Below the pieces are notes generated by a model. The model was not told the DNA's origin and did not search any database. It saw only the letters and a program-made list of their open reading frames with translations. Below, piece after piece: positions 1 through 39,794 of a DNA stretch of 39,794 nt. The first letter of the stretch is position 1. Each line of letters begins with the position of its first letter. Location of the stretch: assembly GCA_003224235.1 (NCBI GenBank), contig QHYU01000053.1:1-39794 (forward strand), written 5' to 3'. The translations under genes and the position numbers were made by a program. The DNA is from Acidobacteriota bacterium (GTDB taxonomy: Bacteria; Acidobacteriota; Terriglobia; Acidiferrales; UBA7541).

Positions 1-1965
1 AGCGCCAAGCAGTCCCACTTCTTCTTCGGTAGACCAGAGGAACGTGACGTCCCGGCCCGGCAAGTCCGGGCCGAGCGCCCACGCTGCGGCCACCAACGCC
101 GCGCAACCCACGCGGTCGTCAAAGCTGCGGCCGTTTGCGCGCGTGCCAAACAAGTGCCGGTATTTCTTCGGGACGGTGATTGGGTCGCCCACCTTGACGC
201 TAAGTTGCTCGACTTCGGCAGCGCTGCGCGCGCCAACATCTGCCCGGGCGAGAGAGATTTCACCGGTCTGCGGGCCGCGTGGCCACTCAAAGCCGGGCCG
301 GTCCCAGCCGAGTGGGAGTTCCAGCACGCCGGGCCGCGGGCCGCTTGCCGTGTGAACCAGAACGGCGTGGCCGAGAAAGAACTCGCTGATGGCGCCGCCA
401 CGCGATTGCAACTCGAGAATACCGTCCACCGAAATCGAACGCACGACGTAGCCGATTTCGTCCATGTGTGCGACGAACAGGATCCGCGCAGGCATCTTCC
501 CAGGCGGTGGTTCCGAAGGGACAGCTTTTGAGGCCAACCTCAGGATCAGATTGCCGGCAGCATCGGTTTCAGGTTTGGCCCAGGGCGGCAGCAGGCGCGT
601 GATCACTTCGCGCACCATACCTTCGTGGCCGCTCACCCCATAGGTCTCAACCAGTGTCTTGAGGATTTCGGTCGCGGGTGGCCCGGTTTGGAGTGGGAGC
701 CCGGTAAAGTTACGCGAGACGTGACGAGGAGGCTGGATCCCCGGCGCCACCTGTGTGGATGCGGTACTCGCGGCCTCGACGCTCGTCGATCCTTGAGCGT
801 AAAGCTCGAGGAGGGCGACAAGATTCTGGAGATCCCCGTAGGCAACGAACTCTGCTGGAGTGGTGGGCCATCTGACCGGAATGCCGAGATGGGCAAAGCG
901 CTGTGGCATTCCCGATGACTCAGGAGCGCTCGGTGCGTAACGCGGGCGCGAAAGCGGCGCGGAAAAATCCGCCGCGAAAGGGATTTTGTTTGCTTCCGCG
1001 AGTTGCTTGAGCTCCTGAACCAGTCCGGTAAGGGTAGCTTCCGGATCTGCAGTGCCGAGCGAAACACCGCTTCCGGGGATGCCTTGCGGCAGGCGTGGCA
1101 ACCCGGGCACCGCGGCAACTCGGCCTGCTGCTGCGCCTGTTGCCAGCGCAACGGAAACCCGGCGCGGCAGCATCCGCCCAACGAAAATCGTCTCGTCGGG
1201 TTTTATTTGCTGCAGCAGCTGGTCGAGCCCGCGCCCGTCGGCCCACTGCTGGGTGACAAACGCAACCGTTAGCCTGCCGCGCAGCTTTGCCGGGTCGATC
1301 CGCCTCAGCAGTTCCACCAACGCCGCGCAGCCGAAGCGGTCACCTACCGCCGGAGACGTTATTCGGCCGAAGCCCATCGCGTAGGGCTTGCGATCGAGCG
1401 CGATGGGGTCGAGCAAATCCACCCCGGCCTGATGCACCTCAGCGGCGGAGCTTGCACCGATATCGATGTAGATCTCATCGGGATGCGCGCCGCGCGGGAC
1501 GTTCTGCCTACCCGGCTGGAGGTGCGTGGAAAGCCCAGCCACCACGCCGGGAACCCATTTGCGCTTGCGCGTGTGTATCACGACGGGCTGGGCAGCGTGC
1601 AGTAGGTCGAAAAACGGGTGCGGTGCCGTCTGCGGCAAGCGCTGCACGCGGAGGTAGCCGTCGTCGGTAATGCCGCTGACCACGTAGCCGGGCTCGTCCA
1701 TTGGCGCGACGATCAGCCGGTGCGGTCCCGAAGTTTCGCGACTCCCCAGCGTGACGTAGAGATTGCCCATGTTGTCGCCCTGCGGCGAAAGTTTTCCCAT
1801 CTGCGCGCGAATCTCCGCGGCCAGCGTCTGCTCGTAGCCGGGTACGGCGGGGGTTTCGGCAAATCTCGCGAGATCCTGGGACAAAGATTGGGCGGCAACC
1901 GGCAGACTGAGCAGAAAGCAAAAAATCGGAAATAGAAAACTGAAGATGGGCCGGAGATGCTTCAT
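1..1965 (-). CDS. Secreted tandem M42-family peptidase, partial (runs off left edge)
   Basis: The reading frame is open from an ATG at 1965 to base 1, giving 655 residues without a stop, so the C-terminus lies outside the window. Residues 1-25 form a signal peptide (MKHLRP, a Phe/Leu core, then VAAQS). Two M42 aminopeptidase-like domains follow. The first (about 30-385) keeps the family layout but has lost key residues: APMDEPG (about 87) where AHMDE is expected, VTQQW (about 236) where the catalytic Glu-Glu is expected, and TTPAEF where the C-terminal His-x-Pro segment is expected. The second domain, from about 425, is canonical: AHMDEIGY (about 503), DDRVGC (about 617) and STEEEVGLLGA at the window edge. 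M42 enzymes are usually single domains of about 350 residues that trim N-terminal amino acids from peptides using two metal ions. I infer an active C-terminal domain and an inactive N-terminal copy with a structural or regulatory role. Confidence 0.88.
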   Translation of the reverse strand, partial: MKHLRPIFSFLFPIFCFLLSLPVAAQSLSQDLARFAETPAVPGYEQTLAAEIRAQMGKLSPQGDNMGNLYVTLGSRETSGPHRLIVAPMDEPGYVVSGITDDGYLRVQRLPQTAPHPFFDLLHAAQPVVIHTRKRKWVPGVVAGLSTHLQPGRQNVPRGAHPDEIYIDIGASSAAEVHQAGVDLLDPIALDRKPYAMGFGRITSPAVGDRFGCAALVELLRRIDPAKLRGRLTVAFVTQQWADGRGLDQLLQQIKPDETIFVGRMLPRRVSVALATGAAAGRVAAVPGLPRLPQGIPGSGVSLGTADPEATLTGLVQELKQLAEANKIPFAADFSAPLSRPRYAPSAPESSGMPQRFAHLGIPVRWPTTPAEFVAYGDLQNLVALLELYAQGSTSVEAASTASTQVAPGIQPPRHVSRNFTGLPLQTGPPATEILKTLVETYGVSGHEGMVREVITRLLPPWAKPETDAAGNLILRLASKAVPSEPPPGKMPARILFVAHMDEIGYVVRSISVDGILELQSRGGAISEFFLGHAVLVHTASGPRPGVLELPLGWDRPGFEWPRGPQTGEISLARADVGARSAAEVEQLSVKVGDPITVPKKYRHLFGTRANGRSFDDRVGCAALVAAAWALGPDLPGRDVTFLWSTEEEVGLLGA

Positions 1966-1979
1966 CGGCGAGTGTATTT

Positions 1980-2133
1980 TCAAAGGTGAATCTCCCGGTA
2001 GAAGATCGCGGTGTCGTCGAGCGGCGGCAGGAAGCCGATCGACGCGCCACTTTCGGCAGTCGCGCAGCAGGTCGGTGAATTCGTCCAGGTGATTTCCAGC
2101 TTGCGCTGCGCCCAAGAGTTCGATCTGATACAT
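1980..2133 (-). pseudogene. Frameshifted N-terminal fragment of a GNAT-type acetyltransferase
   Basis: Starting at the ATG at 2133 the minus strand reads MYQIELLGAAQAG and then LDEFTDLLRDC. The adjoining frame continues with ESGASIGFLPPLDD and stops at 1980. Many GNAT N-acetyltransferases carry a segment of this kind (acidic helix, then SGASVGFLPPL) near their N-terminus. The two halves fit one protein only if a frame change occurs near 2055. The rest of a GNAT domain (about 100 residues, including the acetyl-CoA loop) is absent because the stop lies just before the M42 gene. This could be a decayed gene or a sequencing slip. It is only about 50 codons long, so the family call is tentative. 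Confidence 0.4.
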
Positions 2134-2394
2134 GTTTCCCGGTCCTTTGCCCGCGCATTCTACACTTCCCTGGCAATACGACGCGCGTTCGTTCTTACCA
2201 GCGCGCAGGGCCACTGGCTCCCAAGTCAATTGGGAAGTAGCTTTGAGCGGGTGGCCCAGCCGCGTCCCGCCCGAATTTCAGACGGCTGTTTCTCGTCACA
2301 GTGCGATTCGCTAGGGCGCACCGACCGGCGGCCGCCTTTTCCTGTCAGCCTTGCAGCGCCAATCCCGCGCTTCGGTGCTACAATGGCACAGGTT

Positions 2395-2817
2395 ATGTCT
2401 GACTTGGCCAGCAAATTCTGCGTCCCCTGCCGCGGAGGCGTGCCACCGTTGAAGGGTGAGGAGCTCGCATCGTTCGAGAAGCGGGTGGACGGTTGGAGCG
2501 CCATCGACGAGCACCACATTACGAAGTTGTTTAAGTTTACGAATTTCTGTGAGGCTCTTCGGTTCGTCAATCTGGTTGGCGAGCTGGCGGAAGAGCAGGG
2601 TCATCACCCCGATATCTACCTGGCCTGGGGAAAAGTCGAGATCACCACCTGGACGCATAAAATCAATGGCCTGACGGAGAACGACTTTATCCTGGCCGCC
2701 AAGATCGACCAACTGGCAACCGCGTTCGCCGATGGGAAGGTTCAGGACTCCCAAAAACTTACCCAGGCGGATCCGCAAGTACAGCCCAAGAAATACGCCA
2801 AGACCAGTCAGCAGTAG
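2395..2817 (+). CDS. phhB: 4a-hydroxytetrahydrobiopterin dehydratase (PCD/DCoH)
   Basis: The 140-residue product dehydrates 4a-hydroxytetrahydropterin, recycling the cofactor of aromatic amino-acid hydroxylases. The PCD fold is clear: KFCVPCRGGVPPL at the N-terminus, the active-site block EEQGHHPDIYL with H70, H71, P72 and D73, then WTHKINGLTENDFILAAKID. The family is usually 95-120 residues, so this copy has about 25 extra polar residues at its C-terminus. The start at 2395 is chosen because MSDLASKFCVPC matches the usual family N-terminus. A second in-frame ATG lies four codons upstream at 2383, and the open frame continues back to about 2011 without family similarity. The stop codon is followed directly by the hemF start, which suggests co-translation. 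Confidence 0.9.
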   Translation: MSDLASKFCVPCRGGVPPLKGEELASFEKRVDGWSAIDEHHITKLFKFTNFCEALRFVNLVGELAEEQGHHPDIYLAWGKVEITTWTHKINGLTENDFILAAKIDQLATAFADGKVQDSQKLTQADPQVQPKKYAKTSQQ

Positions 2818-3747
2818 ATGCCCCGCATCGACTTCGACGAACTAAATCGGCAGACGGCAGACTATTTTCAGGGGTTGCAAGGACGCATCTGCGCGGCGCT
2901 CGAGGCGCTCGAACACCGGGAGGGAGCCGCGGCAAGGTTTCGCGAGGACACCTGGCAACACAGCACGGGCGGCGGCGGGGTCACGCGGGTCCTGGTGGAT
3001 GGCACTGTATTCGAAAAAGCGGGGGTGAACTTCTCGCATGTGACCGGCTCGTTCTCGGAAGAACTCGTGGCCACCATGCCGGGCAGCGGCACGGCCTTCT
3101 CCGCGACGGGCATCTCACTGGTTATTCACCCGCGCAACCCGCATGTGCCGACGGTGCATGCCAATTTTCGTCACATCAGCAAAGGCTCGGGCGAGGGACG
3201 CGCGGCGTGGTTCGGCGGGGGGTCCGATCTGACGCCCTATTACCCGCGTCGCGAAGACGTGATCCACTTCCACCGCACCTGGAAGGAAGTCTGCGAGCGC
3301 CACCCCGTCGCCGATTACGCGCGCTTCAAAAAATGGTGCGACGAATATTTCTATCTCCCGCACCGGGGCGAAGCTCGCGGCGTGGGCGGCATCTTCTTCG
3401 ACTACCTCACCGACCGGCTCAGCGAAGTGTTTGCGTTCGTGCGCGACGCCGGGGATCATTTCCTCGCGGCCTACGTCCCCATCGTCGAGCAGCGTATGAG
3501 CGAGCCGCACAGCGAAGCCCAGCGCCTCTGGCAACTCATCCGCCGCGGCCGGTATGTCGAGTTCAACCTGCTCTATGACCGCGGCACCACCTTCGGGCTC
3601 AAGACCGGCGGGCGCGTCGAATCGATCCTGATGAGCCTGCCGCTGCGAGTGATGTGGGGCTACAACGAAACCCCGGCGCCCGGCACGCCGGAGGCGGAAC
3701 TGCTCGACTACTTGAAGCCGCGAGATTGGGCGAACGATTCCGGCTGA
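2818..3747 (+). CDS. hemF: Oxygen-dependent coproporphyrinogen-III oxidase
   Basis: The enzyme oxidatively decarboxylates two propionate groups of coproporphyrinogen III to give protoporphyrinogen IX in haem synthesis, using O2 and acting in the cytosol as a homodimer. The 309-residue length is normal for HemF. Clear family blocks are [19 protein letters not shown] near residues 40-60, [44 protein letters not shown] and the signature [16 protein letters not shown] from about residue 246. The ATG begins immediately after the phhB stop (TAG-ATG), so the two genes are almost certainly one transcript with coupled translation. Having HemF rather than only HemN implies that the host can grow with oxygen. 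Confidence 0.97.
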
Positions 3748-3806
3748 GCGGGGAGATGCGGAATCTGGGAAATGCGTTCCGTGGGCAGGGCGCCGGAAGG
3801 GTCTTT

Positions 3807-3823
3807 GCCGGCGTATAGCCGGC
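3807..3823. terminator. Hairpin downstream of hemF, possible terminator
   Basis: GCCGGC, GTATA, GCCGGC can form a 6-bp GC stem with a 5-nt loop about 60 bases after the hemF stop. No T-tract follows, so rho-independent termination is doubtful. Confidence 0.25.
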
Positions 3824-3908
3824 CTCGCCGCAGCGGGCTCCTCGGCGTGACCGCTTCTCCTTTGCCCAAAACCGATTTTCCACTTATCATGTCCAGGGTG
3901 GCAGATTT

Positions 3909-4280
3909 ATGGTGATCGGCGACCGCATCCGAGCCCTTCGAGAGGCAAAGAGCCTATCTCAGGGCGACATCGAAAAGCGTTCCGGCCTTCTCCGGAGCTA
4001 TCTGTCTCGCGTCGAGCACGGCCACACTGTTCCTTCGGTTGAGACCCTGGAGAAGCTGGCCCACGCTATCGGTGTCCCGCTCTATCAGCTGTTTTATGAG
4101 GGAGACGAACCTCCCGAAGTGCCTGATCTTCCAAAGCGTCTATCGGCGGGGGAGCGCCAATGGGGCAGTTCTGGCAAGGACGCCAGCACTCTAGCGACCT
4201 TCCGCCGGTTGCTGAGCCGCCTTGAAGAGTCTGACCGACGATTGCTGCTCCAGATTGCCCACAAAATGGCCAAGCGATAG
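3909..4280 (+). CDS. XRE-family HTH transcriptional regulator
   Basis: This 123-residue protein has an N-terminal Cro/C1-type helix-turn-helix at about residues 5-62. The pattern is IRALREAKSLSQGDIEKRSG, then LSRVEHGHTVPSVETLEKLA and AIGVPLYQLFYEG, the usual ending of an XRE domain. The C-terminal 50 residues (LSAGERQWGSSGKD, then a Leu/Arg-rich helix ending in AHKMAKR) have no recognised sensor domain and may support dimerisation. It is followed after 182 bases by the ERCC4 nuclease gene on the same strand. Its target is unknown. Autoregulation is common in the family but no operator is evident here. Confidence 0.85.
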   Translation: MVIGDRIRALREAKSLSQGDIEKRSGLLRSYLSRVEHGHTVPSVETLEKLAHAIGVPLYQLFYEGDEPPEVPDLPKRLSAGERQWGSSGKDASTLATFRRLLSRLEESDRRLLLQIAHKMAKR

Positions 4281-4462
4281 GCGGTTGGACAGAGGAAAGC
4301 GGAGTCGCAAGATCCAACCAAGACAGTGTCTCTGGCAGTCCCGCCGTCTGGCTCACTCGCTCGACCCGAGTCTTCCCCTGGTCTTGCAGTGTGCTGGCCT
4401 CTGGCAGCCGTGACCGCCAATCCGGCGCAAGAGCCGGGCCAGGCTTGCCCGCTGAGGCTGGA

Positions 4463-5062
4463 ATGAGAAAACGCCGCGCGCTAATTGCATCCCCGCTGGA
4501 ATGGCAGATGACCGCGGCCCCCGTGCCGCATCCCGCCCAACCGGTCGCCGCCGAACGTGGTGGAACGCAATTGCGCACTCCTCGCCCCGTTGTTCTCGTG
4601 GATAGCCGCGAGCGGAACCCATTTTCTTTCGCTCGCTTTCGGGGCTGGTTCGCCGGCGTGGAAAAAAGGCCATTGAAACTTGGTGATTATTCCCTGGACG
4701 GCTTAGAAGAAGTCTGCGTGGTCGAGCGAAAAGACCTTTCAGACCTGGTGCACTCTCTGACGGTCGAGCGCAGCACTTTCCTTGACCGGCTGCGGCGGAT
4801 GAGCCGGTACCCACAGCGCCTGTTGGTCATCACGGCCGCGCTGAGCCAAGTAAAATCGCCTTATTCATACAGCAACGTCAGCCCCAACAAGATCACCCAG
4901 TCACTGGTGGCCGTTCAGGCGGGCTTGCAGGTGCCATTTCTCTGCGTCGAGACCCACGAACTCGGGGAAGAGATTGTTGCATCCTATCTGTATCAGGTCT
5001 TCCTTTATCAGTGGGTCGAAGCCCATGACTACGGCCGGTTTCTGGTGGAGGACGATCTGTAG
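4463..5062 (+). CDS. Stand-alone ERCC4/XPF-type nuclease domain protein
   Basis: The 199-residue product is essentially one ERCC4 nuclease domain. The catalytic pattern is present: VDSRERNPF with D47, R49 and E50, GDYSLDG with D75, and VVERKDLSDLV with E88, R89, K90 and D94, matching the GDx(n)ERKx3D signature of XPF/Mus81-type structure-selective endonucleases. There is no helicase domain and no obvious (HhH)2 domain, so partner or substrate selection must come from elsewhere. A start at 4463 is preferred because GAGG lies at 4454-4457; an in-frame ATG further upstream (4391) lacks family sequence. The gene converges on the ABC permease gene, with 67 bases between stops. A role in processing branched or flap DNA is inferred from the family. 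Confidence 0.85.
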   Translation: MRKRRALIASPLEWQMTAAPVPHPAQPVAAERGGTQLRTPRPVVLVDSRERNPFSFARFRGWFAGVEKRPLKLGDYSLDGLEEVCVVERKDLSDLVHSLTVERSTFLDRLRRMSRYPQRLLVITAALSQVKSPYSYSNVSPNKITQSLVAVQAGLQVPFLCVETHELGEEIVASYLYQVFLYQWVEAHDYGRFLVEDDL

Positions 5063-5129
5063 GTGGCTTGTTTTGCTGCTAGGCACGCGCAGGGTCTTTC
5101 AGCGGGTTGGTTGTGTCCTACTACTTGCT

Positions 5130-6791
5130 TTAGCGCGCGAGATGCGACGTGAGGACTTCACGCTGGTCGCCGGCAAGGTGATCACAGCGCTCGAGCGCGA
5201 CGACATAAACCCACCCGGCAATGGCGCTCAAACCGAGGAAAAGTCCCGCGGCCAGCCACATTCCTCCGAACCTGCGAGTGACAAGCAGAATCGTCCCCAC
5301 CAAACCGAAGAGAGCAATTTGCACGAGCAGGCCGATGAGCATGGTCATCCCGGCCGCGCGCTGTCTGTGCAATGCACCGAACTCGAGGCGGCGCGGGTAA
5401 CATAGCGAAAGCAAATTTCCGGTCGTAAACTGCACGAGCATGGCAAGAAGTAGCGCGGCGAGTGTGGCAGTGACCGTGGCCGCCCCTGGCGATCCAAGGA
5501 GAAGACTCAATAGCAGCCAGACCAGCGCTGTCTCCCCCGCAACGATCAGGCCGAGGGTCAGATTCTTGGCCAGCAACACGTCGCGGAACCGCACCGGAGC
5601 AAGGAAGAGCAACTGGATGCCGCGACCCTCGTAAGCAAATGCATTGTTTCCCAGTTGCGACAGGAGCAGAAACATGTAGGCAAGGGCTGAGGGAAACATC
5701 AGCTCAGGCGAGCGGGCGAAAAGGTCGGGGCGCCCTTGGGGTCTGCTCCAGAAGACAGCGAAAAACCCAATCAGCATCGGCGCTAGCGCCAGGTTCATCA
5801 GCAGGACGCTATTGCGACGGATATAGCGAAGCTCTTTTTCGAGCAACGCTGCCACAGGGGCGCGCAGGAAAGAGGAGCTAAAAGACGCAAAAGATGTCGA
5901 GGAGCTGACCGAACAATGAGCGGCCGGGGCGGAGGCGGGAGCCTGGGACTCCCCGAGGTCTTCGCCGAGATACTGCGCGCGGAGCCTGTGCCGCAGGAAT
6001 AGGCCAAAGACCAGGCCATAGGCGGCCACCAGTGTAGCGCAGCTCAGAGCTTCTGCAGCGTGGCCGCGTGCCGCGCTTGCCAGTGCTCGGCCTACCAGGC
6101 CCGGTGGGAGGAAGCCCGCGATCGGCGGCAGCTTGAGCGCCACTGGCGCGACGCGCCGGCTCCAGCTCTCGACGAACGCCCCCGAAAGCTGAAAGCCGAG
6201 GATGACGAGCATGAGGAGCACCCACACCGCTTCGCGGGTGCGACGCCGGGCCAGCAGCCGCTCGACCCAGGTAAAGATCATGCGGCTCAGAAGCAGGTTC
6301 ATCGCGGCAAACAAGGCAAAGATCAGCAGTGTCCAAGGCAACAGGTCCGGCCGGGCCAGCGAGATCCCCACGGCAATGCAAACCAGCCAGAACAGCGCGG
6401 CCACCGCGACGGGGTCGAACAGGCCGTAGGCCAGACTGAGCAAGAAGAATACGGAGAAGCGCAAGGGGAAACGCAGCAGGTTGCGGAAATCGAAGCTGGC
6501 AGTGGAGGTGGCGAGCAGCACCGGCAGGAAGTGCCAAGCGAAGAAGATGCCCCACAGCAACAGGACGAGCAGCCGGAGCTTGCTCTCGGCCACGATGTAG
6601 TAGGCGCCCGCGGCGAATGCCAAGCCGATGCCGGCGACAGCGAATCCGCTCAGCGCGCTGACCAGAGTGAGCGCGAGGAGATCGAGCTTGCCACTAGTTG
6701 TGCGCAGTGAGTTGCGAAATAGCCGCCACCGCAGCCCGGCAATTAGCGTCACCTGCTGGGTGAATCCCGCGGAGAGGGCTACCTCAGCCAC
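5130..6791 (-). CDS. ABC-2 type transporter permease
   Basis: This 553-residue membrane protein has roughly a dozen hydrophobic segments. Examples lie after LDLLALTLVSALSGFAVAGI, around LLLWGIFFAWHFLPVLLA, and in the C-terminal half from LLMNLALAPMLIGFFAVFW onward. It starts at a GTG (6791) that overlaps the last 13 bases of the ATPase gene, with GAGGA just upstream, so translation is coupled. It resembles the large permeases of ABC exporters with no identified substrate that pair with a separate CcmA-like ATPase. The soluble stretch in the middle (APASAPAAHCSVSSSTSFAS) is a low-complexity linker between two membrane halves, as though two half-permeases were joined. The substrate cannot be read from the sequence. 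Confidence 0.85.
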   Translation of the reverse strand: MAEVALSAGFTQQVTLIAGLRWRLFRNSLRTTSGKLDLLALTLVSALSGFAVAGIGLAFAAGAYYIVAESKLRLLVLLLWGIFFAWHFLPVLLATSTASFDFRNLLRFPLRFSVFFLLSLAYGLFDPVAVAALFWLVCIAVGISLARPDLLPWTLLIFALFAAMNLLLSRMIFTWVERLLARRRTREAVWVLLMLVILGFQLSGAFVESWSRRVAPVALKLPPIAGFLPPGLVGRALASAARGHAAEALSCATLVAAYGLVFGLFLRHRLRAQYLGEDLGESQAPASAPAAHCSVSSSTSFASFSSSFLRAPVAALLEKELRYIRRNSVLLMNLALAPMLIGFFAVFWSRPQGRPDLFARSPELMFPSALAYMFLLLSQLGNNAFAYEGRGIQLLFLAPVRFRDVLLAKNLTLGLIVAGETALVWLLLSLLLGSPGAATVTATLAALLLAMLVQFTTGNLLSLCYPRRLEFGALHRQRAAGMTMLIGLLVQIALFGLVGTILLVTRRFGGMWLAAGLFLGLSAIAGWVYVVALERCDHLAGDQREVLTSHLAR

Positions 6792-7612
6792 GAGAGTTCC
6801 TCATCGGCCCGCCGGAGGGAAGCCTCCTGGCCAACGATGGTGAGAAAGATCTGTTCGAGCGTGAGTCTTTCTCCCGGTGTCGCGGGAGAAAACCCAACTC
6901 CGTGTGATCCGTCGGCGCTGGCGGAAGAGGCCACTCCGGCGCGGAGCTCCTCAAGCGAGCCCTGGGCCACCAGCCGGCCCTGGTGGATGATGGCCACGTG
7001 GCTGCACAGCCGCTCAACGATCTCCAGCACGTGCGAAGTGAGGAAAATGGTGACGCCGCGCGAAATCATGCGCGTGAGCATGGCCTTGAGCGTGCCCGCG
7101 GCAATGGCGTCCACACCCTCGAACGGCTCGTCGAGAAAGAGAATTCTCGGGCCATGAATGACGGCGGCGGCCAGCGCCAGCTTCTTCCGCATCCCGTGGG
7201 AGTAGTCGGCGATGAGCGTTTTCGGGCGGTCGGTAAGCTGCATGAAGTCGAGCAGCTCGGCGGTGCGCTGCGCTGCGGTCGAGCGGTCCAGCCCATACAT
7301 CCTGCCGGCAAAGTTCAGATACTCCGCTCCAGTAAGGCGTTCGAACAGCGCTAGGCCTTCGGGGACCACGCCGATCTGGCGCTTCACTTCGATCGGATGC
7401 TCTTCGAGATCGAGTCCCAGCAAGCGAACGCGGCCGCTGCTGGGTGCCAGCAGGCCTGTGAGCATCTTGATGGTTGTGGACTTGCCTGCGCCGTTGGGTC
7501 CCAGAAAGCCGAAGAATTGTCCGGCGCCCACCGTGAGATCGATCCGGTTGACAGCCACCAGTTCGCCGAAGCGGCGGGTCAGGTTCTCGGTGACAACCGC
7601 CGGCTGGGTCAT
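6779..7612 (-). CDS. ABC transporter ATP-binding protein
   Basis: The 277-residue protein has all ABC ATPase motifs: Walker A GPNGAGKST (residues 38-46), Q-loop region GVVPEGLALFERLTG, signature variant YSHGMRKKL near 136, Walker B ILFLDEPFEGVD near 157, and the switch histidine in TSHVLE near 192. The YSHGM form of the signature is common in ATPases that pair with ABC-2 exporters (CcmA/DrrA-like). The last 50 residues are a variable tail. The ATG at 7612 has GGGAG six bases upstream. The gene precedes and overlaps its permease, forming a two-gene exporter operon that powers transport across the inner membrane. Confidence 0.95.
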   Translation of the reverse strand: MTQPAVVTENLTRRFGELVAVNRIDLTVGAGQFFGFLGPNGAGKSTTIKMLTGLLAPSSGRVRLLGLDLEEHPIEVKRQIGVVPEGLALFERLTGAEYLNFAGRMYGLDRSTAAQRTAELLDFMQLTDRPKTLIADYSHGMRKKLALAAAVIHGPRILFLDEPFEGVDAIAAGTLKAMLTRMISRGVTIFLTSHVLEIVERLCSHVAIIHQGRLVAQGSLEELRAGVASSASADGSHGVGFSPATPGERLTLEQIFLTIVGQEASLRRADEELSWLR

Positions 7613-7732
7613 TGTTGCTCCCTGGGATTCGACTCCGAATCTAGCATAGTAGAGGTTCCCTTAGCGGGACTAGCAGCTAGCGCGACATCTTGAAAGGCAA
7701 GAAGAGGCCGCTGGGCAGGGCAAAGCCGACGC

Positions 7733-9574
7733 CTAAGAGGGTTCCATCGAGGACGACGGGGCCATCGAGTCTGCCGCGATTCCTTCTTTCGCCGATGCGG
7801 CGTCGCGCGGCGGAAACAGCAACAGGACTGCGGGAAATTGGATGCGGAAAGTGGCGCCGCCTTCGGGCCGGTTGAAACAGGTGATCTGCCCGCCGTGCTC
7901 CTGAACCAGACCGTAGCAGATGCTCAGGCCAAGGCCGGTTCCCTTGCCAACCGGCTTGGTGGTGTAGAAGGGATCGAACACCAGGTGCGGTTCCTTGATG
8001 CCGGGCCCCGTATCGGAAAACTCGATGACCACGTTGGCCCGCTCGCGCAGCGTCCGCACGTTGAGCACGCCGCCGCCGATTTCTTCCATGGCGTCAACGG
8101 CGTTACTGATGATGTTGAAGAAGACCTGCAACAACTGGTTCGAGTCTCCGCGCACACCCGGCAGAACCGGTTCGGTCCGCAGCTCGATGGTGATTTTTCT
8201 CCCGCGTAGGGCTAGCTGGCGGAGCTGGATGGCGCTGGAAACCACGGCGTTGACATCCAGTGGCTTACGCTCCGGGGGAACCTGCCGGGCGAAACTGAGC
8301 AGATTAGTGACCAGTGTTTTGGTCCGGCGCGCCTGGTCGCGGATCTTTGTAGCGATGGTGCGCGGTTTCTCTCCCAATGAGCCGTCGTCGATCAGCAGAT
8401 CGGAATAGCCGAGGATGGCGGTGAGCGGATTATTGATTTCGTGGGCGGCTCCCGCTGCGAGCTGCCCGAGCGAGGCCAGCTTTTCTGCTTGCACGAACTG
8501 TGTCTGCAAGCGCTGAAGATTCTCGATCGATTCCTGTGAGGCGCGCAACAGCCGCAGGCGATCCCGATCCACCAAGTGCAGCCGCAGGAAGACCAGGGAG
8601 GTCAGTGGCACCATCGCCCCGAGCGTCACTTGCAGGCGAAACTGGCGCACCGCGGTCGGCTCCTCGCTGGCGAATACCGACCAAGCCGCCAGCAGCGGCA
8701 GCGAAAGCACCGCGGCCATCGCCAGCCGCGCCGCCCACACTCCGTCGTTTTGCCGGTTCTCCGCCACCGCCGGCGTTTCCTCCGAAGGCTTCACGGACTC
8801 CCCTTCTTCCGCCCGGCAGAGCCGGTACGCCAGGATGCCGGCGGTCCCGAACCAGACAAACGAAGCCACGAGGGCGATATCGTAGGAACTCCCGGTGTAA
8901 TAGACCCGCCGGTCAATCCCCACATTGATGGCCAGAGAGCTTGTGGTGTAACAACACGCTGCGCCGAACAGATTGGCATAGATCACTCGCCAGCGGCCCG
9001 AAGTACGCAGCCAGTACGCTCCGAGTCCGGTGAGGAGCACCATATTTTCCGCGATGTTGAGCAGATTGTAGTTCTGCCCGTAAAGCGCGACGTTGGCCAA
9101 TACGTATCGCCAGGGAATGACCACGAACAGGTAAAGATAGACCCACCAGAGCGAAAGCAGCGAGAAATCCAGATAACCGAAGCGCAGGCCGGGCTCGGGT
9201 TGTCGCTTGTGCGGCTCCAGGGCAAGCGCGGCTATCATCGGGACCGTATGGAGAAAGAAGATGAAGTCGCCGGTGAAGGGATTGGGGACAGGTTGATGCA
9301 GGTAAATCTCGAAGTAGGTCCACAGGAGCTGCGCGACCATCCACAGCGTACAGCCGAGCGCCATCAGCATCCAGAAGGAATTTCTGCGCCAGTTGGACGA
9401 GCCCGCGTTCAGCAGCAGGCCGGCATTGGCAAACAACGGCACCACGCATTGCGCCAGGTCGCCGTAGGTGGTCAGCCCCGGGCCCGGGCGAAGCAGCAGA
9501 GAGACCCCGGCATAGCTACCAACAAACAGAATCCAGGCAGCCAGAATCCACCACGTGGAGAGAGAAGGGCGCAT
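7733..9574 (-). CDS. Membrane-anchored sensor histidine kinase
   Basis: About 613 residues. The N-terminal 300 residues contain eight or more hydrophobic segments, starting with TWWILAAWILFVGSYAGVSL, and no recognised periplasmic sensor domain. A final TM segment near RLAMAAVLSLPLLAAWSVFA leads into a coiled stretch (LLRASQESIENLQRLQTQF) and a HisKA domain with the phospho-acceptor in AAHEINNPLTAILG (His near 376). The HATPase domain follows: N-box NQLLQVFFNIISNAVDAM near 486, G1 DTGPGIKEP near 520 and GKGTGLGLSICYGLV near 545. This is the NtrB/ZraS-like class that usually partners a sigma-54 response regulator, but none is adjacent. The ATG at 9574 is preferred; an in-frame TTG at 9613 would add 13 residues. 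Confidence 0.93.
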   Translation of the reverse strand: MRPSLSTWWILAAWILFVGSYAGVSLLLRPGPGLTTYGDLAQCVVPLFANAGLLLNAGSSNWRRNSFWMLMALGCTLWMVAQLLWTYFEIYLHQPVPNPFTGDFIFFLHTVPMIAALALEPHKRQPEPGLRFGYLDFSLLSLWWVYLYLFVVIPWRYVLANVALYGQNYNLLNIAENMVLLTGLGAYWLRTSGRWRVIYANLFGAACCYTTSSLAINVGIDRRVYYTGSSYDIALVASFVWFGTAGILAYRLCRAEEGESVKPSEETPAVAENRQNDGVWAARLAMAAVLSLPLLAAWSVFASEEPTAVRQFRLQVTLGAMVPLTSLVFLRLHLVDRDRLRLLRASQESIENLQRLQTQFVQAEKLASLGQLAAGAAHEINNPLTAILGYSDLLIDDGSLGEKPRTIATKIRDQARRTKTLVTNLLSFARQVPPERKPLDVNAVVSSAIQLRQLALRGRKITIELRTEPVLPGVRGDSNQLLQVFFNIISNAVDAMEEIGGGVLNVRTLRERANVVIEFSDTGPGIKEPHLVFDPFYTTKPVGKGTGLGLSICYGLVQEHGGQITCFNRPEGGATFRIQFPAVLLLFPPRDAASAKEGIAADSMAPSSSMEPS

Positions 9575-9732
9575 GAAAGACCAAAAGAGTAATTCTAGCT
9601 TGACTCTAACCAAGCCAGTTGCCGGAGTCGGCTCGAGGAACGAAAAGATTACCAGCGCGGTGGGTGATGGGGCCGCCCGTGTCTCTTCTTAACCGTCTGT
9701 GGAATTTGGCGGCCACGCAGGGCCCCTGGGGA

Positions 9733-9822
9733 TGGCGGAGGAGGAGGGATTCGAACCCCCGAGACCCTTGCGGGCCTAACGGTTTTCAAGACCGCCGCCT
9801 TCAACCACTCGGCCACTCCTCC
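9733..9822 (-). tRNA. tRNA-Ser (anticodon UGA)
   Basis: On the minus strand the sequence begins GGAGGAGTGGCCGAGTGG and ends with the matching acceptor half CTCCTCC, discriminator G and an encoded CCA. The anticodon loop is CT-TGA-AA inside the stem CGGT/ACCG. The long variable arm (GGCCC...GGGTC) is typical of serine tRNAs, and the T-loop is TTCGAAT. The total length of 90 bases fits a class II tRNA. It stands alone between the histidine kinase and PilZ genes. Confidence 0.97.
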
Positions 9823-10045
9823 GCTTGCCGCGCCCATATTGTAGCAAGGCTACGACTGTCTTTCTGAAGAAAGCCCGGCGCGAAACCCTTACGATTCGTT
9901 GCTCTGCAACCCGCTGATTATTCAACAGAGACAACGCAAGGATCGATCCCAACGACGTGAGTTCGCACCAAGGTCTCGGGTAGGCTTATCTGCAAAACAA
10001 GGGAGGATGTATGAAGCGGACGCGTTGCTTCAACCGCAAGTCGCC

Positions 10046-10573
10046 CTAAGTCGCTGAGATTTCTGACTTGTCGCGCGAATGATATTCAGGAGACGAACCG
10101 CCGGCGGGGCGGGCCCGCGGGCGTTTACGCTCGTCCGGATTCCAGTCGTCTGGCGGGAAGGCGATGCCCCAGAAGCTATGCGGCGGACTCATGAACTCGA
10201 TCCCCACGTTGGTCTCGCCGTTCTCATTTGGTTCCAGATAGGCGACTTTGCATTCCAGATCTTCCCCGGTCTTCGGATTTGTCAGAATTAATTTTTGATC
10301 CTGATTGACCATCGTGACCAACGTAATGACTGCGCCATGAGCATGCACGGTCAGGGTATTCGTTTCCTCGAAGAAAGGCTCCTTGTCTGACCCGTGACCG
10401 TAAACGTGCACAGCGATTTTGAGATGCCGTCGAAACCAGAGAGTGCGGCGAGTCGCCTGTCCTTTCTGCATCGCGACTTTCGCTGACCCCGCGGATCCGG
10501 AGACAGGAGCATTACTATCCAAAGCGAGGGCGATTCGACCCTCCTCTATTGGTGATTTCGTACTTCCAACCAT
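10046..10573 (-). CDS. PilZ-domain protein (HG type)
   Basis: This 175-residue protein has a PilZ-like beta-barrel core from about residue 45 to 140, flanked by low-complexity tails. The core includes RRTLWFRRHLKIAVHVYG, VHAHGAVITLV and ETNVGIEFMSPPHSFWGIAF. It is clearly related to the second PilZ protein at 23601-23963, sharing VG(I/V)EF(M/L)SP and FWG(I/V). PilZ domains usually bind cyclic di-GMP through RxxxR and D/NxSxxG. Here the second motif is replaced by THVHAHG-like sequence, so binding is uncertain. It is divergent from the GGDEF-EAL gene downstream, which makes a functional link to cyclic di-GMP plausible but unproven. Confidence 0.75.
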   Translation of the reverse strand: MVGSTKSPIEEGRIALALDSNAPVSGSAGSAKVAMQKGQATRRTLWFRRHLKIAVHVYGHGSDKEPFFEETNTLTVHAHGAVITLVTMVNQDQKLILTNPKTGEDLECKVAYLEPNENGETNVGIEFMSPPHSFWGIAFPPDDWNPDERKRPRARPAGGSSPEYHSRDKSEISAT

Positions 10574-10950
10574 GGGTTCCCCACGGACACTCCGTGCTAC
10601 GGTTCCTATCTTATGTCGGTCATGAGTCGTGGAGAATAGTACGGGGGATTGACCCTCAGGTACGCCAGTTTAAGCTTACTGCCGCTTGCTTTCCGTACCG
10701 TCGCAACGCCATTAGATCGCAACGCGCTGTCAAATAGGCAGTACTGAATCGGTAAATCTGCGGGGGCGGAGGTGCCCAGGCCCGCGCGGATGAAGGTTTC
10801 AGGGGCCCACCGTTCGAAACAGAACTGGTGGCGCTCTCCACGGATGGTTCTTATCGCTTCTTAACGAGAAGGCGACACGCCCAACCTTTTATCATCCGCA
10901 GCATCTCTTTCCATACGATAGTTATTCACCCTCTCACGAGGCTCAGCGGC
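10574..10950. other. Intergenic region between divergent PilZ and GGDEF-EAL genes
   Basis: No convincing gene is seen in these 377 bases. The span must hold the promoters of both divergent genes. I looked for the conserved core of a cyclic di-GMP (GEMM) riboswitch and did not find it. The frame of the downstream gene is open back to 10828, but that part does not resemble a receiver domain. Confidence 0.5.
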
Positions 10951-13092
10951 ATGAGTGACGCTCCGTCAAATCAACGAGCGACCCCAGGACCGACTCTGCA
11001 TGTCCTATTCCTCGAATGCAGCCCAGCCGATGCGGAGTTCTGCCTACAGCAACTGAAAAAGGGGGGATTTGATGTCCGCGCCGATCTGGCCCAGAACCTC
11101 GAAGAGTTTTTTGAGCGGCCGCGCTCGGAATCCTATGACATTGTGCTGGCCGACTACCCATCGTCCAACGGGACAAGGATAGACGCGCTTCAGCTTTTAA
11201 AAAAAGAAGGGAAAGACATCCCCATTATCCTGGCGACCAGCGCGTCAGGAGAAGAATCCGCTGTGGAGTGGGTCAGGAAAGGGGTATCGGATTACGTTCT
11301 CAAAGACCAGTTGGTCCGTTTGCCGGTTGCAGTGCGACGCGCCCTGGAAGAAAAATCCCTACGCCAAACGTGCCAGCGCGCGGAAGAAGCGCTTCGCGAG
11401 AGCGAGGAACGGTATGCGCTTGTTGCCAGCGGCGCCCACGACGGGTTGTGGGACTGGAATCTGAAAACCAACGAAGTCTATTTTTCTTCCGGTTGGAAAT
11501 CCATGCTGGGCCTTGAGGAAAGCGAGGCCGGAAATAGTCCCAAAGAATGGTTTCACCGAGTGCATCCTGAGGACATCCGTGGTGTAAGGGCGGGGATCGC
11601 TGCACATCTTGAAGGGCGTACCCCCCACTTTGAAGGTGAACATCGGATGTGGCACAAGGACGGGACCTACCGTTGGGTGCTGAGTCGAGGGATTGCCATT
11701 CGGGATGCGGGCGGTACGGCCTATCGCATGGCCGGGTCCCAGACGGATATCTCCGATCACAAGCTGATCGAAGAACAGCTGCTCCACGATGTGTTTCATG
11801 ATGAGTTGACAGGTCTCCCCAACCGGACCTTGTTCTGCAACCGTTTGGAGTTTGCAATCGGACGCACAAAACGCCCGGGAGATTATTTCTACGCAGTTCT
11901 CTTCCTGGACGTCGATCGCTTCAAGATCGTCAACGACAGCCTCGGACACTTGATTGGGGATGAACTTCTCATCGCCGTATCTCGAAGGCTGAAGGAGTGC
12001 CTGCGTCCCGGAGACACGGTCGCTCGTTTTGGCGGAGATGAGTTCGCGATTCTCCTGGACGATGTCCATGACGTCAACGACGCAACACGCCTGGCCGAGC
12101 GGATCCAAAAGAACCTGACCGTGCCGTTCACCCTACACGAGCACGAGGTATTCGCCACGGCGAGCATTGGAATCGCCATGGGAGCGGTGGGGTATGAGCA
12201 ACCGCAGGACATCCTGCGCGATGCAGACCTGGCGATGTATCACGCCAAGTCGCGGGGCCGGGCGGGTTGGAAGAGGTTTGACAGGAGTATGCGTGCCGAC
12301 GCTGTGGCCCTCTTGCGGTTGGAGACCGACCTGTGGCGGGCCGTTGAGCGCCAGGAGTTCCGAGTTTACTTCCAGCCGCTCGCGTCGCTTGAGGATGGCA
12401 TAATCACCGGTGCAGAAGCTCTCGTGCGCTGGCAGCACCCGCAACGTGACCTTCTTTTGCCGGCAGAATTCATCTCCGTGGCCGAAGGAACCCGACTTAT
12501 AGTAGCCATCGGCGAGTGGGTCCTGCGAACGGCCTGTGCCCAAGCCCAGGCTTGGCGCGCTTCGGGGCATTCCCTGCGGGTGACGGTAAATTTTTCCGCA
12601 CACCAGTTTGGGCACCCCGATCTTGTGGGACTGATCAGAACAGTGCTCAAGGAGACGGGTCTGCCTGCCTCCGCTCTCGAACTGGAGATTACCGAGAGCG
12701 TTGCCATGAAAGACATCGAGCTCAGCAGTGGGATCTTGAAAGAACTCAGTGCGGATGGCATGCACGTTTCGATTGATGACTTTGGGACCGGTTCCTCCTC
12801 GTTGAGCCGCTTGAAGCGATTTCCAATCAATAGTTTAAAAATCGATCAGAGTTTCGTGAGGAATCTTGCCGGCGATGTTAGGGACGCGGCGATCACCACG
12901 GCGATGATTACGATGGGTCATAGCCTTAAATTGAATGTGATTGCCGAGGGGGTGGAAACGAAGAAGCAACTGGCATTCCTGCGTTCCCGACGGTGCGACG
13001 AGATGCAAGGCTATCTGTTCAGCCGTCCTGTGCCAGCAGCGGCGTTTACGAAGCTATTGCAGAAAGCGCGGAGGCTCTCTCCCGCCCACTGA
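10951..13092 (+). CDS. Receiver-PAS-GGDEF-EAL cyclic di-GMP turnover protein
   Basis: A 713-residue multidomain regulator. Residues 15-135 form a response-regulator receiver: phospho-acceptor D68 (VLADYPSSNG) and conserved K118 are present, but the usual acidic pair is E22-C23. A PAS domain with its PAC part lies at about 150-285 (ESEERYALVASGAHDGLWDW, then HKDGTYRWVLSRGI). The diguanylate cyclase domain has RFGGDEFAILL at about 359-369, and the phosphodiesterase domain has the EAL motif at 489 (GAEALVRWQHP) with DDFGTGSSSLSRLKRFP. Both catalytic signatures look intact, so the protein could make or break cyclic di-GMP depending on input. The start at 10951 is chosen for GAGG at 10938-10941 and because MSDAPSNQ leads directly into the receiver. 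It is probably cytosolic, as no membrane segment is seen. Confidence 0.92.
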   Translation: MSDAPSNQRATPGPTLHVLFLECSPADAEFCLQQLKKGGFDVRADLAQNLEEFFERPRSESYDIVLADYPSSNGTRIDALQLLKKEGKDIPIILATSASGEESAVEWVRKGVSDYVLKDQLVRLPVAVRRALEEKSLRQTCQRAEEALRESEERYALVASGAHDGLWDWNLKTNEVYFSSGWKSMLGLEESEAGNSPKEWFHRVHPEDIRGVRAGIAAHLEGRTPHFEGEHRMWHKDGTYRWVLSRGIAIRDAGGTAYRMAGSQTDISDHKLIEEQLLHDVFHDELTGLPNRTLFCNRLEFAIGRTKRPGDYFYAVLFLDVDRFKIVNDSLGHLIGDELLIAVSRRLKECLRPGDTVARFGGDEFAILLDDVHDVNDATRLAERIQKNLTVPFTLHEHEVFATASIGIAMGAVGYEQPQDILRDADLAMYHAKSRGRAGWKRFDRSMRADAVALLRLETDLWRAVERQEFRVYFQPLASLEDGIITGAEALVRWQHPQRDLLLPAEFISVAEGTRLIVAIGEWVLRTACAQAQAWRASGHSLRVTVNFSAHQFGHPDLVGLIRTVLKETGLPASALELEITESVAMKDIELSSGILKELSADGMHVSIDDFGTGSSSLSRLKRFPINSLKIDQSFVRNLAGDVRDAAITTAMITMGHSLKLNVIAEGVETKKQLAFLRSRRCDEMQGYLFSRPVPAAAFTKLLQKARRLSPAH

Positions 13093-13290
13093 TTCCGTGC
13101 GGTGGACCCTGTGTTCTCCCCTCTGCCAGAACGGCTTGTACTCAATTCGGTTGGAGACTGGCCGCCAGGTTCGTGATGAACCGACCGTTTGTACTCTAGC
13201 TTGCCCAGCCCGCGCTCGCCATCCCTTTCCGGCGAGCCGCAACGGTAGGCCGTTCCGTCGTTTTTAAAGCACGAAAGATTATAATAATAC

Positions 13291-13319
13291 TTTACAAGGG
13301 AAGTGAATTAGCCTAAGTT
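13291..13319 (+). promoter_or_regulatory. Possible sigma-70 promoter upstream of the ABM-like gene
   Basis: TTTACA (13291-13296) and TAAGTT (13314-13319) are separated by 17 bases, about 90 bases before the start at 13408. A TATAAT also lies at 13280-13285. The AT-rich patch contrasts with the GC-rich surroundings, but the boxes are only partial matches. Confidence 0.35.
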
Positions 13320-13395
13320 GGTTATCTGACTGAGAGAGTCTTCAGGTCATTTGAACTGGTCATGGTTATCTGAGGTCGCCCTCTTGGCCGCAACC

Positions 13396-13402
13396 AAGGA
13401 GG
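13396..13402 (+). promoter_or_regulatory. Strong ribosome binding site fixing the start at 13408
   Basis: AAGGAGG with five bases to the ATG at 13408. It excludes the upstream in-frame start at 13351 for the small protein that follows. Confidence 0.8.
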
Positions 13403-13407
13403 TTGAC

Positions 13408-13716
13408 ATGTTTGCTCTCAAAGTTTCCATGCACCTGAAACCCTATTGCACTGAGGAGTTTACTCGGACGAACAGGAAGGAGATCATTCCCATCCTTCGA
13501 AGACAGAAAGGGTTCCGGGACGAAGTCACCTGCGTCGCCGCGGGCGGAACGGATGCGTTCGGAATCAGTTTCTGGGACGAGAAAGCGAGCGCGGACGCTT
13601 ACGGCCGCGACAGTTATCTGGAAGTGGTGAAGGCCCTGGCGAGGGTCATTGACGGCGTTGTTCAAGTTCAAACCTATGACGTTGTCAACTCGACCTTCCA
13701 CCAGATTGAGGTGTAG
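13408..13716 (+). CDS. Small dimeric alpha/beta-barrel (ABM-like) protein
   Basis: A 102-residue protein with the pattern of the antibiotic-biosynthesis-monooxygenase/ferredoxin-like fold: strand (FALKVSMHLKP), helix (CTEEFTRTNRKEIIPILRRQ), strand (FRDEVTCVAAGGTDAFGISF), WDEKASADAYGRDSYLEVVK and a last strand (VQVQTYDVVNS). Members of this superfamily act as small oxygenases or ligand-binding dimers, but no catalytic residue can be assigned, so the function is open. It starts after a strong AAGGAGG site. It is followed by the convergent LolA-like gene and has no operon partner. Confidence 0.65.
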   Translation: MFALKVSMHLKPYCTEEFTRTNRKEIIPILRRQKGFRDEVTCVAAGGTDAFGISFWDEKASADAYGRDSYLEVVKALARVIDGVVQVQTYDVVNSTFHQIEV

Positions 13717-13829
13717 CGGCCTGAAGCCGTCCTGTAGACGGGAGGAATGAAGGCCGCAACATCTGTGAATCCCACGAAATTGCGCTAGCTCTCAGCGTCC
13801 GGCCTATAGATTCCGTCAGGGCATAGGAT

Positions 13830-14825
13830 TTAAAAGCTTGATCGGGCCGAAGACCGGGCAGCAATACTATTGCTGATTTTATATTCAAGGTCCCGCGAAA
13901 TTATCGTGTGCCGACCGAAGATCCGGATATTGGCTGTGGCCTCCGAAGATGTCTGCAGCCACATGCCGCCGGCATCACCGTAGAGGAGCGCAATGTGGAT
14001 ATCGCGCACCCACCAAGACGGTGTCTTTGCAGGCTCACCCTCGGTGCGGCGAAGCAAGTACGTGCTGGCATCGACCCAGATGTTTCCGCGGAGCAGATGT
14101 TTGTCTTTGCGCCTGGGAAGCAGCTCAAGCAGGTAGCAGCGTTGGTCACTTACATCTTCCTCGCCGAGGAAGCGGACATCATAATTGTCCGGTGAGATGT
14201 CGGTCGAGCTGTAATCTTTCGCGACCTCCGCCTCGCTTTCCAGCATTCGGCGAACGAGTTTTTCTCCCAGGCGGGTGCCGTTGGCCTGCTGGATGGAGTA
14301 CTTTTTGAGGTCCGGGGGAACGAAGGTTACATCGGCAATCACCCGGGACTTGGTTGTATGTCTTTCCTTGCCAAACAGTTGGTAGTCGCGCGTGACGACG
14401 TAAGGACGAAGGCGGGCCCGGTTTTCAGCACGGGCCTGCGCCATGCGGGCAATGATGGTTTCCACGGTCGGGACTGTGCTCCCGGTCTGAGCCGATGCGC
14501 ATATCACCACGCCGACTAAAAAGAGAAAAAGCGACCACGAGTTTCGTTGCCGCACAGCCAGGCGCAAAAAGCTCCGTCCCGCTTCGCGGATTCTTCGATC
14601 CAGTCGAGAACCCACTGGATTCCACAGCGGCGCTCGTATCCGATACCAAATTGCGCCCCCGTGAGCGACAACTGGGACGAGAAAACAGATGATGGTGATG
14701 AGGAGAAGTGTGGCAAAACCAACACTGAATAAGAAAAGAGCCGCGATCAGTTCGCGCGCGGCGTAGGATGCAGTGGCCAAAAGTCCAAATGCGAACAGCG
14801 GGCCGAGCATGAAGAGTCGTTTCAC
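13830..14825 (-). CDS. LolA-like outer-membrane lipoprotein-sorting protein with N-terminal membrane extension
   Basis: The 331-residue frame starts at a GTG (14825). Residues from about 115 to the end match the acidobacterial LolA-like family: TVETIIARMAQARAENRARL, RDYQLFGKERHTTKSRVIAD, then LLELLPRRKDKHLLRGNIWV and WWVRDIHIALLYGDAGGMWL. The first 90 residues hold two hydrophobic segments (PLFAFGLLATASYAARELIA and FATLLLITIICFLVPVVAHG) and a charged linker. They are followed by a third segment (WSLFLFLVGVVICASAQTG) that looks exactly like an ordinary signal peptide. A GTG at 14555 would give a 241-residue protein with only that signal peptide, but no Shine-Dalgarno sequence precedes it. So this is either a fusion of a small membrane protein with a secreted LolA-like domain or a mis-extended start. 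It is expected to handle lipoproteins in the periplasm. Confidence 0.75.
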   Translation of the reverse strand: MKRLFMLGPLFAFGLLATASYAARELIAALFLFSVGFATLLLITIICFLVPVVAHGGAIWYRIRAPLWNPVGSRLDRRIREAGRSFLRLAVRQRNSWSLFLFLVGVVICASAQTGSTVPTVETIIARMAQARAENRARLRPYVVTRDYQLFGKERHTTKSRVIADVTFVPPDLKKYSIQQANGTRLGEKLVRRMLESEAEVAKDYSSTDISPDNYDVRFLGEEDVSDQRCYLLELLPRRKDKHLLRGNIWVDASTYLLRRTEGEPAKTPSWWVRDIHIALLYGDAGGMWLQTSSEATANIRIFGRHTIISRDLEYKISNSIAARSSARSSF

Positions 14826-14918
14826 GACGGTTCCACGCCTTTAATCATTGAGACCACGAATAACCTGAGGCAGAGCATCCCGGTGGGTGGCCAAGATCCA
14901 AACCACCGCCTTGGGCTC

Positions 14919-15466
14919 CTAGGGACGACAGCTACGACCGGGACTCACAAGCCGTGCTAGACAACTCCATCCCTCGGCACGGGCTTTCGTCTGACCTTCG
15001 CGGCCCAGCCGAAACCTCAGGGTGATGCCGTAGACGCTGTCCGCCCGCGGCACGAACGCGCCCCCCGAGGGTTGCGAAAGCCCGAGCCGGAAAGGCCCAG
15101 CTGCACGTTCTCCATGTAGCGTGTGCTCTCGAAGCCGTCCAGTTGCAGCCGCCCTCCCCAGAATCGCACAACCGCCACGCGTACCTGTCTAACGAACGGA
15201 GTCCTAACCACCTCCATCGGGAATAGGCGCTCCAGGGTGTCACGGTGGTGCACCGCAACGAGCAGGGCAGTAAAACCGGCAGGGCGCTCCGCGAGTGGCT
15301 GGGGTGGCAAAAAGGCAGTACGCGGCAAGTGGCTGGGTGGCGCTGCAACCAGCGTGATCGGCGCGGGACGTTGTTGGATAAGGCTCAACTGTGCTGAGCG
15401 GGTCTGCGCACCCGCCGGCACGTAGCTACTCAGCAGCACCGCAAGCGTCAAAAAGAGGCGTTTCAT
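14919..15466 (-). pseudogene. Secreted barrel-like protein interrupted by a frameshift in a G6 run
   Basis: From the ATG at 15466 (AAGGAC upstream) the frame encodes a signal peptide (MKRLFLTLAVLLSSYVPAGA-Q) and a beta-rich secreted protein with FWGGRLQLDGFESTRYMENV. The frame then runs into a stop at 15017 after an unconvincing tail. A shift of one base at the G6 run (minus strand, 15061-15066) restores a typical C-terminal barrel strand, PRADSVYGITLRFRLGREG, and extends the protein to the stop at 14919. The coordinates given cover the restored frame. The product family is not recognised. The aromatic and alternating pattern suggests a small outer-membrane or periplasmic protein. Whether the frameshift is a sequencing error, a true mutation or phase variation is unknown. 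Confidence 0.6.
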
Positions 15467-15688
15467 CAACGCTTGTCCTTTGTCGCGTGCGAACCCGCCC
15501 TGCGCATGTGAGCAACATCCGCCTCCCACCAGATCCTGGCTGGCACCTAGAGGCACACCGCTTATACACTTGGCTGATTCGCGTGTCAGTTCAGTACTGC
15601 TCACACAGGTGGTCAAAATTGCTCATCGCAGTTAATGACGGGCAAACACAGGAGGCCGGTCTGAAATTACCGCGGTGCGACATAGACA

Positions 15689-16345
15689 CTAGTCGTGCAG
15701 GACCACGCTCAGGAGGCCACTATGGACCGTCAACCCGCCACCATTGTAATCGACAAAACCAAGCTTCTTGAACTTATTCATGAAATGGCTCACCCGCGAC
15801 CGGGTTGTGCCGACCATTTGTGCCAAGTTTTCCTGATTGATTCTGGGAAGTACGGGCTCGGCTCTGCTCTCCTTACCAAAATGAGAAAGCAGCAATAGAA
15901 TCCGGGCCAGGCGCTTCTCGCTGGAATTGAAAAGCTGGTCGACCAGATCCTCTTCGTATCGCATGTTGCGCGAAAGCAGATGCGTGACGAACAATTCCGA
16001 GACGCGGTGTTGTTCATGCAGCACGCGCGCCATCAGCGTCTTTTCGACCCTGGTAAGCGTACAGTCTGTCATCGCGGTAGCCGTGGATATACGCAACGGC
16101 TGACCTGCAAGGCACCCCTCGCCGAAGAATTCACCGGCGCCCAGAATGGCGACGATCGCTTCCTTACCCTGTTCAGATGTAACCGAGAGCCTCACTTTGC
16201 CCCGTTGGAGGTAGAACACGGAATCCGCAGGTTGTCCTTGCCCGAAGATGTTGCGGTTCGCGCCGTATTCTGCAATCGTCTTGCCGACAGAGATGCGAGC
16301 GAGGAAGGTTTCCCAATCGACAGGCTGGTTTTTCTTACGCGCCAT
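15689..16345 (-). CDS. Crp/Fnr-family transcriptional regulator
   Basis: The 218-residue protein has an N-terminal cyclic-nucleotide-binding-like barrel at about residues 15-125 (IFGQGQPADSVFYLQRGKVR, then ILGAGEFFGEGCLAGQP). A long dimer helix with NSSEKRLARILLLLSHFGKE follows, then a C-terminal winged HTH (RINQENLAQMVGTTRSRVSH, FMNKFKKLGFVDYNG). There is no cysteine cluster for an Fe-S centre, so it is not a classical Fnr. The effector is unknown. The start at 16345 has GGAG about eight bases upstream; an in-frame start ten codons earlier (16375) is less likely. The frameshifted secreted gene lies downstream on the same strand and could be a target. Confidence 0.9.
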   Translation of the reverse strand: MARKKNQPVDWETFLARISVGKTIAEYGANRNIFGQGQPADSVFYLQRGKVRLSVTSEQGKEAIVAILGAGEFFGEGCLAGQPLRISTATAMTDCTLTRVEKTLMARVLHEQHRVSELFVTHLLSRNMRYEEDLVDQLFNSSEKRLARILLLLSHFGKESRAEPVLPRINQENLAQMVGTTRSRVSHFMNKFKKLGFVDYNGGGLTVHSGLLSVVLHD

Positions 16346-16751
16346 AATGGCCTCCGTCAGCTTGCCGAAGGGCAAGCCTTAGCCTCCACCTGGATTGGCT
16401 CTTGGCGCCGGCCAGCTTGAGATGCAGCCAGACAAAGCAGCCACTCAGATTCCTGCTCGTTTGTCCCTGGGCTGGGAGGTGGGGATGAGCCCGCCTGAGC
16501 ATGCATTGCGCCTCTCCTGCTCCGCTCAGACTTTGGGAATTACACAGCAAGATACGACTTCTGCTGCCTGGTGTCAATTCAGATCGCGCTGCTCGATGCA
16601 GCTTCCGCTCGCGCACTACCTGCTGGGGATTCTCTATCTGGATTCGACCCTCAACTTCGACTGAACAACCCCTCTGCCTAGCGCAACATGGGAAGAAAAC
16701 TGGGGTTGGATATTGGCGAGGGGTGCGGGATTGGGGGCACGCTTGGACAGA
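16346..16751. other. Gap without recognisable genes
   Basis: Several short frames on both strands (for example at 16501 and 16713) have no protein-like pattern, ribosome binding site or family similarity. Composition becomes more mixed towards the right, at the edge of the AT-richer accessory region. Confidence 0.5.
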
Positions 16752-17069
16752 TCAATAACCCGCGTTCATGCCAGTTTGGCTTCTGATTGCAGCCTGTTGT
16801 GCGATTGCCGCAAGCTGCGCTTCCGATCTAACCAGGCCTGCTGCGGCGAGCTGATTCAGGAGAGCCTCTATCAACTGCTGGCAGTTGCCAGGCACCGGGC
16901 TGGACCAGGAGTCCAAGACCTGCTCAACCGTTGTCAGAATTGCTGTGTCGGCGGCATTTGCCAGCTGTAGCGAGACGACAAGAGAAGACTCATAATTCGT
17001 GAGCAGGTCCCCCCTTGCCGTTACTCGCAGACGCGTGCGGCGGAGTAGTACAATTCCGTTGGAGGCCAT
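16752..17069 (-). CDS. Hypothetical protein, divergent partner of the HTH-like gene
   Basis: A possible 105-residue protein beginning MASNGIVLLRRTRLRV, with an Ala/Leu/Gln-rich helical middle (VVSLQLANAADTAILTTVEQ, IEALLNQLAAAGLVRSEAQL). I do not recognise a family. Its ATG at 17069 is separated by a single base from the ATG of the opposite-strand gene at 17071. No Shine-Dalgarno sequence is visible, so translation may be leaderless or the frame may be chance. Codon choice looks reasonably coding, with no stretches of improbable residues. In favour is its head-to-head placement with a DNA-binding-like gene; against it is the lack of any known homologue. Confidence 0.35.
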   Translation of the reverse strand: MASNGIVLLRRTRLRVTARGDLLTNYESSLVVSLQLANAADTAILTTVEQVLDSWSSPVPGNCQQLIEALLNQLAAAGLVRSEAQLAAIAQQAAIRSQTGMNAGY

Positions 17070-17076
17070 TATGGCC
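17064..17076. promoter_or_regulatory. 13-bp inverted repeat containing two divergent start codons
   Basis: GGCCAT-T-ATGGCC is a perfect 6-bp inverted repeat around one base. It contains the ATG of the plus-strand gene at 17071 and of the minus-strand frame at 17069. GGAGG at 17061-17065 serves the plus-strand gene, and TACAAT at 17049-17054 could be its -10 box. It could be an autoregulatory operator. Confidence 0.3.
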
Positions 17077-17373
17077 GACGGAACCCTAATAGTGACTCCA
17101 TTTGCATCTACAAAACACACGGCTGAGATTCTTGGTGTGTCCAGTTCGCGAAAGCGTCAACTCTTGAGGATCCTGGAGTCTGAAACGCCTTTCAAACAAG
17201 GTCTTTACATCACTGTAAAACCTTCAAAGAAGAACAAGGGAGCGAGAAAACGGAAGTCTAAGCCTCTTGGGGTTAGCAGCAAGACTTGGACACTTAGGTG
17301 GAAATCCTCAAAGAGGAGCCATGCCTCTAAGAAGGCGCGCGCGCTCTCGAAGGCCAGGAAATCGACCCGCTAG
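17071..17373 (+). CDS. Small basic HTH-like protein upstream of the TIR-like gene
   Basis: A 100-residue protein that opens MADGTLIVTPFASTKHTAEI, followed by LGVSSSRKRQLLRILE. This resembles a short helix-turn-helix of the type 'tAexLGVSxsRxxQL' found in small antitoxins and excisionase-like proteins. The second half is extremely rich in Lys, Arg and Ser (KPSKKNKGARKRKSK, SKRSHASKKARALSKARKS), suggesting nucleic-acid binding. GGAGG at 17061-17065 fixes the start. Its last 53 bases overlap the start of the next gene in another frame, so the two are co-transcribed and probably translationally coupled. An antitoxin or regulator role is inferred from this arrangement, not from a family match. Confidence 0.6.
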   Translation: MADGTLIVTPFASTKHTAEILGVSSSRKRQLLRILESETPFKQGLYITVKPSKKNKGARKRKSKPLGVSSKTWTLRWKSSKRSHASKKARALSKARKSTR

Positions 17374-17917
17374 CGTTTTCCTGAATATCCCCTACGACGA
17401 GAAGTTTGAGAAGCTTTATCTCGCCTATATAGCTGGCGTCAGCGCCTTGGGACTTATCCCACGAGCCACACTGGAGCTTCGAGCAAGCGTCAGAAGACTG
17501 GATCGCATCCTCGCTTTGATAAAGGTGTGCCCCTTCGCCTTGCACGATCTGTCGCGAGTGGAACTCGATAGAACTCCACCGTGCACACCGCGCTTCAACA
17601 TGCCTTTCGAACTTGGACTCTCGGTGGCTTGGGACAAGTTTGGATCAAGACCCCATGGTTGGTTTGTATTCGAGGCCAAGGGTTTTAGGCTCGCAAAATC
17701 GCTGAGTGATCTCAGTGGCACAGATATATACCTCCACAATGGCAGAATAGACGGTGTCTTTAGAGAGTTGTGCAATGCCTTTGTCAGGAGGGACCTGAGG
17801 AAAAGCCTTCCTAAGATTTTGAGAACGGCAGGGGTGAGATCTGCTTTTGAGGCTCGCGTATTCAGAGACGTGTGCGTGCTGGCCAGTGCATCTGCTCGTA
17901 GGAACGTAATCTCCTAA
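17321..17917 (+). CDS. TIR/nucleoside-deoxyribosyltransferase-like protein of unknown function
   Basis: A 198-residue protein from the ATG at 17321 (AAGAGGAG just upstream). After a basic N-terminus it reads VFLNIPYDEKFEKLYLAYI, then GLIPRATLE, LHDLSRVELDR, TPRFNMPFELGLSVAW, WFVFEAKGFRLAKSLSDLSG and IDGVFRELCNAFVRRDL. The order of a first strand plus 'D.S....N.PFELGL' recalls the Rossmann-like TIR and nucleoside 2-deoxyribosyltransferase folds, where the Glu of the 'FELG' segment cleaves or transfers an N-glycosidic bond. I recall it as a recurrent uncharacterised bacterial family, often next to a small partner gene. The likely activity is nucleotide or NAD binding or cleavage (inference). 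Base composition is more AT-rich than neighbours, suggesting transfer. The last 30 residues may be unstructured. Confidence 0.7.
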   Translation: MPLRRRARSRRPGNRPASVFLNIPYDEKFEKLYLAYIAGVSALGLIPRATLELRASVRRLDRILALIKVCPFALHDLSRVELDRTPPCTPRFNMPFELGLSVAWDKFGSRPHGWFVFEAKGFRLAKSLSDLSGTDIYLHNGRIDGVFRELCNAFVRRDLRKSLPKILRTAGVRSAFEARVFRDVCVLASASARRNVIS

Positions 17918-17963
17918 ATCGCGTATCGCAGAATCCGGTCTTTCCACGAAGTTGAGCTTGTGA

Positions 17964-18059
17964 CAGCCACATGCGCGCAGGCCGGAAACCCTAGACTGTC
18001 ACCAAATTGTCACCAAAGACGGCGCAAAACGGGCGAATCGAGCAACCCCAAAAAATTGA
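17964..18059 (+). pseudogene. Possible remnant of a tyrosine-integrase C-terminus
   Basis: A 31-codon open stretch between two stops contains CHQIVTKDGAKRANRATPK. It resembles the tails of phage-type integrases, which often end in variants of 'CH..VTK'. No catalytic RxxR or Tyr region is present nearby, so this is at best an eroded end. It lies just downstream of the TIR-like gene and would fit arrival by integration. Confidence 0.28.
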
Positions 18060-18240
18060 AACTCGTGCTATCTGACGGCTGGCAAAGGGATTTAGTTGGA
18101 TTTTGTGTCACGCACGTTTTGAACTGAGGCGGGCGAGGCGTGCACAGCCCGCTCGACCGGCTGCGGATGCCCATGTCCGGCGAGACACGGAGGATTAGGC
18201 GAGGCCACCCGGTCCACCTAAGAAGATGGAGGCAACACGC

Positions 18241-18298
18241 ATGACAGATCGTAGATAGTTGTATAATATAAGAGTTAAGAAATTGAGTCCTATCTACG
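18241..18298 (+). promoter_or_regulatory. Promoter region of the TonB-dependent receptor with inverted repeat
   Basis: A perfect TATAAT lies at 18262-18267 with ATGACA at 18241-18246 (15-base spacer, shorter than ideal). CGTAGATA (18250-18257) and TATCTACG (18291-18298) form an 8-bp inverted repeat that brackets the -10 box. That placement suggests a repressor operator or a leader structure. Confidence 0.45.
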
Positions 18299-18325
18299 TA
18301 CATCCTCAGCTCCAGAGGTGGCGCG

Positions 18326-20587
18326 ATGATCGGTCGACTTGCCGCCTTCTTTTTATTGTCGGCCATCGTAGCTCAGGCCGCAGAAATCAAAGGCAAAATC
18401 ACCAGTGTCGTCGGTGGCGAAGGGCTCGGACGAGTCCAAGTTTCCGTATTAGAAGCCGGGGTGGCTACGACGACCTCGGTGGATGGCGCCTTCGTCATCC
18501 AAAACCTTGCACCGGGCAATTACACCCTTCGTTTAAATGCAGTGGGGTACCGGCTCGTGACGGTGCCGTTCTCGTTGTCCACTGCTCAGGACGTCAAAGA
18601 GTTTTCCATCAGCATGGCTCCGGACACGTTTCGCCGTACTGAAATTGTGGAAGTGAATGGAGATGTCTTCCAGGGGGGCGATCCTCCTTCAATGAACGAA
18701 ATAAATCTTGTCGCCTCGGAAATCAAGGAAACTTCAACCGTACTCGCAGATGATCCCTTTCGGGCAATTCAGGCTTTACCCGGAGTTTCTGCCTCTGGGA
18801 ACGACGAGTTCTTTGCCCAATTCTCAGTCATGGGCGCGCCGTTCCGCCATGTAGCTGTTTATATTGACGACGTTCTTGTGTCGCGCCCCTTTCACGACAT
18901 TCCTGGCGAGAGTGGCGCTTCCTCGAGCGTGCTGGCGAGCGACACAGTAGAAGAGATGAAACTATTGCCGGTAGCCTATCCCCCCAAATATGGCGATGCT
19001 ACCGGCGCTGCCGTGGACATACGCACACGAGACGGCAGCCGGACCGCTCCGCTCTTCCGCCTCTCGGTGGGCCTCGCCGAAAGCGAATTTCTTGGGGAAG
19101 GACGCTTGGGCAGTACAAAACGGGGCTCCTGGCTGGCCTCTGTTCGAAAAAGCTACTTGGGATATCTGCTGCGGAGCCGTCTTGATTCTTTCACAGATGT
19201 TTCTTTTTACGATGCCAACCTCAAGTTTACTTATGACCTCGCACACAATCACAATTTGAACTTTTATGCCCTGGGTGGCCATACCGATGCTAATGTTCCA
19301 AGCCGCGCTTCACCCTTGGATATCAATGACTTTAAGAAAGGCACCAGTGACTTCATCCTCTCGAGGGTTGGATGGCGGTGGGCCATTACCTCCCACCTGT
19401 TGCTCGACACCCATGCGGCTTATATTCGCTCGCCATTCGAAAATCGCAATTCATTGAAACAGGTTCTAGTTACCGATGATTACGGCGAATGGGTCGGGGG
19501 AACATCCGTCGCTTGGAACTGGAAAAAGGATCAGGTGCTCGAGGCTGGCTGGACGGCCCGTCGTCTGCGCGACAGTGGGTACTCCGCGTTTTACGGCCTT
19601 ACCGGACCGGAATCACGAACACAATTCGGCGTTTCAAATGGCACAGGTCTGCGTCAGAGCGTCTATGCGCAAGGCGCTTTCACGTTCTGGAAAGATCGCG
19701 TGCATGTGCTGGGCGGCCTGCGCGGAGACAGTCAGCAACAAATTGGCGTTCATCAGTTTTCGCCGCAAATCTCCGTATCCATGCGCGCGGCACCTTCCAC
19801 GCACCTTCAATTCGGGTTTGGTCGCTATGCCCAATTCCCGGATTTTCGCCAATTGGCAGGTGATTGTTCCTTTGTTGGGCAGTTGCTACGAACGGCGAAC
19901 CATTTCACTGCTGGGGTGGAGCAGCGTCTCGGCGAATATGCACGGATACGGGTGCAGGCTTTCGATCGCCAAAATGAAAATTTGGTGGGGAGCCGTAACC
20001 CCTTTTCCTGTGGTCCGCTGAGGCCTCCTACCGCGCCGTATCTGCGGGACTATTCCCGTGGCGTCCAGCTGATCCTACAGAGGAGAAGCGCCAATCGCCT
20101 TTCCGGCTGGTTAGGATATACGTTGACTTTTGCGCGCCAGAGGGTCTTATCAATTCTTCTCCCCGGTGCTCCGCTTTTCTTCACTAGCCCTTATGTCCCC
20201 ACATTCGAAGACCAGCGCCATTCCCTCAACGCCGTCGCCAGCTACCGCCTCACTCCCACCATAAATCTTGGCGGAAAATGGCTCTACGGCTCAGGATTCC
20301 CCATCCCGAGCGGCTTCTACGCACTGGTGGGGAATACATTCGTGCCGGTCGGCTTGAATCAAGTGCGGCTTAGCCCCTATGAACGCCTCGATCTACGAGT
20401 GGATAAATCCTGTGCTTTCACTCACTGGAAGCTTACACTGTACGGAGAGGTCCTCAATGTAACCAATCACAACAACCGACGATTCGTCACTTCAACGATT
20501 ATAAATCCATCAACTGGACAAACCTCTGTCCAGACGAGGCGCGGCCTTCCCATTACTCCCACCGCAGGCCTCGTTTTTGAGTTTTGA
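18326..20587 (+). CDS. TonB-dependent receptor with carboxypeptidase-regulatory-like domain
   Basis: A 753-residue outer-membrane receptor. Residues 1-18 are a signal peptide (LAAFFLLSAIVAQAAE). Residues 20-95 form a CarboxypepD_reg-like domain (IKGKITSVVGGEGLGRVQVS, then APGNYTLRLNAVGYR). The plug follows (DPFRAIQALPGVSASGND, VYIDDVLVSRPFHDIPGE, YPPKYGDATGAAVDIRTRDG), then a barrel of alternating aromatic strands ending in GLVFEF with the terminal Phe expected for BAM insertion. It would import a large substrate using TonB energy, but the substrate is unknown. It is shorter than the 1000-residue Oar-like receptors common in Acidobacteriota. GAGGTGGCG precedes the ATG. It stands alone, with no transporter genes beside it. 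Confidence 0.93.
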   Translation: MIGRLAAFFLLSAIVAQAAEIKGKITSVVGGEGLGRVQVSVLEAGVATTTSVDGAFVIQNLAPGNYTLRLNAVGYRLVTVPFSLSTAQDVKEFSISMAPDTFRRTEIVEVNGDVFQGGDPPSMNEINLVASEIKETSTVLADDPFRAIQALPGVSASGNDEFFAQFSVMGAPFRHVAVYIDDVLVSRPFHDIPGESGASSSVLASDTVEEMKLLPVAYPPKYGDATGAAVDIRTRDGSRTAPLFRLSVGLAESEFLGEGRLGSTKRGSWLASVRKSYLGYLLRSRLDSFTDVSFYDANLKFTYDLAHNHNLNFYALGGHTDANVPSRASPLDINDFKKGTSDFILSRVGWRWAITSHLLLDTHAAYIRSPFENRNSLKQVLVTDDYGEWVGGTSVAWNWKKDQVLEAGWTARRLRDSGYSAFYGLTGPESRTQFGVSNGTGLRQSVYAQGAFTFWKDRVHVLGGLRGDSQQQIGVHQFSPQISVSMRAAPSTHLQFGFGRYAQFPDFRQLAGDCSFVGQLLRTANHFTAGVEQRLGEYARIRVQAFDRQNENLVGSRNPFSCGPLRPPTAPYLRDYSRGVQLILQRRSANRLSGWLGYTLTFARQRVLSILLPGAPLFFTSPYVPTFEDQRHSLNAVASYRLTPTINLGGKWLYGSGFPIPSGFYALVGNTFVPVGLNQVRLSPYERLDLRVDKSCAFTHWKLTLYGEVLNVTNHNNRRFVTSTIINPSTGQTSVQTRRGLPITPTAGLVFEF

Positions 20588-21023
20588 TTTGTCGTCACCC
20601 CCGCACCACCTACAAGGAGCTCCGCAAGTCGCTGTAGCGCCGCCGTTACGGTATGGCTTGCGCGCCGTAATCATGCTCCGATAACCATAGCTGGCGGCTT
20701 CACTTCTGGATTTGCGAATACTGCGTAACACATTTCAGGTAGGGTCTGTAGAAGTGGCCGCACTCGGCATTTCGATTCCAGATACCAAAACGGCGATTTT
20801 GGGTTTCAAGACCGCCATTTCTAGACAGCGATCAGCTCGCCCGTTAACCCGGCAATACGTCCATTGAAGGATTTTGTGCAGATCAAGTTCCTCGACCCGC
20901 ACTTCCGGGGTCTCAGGCGTGATTTCACTTGTCCGGTAAGAGCATTTAATCAGGTCATGTGACGCTCAAGACGCATCGAGTTGTAGAGCGACGATTCGGG
21001 GTAGGAGCCTCCGGCAAAGGCGG
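20588..21023. other. Gap without recognisable genes, left edge of the scrambled region
   Basis: No frame of protein-like quality was found on either strand. The sequence is littered with stops. A repeated phrase (ACGGCGATTTTGGGTTTCAAG, ACCGCCATTTCTAG) is not a clear repeat. It may contain further decayed DNA from the split PIN-gene patch that follows. Confidence 0.45.
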
Positions 21024-21473
21024 TTAGGTGCCGTCCTTATCAGCCTCTTTGGCTGCAGAGGGCGGAAAGACCTCCTCTGAAATAACTTGGCTGCCCAATG
21101 CGACCCTCAGTAGTGTTGAGTCTCTCATTCTGTAGGCGCTCTGAATGGCAATCGGAGCCGAATCATCATAGTTGGTCAGCTAACCGAGTGGGGGAAGCGA
21201 CTCCTGCTCCTTCTTGATCTGCTCGGTTTCCTCCGGTGTCGGCAGTTTCTCCGCTTTTGCCCCGGTCGTGTCAGCAAAATGTTTAAGACCGTCGGCTATG
21301 TTGTCGAAGCAAAAGACCGCTGGTTCTGATTGGTACAGCCGAGCCAGCTCTTGGTAAAGAGCAGCATTGAGAAAAATCTTGCCCTCGTGCTCCGTGCCAT
21401 AGTCCGAATCCTTCGTGATGATCCATAGTCTGGGCTTGTCTTGACATTGGCTTAGCCGTTCCTGACCACCTCC
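21024..21473 (-). pseudogene. C-terminal part of a PIN-like nuclease, broken
   Basis: The minus strand reads LSQCQDKPRLWIITKDSDYG, then TEHEGKIFLNAALYQELARL, VFCFDNIADGLKHFADTTGA and KAEKLPTPEETEQIKKEQES. This is the second half of a PIN-like (DUF4935-type) domain, with the acidic pair in TKDSDYG. The upstream limit is an in-frame TGA at 21474-21476, with no good start codon after it. A TAG at 21180-21182 interrupts the frame, yet protein-like sequence (YDDSAPIAIQSAYRMRDSTL) continues in the same frame to the TAA at 21024. The missing N-terminal half appears on the opposite strand immediately to the right, so the gene has been rearranged. PIN domains cleave RNA and are common toxin components. 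Confidence 0.6.
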
Positions 21474-21475
21474 TC

Positions 21476-21754
21476 AGCACCGTAGACGACAGAGTCGTGC
21501 ACATACGTGAGCAACTCCAGAAGATTCGCGAAAAGGTCAACGAGACAAAGGAAGAGTTCAAGAAGCTAACGCATGATCTTTTGGAGCAGGTAAGTCAGTC
21601 TAAAGATGAGGTGTCAAAGGTGCTCGCTGGTCTTTTTTCCCAAGCGGTCGCGCCTAACGAAGGCGAATTGCAACGCGCGCGGGCGCGAAAGGAACGCGGC
21701 AACCCACCCGGCAAGAAAAGCGACCCTCTTGGCGACGAACTAAGCTGGGAGCAG
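21476..21754 (+). pseudogene. N-terminal/middle part of the same PIN-like protein, inverted
   Basis: The plus strand encodes a helical stretch (HIREQLQKIREKVNETKEEF, KKLTHDLLEQVSQSKDEVSK) and then [23 protein letters not shown]. 'GNPPGKK.DPLGD.LSWE' is the conserved block that precedes the 'LWIITKDSDYG' block in PIN-like proteins, and that second block lies on the opposite strand at 21024-21473. Similarity stops at WEQ, exactly where a 17-bp palindrome begins and where the kinase gene of the other strand is cut. No start codon typical of the family (a DTNVLL-type first strand) is present, so the true N-terminus is also lost. Confidence 0.55.
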
Positions 21755-22351
21755 GGCCTGCTCCGGAGACATATAGGCCAGTGTGCCCAGGGCGATGCCA
21801 GGAGTCGTGAGATGCGGTTCGGCAGAGTCCGCGGTTGGTTGTGCCGAAACACCGACAGCCTCGGCCACACGATGGGGTTGTGGCGCTAGCTTGGCCAAGC
21901 CGAAATCCAGTATCTTGGCGTGGCGCCGTTTCGTAATGAAGATATTCGCAGGCTTTATGTCCCTGTGGATAATGCCTTCTCCGTGAGCGGCATCCAGCGC
22001 ATCAGCGATTTGAATGCCTAAGTCCAATAGCTGCTGTCTCTCCATCGGCTCGCCAGCAATGTGGTGCTTGAGCGTCTGACCATCCAGCCACTCCATGACG
22101 ATGAAGGCGTGACCCTCGTACTCCTCAAAGTCGTGAATGGTGCAGATGTGGGGATGATTCAACGCGGAGGCAGCGCGTGCCTCGCGCTGGAAACGCTGAA
22201 GCGCCTGGCGGTCTCTCGCCAAGCCCTCGGCCAGAAACTTGAGCGCGACCAGACGGCCGAGCTTGGTGTCGGTGGCCTTATAGACCACACCCATGCCGCC
22301 GCCACCCAGCTTCTCCAGGATGCGGTAGTGCGAGACTGTCTGGCCGATCAT
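21740..22351 (-). pseudogene. Truncated Hanks-type Ser/Thr protein kinase
   Basis: From the ATG at 22351 the frame encodes [20 protein letters not shown], a complete N-lobe with glycine loop (15-23) and K38 in VALKFL, then [14 protein letters not shown] (catalytic loop), ILDFGLAKL (Mg-binding DFG) and [11 protein letters not shown]. Four residues later it stops at 21740. Normal PknB-type kinases continue with 'RGEELDxRxDIFSLG', the rest of the C-lobe and usually a membrane segment and sensor. All of that is missing, so the 203-residue product lacks the substrate-binding helices and should be inactive. The cut coincides with the palindrome at 21748-21764, beyond which the sequence belongs to a PIN gene on the other strand. 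Confidence 0.8.
21748..21764. repeat. 17-bp palindrome at a gene-breaking junction
   Basis: GGAGCAGG-G-CCTGCTCC is a perfect 8-bp inverted repeat around one base. The plus-strand PIN sequence ends here and the minus-strand kinase sequence begins here. Inverted repeats of this kind can mediate foldback recombination or create chimeric assemblies. Confidence 0.7.
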
Positions 22352-22498
22352 GGCGGAGACAAAGCTTCTGGCTGGCCATACTAGGATGCGCTTGAAAGCT
22401 GGTCAAGGGCCGTTGGCCGGTTGCGCTCCGGCCTCTGGGACTCCGAGCGGGCAGCACGGGTAGCCAGGAGTTCTGGGGGCAAAGAGGTGGCTGTTGAA

Positions 22499-22846
22499 TT
22501 AGTGGTGGCGTTGCGTCTGGCGCAACACGGTTCCGAAGGACCTGCCAGCGAAGGTGACGCCTGATTGGACGCGACCGGTCACGGTGACGTGTGCTCCCTT
22601 TCCGGGCACGCCGAATCCTTCGCTCAGAACCCAGATTCGCCCGGTTCCGTCATCGACTTCGAAAGCGCCCTCGTTCAGCACGCCGAACGATTCCGTGGCT
22701 TGGCCGGAGATGGTGACGTCTTTCCCAGCATATCGCCCGGGGTCGCGATTGATGTCGCCAATCTTGGTCGTCTCACAGCCGACCAGGAAGATCATGACCA
22801 ACACAGACCAGATAAGTAAAACGGAATGGTTTGTGCTCCTATCCAT
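22499..22846 (-). CDS. Small lipoprotein with OB-fold-like domain
   Basis: A 115-residue lipoprotein from the ATG at 22846 (GGAGGG upstream; an in-frame start six codons earlier is less likely). Its N-terminus SVLLIWSVLVMIFLVGC is a signal sequence with the lipobox LVGC. The mature part reads TTKIGDINRDPGRYAGKDVT, ISGQATESFG, FEVDDGTGRIWVLSEGFGVP and GAHVTVTGRVQSGV. The repeated short strands with 'I.gdP..y.gk.V.i.G.V' match the small OB-fold proteins that bind nucleic acids or metal-free ligands in the periplasm. No function is established. It stands alone. Confidence 0.8.
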   Translation of the reverse strand: MDRSTNHSVLLIWSVLVMIFLVGCETTKIGDINRDPGRYAGKDVTISGQATESFGVLNEGAFEVDDGTGRIWVLSEGFGVPGKGAHVTVTGRVQSGVTFAGRSFGTVLRQTQRHH

Positions 22847-23010
22847 GTGTCCCTCCTGCAGCAACGCTCGACGTGCATTGTGCCATGGCTGGGTGATACC
22901 AGAACAGAGATGAGAGACTCGCGACCCACGGGCGCGCCGTTGTATTCAGCCGCTCGCCCGGGCGTTGCCGACGAAGAACCCTGGGGCCGGGCTACAGAGC
23001 TTTGCCGTTG

Positions 23011-23030
23011 GGGCACGGCACGCCGTGCCC
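23011..23030. repeat. REP-like palindrome
   Basis: GGGCACGGC-AC-GCCGTGCCC forms a perfect 9-bp stem with a two-base loop. Similar GC-rich palindromes are scattered between genes in acidobacterial genomes as far as I recall; no second copy is in this window. Confidence 0.6.
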
Positions 23031-23225
23031 GTGCATGCCTGTTCATCATGCCACGGTGCCGCGAATCTCTTTCGAATGCGAGTCTTGCGCATTTTCTTTT
23101 GTCGCCGCTCAGTTTCCCGTTGACATACTTTTTACCTGGGAGGTAACGTGAAGTGCAAAGCCCGCCAAGAGCTTTGCAGAAGCGACTGACATTACATCGT
23201 GACGCTCTTTGCCACCACTACGCCC

Positions 23226-23288
23226 GCAAATCCTTTGGAATGCGCACTTGCGAAAAACGTCCCTGCAAACCCTTTGGAATGCGCATTT
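23226..23288. repeat. Two-copy direct repeat, period 39
   Basis: GCAAATCCTTTGGAATGCGC at 23226 and GCAAACCCTTTGGAATGCGC at 23265 differ at one position and are followed by similar (C/T)TT(G/A)C tails. Two copies do not make a CRISPR, and no cas gene is near. Confidence 0.75.
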
Positions 23289-23600
23289 ACAAAATCATTG
23301 GACTTAAAGTCTCCTGAAATCAACACTTGCAGAAAATATGGGGGTGTCCCCCCTCCTTGCCTCTTGCAATCTTCGTTTGTCAAATTGGTGTTCACCCTGT
23401 GCAGGTTCATCGTGAACCGATTCAGCCTGCCCGGAGGCATGGACTCCCGGACCCGCACTGCTTCTCGCGACGCACCACGAGCCAACCCTCAAGCCCGAGA
23501 TGGCGCAAGAGGAGCAGTACGGGGCGAAAACAGGAAAAGGCGGGTTGCGGCACACCCCGGGGCGCGTCGTTTGTGCTCCGGGTTGGGGTGGAAGAATCTT

Positions 23601-23963
23601 TTAGATGGGCCGGGCAGGTTCTTCGGGCGCGACGCAATCGGCTGGGGAGAAATCCACGCCCCAGAAGCGCGGCGCGGGCGAGAGGAACTCGACGCCGACG
23701 CGCTGGCCTTTTTCATTGGCCTCGCCCAGAAAGACGATGCGGCACTCCTGCTCTTCCTGCGTGAAGGGATTGGCGAGGACGATCAGCAAGCCGTTCTCGA
23801 GCGGCTGGTTCAGATAAAGCAGCGCGCCGTGGGCGTTAATGACAATGGTTTCGCAGGTCTCCCGGAACTTGCGGCCGTCGGTGTTCTTTCCTGTGGCCAT
23901 CACGCGAACCCGCATGAACATGCGCGAACTGCGTCGCGGCTTTTCGTAGTTGACTTCGGTCAT
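23601..23963 (-). CDS. PilZ-domain protein (HG type)
   Basis: A 120-residue single-domain protein: EKPRRSSRMFMRVRVMATGK, VINAHGALLYLNQPLENGLL, QEEQECRIVFLGEANEKGQR and VGVEFLSPAPRFWGVDF. It keeps an RxxxR at RRSSR, but the second cyclic di-GMP motif (D/NxSxxG) is replaced by VINAHG, which shares only the glycine. It is a paralogue of the protein at 10046-10573. The family is common in Acidobacteriota and probably has a PilZ fold without assured ligand binding. The ATG at 23963 lacks a strong ribosome binding site. Confidence 0.78.
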   Translation of the reverse strand: MTEVNYEKPRRSSRMFMRVRVMATGKNTDGRKFRETCETIVINAHGALLYLNQPLENGLLIVLANPFTQEEQECRIVFLGEANEKGQRVGVEFLSPAPRFWGVDFSPADCVAPEEPARPI

Positions 23964-24405
23964 CGTGAAGCTATGCTGCGGCAGCTTCCTGATTCCGTCA
24001 ATAATCGTGTCGCTGCGCTGTGCTTTCCGCGCACACTGTCCGGGCGAACAGGAGTGGTTCAGGTCGAATCCCTGGACTCTTGCCAGCCATCGAAAAGGCC
24101 TGGCAGCCGATCACAAGGAGTATCCCGAAGCGGTCGGTTACACAAAGATAGCGGCAATGATTCTGGCCGGTGCCATCGCCGCGTATGCTACAGCTCGATG
24201 AATTTACGTCACAGCGAGCTGACCCAACCGCGGCTGCAGTTTCTCGACACTCCCCGCCGGGCATGCCGCTTGCGCCGCGACAGCCGGTCTCCGTAGAATG
24301 TGATCCTTGGCATTTCCGGAGTTTCTTGGTCAAGGCCACCGGGCAGCCGCAAATCGGCGCCGCAGATCGCGCCGGAATCGGACAGAAACACCTGAGGAGC
24401 CGTTC
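23964..24405. other. Gap upstream of the M20 dipeptidase
   Basis: No gene is seen. The frame of the dipeptidase is open back to 24307, but that part carries no peptidase sequence and the ribosome binding site at 24394 marks the true start. A long minus-strand frame covering this stretch is the shadow of the dipeptidase. Confidence 0.5.
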
Positions 24406-25782
24406 ATGAATCTTACGAAATACATCGAGAGCCATCGCGACGCTCACCTGAACGAACTGTTGGAGTTTTTGAGGATTCCCAGCGTCAGCACCAAGAGCGA
24501 GCACAAGCCCGACATCGAGCGCGCGGCGAAGTGGGTAGCCGAAAAGCTGCGCGGCGCGGGCATGGACACGGTGGAAATTGTGCCCACGAAAATGCACCCG
24601 TTGGTGTACGGCGAGTCGCTCGAAGCGCCTGGAAAACCCACCGTGCTCTTCTACGGCCACTACGATGTGCAGCCGCCGGAGCCCCTCGACCTGTGGACCT
24701 CGCCCGCCTTCGAGCCCACCGTGCGCAACGGCAATCTTTACGCGCGCGGCACGGCCGACGACAAGGGCCAGGTGCACATCCACCTCAAGGCGCTCGAATC
24801 GCTGCGCCAAGCCGAAGGGAAACTGCCCATCAACGTGAAGGTGATGATCGAAGGGGAAGAGGAAGTGGGCAGCGAGAGCCTCTGGGGCTTCGTCACCGAA
24901 AACAAGCAGCGGTTGAAGGCGGATGCGCTGGTGGTTTCCGATACCTCGATGCTGGGCCGCGGCGTGCCCTCCATCACCTATGGCCTGCGCGGGTTGAACT
25001 ACTACCAGATTGGGGTCACCGGCCCGGCGCAGGATCTGCATTCGGGCGTGTTCGGCGGGGCAGTGCCGAACCCCATCACCATCCTGTGCGAACTGTTCGC
25101 CAAACTGCACGATAAAAACTTTCGCGTCAACATCCCTGGCTTCTACGACGACGTCGCCACGCTCTCCCGTGCCGAGCGAAAGGCGCTCAATTCGCTGCCC
25201 TGGAAGGAGAAAGAGTTTCGCAAGACCGTCGGGGCGCCGGAGCTGTGCGGTGAGAAGGGCTATTCGATTGTCGAGCGGGTGTGGTGCCGGCCGACCCTGG
25301 AGCTGAACGGCATCTGGGGTGGTTACACCGGGGAAGGCTCGAAGACGGTGATTCCGTCCAAGGCCTACGCGAAGTTTTCGACCCGGCTGGTCCCCAACCA
25401 AGACCCGCAGAAGATCGCGCGGCTGGTCGAGAAGCATATCCGCAGCCTGCTGCCCAAGACGGTGAAGATGAAGTTCGAGGTGCTCAGCACCGGAAAGCCC
25501 TGGGTCGCTCCCTTCACCCACCCTATTTTCAAGACCGCGCAGCAGGCCCTGGAACAGGGCTTCGGCAAGAAGGCGGTGTTCATCCGTGAGGGCGGTTCGA
25601 TCCCGTTCGTCACGCAGATGTACGACACCTTCAAAGTCCCCTGCGTGCTGATGGGCTTCGGCCTGCCCGACGAGAATGCCCACGCGCCAGACGAACACAT
25701 CGCGCTCGAGAACTACTTCGGCGGGATCAAGTCCATCGCCCATTTCTATGAGGGCCTGGCCAAGCTGGAGGCCGCCGCCTGA
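24406..25782 (+). CDS. M20-family metallopeptidase (dipeptidase)
   Basis: A 458-residue cytosolic zinc peptidase. The dinuclear centre is clear: GHYDVQPP with H85 and D87, GTADDKGQ with bridging D119, and IEGEEEVGS with the catalytic and metal-binding glutamates at 151-153. The lid domain lies in the middle (LHSGVFGGAVPNPITILCEL), and the C-terminal metal histidine is expected near MGFGLPDENAHAPDE. M20 dipeptidases of this type (carnosinase/PepV-like) hydrolyse di- and tripeptides. GAGGAG at 24394-24399, six bases before the ATG, fixes the start. There is no signal peptide. The gene stands alone and may feed amino-acid recycling. Confidence 0.94.
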   Translation: MNLTKYIESHRDAHLNELLEFLRIPSVSTKSEHKPDIERAAKWVAEKLRGAGMDTVEIVPTKMHPLVYGESLEAPGKPTVLFYGHYDVQPPEPLDLWTSPAFEPTVRNGNLYARGTADDKGQVHIHLKALESLRQAEGKLPINVKVMIEGEEEVGSESLWGFVTENKQRLKADALVVSDTSMLGRGVPSITYGLRGLNYYQIGVTGPAQDLHSGVFGGAVPNPITILCELFAKLHDKNFRVNIPGFYDDVATLSRAERKALNSLPWKEKEFRKTVGAPELCGEKGYSIVERVWCRPTLELNGIWGGYTGEGSKTVIPSKAYAKFSTRLVPNQDPQKIARLVEKHIRSLLPKTVKMKFEVLSTGKPWVAPFTHPIFKTAQQALEQGFGKKAVFIREGGSIPFVTQMYDTFKVPCVLMGFGLPDENAHAPDEHIALENYFGGIKSIAHFYEGLAKLEAAA

Positions 25783-26050
25783 AAAGCTTTGAATTCCGTT
25801 TACTCACAGGGGTGGGCAAGCCATTTTCTCCCCTTCCGCACGCTCCGAAGCCGCTTCAGGAGCGGGTTCTGGAGCCCGGGGCCTACGGAAGGCGCGTTTC
25901 TTCTGTCTTTTTTCACGTTTGCGCTTGCCTTGCCCGCACAGTGCGGCTATAGTGCCTGCGGCGTCTGCGCCGAATCCCGATCTCGGGGCCAGGGGATTCG
26001 GGATTGCGCAGGAATCGCAGCACCCACTTCTGAGGAGGAGATTCGAGCTG

Positions 26051-26344
26051 ATGGCAAAGCCAATGAGCAAGTCCAAGATCGTGGCATATATCGCCGGCAA
26101 GCTGAGCACGTCGAAGAAGACCGCAGCGGCGTTCTTCGACGAACTGTTCAAGCTGGCGGTGAAGGAGTTGAAGGGTGGCGCGGGCAAGTTCGTCATCCCC
26201 AATTTCGGGCGAGCGGTGAAGGCGCATCGCAAGGCGCGCATGGGCCGCAACCCGCAGACTGGCGAGCCGATCAAGATCAAGGCCAAGACCGTCGTGCGGC
26301 TGCGCCCAGCTAAGGCGTTTAAGACCGCGGTGCTTGGCAGCTAA
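26051..26344 (+). CDS. HU-family DNA-binding protein
   Basis: A 97-residue histone-like protein: MAKPMSKSKIVAYIAGKLST, SKKTAAAFFDELFKLAVKEL, GKFVIPNFGRAVKAHRKARM and GRNPQTGEPIKIKAKTVVRL, ending KAFKTAVL. HU proteins bend and compact DNA as dimers. The beta-arm tip (RNPQTGEPIKI) is textbook, and the segment GKFVIPNFG replaces the usual 'v.l.gFG.F'. The ATG at 26051 is preferred over the upstream frame; GAGGAGGAG is found 12 bases before it. It stands alone, as HU genes often do. Confidence 0.93.
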   Translation: MAKPMSKSKIVAYIAGKLSTSKKTAAAFFDELFKLAVKELKGGAGKFVIPNFGRAVKAHRKARMGRNPQTGEPIKIKAKTVVRLRPAKAFKTAVLGS

Positions 26345-26608
26345 ACGCCCAGTCTGCGTTCCGACTCTTGTAGCTCGGACGGCTATTCTTTCTGGCGGAT
26401 TCCTCTGACGAGGCCCTCAGGCACAGCGCCTGCCTCTTCGGCTCCCACAGCGTCGAGATCAGGAGCAGCGCGACGTGGGGGTTTTGTCTTTTCGCCATTC
26501 GCAGCACGTGTGGTGCTTTCTGTCATCCTCCCCTTGCATGTGCTGCGAGCGGGCTCGCCTCGGAATTGGAGTGACCCCCGGGCTTGAATCCATGCCTGCG
26601 AGGAGGTC

Positions 26609-27424
26609 ATGGCGTCGCCCTATTGGGATGAAGAGTTGGCCGCGCGATTCCGCCAGTTCCGCTACGAGTTTGCCGGGCGAGCGCTGGACGACCGCGTCAT
26701 TGCCGTGGCCGGCGGGACCGGCGGCTTGGGCGCTGCGGCGGTCACGCTGCTGGCGCGGGATGGCGCGCGGCTGGTAGTGGGCTATCGCGCAAACCGCGAA
26801 CGAGCCCAGGCGCTCAGCCGGGCCATCGCGGCGCAATTTGGTCAGAAGCTCCAGCTGGTAGAAGGCGATCTGGCGGAAGCCGCCGTGCGCCGAGCGTATC
26901 AAAGCGCCGCCGAACAACTCGGTCAGCCTCTCTATGGCGCTGCCATCTTTCCTGGAGACCCCGCGCGGGTGCCGTGGGAATCACTCGATGCTTCGGCTAT
27001 GGAAGCGTCACTGCGCGCCAACTACGTGGCGCCCATCCTGCTGGCGAAAGAGCTGGGCAGCCAGATGGAGCAGTCAGGCCAGGGCAGCATCGTGCTGCTG
27101 GCCACGATGCAGGCGGTGGCGGCGTTTGAGTCCAGCTTGAACTATGCTGCGCCGAAGGCGGCGCTGGTGCACGCGGCGCGCATCCTGGCCCGGCAATGGC
27201 GCCGCGTCCGCGTGAACATCGTTGCTCCCGGTGCCACGATGGCCGGCATGGCAGAGGCCAGCGTAAGGGCGGGCAAGTATGACGCGTACGTGGCGAACCA
27301 CGCCGTCCCACGATTCGGCCGGCCGGAAGACGTCGCCCGCGCGGTGAGGTTTTTTCTCGAGCCGGATAACTACGTCACCGGCCAGGTGCTGGTGGTAGAC
27401 GGCGGACTGACGTTGCGCCGTTAG
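26609..27424 (+). CDS. Short-chain dehydrogenase/reductase
   Basis: A 271-residue SDR of the FabG-like class. The Rossmann dinucleotide motif is AGGTGGLGAA near residue 34. The active site has Y179 and K183 in NYAAPKAAL. The position of the usual catalytic serine, 13 residues before the tyrosine, holds Thr (LLATMQAV). The C-terminus (NIVAPGATMAGMAEA, RFGRPEDVARAVRFFLEPDN, YVTGQVLVVDGGL) is typical. The first 30 residues (SPYWDEELAARFRQFRYEFA) are an extra N-terminal helix not usual in FabG. The substrate is unknown. AGGAGG sits only two bases from the ATG at 26609, closer than ideal, but no better start is available. Confidence 0.9.
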   Translation: MASPYWDEELAARFRQFRYEFAGRALDDRVIAVAGGTGGLGAAAVTLLARDGARLVVGYRANRERAQALSRAIAAQFGQKLQLVEGDLAEAAVRRAYQSAAEQLGQPLYGAAIFPGDPARVPWESLDASAMEASLRANYVAPILLAKELGSQMEQSGQGSIVLLATMQAVAAFESSLNYAAPKAALVHAARILARQWRRVRVNIVAPGATMAGMAEASVRAGKYDAYVANHAVPRFGRPEDVARAVRFFLEPDNYVTGQVLVVDGGLTLRR

Positions 27425-27631
27425 CGGCGTTAGCGCGTCCTCACATCTTCTTGTCGCGACAAGCCCGTTCGTGACTCCTGCCCTTCCCGGCCCCGCCCAC
27501 AACGTGTCCCCCAGACTCCGCGAGGCAAGTTCTCTGCGTCTCACGTGTTACGAGGCAGGAGCTGAGAGTGGGTCCCCTTGCTGGCACCGCCTACGCGCGG
27601 GATGGCATAATGCCCCACGAGTGAGCAGGCC

Positions 27632-28999
27632 ATGAACAGCTATTCGGGGCACTCCGGGCTGCTGACGGATCTCTACCAGCTGACCATGGCGGCGGGATAC
27701 ATCGAAACCGGCTTCGATGCCCGCGCCACGTTTGAGCTCTTCGTGCGCAACCTGCCACCGCGGCGCAGCTACCTGGCTGCGGCGGGGCTCGAACAAGCGC
27801 TCGATTACCTGCAAAACGTTCGCTTCACGGCCGACGAGATCGCCTACTTGCAGCGTCATCCTGCTTTCCGGAACATCAGCGCCCAGTTCTTTGACTACTT
27901 GGCGCAATTCCGTTTCGCTGGCGACGTTTGGGCCATGCTCGAGGGCACAATGTTCTTCCCTGGCGAGCCGCTGCTGCGCGTGACCGCGCCGATCACCCAG
28001 GCACAAATTGTCGAAACCTACTTGCTCGCCACGCTCAATTTTCAGACCCTGATTGCCAGCAAGGCGGCGCGCGTGGTTACCGCCGCACGTGGACGCAACG
28101 TTATCGAGTTTGGCACGCGCCGCGCGCACGGCATCGAATCCGGCGTGCTCGCCGCGCGCGCGGCCTATATCGGCGGATGCCAAGGCACCTCCAACGTGAT
28201 GGCCGGGCATCGCTTTGGCATCCCCACTTTTGGCACGCAAGCTCACTCGTGGATCATGGCCCACCACGAGGAGGAAGAAGCTTTCCGCAAGTTCCTGGAG
28301 ATATTCCCGGACCACGCTGTTCTGCTGGTGGACACTTATGATGTGCGGGCGGCGGTGGAGAAAATCATCGCCATGGGGCGCAAGCCGCGCGGGGTGAGAC
28401 TCGACAGCGGCGACCTGGCCGCGGACAGCGTTTGGGTGCGCCGGCGGCTGGATGAGGTCGGCTGGAACGACGTGGAGATATTTGCTTCGGGCGATCTCGA
28501 CGAAGACCGCATCGAAGCGCTGCTCGCAGGCGGCGCGCGCATCGACGGCTTCGGGGTGGGCACGGCACTTTCGACCTCGGCCGATGCGCCCGCACTCGGC
28601 GTGATTTACAAGCTGGTAGAACTTGAGCGCGGGGGCGAGGTCCACAACGCGGCGAAACTGAGTCGCGCCAAGATCACCTATCCGGGGCGCAAACAGGTCT
28701 ACCGCTTTGCTGGGGCAGGTGGCAAATTCAGCGAAGACATCATTGCGCTGGAGGAAGAGCGTTTCCCGGAGGCCGAAGCCTTGCTCGTCCCGGTGTTACG
28801 CGCCGGGCAACGCGTCTTGCCGGCGACGGACTTGGGGGAGGCCCGGCGGCGGTGCCTCGAGGGCCTGGACCGCCTGCCCGAGCGCGTGGTGGACCCGCGA
28901 ACGGGTGACGCGGCCGCCTATCCGGTGCGCTACAGCTCGCGCTTGGATGCCCTACTCGACGAGGTGCGCCGCCGCGTCGAGCGGGCCGCACGTATCTAA
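27632..28999 (+). CDS. pncB: Nicotinate phosphoribosyltransferase
   Basis: The enzyme joins nicotinate to PRPP using ATP to give nicotinate mononucleotide in the Preiss-Handler route to NAD. The 455 residues match the family: GLLTDLYQLTMAAGYIETG at the N-terminus, EFGTRRAHG, YIGGCQGTSNVMAGHRFGIP, FGTQAHSWIMAH with the phosphorylatable H205, and VRLDSGDLAADS in the PRPP-binding part. The C-terminal region (TYPGRKQVYRF, LPERVVDPRTGDAAAYPVRY) is also normal. The stop is 16 bases before the nicotinamidase-like gene, so the two form an NAD-salvage operon. A GAGCAGG stretch just before the ATG is a weak ribosome site. Confidence 0.95.
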   Translation: MNSYSGHSGLLTDLYQLTMAAGYIETGFDARATFELFVRNLPPRRSYLAAAGLEQALDYLQNVRFTADEIAYLQRHPAFRNISAQFFDYLAQFRFAGDVWAMLEGTMFFPGEPLLRVTAPITQAQIVETYLLATLNFQTLIASKAARVVTAARGRNVIEFGTRRAHGIESGVLAARAAYIGGCQGTSNVMAGHRFGIPTFGTQAHSWIMAHHEEEEAFRKFLEIFPDHAVLLVDTYDVRAAVEKIIAMGRKPRGVRLDSGDLAADSVWVRRRLDEVGWNDVEIFASGDLDEDRIEALLAGGARIDGFGVGTALSTSADAPALGVIYKLVELERGGEVHNAAKLSRAKITYPGRKQVYRFAGAGGKFSEDIIALEEERFPEAEALLVPVLRAGQRVLPATDLGEARRRCLEGLDRLPERVVDPRTGDAAAYPVRYSSRLDALLDEVRRRVERAARI

Positions 29000-29015
29000 A
29001 GAATGGGGGTCTGCA

Positions 29016-29672
29016 ATGGTTTCGCCAAATGTGATCTTCTGGGAAGTGGATGCGCAGGCCGACTTCATGGTGCCCGGCGGGAAGCTCTATGTTCCGGGCG
29101 CCGAGAGGCTCATCCCCAACCTGCGGCGGCTGGTGAACGCGGCCCGCGAGGGCCGCGTGTTTCTAGTTTCCGACGCCTGCTTCCATACGCTGGAAGACGA
29201 AGAGTTCAAACAATGGCCGCCGCACTGTGTTCGTGGCACACCGGGGGCTGAGATCATTCCCGAGACGCTGGCCGAGAATTTCTATAGGATTCCCAATCAG
29301 GCAGGAGTTGCCCTGCCGGAGGACCTCGGAAAATTTCAGCAGATCATCCTCGAAAAGCAGACGCTCGACGTCTTCGACAATCCGAACACGGAAAGCGTGC
29401 TCGAGCGCCTGAGGCCCGGCGGCAAACCGCCGATCAACAAAGACGCGGAATTTGTGGTCTTCGGCGTGGTGACGGAGTACTGCGTGCGCCTCGCTGCCAA
29501 GGGGCTGCTCGAACGCGGCCGGCGAGTGGCGCTGGTGACCGACGCGATTGAGACACTCGACCCTGCTGACGGCCGCCGCACGCTCGAAGAACTTACGGGC
29601 CGGGGCGCGCGGCTGATCAACACTGACGAGGCCTTGGCGCTACTGGAAGCTGCCGTCGCGCACCATGCGTGA
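29016..29672 (+). CDS. Isochorismatase-family hydrolase, probable nicotinamidase
   Basis: A 218-residue cysteine hydrolase. The triad is D12 (WEVDAQADFMVPGG), K114 (LEKQTLDVFDN) and C156 (VVFGVVTEYCVRLAA), the arrangement of nicotinamidase and isochorismatase. HCVRGTPGAEIIPE is the usual nicotinamidase 'H..GT.GAE' segment. The expected D-x-H metal ligands are not as standard (DACFHTLEDEE), so metal use may differ. Nicotinamidase turns nicotinamide into nicotinate, the substrate of the gene just upstream. That pairing is the main argument for the function. An open frame upstream (from 28707) overlaps pncB and is not used. Confidence 0.85.
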   Translation: MVSPNVIFWEVDAQADFMVPGGKLYVPGAERLIPNLRRLVNAAREGRVFLVSDACFHTLEDEEFKQWPPHCVRGTPGAEIIPETLAENFYRIPNQAGVALPEDLGKFQQIILEKQTLDVFDNPNTESVLERLRPGGKPPINKDAEFVVFGVVTEYCVRLAAKGLLERGRRVALVTDAIETLDPADGRRTLEELTGRGARLINTDEALALLEAAVAHHA

Positions 29673-29931
29673 AGATACAAGTGCCGCTGGCGGTGAACGT
29701 AATCGGAGGTTTCTCAGCGGCTTTGTGTAGAGGCTGGCGCTAGAGCGCCTTCATCTCTTCGTCCGTAGTTTCAGACTTTCAATTCTTGCGCCTCGCTCCG
29801 GAATATTCTAGTGGTTTAGGCCGCGCCCAGGGCTGCGAGGCCAGGGGTTTAAAGCTGCTGATCTGCTTGGTTTTCGCCTACAATTGGGCTGGTTTGACAC
29901 TCGCGTCGCGCTGTGCTACCAAAGCATCGGG

Positions 29932-30414
29932 ATGAGTCTGGACAAGCTCGAGCAGGCGTGGCAGTTGCTCCAAGAAGCCTACCAGGCACAGATAGAGGGC
30001 GACTACGACCATGCGGTGCAACTGTACGAAAAATCGCTGGCCGTTCAGCCCACCGCCGAGGCACACACTTTTCTCGGCTGGACGTATCGCTTCCAGGGCA
30101 GGTTGGAGGAGGCCATCGCGGAGTGCAAGCGCGCCATCGAAATTGATCCGGACTTCGGTAACCCCTACAACGACATCGGTGCCTACCTGATCGAGATGCG
30201 CCGCTTCGACGAGGCCATCCCGTGGCTGGAGCGTGCCACTGAGGCCAAGCGCTACGATCCGCGCCACTACCCCTACTACAACTTGGGTCGCGCCTATCTG
30301 GCGAAGGAAATGTATGCGCGGGCAAGAGAAAGTTTTCAGACGGCCTTGAGCTTGGAGCCGCGCTACACCCTTGCGCGCGAGGCCCTCGACCGTCTGCGCC
30401 GTATCGTGAACTGA
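29932..30414 (+). CDS. Tetratricopeptide-repeat protein
   Basis: A 160-residue all-helical protein with about four TPRs and no signal peptide: AQIEGDYDHAVQLYEKSLAV, AHTFLGWTYRFQGRLEEAIA, PYNDIGAYLIEMRRFDEAIP and YYNLGRAYLAKEMYARARES. Each shows the W-L-G-Y-A-F-A-P style of TPR packing. It should act as a protein-interaction scaffold in the cytosol. The partner is not apparent. It stands alone and converges on the transporter gene, with 123 bases between stops. Confidence 0.88.
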   Translation: MSLDKLEQAWQLLQEAYQAQIEGDYDHAVQLYEKSLAVQPTAEAHTFLGWTYRFQGRLEEAIAECKRAIEIDPDFGNPYNDIGAYLIEMRRFDEAIPWLERATEAKRYDPRHYPYYNLGRAYLAKEMYARARESFQTALSLEPRYTLAREALDRLRRIVN

Positions 30415-30537
30415 CCCCACAAGGATCTCACCCCGAGCGAGCAAAGTGCCTGGCCTCACCGGTAACGCGCGCGTGTCGCTGGCGGGGTTTCCAAGCCGCC
30501 GCCGGAGGCAGGGGTTACTCACAATCAATCTGCCGAC

Positions 30538-31818
30538 CTACGAGGTGGTTGGAGGGGACCCTTCGCCGGGCTTCAAAATCAGGTTGTAAGTCCACATCAG
30601 CAGCGTGGTGGCGATTCCGATGGCCGTCACCACGTACCACATCTGATGCGGCCTGCGGAGCACTTCGCCGTAGTAGTGCGTCAAGTGTCCACCCAGCCAT
30701 CCGCCCACAAGCGAGCCAATGCCAATCGGGAGGAACGCAAAGCCCATATAGGTGCCTTGCTGCCCTGGCGGCGCAAGTCGCGAGATGTACTCGTAGTAGC
30801 GCGGCGATTGCGTCATCTCGCCAAGCGCCAGCACGATCAGCGAAACAACCGCCGTCCACACGGCCGGATGGCTCGCCAAGATCACCCAGGAAACCGCTGA
30901 AATGAGGGTTCCCAGCGTGATCGCTTGGAAGGAAGGGATCTTCCGTGTCAGATAACTGACGAGCACTTGCAAGGCAATCACCGAAGCGGCGTCCGTGACC
31001 AGAATCAGCTCCACATCCGCCTTGGGATCAAGGTAGCCGTGGATGTAGAGCGGCAGCGCGATGAACTCCTGCCAGAAAACGATCCAATAACCTGAAAAGA
31101 TCAGGAGGAAGAGCATGAACTTCGGGTTCGTCATCACGGTCCAGAAATTTCGGACTGCCTGCCCTAGGCTTGCGGTTTGCCCCGCGCCCGAGCGGCCTGG
31201 CTCCTTGAAAAAGAGCAGGACCGCGAAAAACATCAAGAACACGCTGAGCGCCGAGAGCCGAAAAACGTTTTCCACACTCAGATGCCGATGGACCCACGAA
31301 GCCAAGTACGGTCCCGCGGCTCCGCCGATGTTGACCAGCGTGTAGTAGATCGAGTAGCCGATGGACCGGACATTCTCCGAAGAGGCGCGCGCTGTCGTCC
31401 CCACCACGCACGGTTTTACGAGCGCGATTCCGAGCGCCGGCAGCATGAGAACGAAGACCACCAGCCACAGAAGCGGCACTGCCTCGCGCACGGGCCCCAT
31501 CCAGGAGGCGCTGATTGATCCCAGCAGGAAGTAGGCGCAGCTCAGGATGGCGTAGGCGAGCGACAGTGCGCGTCGAAATCCCAGCCGGTCCGCGAGTGCC
31601 CCGCCGAAGATGGCCAGGAACCAGACCAGCCCTCCAAACAATCCGGTCAGGGTGCCGGCCTGCGACGTTGGGAAATTCAGCTTTTCATGGAGGTAATTGG
31701 CGAGCGAAGCAAAAGCCGCGTAATACGACAGCCGCTCGAACAGCTCAGTGATGTTGGCCACCCAGAAAGCTGGCTGAAAGCCCTCGCGAATCTCTTGCAG
31801 GCGCTGCGCAAAGCTCAC
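30538..31818 (-). CDS. POT/MFS-type transporter (peptide-transporter-like)
   Basis: A 426-residue inner-membrane protein with about 12 hydrophobic segments. The N-terminus carries ELFERLSYYAAFASLANYL, the form of the 'FERFSYYG' signature of proton-dependent oligopeptide transporters, and GGALADRLGFRRALSLAYAI is the MFS 'G.laDr.G' loop. Later segments include FSGYWIVFWQEFIALPLYIH and TQSPRYYEYISRLAPPGQQG. A GTG at 31818 is preferred because AAGGGGG lies five bases upstream; the frame is open to 32043, but that upstream part is Arg/Pro-rich and non-membrane. Import of di- or tripeptides is possible, though substrate residues cannot be assigned. Confidence 0.85.
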   Translation of the reverse strand: MSFAQRLQEIREGFQPAFWVANITELFERLSYYAAFASLANYLHEKLNFPTSQAGTLTGLFGGLVWFLAIFGGALADRLGFRRALSLAYAILSCAYFLLGSISASWMGPVREAVPLLWLVVFVLMLPALGIALVKPCVVGTTARASSENVRSIGYSIYYTLVNIGGAAGPYLASWVHRHLSVENVFRLSALSVFLMFFAVLLFFKEPGRSGAGQTASLGQAVRNFWTVMTNPKFMLFLLIFSGYWIVFWQEFIALPLYIHGYLDPKADVELILVTDAASVIALQVLVSYLTRKIPSFQAITLGTLISAVSWVILASHPAVWTAVVSLIVLALGEMTQSPRYYEYISRLAPPGQQGTYMGFAFLPIGIGSLVGGWLGGHLTHYYGEVLRRPHQMWYVVTAIGIATTLLMWTYNLILKPGEGSPPTTS

Positions 31819-32155
31819 TGAGTCCCCCTTGCGGCCGGCCGAGAGTTGCCCCCAGTCGCAGTTTCGCGACCCGCCTCTCGAAGAGGCAGGGCCTTTCTTG
31901 CGGGTTGCCTCGGATCGACCGCACGCGATCCGACTGGATCCGAGGCGCGGGCGATTGTATCGGAACCGGGCTTGCGCGTCGCCTGGTTTTGTTGCGGCTG
32001 CGGCTGGCAGCCGAGCTGCCAAGGTTGGTAAGCCCCAGACCACAAGAGACGGCTGTTCGTCCCGCGCCGCCCACGAATCTAAGCGGCCCTAGCTCGTCCC
32101 GTCTAATTCAAATCCGTTCCCCCTTCGGAACTCCAAGTCTTCCCGCAACTTGGCG
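31819..32155. other. Gap upstream of the transporter
   Basis: No gene is seen. Several overlapping frames on both strands are rich in Arg and Pro, typical of non-coding GC-rich DNA. Promoter elements for the transporter must lie here but are not obvious. Confidence 0.45.
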
Positions 32156-32299
32156 GCACTTTGGCGCTTTTGCTTAGGAGGTGCATCCCTGGCACAGGCT
32201 TTCATTTTGCTACACGAGTTGGGACATTCGACGGGGGTACTGGAGTCAGATAAAATGAACGCCGACGCTGGAAAAACGAAAGGACAACAAAATTCATGA
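32156..32299 (+). pseudogene. Fragment with an HELGH zinc-protease motif
   Basis: An in-frame stretch reads GGASLAQAFILLHELGHSTG, then VLESDKMNADAGKTKGQQNS and a stop at 32297. HELGH (32213-32227) is the zinc-binding helix of many metalloproteases, and 'LLHELGH.(T/L)GV...D' followed by 'N.......S..NQ' is a pattern I associate with small protease-like domains found near RHS genes in acidobacteria. There is no start codon and no upstream domain, so only the C-terminal 45 residues or so survive. RHS fragments lie 1.4 kb downstream. Confidence 0.4.
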
Positions 32300-32514
32300 T
32301 CGATGCAGGAAAATGATAGGCGCAGCTAAGAAGAGCTAGGGGGAGAAGCGATGGTTTATCGAATGATTTTCGCAATTCTATCATTGCTCTTGCCGGCAGA
32401 GAGATCCTCACGTTCATGTATCAGTAGTCGGTCCGCGTGGTGTCACTATTCCACCGAACCGGTATTTCACGGACTGCGAATGAGCGTTCAAAGACATAAG
32501 AATGAGGTGCCGGG

Positions 32515-32745
32515 ATGCGCAGAACCCTAGTTCCTTTGTTGATCTGTATAGCCACGCTCCAGTTTGTTTCTGTGCCTGCGGGGGGGCAAATAACTTCCAA
32601 GCAGACCCACCGCGGACCAATACCAGTTCTATCTACGAGAGGTACTGCCAAGGTCCGGACTGCCCTAACGGATTTGAGGAACCCGAACACATTCCTTACG
32701 CAGCAGGGTGGCGATCCCAATGCGCTCCGCTTCCCCTGTAGGTAG
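32515..32745 (+). CDS. Small secreted protein of unknown function
   Basis: A 76-residue frame with a signal peptide (MRRTLVPLLICIATLQFVSV, cleavage after a small residue near PAGG) and a short mature part containing KQTHRGPIPVLSTRGTAKV and ending in FPCR. I do not recognise the family. GAGGTGCCGGG precedes the ATG. The stop is eight bases before the next gene, which is also secreted, so the two are probably one operon. The GC-poorer context and RHS debris nearby suggest an accessory locus. Confidence 0.5.
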   Translation: MRRTLVPLLICIATLQFVSVPAGGQITSKQTHRGPIPVLSTRGTAKVRTALTDLRNPNTFLTQQGGDPNALRFPCR

Positions 32746-32753
32746 GAGGCGCA

Positions 32754-33671
32754 ATGAAGGTCAGCTCAGGCTTTGCGTTCTTTCTATCCTTCCTGCTCTT
32801 TTTACTTCTTGGCCAGGCAGCCTGCGGAGGCCAAGCTGTACCACCTCCGTCCTTCGGCGTCGGCGCTGACCAGGCCGAAATCGTAGATGCTTTGGCCGAA
32901 ATCTGTCCTAGAAACAACATTAGCTGGAGTCAAGATGGAAGTGTATTGGGATGTAGCATCTGCCCTGCGGGCACGACGTTTCAAGACGAGCATGGGGCGG
33001 GCTTTCAGTTGCAGTTACGCCGTGTAACGTTTGGGCATTTTACTTCGCCGCAGGCTGACAACATCGTCTTGAGTTTCGTCGGATGTGAGCCTCATTCAAC
33101 GAACTTCGGCGGCAGCTTTGTGTTTGTCCTCGAATTAGGTCGACCGCACTTCTTGGCATATAACCAGGCCCTTATCACAGAACGTTGTCACAAGCTCAGT
33201 TTCTCAAACGGCCGAGATTTCCTGGTCTGTCAAATTCAGTGGGGAGGACAGGGGATGCAGTGGTCTTACATCTATTCCGTTGCTTTCGAACGGGACGGAA
33301 AGAGCGAGATCACGGCCATTTTTACAACGGAAGATACAGTCGGGACTTGTGGCGAGGATCCCGAAGGAAGACCCGCTGGTCCCGTTCAGCGGTCATCGAT
33401 TGAAAGCATTTGTTTTGCCGACCTGAATGGCGACGGAAAGACAGACATTGCGATCACTGCCACGCTCGGTAGGAAACTCCTGACGGCTGCAGAACGAAGG
33501 GAGTGCCTGCGAGCTCAGGCGAAATCCGATGTGGGAAAGGGCGGCCCGAGGATTCCTGCCCAGAAACATGAAATCAAGCTTCTTTTCGATGGCAATCATT
33601 TCAAAGTAGCCCCCGCCAGTCGAGCGACAATCAAACTCTTCCCTGAACCCCAGTCGCCTTTGTCGAAGTGA
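32754..33671 (+). CDS. Secreted protein with an FG-GAP-like calcium loop
   Basis: A 305-residue protein with a strong signal peptide (MKVSSGFAFFLSFLLFLLLG, then QAACGG, possibly a lipobox-like LGQAAC). The mature part is Cys-rich (CPRNNISW, GCSICPAG, FVGCEPHST, LVCQIQWGG) and beta-rich. Near the C-terminus ICFADLNGDGKTDIAITATL matches an FG-GAP/dockerin-type calcium-binding loop DxNxDGxxD. This suggests an extracellular calcium-stabilised beta protein; no enzyme family is recognised. GGAGG sits seven bases before the ATG. It follows the small secreted gene by eight bases. Confidence 0.7.
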   Translation: MKVSSGFAFFLSFLLFLLLGQAACGGQAVPPPSFGVGADQAEIVDALAEICPRNNISWSQDGSVLGCSICPAGTTFQDEHGAGFQLQLRRVTFGHFTSPQADNIVLSFVGCEPHSTNFGGSFVFVLELGRPHFLAYNQALITERCHKLSFSNGRDFLVCQIQWGGQGMQWSYIYSVAFERDGKSEITAIFTTEDTVGTCGEDPEGRPAGPVQRSSIESICFADLNGDGKTDIAITATLGRKLLTAAERRECLRAQAKSDVGKGGPRIPAQKHEIKLLFDGNHFKVAPASRATIKLFPEPQSPLSK

Positions 33672-33894
33672 GTGGCCTGTGGTTCCGAGAGCGTGACGGA
33701 GTACTTCTATTGGGGCTCGGAGGTCATCGCGGAAGCAAGGTGCGAACTGGACGGACTACATCTTCTTCGGGGATCAGCGCATTGCCAAGCAAACCGGCAG
33801 CACCGCAACCGCAGCGGTTTACCTGCACAGCGATCACCTGGGGTCGACGCGCATGTGCACGCTACCGGGCTGGAACTCGCCAAATGGCTCGTAG
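33672..33894 (+). pseudogene. RHS-repeat fragment with frameshift
   Basis: One frame encodes SESVTEYFYWGSEVIAEAR and an adjoining frame continues with NWTDYIFFGDQRIAKQTG and VYLHSDHLGSTRMCTLPGW before a stop at 33892. This is the RHS core pattern ('YxY.G..VIAE...W.DYIF.G..RIA...YYH.DHLGS.R'). A shift near 33742 is needed to join the halves, and neither the N-terminal repeats nor the toxin end is present, so it is a relic. Confidence 0.65.
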
Positions 33895-34156
33895 TCGCAG
33901 GCGCCGTTGGATAGTCGTGTTGGTAGTGCTGCTTTCAAACGCTTGGCCCGCGTGCGAAGCTACCGAGGGGAAGTCAAAGAATTGGCCAGAGATAAGACAA
34001 ATCACCAAGAGCCAGTATTTGCCCAATATCGCAGATATCATGCAATCGCTCGTCATCGCCGAGTATTCCGGCGCCATCTCTCCTTACCTGCTCGTGCGCG
34101 AATACATCTATGCAGGAGGCCAGTTGCGGCTTCCGGCGCGATGTGGCGTGTGTTAA
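33884..34156 (+). pseudogene. Second RHS-like remnant
   Basis: This frame contains QYLPNIADIMQSLVIAEYSG, then AISPYLLVREYIYAGGQL and a stop at 34154. 'VIAEYSG......KEYIYAGGQLLA' is a standard acidobacterial RHS phrase. The first part (MARSRRRRWIVVLVVLLSNA) looks like a signal peptide, but this may be coincidence. It overlaps the end of the first RHS fragment in another frame and aligns to the same part of the RHS repeat, so it derives from a different copy. Confidence 0.5.
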
Positions 34157-34215
34157 CATCGCTTTTTCGCCCTCGCCCGCCGGAGGGTTCGACAGGCTCA
34201 TCACAAGGCTTCCGG

Positions 34216-35274
34216 ATGCCGACCGCGACGATGAAGGCCTTGCGGAAGATGCGCCCCGAGCGGGGCGCGCAGCTCGAGGCCGTTTCCATACCCAGGATCG
34301 GGCCGAATGAGGTGCTGGTACGCGTCCGCGCAGCTTCCATCTGCGGCACCGACTTGCACATCTACGCGTGGGACCCCTGGTCGGCCTCGCGCGTCAAGCC
34401 GCCGCTTACCTTCGGTCACGAATTCTGCGGCACGGTCGAGCGCGTGGGCGAGGAAGTCACCGGGGTAGCCCCAGGCGATTTCGTCAGCGCGGAGATGCAC
34501 GTCAACTGCGGCCGCTGCCATCAGTGCCGCGTTGGCCAGCCGCATGTCTGCCAGAACCTGAAGATCATCGGCATCGACCAAGACGGCTGCTTCGCCGAGT
34601 TGGTGCGCATCCCCGCTGCCAACATCTGGAAAGTGGACCCGGCCATCCCCGAGCACTACGCTGCGATTCTGGACCCGCTCGGTAACGCAGTACACACGGT
34701 GCTGTCCGGCGAGATCGCCGGTCAAACCGTCGCAGTCACCGGCTGCGGCCCGATCGGCCTGATGGCTATTGCCGTGGCAAAGGCCTGCGGCTGCTCGACC
34801 GTATTTGCCACCGAAGTGAATCCTCACCGCCGGGCCCTGGCCCTGCAGATGGGTGCCGACGAAGCCCTCAACCCGGCCGAGACCGACGTAGTTGCGCGGG
34901 TGCGCGCCGCCACCGGCGGCACCGGCGTGGACGTGCTGCTCGAGATGAGCGGTCACCCCGCCGCGATCCACCAAGGCTTTCAGATGCTCCGCGCGGGAGG
35001 ACGCGCCTCGCTGCTCGGCGTTTCTTCGCAGCCAGTGGAGTTTGACTTGGTGGCCGACATCATTTTCAAGGGCGCCACGGTGAAGGGCATTTACGGCCGG
35101 AAAATGTTTGAGACCTGGGTGCAGATGACGGCGCTACTCAAGGCCGGTAAGCTGAAACTCGAGCCGCTGTTTTCAGAGCGGCTGGCGCTCGACCGGTTCG
35201 CCGACGCCTTCTCGCTGCTACAGGGCGGGCAAGCGGAGAAGATCCTCTTCTATCCGAACGGCTCTCCGCGCTGA
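34216..35274 (+). CDS. tdh: L-threonine 3-dehydrogenase
   Basis: A 352-residue zinc alcohol-dehydrogenase-type enzyme that oxidises threonine to 2-amino-3-ketobutyrate with NAD. C43 in CGTDLHIYAWDPW is the catalytic zinc ligand, and HEFCGTVERVGEEVTG holds the next. The structural zinc lobe is NCGRCHQCRVGQPHVC, and GCGPIGLMAIAVAK is the NAD-binding turn. KVDPAIPEHYAAILDPLGNA and GIYGRKMFETW are typical of Tdh rather than other ADHs. The ATG at 34216 is chosen (AAGG upstream); 34231 is an alternative. The next gene is kbl, 74 bases on, so the pair converts threonine to glycine and acetyl-CoA. Confidence 0.94.
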   Translation: MPTATMKALRKMRPERGAQLEAVSIPRIGPNEVLVRVRAASICGTDLHIYAWDPWSASRVKPPLTFGHEFCGTVERVGEEVTGVAPGDFVSAEMHVNCGRCHQCRVGQPHVCQNLKIIGIDQDGCFAELVRIPAANIWKVDPAIPEHYAAILDPLGNAVHTVLSGEIAGQTVAVTGCGPIGLMAIAVAKACGCSTVFATEVNPHRRALALQMGADEALNPAETDVVARVRAATGGTGVDVLLEMSGHPAAIHQGFQMLRAGGRASLLGVSSQPVEFDLVADIIFKGATVKGIYGRKMFETWVQMTALLKAGKLKLEPLFSERLALDRFADAFSLLQGGQAEKILFYPNGSPR

Positions 35275-35295
35275 ACCGCCTGAGGTTGTTGAGCT

Positions 35296-35311
35296 GCCCT
35301 GTGGACAGGGC
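35296..35311. repeat. Hairpin between tdh and kbl
   Basis: GCCCTG-TGGA-CAGGGC is a perfect 6-bp stem with a four-base loop, 22 bases after the tdh stop. It has no T-tract. It might stabilise or attenuate the operon message. Confidence 0.4.
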
Positions 35312-35348
35312 CACGTGCGAATTCTGTTTGAAGAGCATGGGAGGGACC

Positions 35349-36563
35349 ATGAGCACGATCGGTGCAGCCCCCGGCACTCGCCAGCCGCTCGCCTATCTGC
35401 ATGAGCAGCTCGAAGAGCTGAAAGCCAAAGGGCTTTACTTCCGCCTGCGCGTGCTCGAAAGCGAACAAAAGCCGGTGGCCAGTTTCGACGGCCAGGAGGT
35501 CATCAACCTCAGCTCGAACAATTACCTCGGCCTCACCACACACCGTGCTCTGCGTCGTGCCGCGCTCGAAGCCACGCGCCGCTGGGGCGTGGGAGCCGGA
35601 GCGGTGCGCACCATTGCCGGCACGATGAAGATCCACATGGAGCTCGAAGAGCAGATCGCGCGTTTCAAAAACACGGAAGCCTGCGTAGTGTTTCAGTCCG
35701 GCTTTACGGCCAACGCGGGAACCGTCGCCGCGATCTTGGGCAAGGACGACCTGATCATTTCCGATGAGCTGAACCACGCCTCGATCATCGATGGCTGCAG
35801 GCTCTCGAAGGCCACCATCAAGGTGTTCAAGCACAGAGACCTCAACGATTGCGAGCGCGTCTGCCAGGAAACCGCAAACTGGCCGGGCCGCAAGCTGCTA
35901 ATCACCGACGGCGTGTTTTCCATGGAGGGCGACATCGCGCCTCTGCCGCAACTCTGCGACCTCGCCGAGAAGCACAACTGCATCATGATGGTGGACGACG
36001 CGCACGCCTCAGGCGTGCTAGGTCGCAGCGGGCGGGGGACTGTAGATCATCTCGGCTGTCACGGTCGCGTGGATATCCAGGTGGGTACGCTCAGCAAGGC
36101 CATTGGCGCCATGGGCGGCTACGTGTGCGGCTCGCGCGAGCTCATCGAGTGGCTCTATCACCGTGGGCGTCCCTTCCTGTTCTCTACCTCGCACCCGCCT
36201 TCCGTAGCGGCCAGCTGCCAGGCGGCCTTCGGTCTGCTGGATTCCCCCGAGGGCGAGAAGCTCATCAAGAAGCTCTGGGCCAATACAAAGTTTTTCAAGA
36301 GGCGCCTGAAGGAGCTCGGCTTCAGCACCGGCGCTAGCGAAACGCCCATCACGCCGATCCATGTGGGCGAGGCTGCCAAAGCGTTCGAGTTCTCGCGCCG
36401 ACTGTTCGACGCTGGCCTGTATGCTCCGGCCGTGGGCTATCCCACGGTCCCGGAAGGCAAGGCGCGCCTGCGCGCCATTGTGACCGCCACGCACAAGCGT
36501 GCCGAGCTCGAGCGGGCGGCGGAAATCCTCGCGGAAGTGGGCCGGAGCTTGGGTATCATTTAA
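35349..36563 (+). CDS. kbl: 2-amino-3-ketobutyrate CoA ligase (glycine C-acetyltransferase)
   Basis: A 404-residue PLP enzyme of the alpha-oxoamine synthase family. It cleaves 2-amino-3-ketobutyrate with CoA to glycine and acetyl-CoA. Features seen: NLSSNNYLGLTTH, GAGAVRTIAGTMKIHMELEE, FQSGFTANAGTVAAIL, DELNHASIIDGCRLS, MMVDDAHASGVLGRSGRG, and the PLP-binding lysine K250 in VGTLSKAIGAMGGYV. The length is slightly above the usual 395. GGGAGG precedes the ATG. The upstream tdh supplies its substrate, which supports the Kbl call over the related BioF. Quaternary structure is normally a dimer. Confidence 0.94.
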   Translation: MSTIGAAPGTRQPLAYLHEQLEELKAKGLYFRLRVLESEQKPVASFDGQEVINLSSNNYLGLTTHRALRRAALEATRRWGVGAGAVRTIAGTMKIHMELEEQIARFKNTEACVVFQSGFTANAGTVAAILGKDDLIISDELNHASIIDGCRLSKATIKVFKHRDLNDCERVCQETANWPGRKLLITDGVFSMEGDIAPLPQLCDLAEKHNCIMMVDDAHASGVLGRSGRGTVDHLGCHGRVDIQVGTLSKAIGAMGGYVCGSRELIEWLYHRGRPFLFSTSHPPSVAASCQAAFGLLDSPEGEKLIKKLWANTKFFKRRLKELGFSTGASETPITPIHVGEAAKAFEFSRRLFDAGLYAPAVGYPTVPEGKARLRAIVTATHKRAELERAAEILAEVGRSLGII

Positions 36564-36644
36564 GCCCCTCCGGGACGAGGTACCTGCCGCTCGGATGAAA
36601 CCAACACGCCGCCCCAGAATCTAATAGAATGATTCCCAACTGTA

Positions 36645-38018
36645 ATGGACGATCTCTCTAAACTCGAAGGCTTCGGCGCCCGCGGGGATGCGGATCTCGT
36701 CTCCTCTTCGCTTCTCGCCGCACTCCCCGAACACACGCGTGCTCTGGGCCTGCTCCATGATGTTAGCCGTGAGCTGACTGCCATCCTCGACCTCGAAGAG
36801 CTTCTCCGCCGCATCGCCCAGCGGGTCAAGCCCCTGGTGGACTATCATGCCTTCACCGTCACACTCTGGAACGAATCGTCTCAGCTCCTCGAACCTGTGT
36901 TCGCCCTGAGATATGAGGATACCATCCCGCTGCGCGGTCGCCTTGCTTTGCACCAGGGACTCACCGGCGCCGCCGCTGCTGAGCGGCGGATCGTGCGTGT
37001 AGGCGACGTCCGCGAGGATCCGCGCTTCATCCGCTGCGAACACGGTGTCGAGGTGCGCTCCGAGTTGGCCGTCCCGCTCCTCCTCCAGGACCGCCTCGTG
37101 GGCATCCTCGATCTCGAGAGCGCGAAGACCCATGCGTTCACGGCCGAAGACGAACGCATGCTCCAGACGCTCGGCTCCTACATCGCCGTCGCTCTCGAAA
37201 ACGCGCGCCTCTTTGGACAGGTCCGCGAAAACGAGCGCCGCCTCCAGCACGATCTCGATACCGCCCGCGAAATCCAGCTTCGGCTTCTGCCCGTGGGCGC
37301 GCGCGAAATTCCTGGGCTCGATCTCGGCGCAGGCTATGCCCCCGCGCGCGAGCTTGGCGGTGATTTCTACGATTTTCTTCCCTCCGGGGAGGGCCGCCTG
37401 GCGCTTGCCCTCGGCGATGTCTCCGGCAAAGGCACGGCTGCGGCGCTCTTCGCCTCACTCGCGGTTGGCGTTCTCCGCGAGCACGGCGTCGAGCATCGCT
37501 GCCCTCCCGCGGAAGTGCTCGCCAGCCTCAATCAGCGCCTTCACTCCAGGCGTCTCGAAGGCCGTTTCATCGCCATGGCTTTCGCGGTCTACGACGCGCA
37601 CTTTCGCACCCTCACCATTGCCAATGCCGGCGTGCCCCGGCCGCTGGTGATTCGCGACGGCTCCGTGGAAATCGTTCGCGTCGTAGGCGTTCCCCTCGGG
37701 CTTTTTCCCGAAGCCGAGTACGAAGAAGTCTCGCTCCAGCTCCACCCCGGCGACGTTGTCATCCTTGCTTCGGATGGAATCCACGAAGCCGAAAATGAGA
37801 ACGGTGAGCAATTTGGGGTGGAAAGGCTCGCCGCAGTGGTTTCCGCACTGCCGCCCGATAGCTCAGCGCGAACCATCGCTGAACAAGTCCTTCGCGCAAC
37901 GGATGAATACTCGGGGGGCGAATGCGCTCTCAGCGACGACCGCACGATTCTCGTCTTGCGCATTACGGACGAGCCGGTCGCCCGCGACGATTGGTCGAAA
38001 TTCCCTGTAATTTATTGA
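36645..38018 (+). CDS. GAF-domain PP2C (SpoIIE/RsbU-type) protein phosphatase
   Basis: A 457-residue cytosolic regulator. A GAF sensor domain spans about residues 45-190 (LDLEELLRRIAQRVKPLVDY, VPLLLQDRLVGILDLES, LQTLGSYIAVALENARLFGQ). A helical linker (DLDTAREIQLRLLP) leads into a SpoIIE-like phosphatase domain with metal-binding GGDFYDF (D240), LGDVSGKGTAAALFASL (about 257), ANAGVPRPLV and ASDGIHEAENENGEQFG (about 378). RsbU-type proteins dephosphorylate anti-anti-sigma factors, controlling sigma-factor release. No STAS or kinase partner is in the window, so the target is unknown. The ATG has a weak AATGG context without a clear Shine-Dalgarno. Confidence 0.93.
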   Translation: MDDLSKLEGFGARGDADLVSSSLLAALPEHTRALGLLHDVSRELTAILDLEELLRRIAQRVKPLVDYHAFTVTLWNESSQLLEPVFALRYEDTIPLRGRLALHQGLTGAAAAERRIVRVGDVREDPRFIRCEHGVEVRSELAVPLLLQDRLVGILDLESAKTHAFTAEDERMLQTLGSYIAVALENARLFGQVRENERRLQHDLDTAREIQLRLLPVGAREIPGLDLGAGYAPARELGGDFYDFLPSGEGRLALALGDVSGKGTAAALFASLAVGVLREHGVEHRCPPAEVLASLNQRLHSRRLEGRFIAMAFAVYDAHFRTLTIANAGVPRPLVIRDGSVEIVRVVGVPLGLFPEAEYEEVSLQLHPGDVVILASDGIHEAENENGEQFGVERLAAVVSALPPDSSARTIAEQVLRATDEYSGGECALSDDRTILVLRITDEPVARDDWSKFPVIY

Positions 38019-38050
38019 CGCACCGTGAGGACGCCTGTTAGTTGAGACGG

Positions 38051-38068
38051 CCCTAGCTGTTTCTAGGG
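38051..38068. terminator. Hairpin downstream of the phosphatase gene
   Basis: CCCTAG-CTGTTT-CTAGGG has a perfect 6-bp stem and lies 33 bases after the stop at 38018. No T-run follows, so efficiency is uncertain. Confidence 0.4.
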
Positions 38069-38100
38069 ACTGAGAGCGGATGGCACCGCCTGCCCTAGTA

Positions 38101-38110
38101 GTAGTACTAC
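38101..38110. promoter_or_regulatory. Palindrome, possible operator
   Basis: GTAGTACTAC is a perfect 10-bp palindrome in the gap before the secreted repeat protein. It could be a repressor site for the gene at 38318, but no regulator can be matched. Confidence 0.25.
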
Positions 38111-38317
38111 AGGTAAATTCTCCCTTATCTTGTTACCTTTTGCCTCTTCCGTAGGCTGTTTTTCCTGTCTCGGAACGAATCAACCATTTGCGAACACGGG
38201 GTTTAGCCTTCGGAAACGCGATTGCGATTCAAATGTGGTGGTCTGAGGGAGAACTGAGAAGATAGAGTGCTGAGAAACCATATCGGATTTGACGTTCAAA
38301 CAAGGAGGCAGTTGCAA

Positions 38318-39205
38318 ATGAAACGAATCTGGTTGGTATTATTGGCTGGAGCTTTACTAACGTGGAATGCGTTCGCGCAAGAGTCGAGGCCACCCCGCGA
38401 GCGGCCTGAGCGGTCTGCGCCGCCGCAGGCTGAGAAGAAGGGCTCTCGCACGGAGGCTTCGGCAAACGCCTCGGCTTCCACATCTGCAACCGCGCAGGCG
38501 GGGCAGAATTCCGCCAGCATCTCCAGCGGAACCACATTTGAAGCGGCACTCGATAAACCGCTCGATGCCAAGAAGAACAAGGAGGGCGACAAAGTTTTTG
38601 CCCACACCACCCAGGCCGTCAAGCAAGATGGGCAGGTGATCATCCCCAAGGGCTCGAAGCTGGTCGGGCACGTCACCCAGGCCAAGGCAAGAGCCAAGGG
38701 CGAGTCCGAGTCCGCGCTGGGCATCGTTTTTGATCAAGCGGTTCTAAGGAATGGGCAAGAGATCCCGGTTAACTTGGCAATCCAGGCGGTGGCCTCAGCC
38801 CAGGCCGCTGCGTCCAGTTCGCTGAGCGAGGGCGACGCGTTTGGTACTGCGAGCGGGATGGGCTCGGGGCGCGCGTCCAGTTCCGGAGGTGTGCTCAGCA
38901 GTGCCGGCTCCACTGTCGGCGGCACGGCTGGCGCGGTGACCAATACGGCTGGCGCAGTGGGCAGCACGGTGGGCGGTACAGCGGGTGCCACCGCCAATAC
39001 GGCCGCCTCTGCGACGGGTGCAGCAGCGGGCAGCAACTTAGCCGGCTCGCTCACTTCGTCCAGCACCGGTGTGATCGGCCTACAGGGACTTTCGCTGAAT
39101 TCTGAGCTGTCGAATGCCACCCAGGGTTCGCTGATTGTCTCCTCGACAAAGAACGTCCACCTGGACAGCGGCACGCGCATGCTTCTGCGCGTCCAGGGCC
39201 AGTAA
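38318..39205 (+). CDS. Secreted Gly/Ser/Ala-rich protein with a TrbI-like segment
   Basis: A 295-residue protein with a signal peptide (MKRIWLVLLAGALLTWNAFA) fixed by AAGGAGG at 38302-38308. After a charged stretch and an Ala/Ser-rich linker (TEASANASASTSATAQAG), residues 85-160 hold a folded part: FEAALDKPLDAKKNKEGDKV, QVIIPKGSKLVGHVTQAKAR and VFDQAVLRNGQEIPVNLAIQ. The phrase 'IPKGSKLVGHV' recalls VirB10/TrbI-type beta-barrel segments. The next 100 residues are low-complexity, with a repeated GSTVGGTAGA...NTAGA unit. A short beta-rich end (SLIVSSTKNVHLDSGTRMLL) closes the protein. The function is unknown; an envelope or surface role is inferred. Confidence 0.75.
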   Translation: MKRIWLVLLAGALLTWNAFAQESRPPRERPERSAPPQAEKKGSRTEASANASASTSATAQAGQNSASISSGTTFEAALDKPLDAKKNKEGDKVFAHTTQAVKQDGQVIIPKGSKLVGHVTQAKARAKGESESALGIVFDQAVLRNGQEIPVNLAIQAVASAQAAASSSLSEGDAFGTASGMGSGRASSSGGVLSSAGSTVGGTAGAVTNTAGAVGSTVGGTAGATANTAASATGAAAGSNLAGSLTSSSTGVIGLQGLSLNSELSNATQGSLIVSSTKNVHLDSGTRMLLRVQGQ

Positions 39206-39220
39206 GACGCTGTTAGCCTG

Positions 39221-39257
39221 GTGACCGTGCGGCAAGTGTGATCTTCCGCACGGTCAC
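39221..39257 (+). terminator. Strong hairpin after the Gly/Ser-rich gene
   Basis: GTGACCGTGCGG (39221-39232) pairs perfectly with CCGCACGGTCAC (39246-39257) across a 13-base loop, 15 bases after the stop. The T-tract is missing, but the 12-bp GC-rich stem suggests a terminator or mRNA-stabilising element. Confidence 0.65.
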
Positions 39258-39528
39258 AACTCCCTTCCGCCCGGCTGGCATCGGTTTAGCCCCCTTCCGC
39301 ATCTAGATGTTCGGGCCCGCACGCTTCCAGTTGGACCTGCGCCTCCCCTTCGGGCGGACCCCTGGCTGAGACGGGACTTTTTTTGCTCAAAGAGAGAGAC
39401 TTCTTGCGCATTCGAGGTGTTGGAGCGGGTCCTTGATGCGCTGAGAAGAAAGGGTTTACGTCTTACAAGCCGTGGCCCTTGAAATGTAGCGGTTACCCCG
39501 GTAAAACTGTCTTTTCGGAGAGTGTGGC
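39258..39528. other. Intergenic leader of the DUF4382 gene
   Basis: No gene is seen. A minus-strand frame here is a shadow of non-coding sequence. TTACC-CC-GGTAA at about 39493-39504 could form a small leader hairpin, and GGAG lies about ten bases before the ATG at 39529. Confidence 0.4.
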
Positions 39529-39794
39529 ATGCAACGGAATCACTTGCTTGTCTGTGTAGGCCTATTAGTGTTAGCCCTGGTCGCCGGGTGCGGCGGGAGC
39601 AGCAGTAGCAGTCTCCCTGGCGGCGGTGGAGCACCCACAACAGCTCCGTTCAGCTTGACGATGAGGGACGACCCCCCGGCTGGTGTGGACGTGATTTCTT
39701 TTGAGGTCAATGTTATCGGGGCCACACTTGGTCCCAACGGCCCTGATCTTCTGGCGGGCAAAGGGCCAATCGAGATCGAGGTCAAGCGGCTGGA
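39529..39794 (+). CDS. DUF4382-type lipoprotein, partial (runs off right edge)
   Basis: The ATG at 39529 opens a frame that continues to the end of the window (88 codons). The signal peptide ends with the lipobox LVAGC (VGLLVLALVAGCGG), followed by a Ser/Gly linker. It then reads FSLTMRDDPPAGVDVISFEV and NVIGATLGPNGPDLL. This matches the start of DUF4382, where 'l.mtDaPpagv..v.v.v..v.l.p' is the family opening. DUF4382 lipoproteins are surface- or periplasm-exposed proteins of unknown function that are common in Acidobacteriota and Bacteroidota. The C-terminal part lies beyond the window. Confidence 0.8.
   Translation, partial: MQRNHLLVCVGLLVLALVAGCGGSSSSSLPGGGGAPTTAPFSLTMRDDPPAGVDVISFEVNVIGATLGPNGPDLLAGKGPIEIEVKRL

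Follow-up and report, generated by a model that had tools for sequence, protein, structure and literature searches.

A dead and an intact M42 peptidase half, fused or encoded side by side as secreted proteins, may share a single active center

The window, that is, the whole 39,794-nucleotide stretch of Acidobacteriota DNA that was analyzed, begins inside a gene. A single open frame on the minus strand runs from an ATG at position 1965 to the first base of the window, where the edge cuts it after 655 aa (Table 1). A Pfam search places PF05343 in two M42 stretches of this frame (E 5.5e-64), and a whole-genome search returns two separate M42 matches, at 964-1767 (E 9.1e-31) for the first domain, D1, and at 1-489 (E 1.9e-30) for the second, D2. 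An earlier, sequence-only reading of this DNA had proposed two M42 domains in one frame, and this is borne out by the double Pfam match and by the predicted models of both halves, which match the PhTET1 fold. The NCBIfam search gave no M42 equivalog or named subfamily above cut-off. M42 aminopeptidases are normally single-domain, cytosolic enzymes that form a dodecameric tetrahedral assembly. The window protein starts with MKHLRPIFSFLFPIFCFLLSLPVAA, judged by eye to be a typical Sec signal peptide, and the proposal that it is secreted agrees both with this and with the signal-like segment found in most of its fused relatives.

Table 1. Features of the M42 gene at the left edge of the window
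Feature	Position	Strand	Basis or remark
Fused secreted M42 pair, D1-D2	1..1965	minus	655 aa visible, 3' end past contig edge
Signal peptide, residues 1-25	1891..1965	minus	By eye from sequence
D1, M42-fold domain with dead metal site, residues 26-392	790..1890	minus	PF05343 match and AlphaFold model
P88 replacing the metal-ligand His (APMDEPG), D1	1702..1704	minus	Sequence/profile alignment
D1 dimerization-domain loop region	1456..1548	minus	Sequence/profile alignment
H148 of S-x-H-L, retained loop His, D1	1522..1524	minus	TET2 H123/DNPEP H170 equivalent by motif and profile column
GDR replacing DDR, bridging Asp lost (G208), D1	1336..1344	minus	Sequence/profile alignment
QQW replacing the Glu-Glu pair (Q240/W241), D1	1243..1251	minus	Sequence/profile alignment
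Low-complexity linker, about 41 residues	667..789	minus	Sequence
D2, M42 domain with intact site, cut at contig edge	1..666	minus	PF05343 match, site motifs
HMDE motif, D2	457..468	minus	Sequence/profile alignment
D2 loop region, without loop His (GVLELPLGWDRPGFEWPRGP...)	232..330	minus	Sequence/profile column
DDR motif, D2	112..120	minus	Sequence/profile alignment
EEE (Glu-Glu pair), D2	19..27	minus	Sequence/profile alignment

The window is contig C2 of a genome in 237 contigs, and the end of the gene beyond the left edge was obtained from another contig of the same genome, C53, whose last 620 bases match the first 620 of the window end to end at 97.4% identity. The C53 frame runs on through FAVDTF and RYSHS, which carry the Asp and last His ligands of D2, to a stop; the full gene would then comprise about 790 codons (655 plus the remainder on C53), and the break between the two contigs looks like strain variation that has split the assembly. 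Because C53 supplies the missing end of D2 and overlaps the window end to end over 620 bp, the window gene is real. Its product is a real, conserved variant of a known family.

Three genes near the M42 gene, at 5130-9613 of the window, encode a sensor histidine kinase, an ABC ATPase, and a 553-aa product for which Pfam gives no match. Counterparts of all three, the last being a large membrane protein, stand upstream of the pair in 9 of 36 loci (for example L034, L040-L046, and L048), and the ATPase and membrane protein only in three more. The neighborhood was considered as a guide to the substrate and rejected, since all such loci belong to the window's own lineage and the neighbor set therefore does not define the system; a functional link of the M42 pair with the kinase and ABC genes is possible and bound to that lineage. 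In two Gemmatimonadota loci (L064, 7937-9514; L079, 8174-9712), the gene after the pair resembles purH by eye.

How much of the M42 active site does each half retain? In the window protein, the first domain is catalytically dead by sequence, as had been proposed: P88, G208, Q240/W241, G263, and T368 occupy site positions, with G263 at an Asp ligand and T368, in a Thr/Pro stretch, at the last His. The second domain had been described as having all motifs intact. HMDE, DDR, and EEE are indeed present in the window, and the Asp and last His are seen only on C53, so the two-metal ligand set of the window D2 is complete only via that contig; the description fails for the histidine of the dimerization-domain loop, which D2 lacks. 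Among 89 non-redundant pairs of relatives, assembled as set out below, no D1 has kept all six site residues (the ligands H, D, E, D/E, and H, plus the catalytic Glu), none of the six being left in 60, one in 19, two in 6, three in 3, and four in 1. All six are present in 83 of the 89 D2, and the other 6 are cut sequences with no substitution. All columns rest on an M42 profile from 27 domains with an intact HxDE motif, 6 of which are D2 halves.

The predicted structures leave both halves within the M42 fold. L034, the closest complete relative, is 72% identical to the window protein, and its tandem model has a pLDDT of 90.2 and a pTM of 0.88 over 741 residues, a value that suggests a confident mutual placement of the halves, predicted to form one rigid unit; residues 373-380 of the linker fall below a pLDDT of 50. 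The VIA listing for the tandem model concerns D2 only, and D1 was folded and searched apart. The L034 D2 matches PhTET1 (2wyr_A) with a VIA Z of 42.0 and an rmsd of 2.1 over 325 residues, and the AlphaFold model of the window D1 (pTM 0.84) matches PhTET1 (2wyr_B) with a Z of 36.5 and an rmsd of 2.8 over 318 residues. In the fold alignment, DNPEP is 12-13% identical to D1. The D1 loop has a pLDDT of about 82 in the L034 tandem (alignment A1) versus 53 in the window D1 folded alone (A2); as the sequences and alignments differ, this is a hint only that the loop may be better ordered in the tandem.

Relatives were collected from 61 genomes (that of the window and 60 close to it), from a further scan of one genome per species (61 loci) together with 297 genomes of Acidobacteriota, and, outside the phylum, from 150 genomes of Gemmatimonadota (the phylum of L064) and 198 of Planctomycetota (the phylum of L066). 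The dead or live state was read in 12 fetched Gemmatimonadota loci and 6 fetched Planctomycetota loci, and three of the latter are dead-plus-live pairs (L128, which is L066, L142, and L143), the other three being ordinary lone M42s. Left out of the counts were the window copies L002, L003, and L095, two short frames (the second frame of L053 and L081 12424), exact duplicate domains, pairs more than 97% alike in D2, and uncovered loops. The combination of a dead and a live M42 recurs in Acidobacteriota, Gemmatimonadota, and Planctomycetota, either fused or as two adjacent secreted genes. The sequence-only reading had called for a search for the two-domain architecture in other genomes, and 57 of the 89 pairs (including the window) are fused in one frame; the remaining 32 are adjacent genes. 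The dead half comes first in all pairs but one. In L108 (240-2511), the sole exception, a split pair has the live gene upstream of the dead one. By hydropathy, a signal-like segment (a hydrophobic segment plus an AxA-like site) precedes D1 in 53-54 of the 60 fused proteins scored and precedes D2 in 1 of 59, and in split pairs it is found on both genes, in 27 of 31 scored D1 and 27 of 33 scored D2.

One could suppose that D1 is a pseudogene in decay, or that an assembly error produced the fusion, given that the window stops inside the gene where a second contig overlaps it at 97.4% identity, and that the halves lie in separate frames in 32 of the 89 pairs. We find this scarcely credible. An assembly error joining two genes, which the sequence-only reading had named as its own refutation, is contradicted by the recurrence of the fusion across relatives; the pairs, 57 fused and 32 split, come from three phyla, and the split genes each carry their own signal-like segment. 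Moreover, dN/dS in ten pairs of relatives is 0.08-0.23 for D1 and 0.06-0.18 for D2. An eleventh comparison, L001 (the continuation of the window) with the window itself over 206 codons of D2, gives 0.35 for sequences that have diverged very little. Purifying selection on D1 is similar in strength to that on D2.

What might explain why a domain without an active site has been maintained under such selection? The residue that separates the two halves most sharply is the histidine of the dimerization-domain loop. In M42 and M18 enzymes, a loop histidine (H170 in DNPEP and, probably, H123 in TET2) acts at the active site of the adjacent subunit. In human DNPEP, an M18 enzyme, His170 of the opposing subunit binds the ligand and completes the site, the H170F replacement abolishes activity, and the residue is noted as conserved in M42 (PMC3472314). 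In the TET peptidases, the loop histidine lies from about 4 to more than 20 Å from the neighboring site across structures (PMC8993905). The evidence that it acts in trans comes from mutants and modeling. The Ser-x-His-Leu motif of the D1 loop corresponds by profile column to the Pro-Pro-His of canonical M42s. The loop histidine is present in 87 of 87 covered D1, compared with 2 of 87 covered D2 (two uncovered on each side of the 89 pairs). Before the 97% redundancy cut, it was found in all 92 dead domains with the loop covered and in 2 of the 88 intact partners so covered, these earlier counts taking one D1, that of L133, which is outside the 89-pair set, as two pieces. The motif [SA]xH[LIF] occurs in all 87 D1, and even the looser x.H[LIFMV] occurs in none of the 89 D2, where the column is mostly Gly (33) or Tyr (23). 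Only 8 columns are invariant in D1: that of the loop histidine and seven others, each occupied by Gly, Asp, or Glu. The site is gone from D1 and the histidine kept, and D2 has done the reverse, so each half has lost what the loss in the other made useless. Evolution appears, from these aligned columns, to have kept the loop histidine in an otherwise dead partner and to have dropped it from the live one.

Histidines elsewhere in the wider stretch are found in 35 of the 89 D2. A crude motif had placed a loop histidine in D2 of L013, L040, L042, L045, and L053, and these candidates were rejected, the aligned column being Gly in each. L113 (1324-3564) and L114 (427-2631) have the only two D2 with a histidine at the loop column (EPRFGHL and EPRLGHL), yet their D1 are dead; this histidine may be a reversion, a retention, or chance. 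Intact M42 domains without an M42 neighbor in the locus have the loop histidine in 26 of 29 cases. Two of the three that lack it, L001 and probably L059, are in fact D2 halves separated from their partner by the end of a contig. The third is L091, from Thermotogaceae, and the loop histidine is therefore not absolutely required in every M42. L080 (5758-8063) provides a useful contrast: it is an ordinary tandem of two adjacent M42 genes, both intact and both with the loop histidine (2/2).

A quick tree of 117 rows, built after masking of the site and loop columns, places D1 in a single clade (SH-aLRT 99) and D2 in another (93), and the D1 and D2 distances are strongly correlated (Mantel r 0.884; best of 999 permutations 0.148). 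Fusion state changes at least 5 times on the D2 rows and at least 8 times on the D1 rows, and the pair has therefore been fused or split repeatedly. The histidine state needs only 3 changes on the tree, so the contrast between D1 and D2 is inherited from few events, and the argument for function is the maintenance of that contrast and not the number of its origins. L111 (1489-3099) is a lone M42 with a signal-like segment, an intact site, and the loop histidine, and it is sister to D2 alone, not to D1 plus D2 (97 for the group). It would fit an ordinary secreted enzyme as the ancestor and may represent the state that preceded the division of labor. Its position would be compatible with more than one order of the duplication and the losses.

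In the light of this complementary loss, we propose, with a probability a little under 0.8, that D1 and D2 make up an obligate pseudo-dimer, M42 in fold, whose two halves share one composite active center. D2 would provide the two-metal site and the catalytic Glu. D1, its own site dead, would pack on D2 as the partner in the usual M42 dimer geometry, with its loop inserted such that H148 reaches the D2 site, much as the loop histidine of DNPEP, and probably that of TET2, acts on an identical neighboring subunit. D1 would then be needed for activity, and the D2 loop, useful only to the dead D1 site, would have decayed. The unit would work outside the cytosol, probably in the periplasm, and aminopeptidase activity on peptides would be the default guess from the family. 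It is unlikely that D1 is a structural or folding partner only, stabilizing D2 or blocking dodecamer assembly with a loop histidine that is itself structural. Such a role would suit a domain that keeps its fold and is under purifying selection despite the absent site, and TET is described as active as a dimer at strongly reduced efficiency (PMC8993905), lower assemblies thus being viable; it leaves unexplained, however, why D2 and not D1 lost the loop histidine while all covered D1 kept it, and why that histidine is among just 8 invariant D1 columns.

The sequence-only reading had suggested that the dead copy alters the assembly geometry or gates the substrate. Nothing in the data points to an altered geometry, and neither idea is required to account for the data. 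The complementary loss falls at exactly the residue that M42 and M18 subunits donate to their dimer partner, an indication that the dimer has kept its ordinary geometry, with the dead half as a catalytic partner. We give still less credence to the proposal, also from that reading, that D1 works outside the cytosol through its altered pocket to bind substrate, regulate, or gate. The substituted pocket differs little among members of the family to which the window protein belongs, with P, G, Q, W, and G at five former site positions, but over the whole D1 set the pocket residues vary widely, the commonest residue reaching 20-64% at the ligand columns, and the loop histidine does not vary.

If the pseudo-dimer with a composite center is extended to all of these proteins, it is fairly probable that they represent a secreted and widespread subfamily of M42 whose homo-oligomeric exopeptidase ancestor became an obligate two-half enzyme. 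On this reading, the gene was duplicated, one copy lost the active site and the other the loop histidine that acts in trans, and the pair was then repeatedly fused or split, leaving one composite center per pseudo-dimer; M42 would have arrived, independently, at the design seen in M16 alpha/beta and pitrilysin. If true, complementary degeneration would here have made an obligate heteromer out of a homomer, a clear case of that change and one that converges with M16, and the trans mechanism could be tested with one point mutant. The pairs could be viewed as a natural separation-of-function experiment on the debated trans role of the TET loop histidine. It would be misleading to annotate D1 as an aminopeptidase or to assay D2 by itself. 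No comparable M42 case was found in a literature search over titles and the starts of abstracts, in a collection with few subscription papers, and the arrangement may be new; M42 is not mentioned in the main text of a pseudo-metallopeptidase review (PMC11266112).

Ordinary M42s (PhTET1/2/3, TmPep1050, and PepA; PF05343) share the fold of both halves, the metal and catalytic set of D2, and the loop histidine of D1. Unlike in these enzymes, where the site and the loop histidine reside in one subunit, here they are split over two paralogues that are secreted and often fused. The M18 enzyme DNPEP offers a documented loop swap in which the histidine of the opposing subunit is essential (PMC3472314), although it is a homo-oligomer of equal subunits and belongs to a different family. 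The nearest parallel is M16, which includes homodimers, heterodimers (alpha/beta) in which one half is dead, and fused forms; there the site is completed by an Arg/Tyr pair that lies outside the zinc domain (PMC12731061, PMC11266112). In both cases dead and live homologous halves occur as separate genes or fused, the M16 examples being MPP alpha/beta, SPH2681/SPH2682, and IDE/pitrilysin. Both halves of the window protein are M42 by sequence and predicted fold, and have neither the M16 fold nor its HXXEH zinc motif. The M16 enzymes are clam-shell endopeptidases with an unrelated fold and one zinc, and are an analogue of the M42 pairs rather than a relative.

Follow-up and report, generated by a model that had tools for sequence, protein, structure and literature searches.

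A conserved pair of overlapping genes in Acidobacteriota encodes a small helix-turn-helix protein and a predicted TIR/NDT-fold N-glycosidase: a candidate toxin-antitoxin or abortive infection module

Small helix-turn-helix (HTH) proteins that accompany NAD-cleaving effectors are known from the RES-Xre modules, in which the HTH-type antitoxin NatR is paired with the NAD-degrading toxin NatT (PMC11535050). Judged by analogy, NatR-NatT and the other RES-Xre pairs are the closest experimentally known layout to the gene pair described here, in which a small HTH protein is likewise encoded upstream of an effector (PMC11535050). However, RES has an ADP-ribosyltransferase-type fold, unrelated to that of our effector, and no Xre, MbcA or ParS toxin-binding domain was seen in our partner protein. 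In SPARTA (TIR-APAZ with a short Argonaute), a structural match to our effector, a TIR-fold NADase is controlled by a nucleic-acid-binding partner; the pair described here has neither Argonaute nor APAZ, and its partner is an HTH, HU-like or basic protein of 60-135 aa across the family.

Two enzyme groups come close to the effector itself. With the CAP12/Pycsar TIR domain (PF10137) it shares a profile alignment over most of the domain, an RxNxxxExG motif with the catalytic Glu and an SDxxG motif, but it lies below the Pfam cut-off, stands alone as a domain and is accompanied by a small HTH partner, with no STING, SAVED or other cyclic-nucleotide sensor. With nucleoside deoxyribosyltransferases (NDTs), DNPH1 and the CMP hydrolases BcmB and MilB it shares the fold (VIA Z 12-14), the Glu of xELGxA and a profile score above all shuffles, whereas the match spans 36 columns, the HTH partner is obligate and no Pfam match is found. 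The DUF4062 TIR-like NADases (Swarozyc) are another TIR/NDT-like family recognised via a conserved Glu (PMC13174449); by their description they are a different family, activated by phage portal proteins and often carrying extra domains (PMC13174449). Type II NDT retrons such as Eco1 combine an NDT-like NADase effector with an HTH-type DNA-binding part (PMC12548924), whereas nearly all loci of our pair have no reverse transcriptase (RT).

We analysed a window, meaning the whole stretch of 39,794 nucleotides of an Acidobacteriota contig, in which a partner gene overlaps an effector gene. To our knowledge, this partner-effector arrangement is undescribed, and a search of the open-access literature, with subscription literature outside its scope, found no description of the pair. 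We put at about even the chance that it is a toxin-antitoxin or abortive infection module, in which the effector would cleave an N-glycosidic bond, most likely that of NAD+, under the control of the partner.

The gene pair is a conserved unit

Both open reading frames start with ATG and overlap by 53 bases, just as the sequence-only reading had them (17071-17373 and 17321-17917). The features of the locus are as follows.

17071-17373, + strand: partner gene, 100 aa, small HTH protein with a basic tail (ORF, alignment, AlphaFold model; relatives under purifying selection)
17321-17917, + strand: effector gene, 198 aa, TIR/NDT-fold predicted N-glycosidase (ORF, alignment, structure model, profile comparison)
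17061-17065, + strand: GGAGG, Shine-Dalgarno-like, 5 nt 5' of the partner ATG (sequence)
17313-17318, + strand: GAGGAG, Shine-Dalgarno-like, 5' of the effector ATG and within the partner gene (sequence)
17110-17184, + strand: HTH unit of the partner, residues 14-38, the family-conserved part (AlphaFold model, partner alignment)
17191-17370, + strand: Lys/Arg-rich tail of the partner, predicted disordered; HU, DUF2188 or HU-like segments instead in relatives (model, alignment)
17375-17401, + strand: strand-1 motif VFLNIPYDE (N22, P24 and D26 invariant), expected nucleotide contacts (effector alignment; TDS-clade description in PMC9503650)
17543-17617, + strand: conserved region of the effector (alignment, AlphaFold model, profile comparison, PMC9503650)
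17609-17611, + strand: codon for Glu97, the invariant residue predicted to be catalytic (no exception in 65 sequences; same alignment position as the CAP12-TIR and NDT Glu)

Neither protein of the window matched any Pfam, NCBIfam or PADLOC model up to E 10, and a PDB sequence search gave chance matches only. The effector is single-copy in its source genome and was not found in one relative genome of the same genus (about 80% complete).

Conservation was assessed on the best 80 of 306 stretches in bacterial genomes that encode effector relatives, which gave 70 distinct complete loci. In 64 of these 70, the gene immediately upstream, on the same strand, encodes a homologous small partner; the figure is partly circular, since these loci also served to seed and refine the partner profile. 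In the 64 loci the partner stop codon falls 1 to 133 nt 5' of the conserved core of the effector. The remaining six also have a small protein at the partner's place: L084 has a similar ORF overlooked by the profile, L056 and L012 have DUF2188-like proteins, L086 has a SWIB-like protein (read by eye), and L009 and L011 have other small basic proteins, HU-like by eye in L009. A search of 151 whole genomes with the partner profile is the more independent test, although some of these genomes also gave training rows. It returned 16 strong matches (E up to 1.5e-7), all 16 of which adjoin an effector, in one case an effector remnant. The next matches fall to 1.6e-4 and lie mostly within long unrelated frames; weak solo partners could be missed because at most 36 candidates were scored per genome. 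No third gene family was found to recur near the pair across the loci.

Selection and shared history point the same way. Pairwise dN/dS between close pairs was 0.06-0.20 for the effector and mostly 0.1-0.4 (about 0.10-0.57 overall) for the partner; therefore, both genes are kept as proteins, with the partner changing faster. The partner and the effector co-diversify: across 52 loci, effector similarity correlates with that of the HTH part (Mantel r 0.505) and with that of the partner tail (Mantel r 0.226), with 0 of 2000 permutations as good in either case. The two overlapping genes are a real conserved unit, beyond chance, and the earlier idea of a pair conserved in other genomes, which could have failed here, withstood both the upstream survey (64/70) and the reciprocal search (16/16). 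The layout is that of type II toxin-antitoxin modules, with adjacent genes and a small DNA-binding-type protein always found with the effector.

The G+C content of the pair is 50.9%, against 59.6% for the window. The sequence-only reading had taken this AT-richness as a sign of recent arrival; the composition was read correctly, but it is weak evidence of arrival because the entire 10-22 kb part of the window is lower in G+C. Within this part, beside the pair, positions 18326-20587 encode a TonB-dependent-receptor-like protein of 753 aa, whose best identity in the nearest relatives is 32-37%, with no close homologue there. The possible integrase tail of the sequence-only reading is no more than about 31 open codons (17964-18059), which include RRPETLDCHQIVTKDGAKRANRATPKN and resemble the end of a phage-type integrase. 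The stretch CTGTCACCAAANNGTCACCAAA downstream of the pair gives no evidence of an attachment site or integrase, since it is single-copy in the genome and missing from 60 relatives. The flanking genes are not conserved in the closest relative, which makes an empty-site comparison impossible there.

The partner and its exchangeable tail

The AlphaFold model of the partner contains one confident unit, formed by helices 14-21 and 25-38 (pLDDT about 82-94), followed by a low-confidence tail. The N-terminal consensus of its relatives is close to M..PVxITTPFPTxEExAxxLGVSxxRxKxL, and HTH models of the sigma-70 region 4, HTH_17 and Xre-like types match them weakly. A Bac_DNA_binding (HU) domain is present in three relatives (best E 4e-22) and DUF2188 in one; the partner at L071 is an HTH with an HU-like domain. 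The composition of the tail has a median of 31% K+R against 3% D+E. The helix unit at 14-38, the weak HTH and sigma-70 region 4 matches and the HU and DUF2188 domains of relatives bear out the description of the first protein as basic and HTH-like. Together, the helix unit, the consensus and the domain swaps suggest that the constant part of the partner is a short HTH segment and its variable part a swapped nucleic-acid-binding module.

The DUF2188 forms include a partner at L089 (7667-7948) composed of an HTH and a DUF2188 tail. Its sister L056 (7300-7563) encodes a DUF2188-like protein with no HTH, and the protein at L012 is DUF2188-like too. A search for operator-like inverted repeats upstream of the partner found no conserved one, none in the window and no general excess across the loci, where 12 of 65 upstream regions scored above 2 sd and the mean was 5.35 against 5.02.

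These properties of the partner are also the basis of the main rival to a toxin-antitoxin module, namely that the partner is a histone- or HU-like sensor of DNA or RNA, rather than an antitoxin, which activates the TIR-like effector upon meeting foreign nucleic acid, as Argonaute does in SPARTA. We regard this as possible, though on the unlikely side. The varying part of the partner would bind nucleic acid in every form (basic tail, HU, HU-like arms, DUF2188), the protein taking its place at L086 appears by eye to be SWIB-like, and SPARTA TIR-APAZ is among the structural neighbours of the effector; a conserved HTH, encoded by a gene that lies upstream of the effector gene and overlaps it, would also fit an antitoxin. 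A bolder idea, which we hold to be unlikely, is that of a minimal two-gene abortive infection system, widespread and undescribed, in which a histone- or HU-like protein with an exchangeable tail would directly switch on a TIR/NDT-type NADase upon foreign DNA, with no need of Argonaute, cyclic nucleotides or msDNA.

Fold and predicted activity of the effector

In an alignment of 65 effector relatives, 20 residues never vary. They form four clusters: VFLNIPYD, which follows strand 1; R59; HDLS with PRFNMPFELG, which follow strand 3; and SDLSGTD...H. The invariant positions are F20, N22, P24, D26, R59, H75, D76, S78, P90-P95, E97, G99, D130, G133 and H139. Every motif picked out in the sequence-only reading is there, and it is in these motifs that the family is most conserved.

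The AlphaFold model of the effector (mean pLDDT 87.6, pTM 0.75) is a Rossmann-like alpha/beta sandwich, as in the TIR-DrHyd-SLOG (TDS) class, whose structural definition we took from PMC9503650, and it matches NDT, DNPH1 and TIR structures. With Foldseek, the first-ranked match was a nucleoside deoxyribosyltransferase (E 9e-5), followed by TIR-STING and SPARTA TIR-APAZ. VIA-align gave Z 13.8 for DNPH1 (rmsd 2.4 over 121 residues), 12.9 for AbTIR and 12.8 for the CMP hydrolase BcmB, with others at similar Z. N22 and D26, together with P24, lie at the end of or right after the strand formed by residues 18-22, while H75, D76, S78, P90-P95 and E97 follow the strand 72-76 or lie within the helix 93-107. 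The effector family has both structural features of the TDS class.

Profile comparisons extended these matches. The effector profile aligned to that of CAP12/Pycsar TIR with a score of 32.6 over 115 columns, most of the domain, which puts PRFNMPFELG onto ARQNVIFEFG and SDLSG onto SDFDG; against NDT it scored 32.9 over 36 columns only. The highest scores after column shuffling were 21.9 (CAP12/Pycsar TIR) and 20.8 (NDT), so that none of 200 shuffles was as good in either comparison. Glu97 aligns with the catalytic Glu of both CAP12-TIR and NDT. A TIR- or NDT-like fold had been predicted from motif order alone, and the model matches and the profile scores above shuffles uphold it. As for named families, the window protein has no match to PF10137, and its relatives score 13.1-15.5 bits against a gathering score of 24.7, some of them with weak matches (E 0.014-0.1). 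PF05014 matches neither the window effector nor appears among the families matched by the 65 members, and membership of the classical TIR_2 family (PF13676) was rejected (hhalign p 0.16, motifs out of register). Based on the model, the effector is predicted to belong to the TIR-DrHyd-SLOG superfamily, but to no matched named family.

Since the family has both TDS features, the effector is likely active as an N-glycosidase. The fold alone would not single out a substrate, as it is common to DNPH1, NDT and CMP hydrolases; NAD+ is a reasoned guess, prompted by a motif like that of CAP12 and by the conflict-system setting. Between R162 and D163 (17804-17809), the window effector is about 20 residues shorter than nearly all of its relatives, and it may therefore be an altered or inactive copy. 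The gap leaves the ORF open and in frame, and all invariant residues are kept.

The structural matches also suit a nucleotide-pool enzyme with its regulator, that is, a DNPH1-, BlsM- or NDT-like enzyme that hydrolyses (d)NMPs, whether modified or normal, and has no toxic role, given that the best of them are DNPH1, CMP hydrolases and NDTs, with an NDT at Foldseek rank 1. However, the profile covers most of the domain with CAP12/Pycsar TIR and just 36 columns with NDT, and the effector is obligately tied to a fast-evolving small basic protein. Plasmid copies also count against such an enzyme, and a metabolic nucleotidase is less likely because of the patchy distribution and decay of the family (about a third of copies broken); we consider it decidedly unlikely.

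Distribution, neighbourhood and proposed mechanism

The effector is found in 48 of 299 genomes of the class (16%), in a patchy pattern. By our own count, about a third of the effector loci are fragments or contain stops, some of them merely lying at contig ends. Nearly all close effector relatives come from Acidobacteriota. In the effector tree, members from Rokubacteria, Tectomicrobia, Nitrospirota, Myxococcota and Pseudomonadota are interspersed among those of Acidobacteriota; horizontal transfer would fit, with the reservation that many members are metagenome bins.

A distant effector branch (33-40% identity) is plasmid-borne in Sphingomonas, Bradyrhizobium, Rhizobium and Microvirga. At the loci that were read, these effectors are directly 3' of a small ORF, and the partner sequences differ. 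Among the neighbours in Sphingomonas aliaeris are genes for Tn7-like transposition, for a RES NAD+ phosphorylase, for HU and for a serine protease, as well as one of AbiEii type, and a RecB-like nuclease lies 3' of the effector at the Rhizobium locus. On the S. aliaeris plasmid (L097, 6600-8606) HU, a trypsin-like protease and an ORF of 56 aa precede the effector, which may be a four-gene version of the arrangement. Neither effector subfamily was found in phage records.

The chromosomal copies stand among diverse ordinary genes, with no Pfam family in more than 2 of 145 neighbours. PADLOC on the neighbours returned one RT, two proteins matching RT-protease models and otherwise scattered hits, all of them raw matches, uncorrected for background. 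The expectation that the pair would be found near defence genes is therefore not generally true, as chromosomal neighbours are mostly ordinary genes.

A distant effector homologue is encoded on an IMG/VR viral contig (L241, 5983-6603) behind a small basic ORF (5686-5976). Directly upstream of both is an RT with a YVDD motif (4601-5536), and a second small ORF downstream (6646-6900) has the same SKSAAGSALTQ-like repeat; this contig (4601-6900) is possibly a retron that recruited this effector. Among the Acidobacteriota loci, an RT was found at L024 alone (1595-2584), about 1.2 kb upstream of the pair; it is 27% identical to that of L241. Although these two loci, and the occurrence of NDT-like effectors and HTH proteins in retrons (PMC12548924), speak for the pair having split off from a retron or another multi-gene defence system, RT relatives were present at L024 and L241 only among the fetched loci and not in the window, with no conserved third gene and no match to a PADLOC retron effector model, so that we rejected retron membership for the family as a whole and find this origin highly improbable.

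We return to the toxin-antitoxin or abortive infection module, for which we postulate the following course. The partner and the effector would be co-translated as one module. The partner, made first and co-inherited, would restrain the effector, and would bind nucleic acid via its HTH and its exchangeable basic, HU or DUF2188 tail, probably repressing the operon too. A trigger that changes the partner or its DNA binding, or loss of the partner, would free the effector. With Glu97 as its catalytic residue, the released effector would break the N-glycosidic bond of a nucleotide, most likely NAD+, and halt cell growth or abort phage infection. We infer the substrate, toxicity, inhibition and trigger in this scheme.

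We counted in favour of this module the obligate pairing, the fold, Glu97, the selection on both genes, their co-diversification, the patchy spread over several phyla with broken and plasmid copies, the basic tail, and NatR-NatT as a precedent. The same tail also counts against it, as the toxin-binding tails of antitoxins are often acidic and this one is strongly basic; so do the missing upstream operator repeat, the chromosomal neighbours with no obvious defence association and the gap in the window copy. The pair, its conservation and selection, the fold, the invariant glutamate and the HTH are supported computationally.

These findings would add an unnamed enzyme family to the NAD- and nucleotide-cleaving effectors that bacteria use in conflict, and its partner exchanges one DNA-binding part for another, in HTH-basic, HU or DUF2188 form. 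For the uncharacterised domain DUF2188, to which no paper found in the open-access literature gives a functional context, such a context is now at hand in its pairing with a TIR/NDT-like enzyme. In Acidobacteriota, few systems of this kind are known to have been studied. The pair is common in soil members of this phylum and, at less than 900 bp, is small enough for direct laboratory tests.
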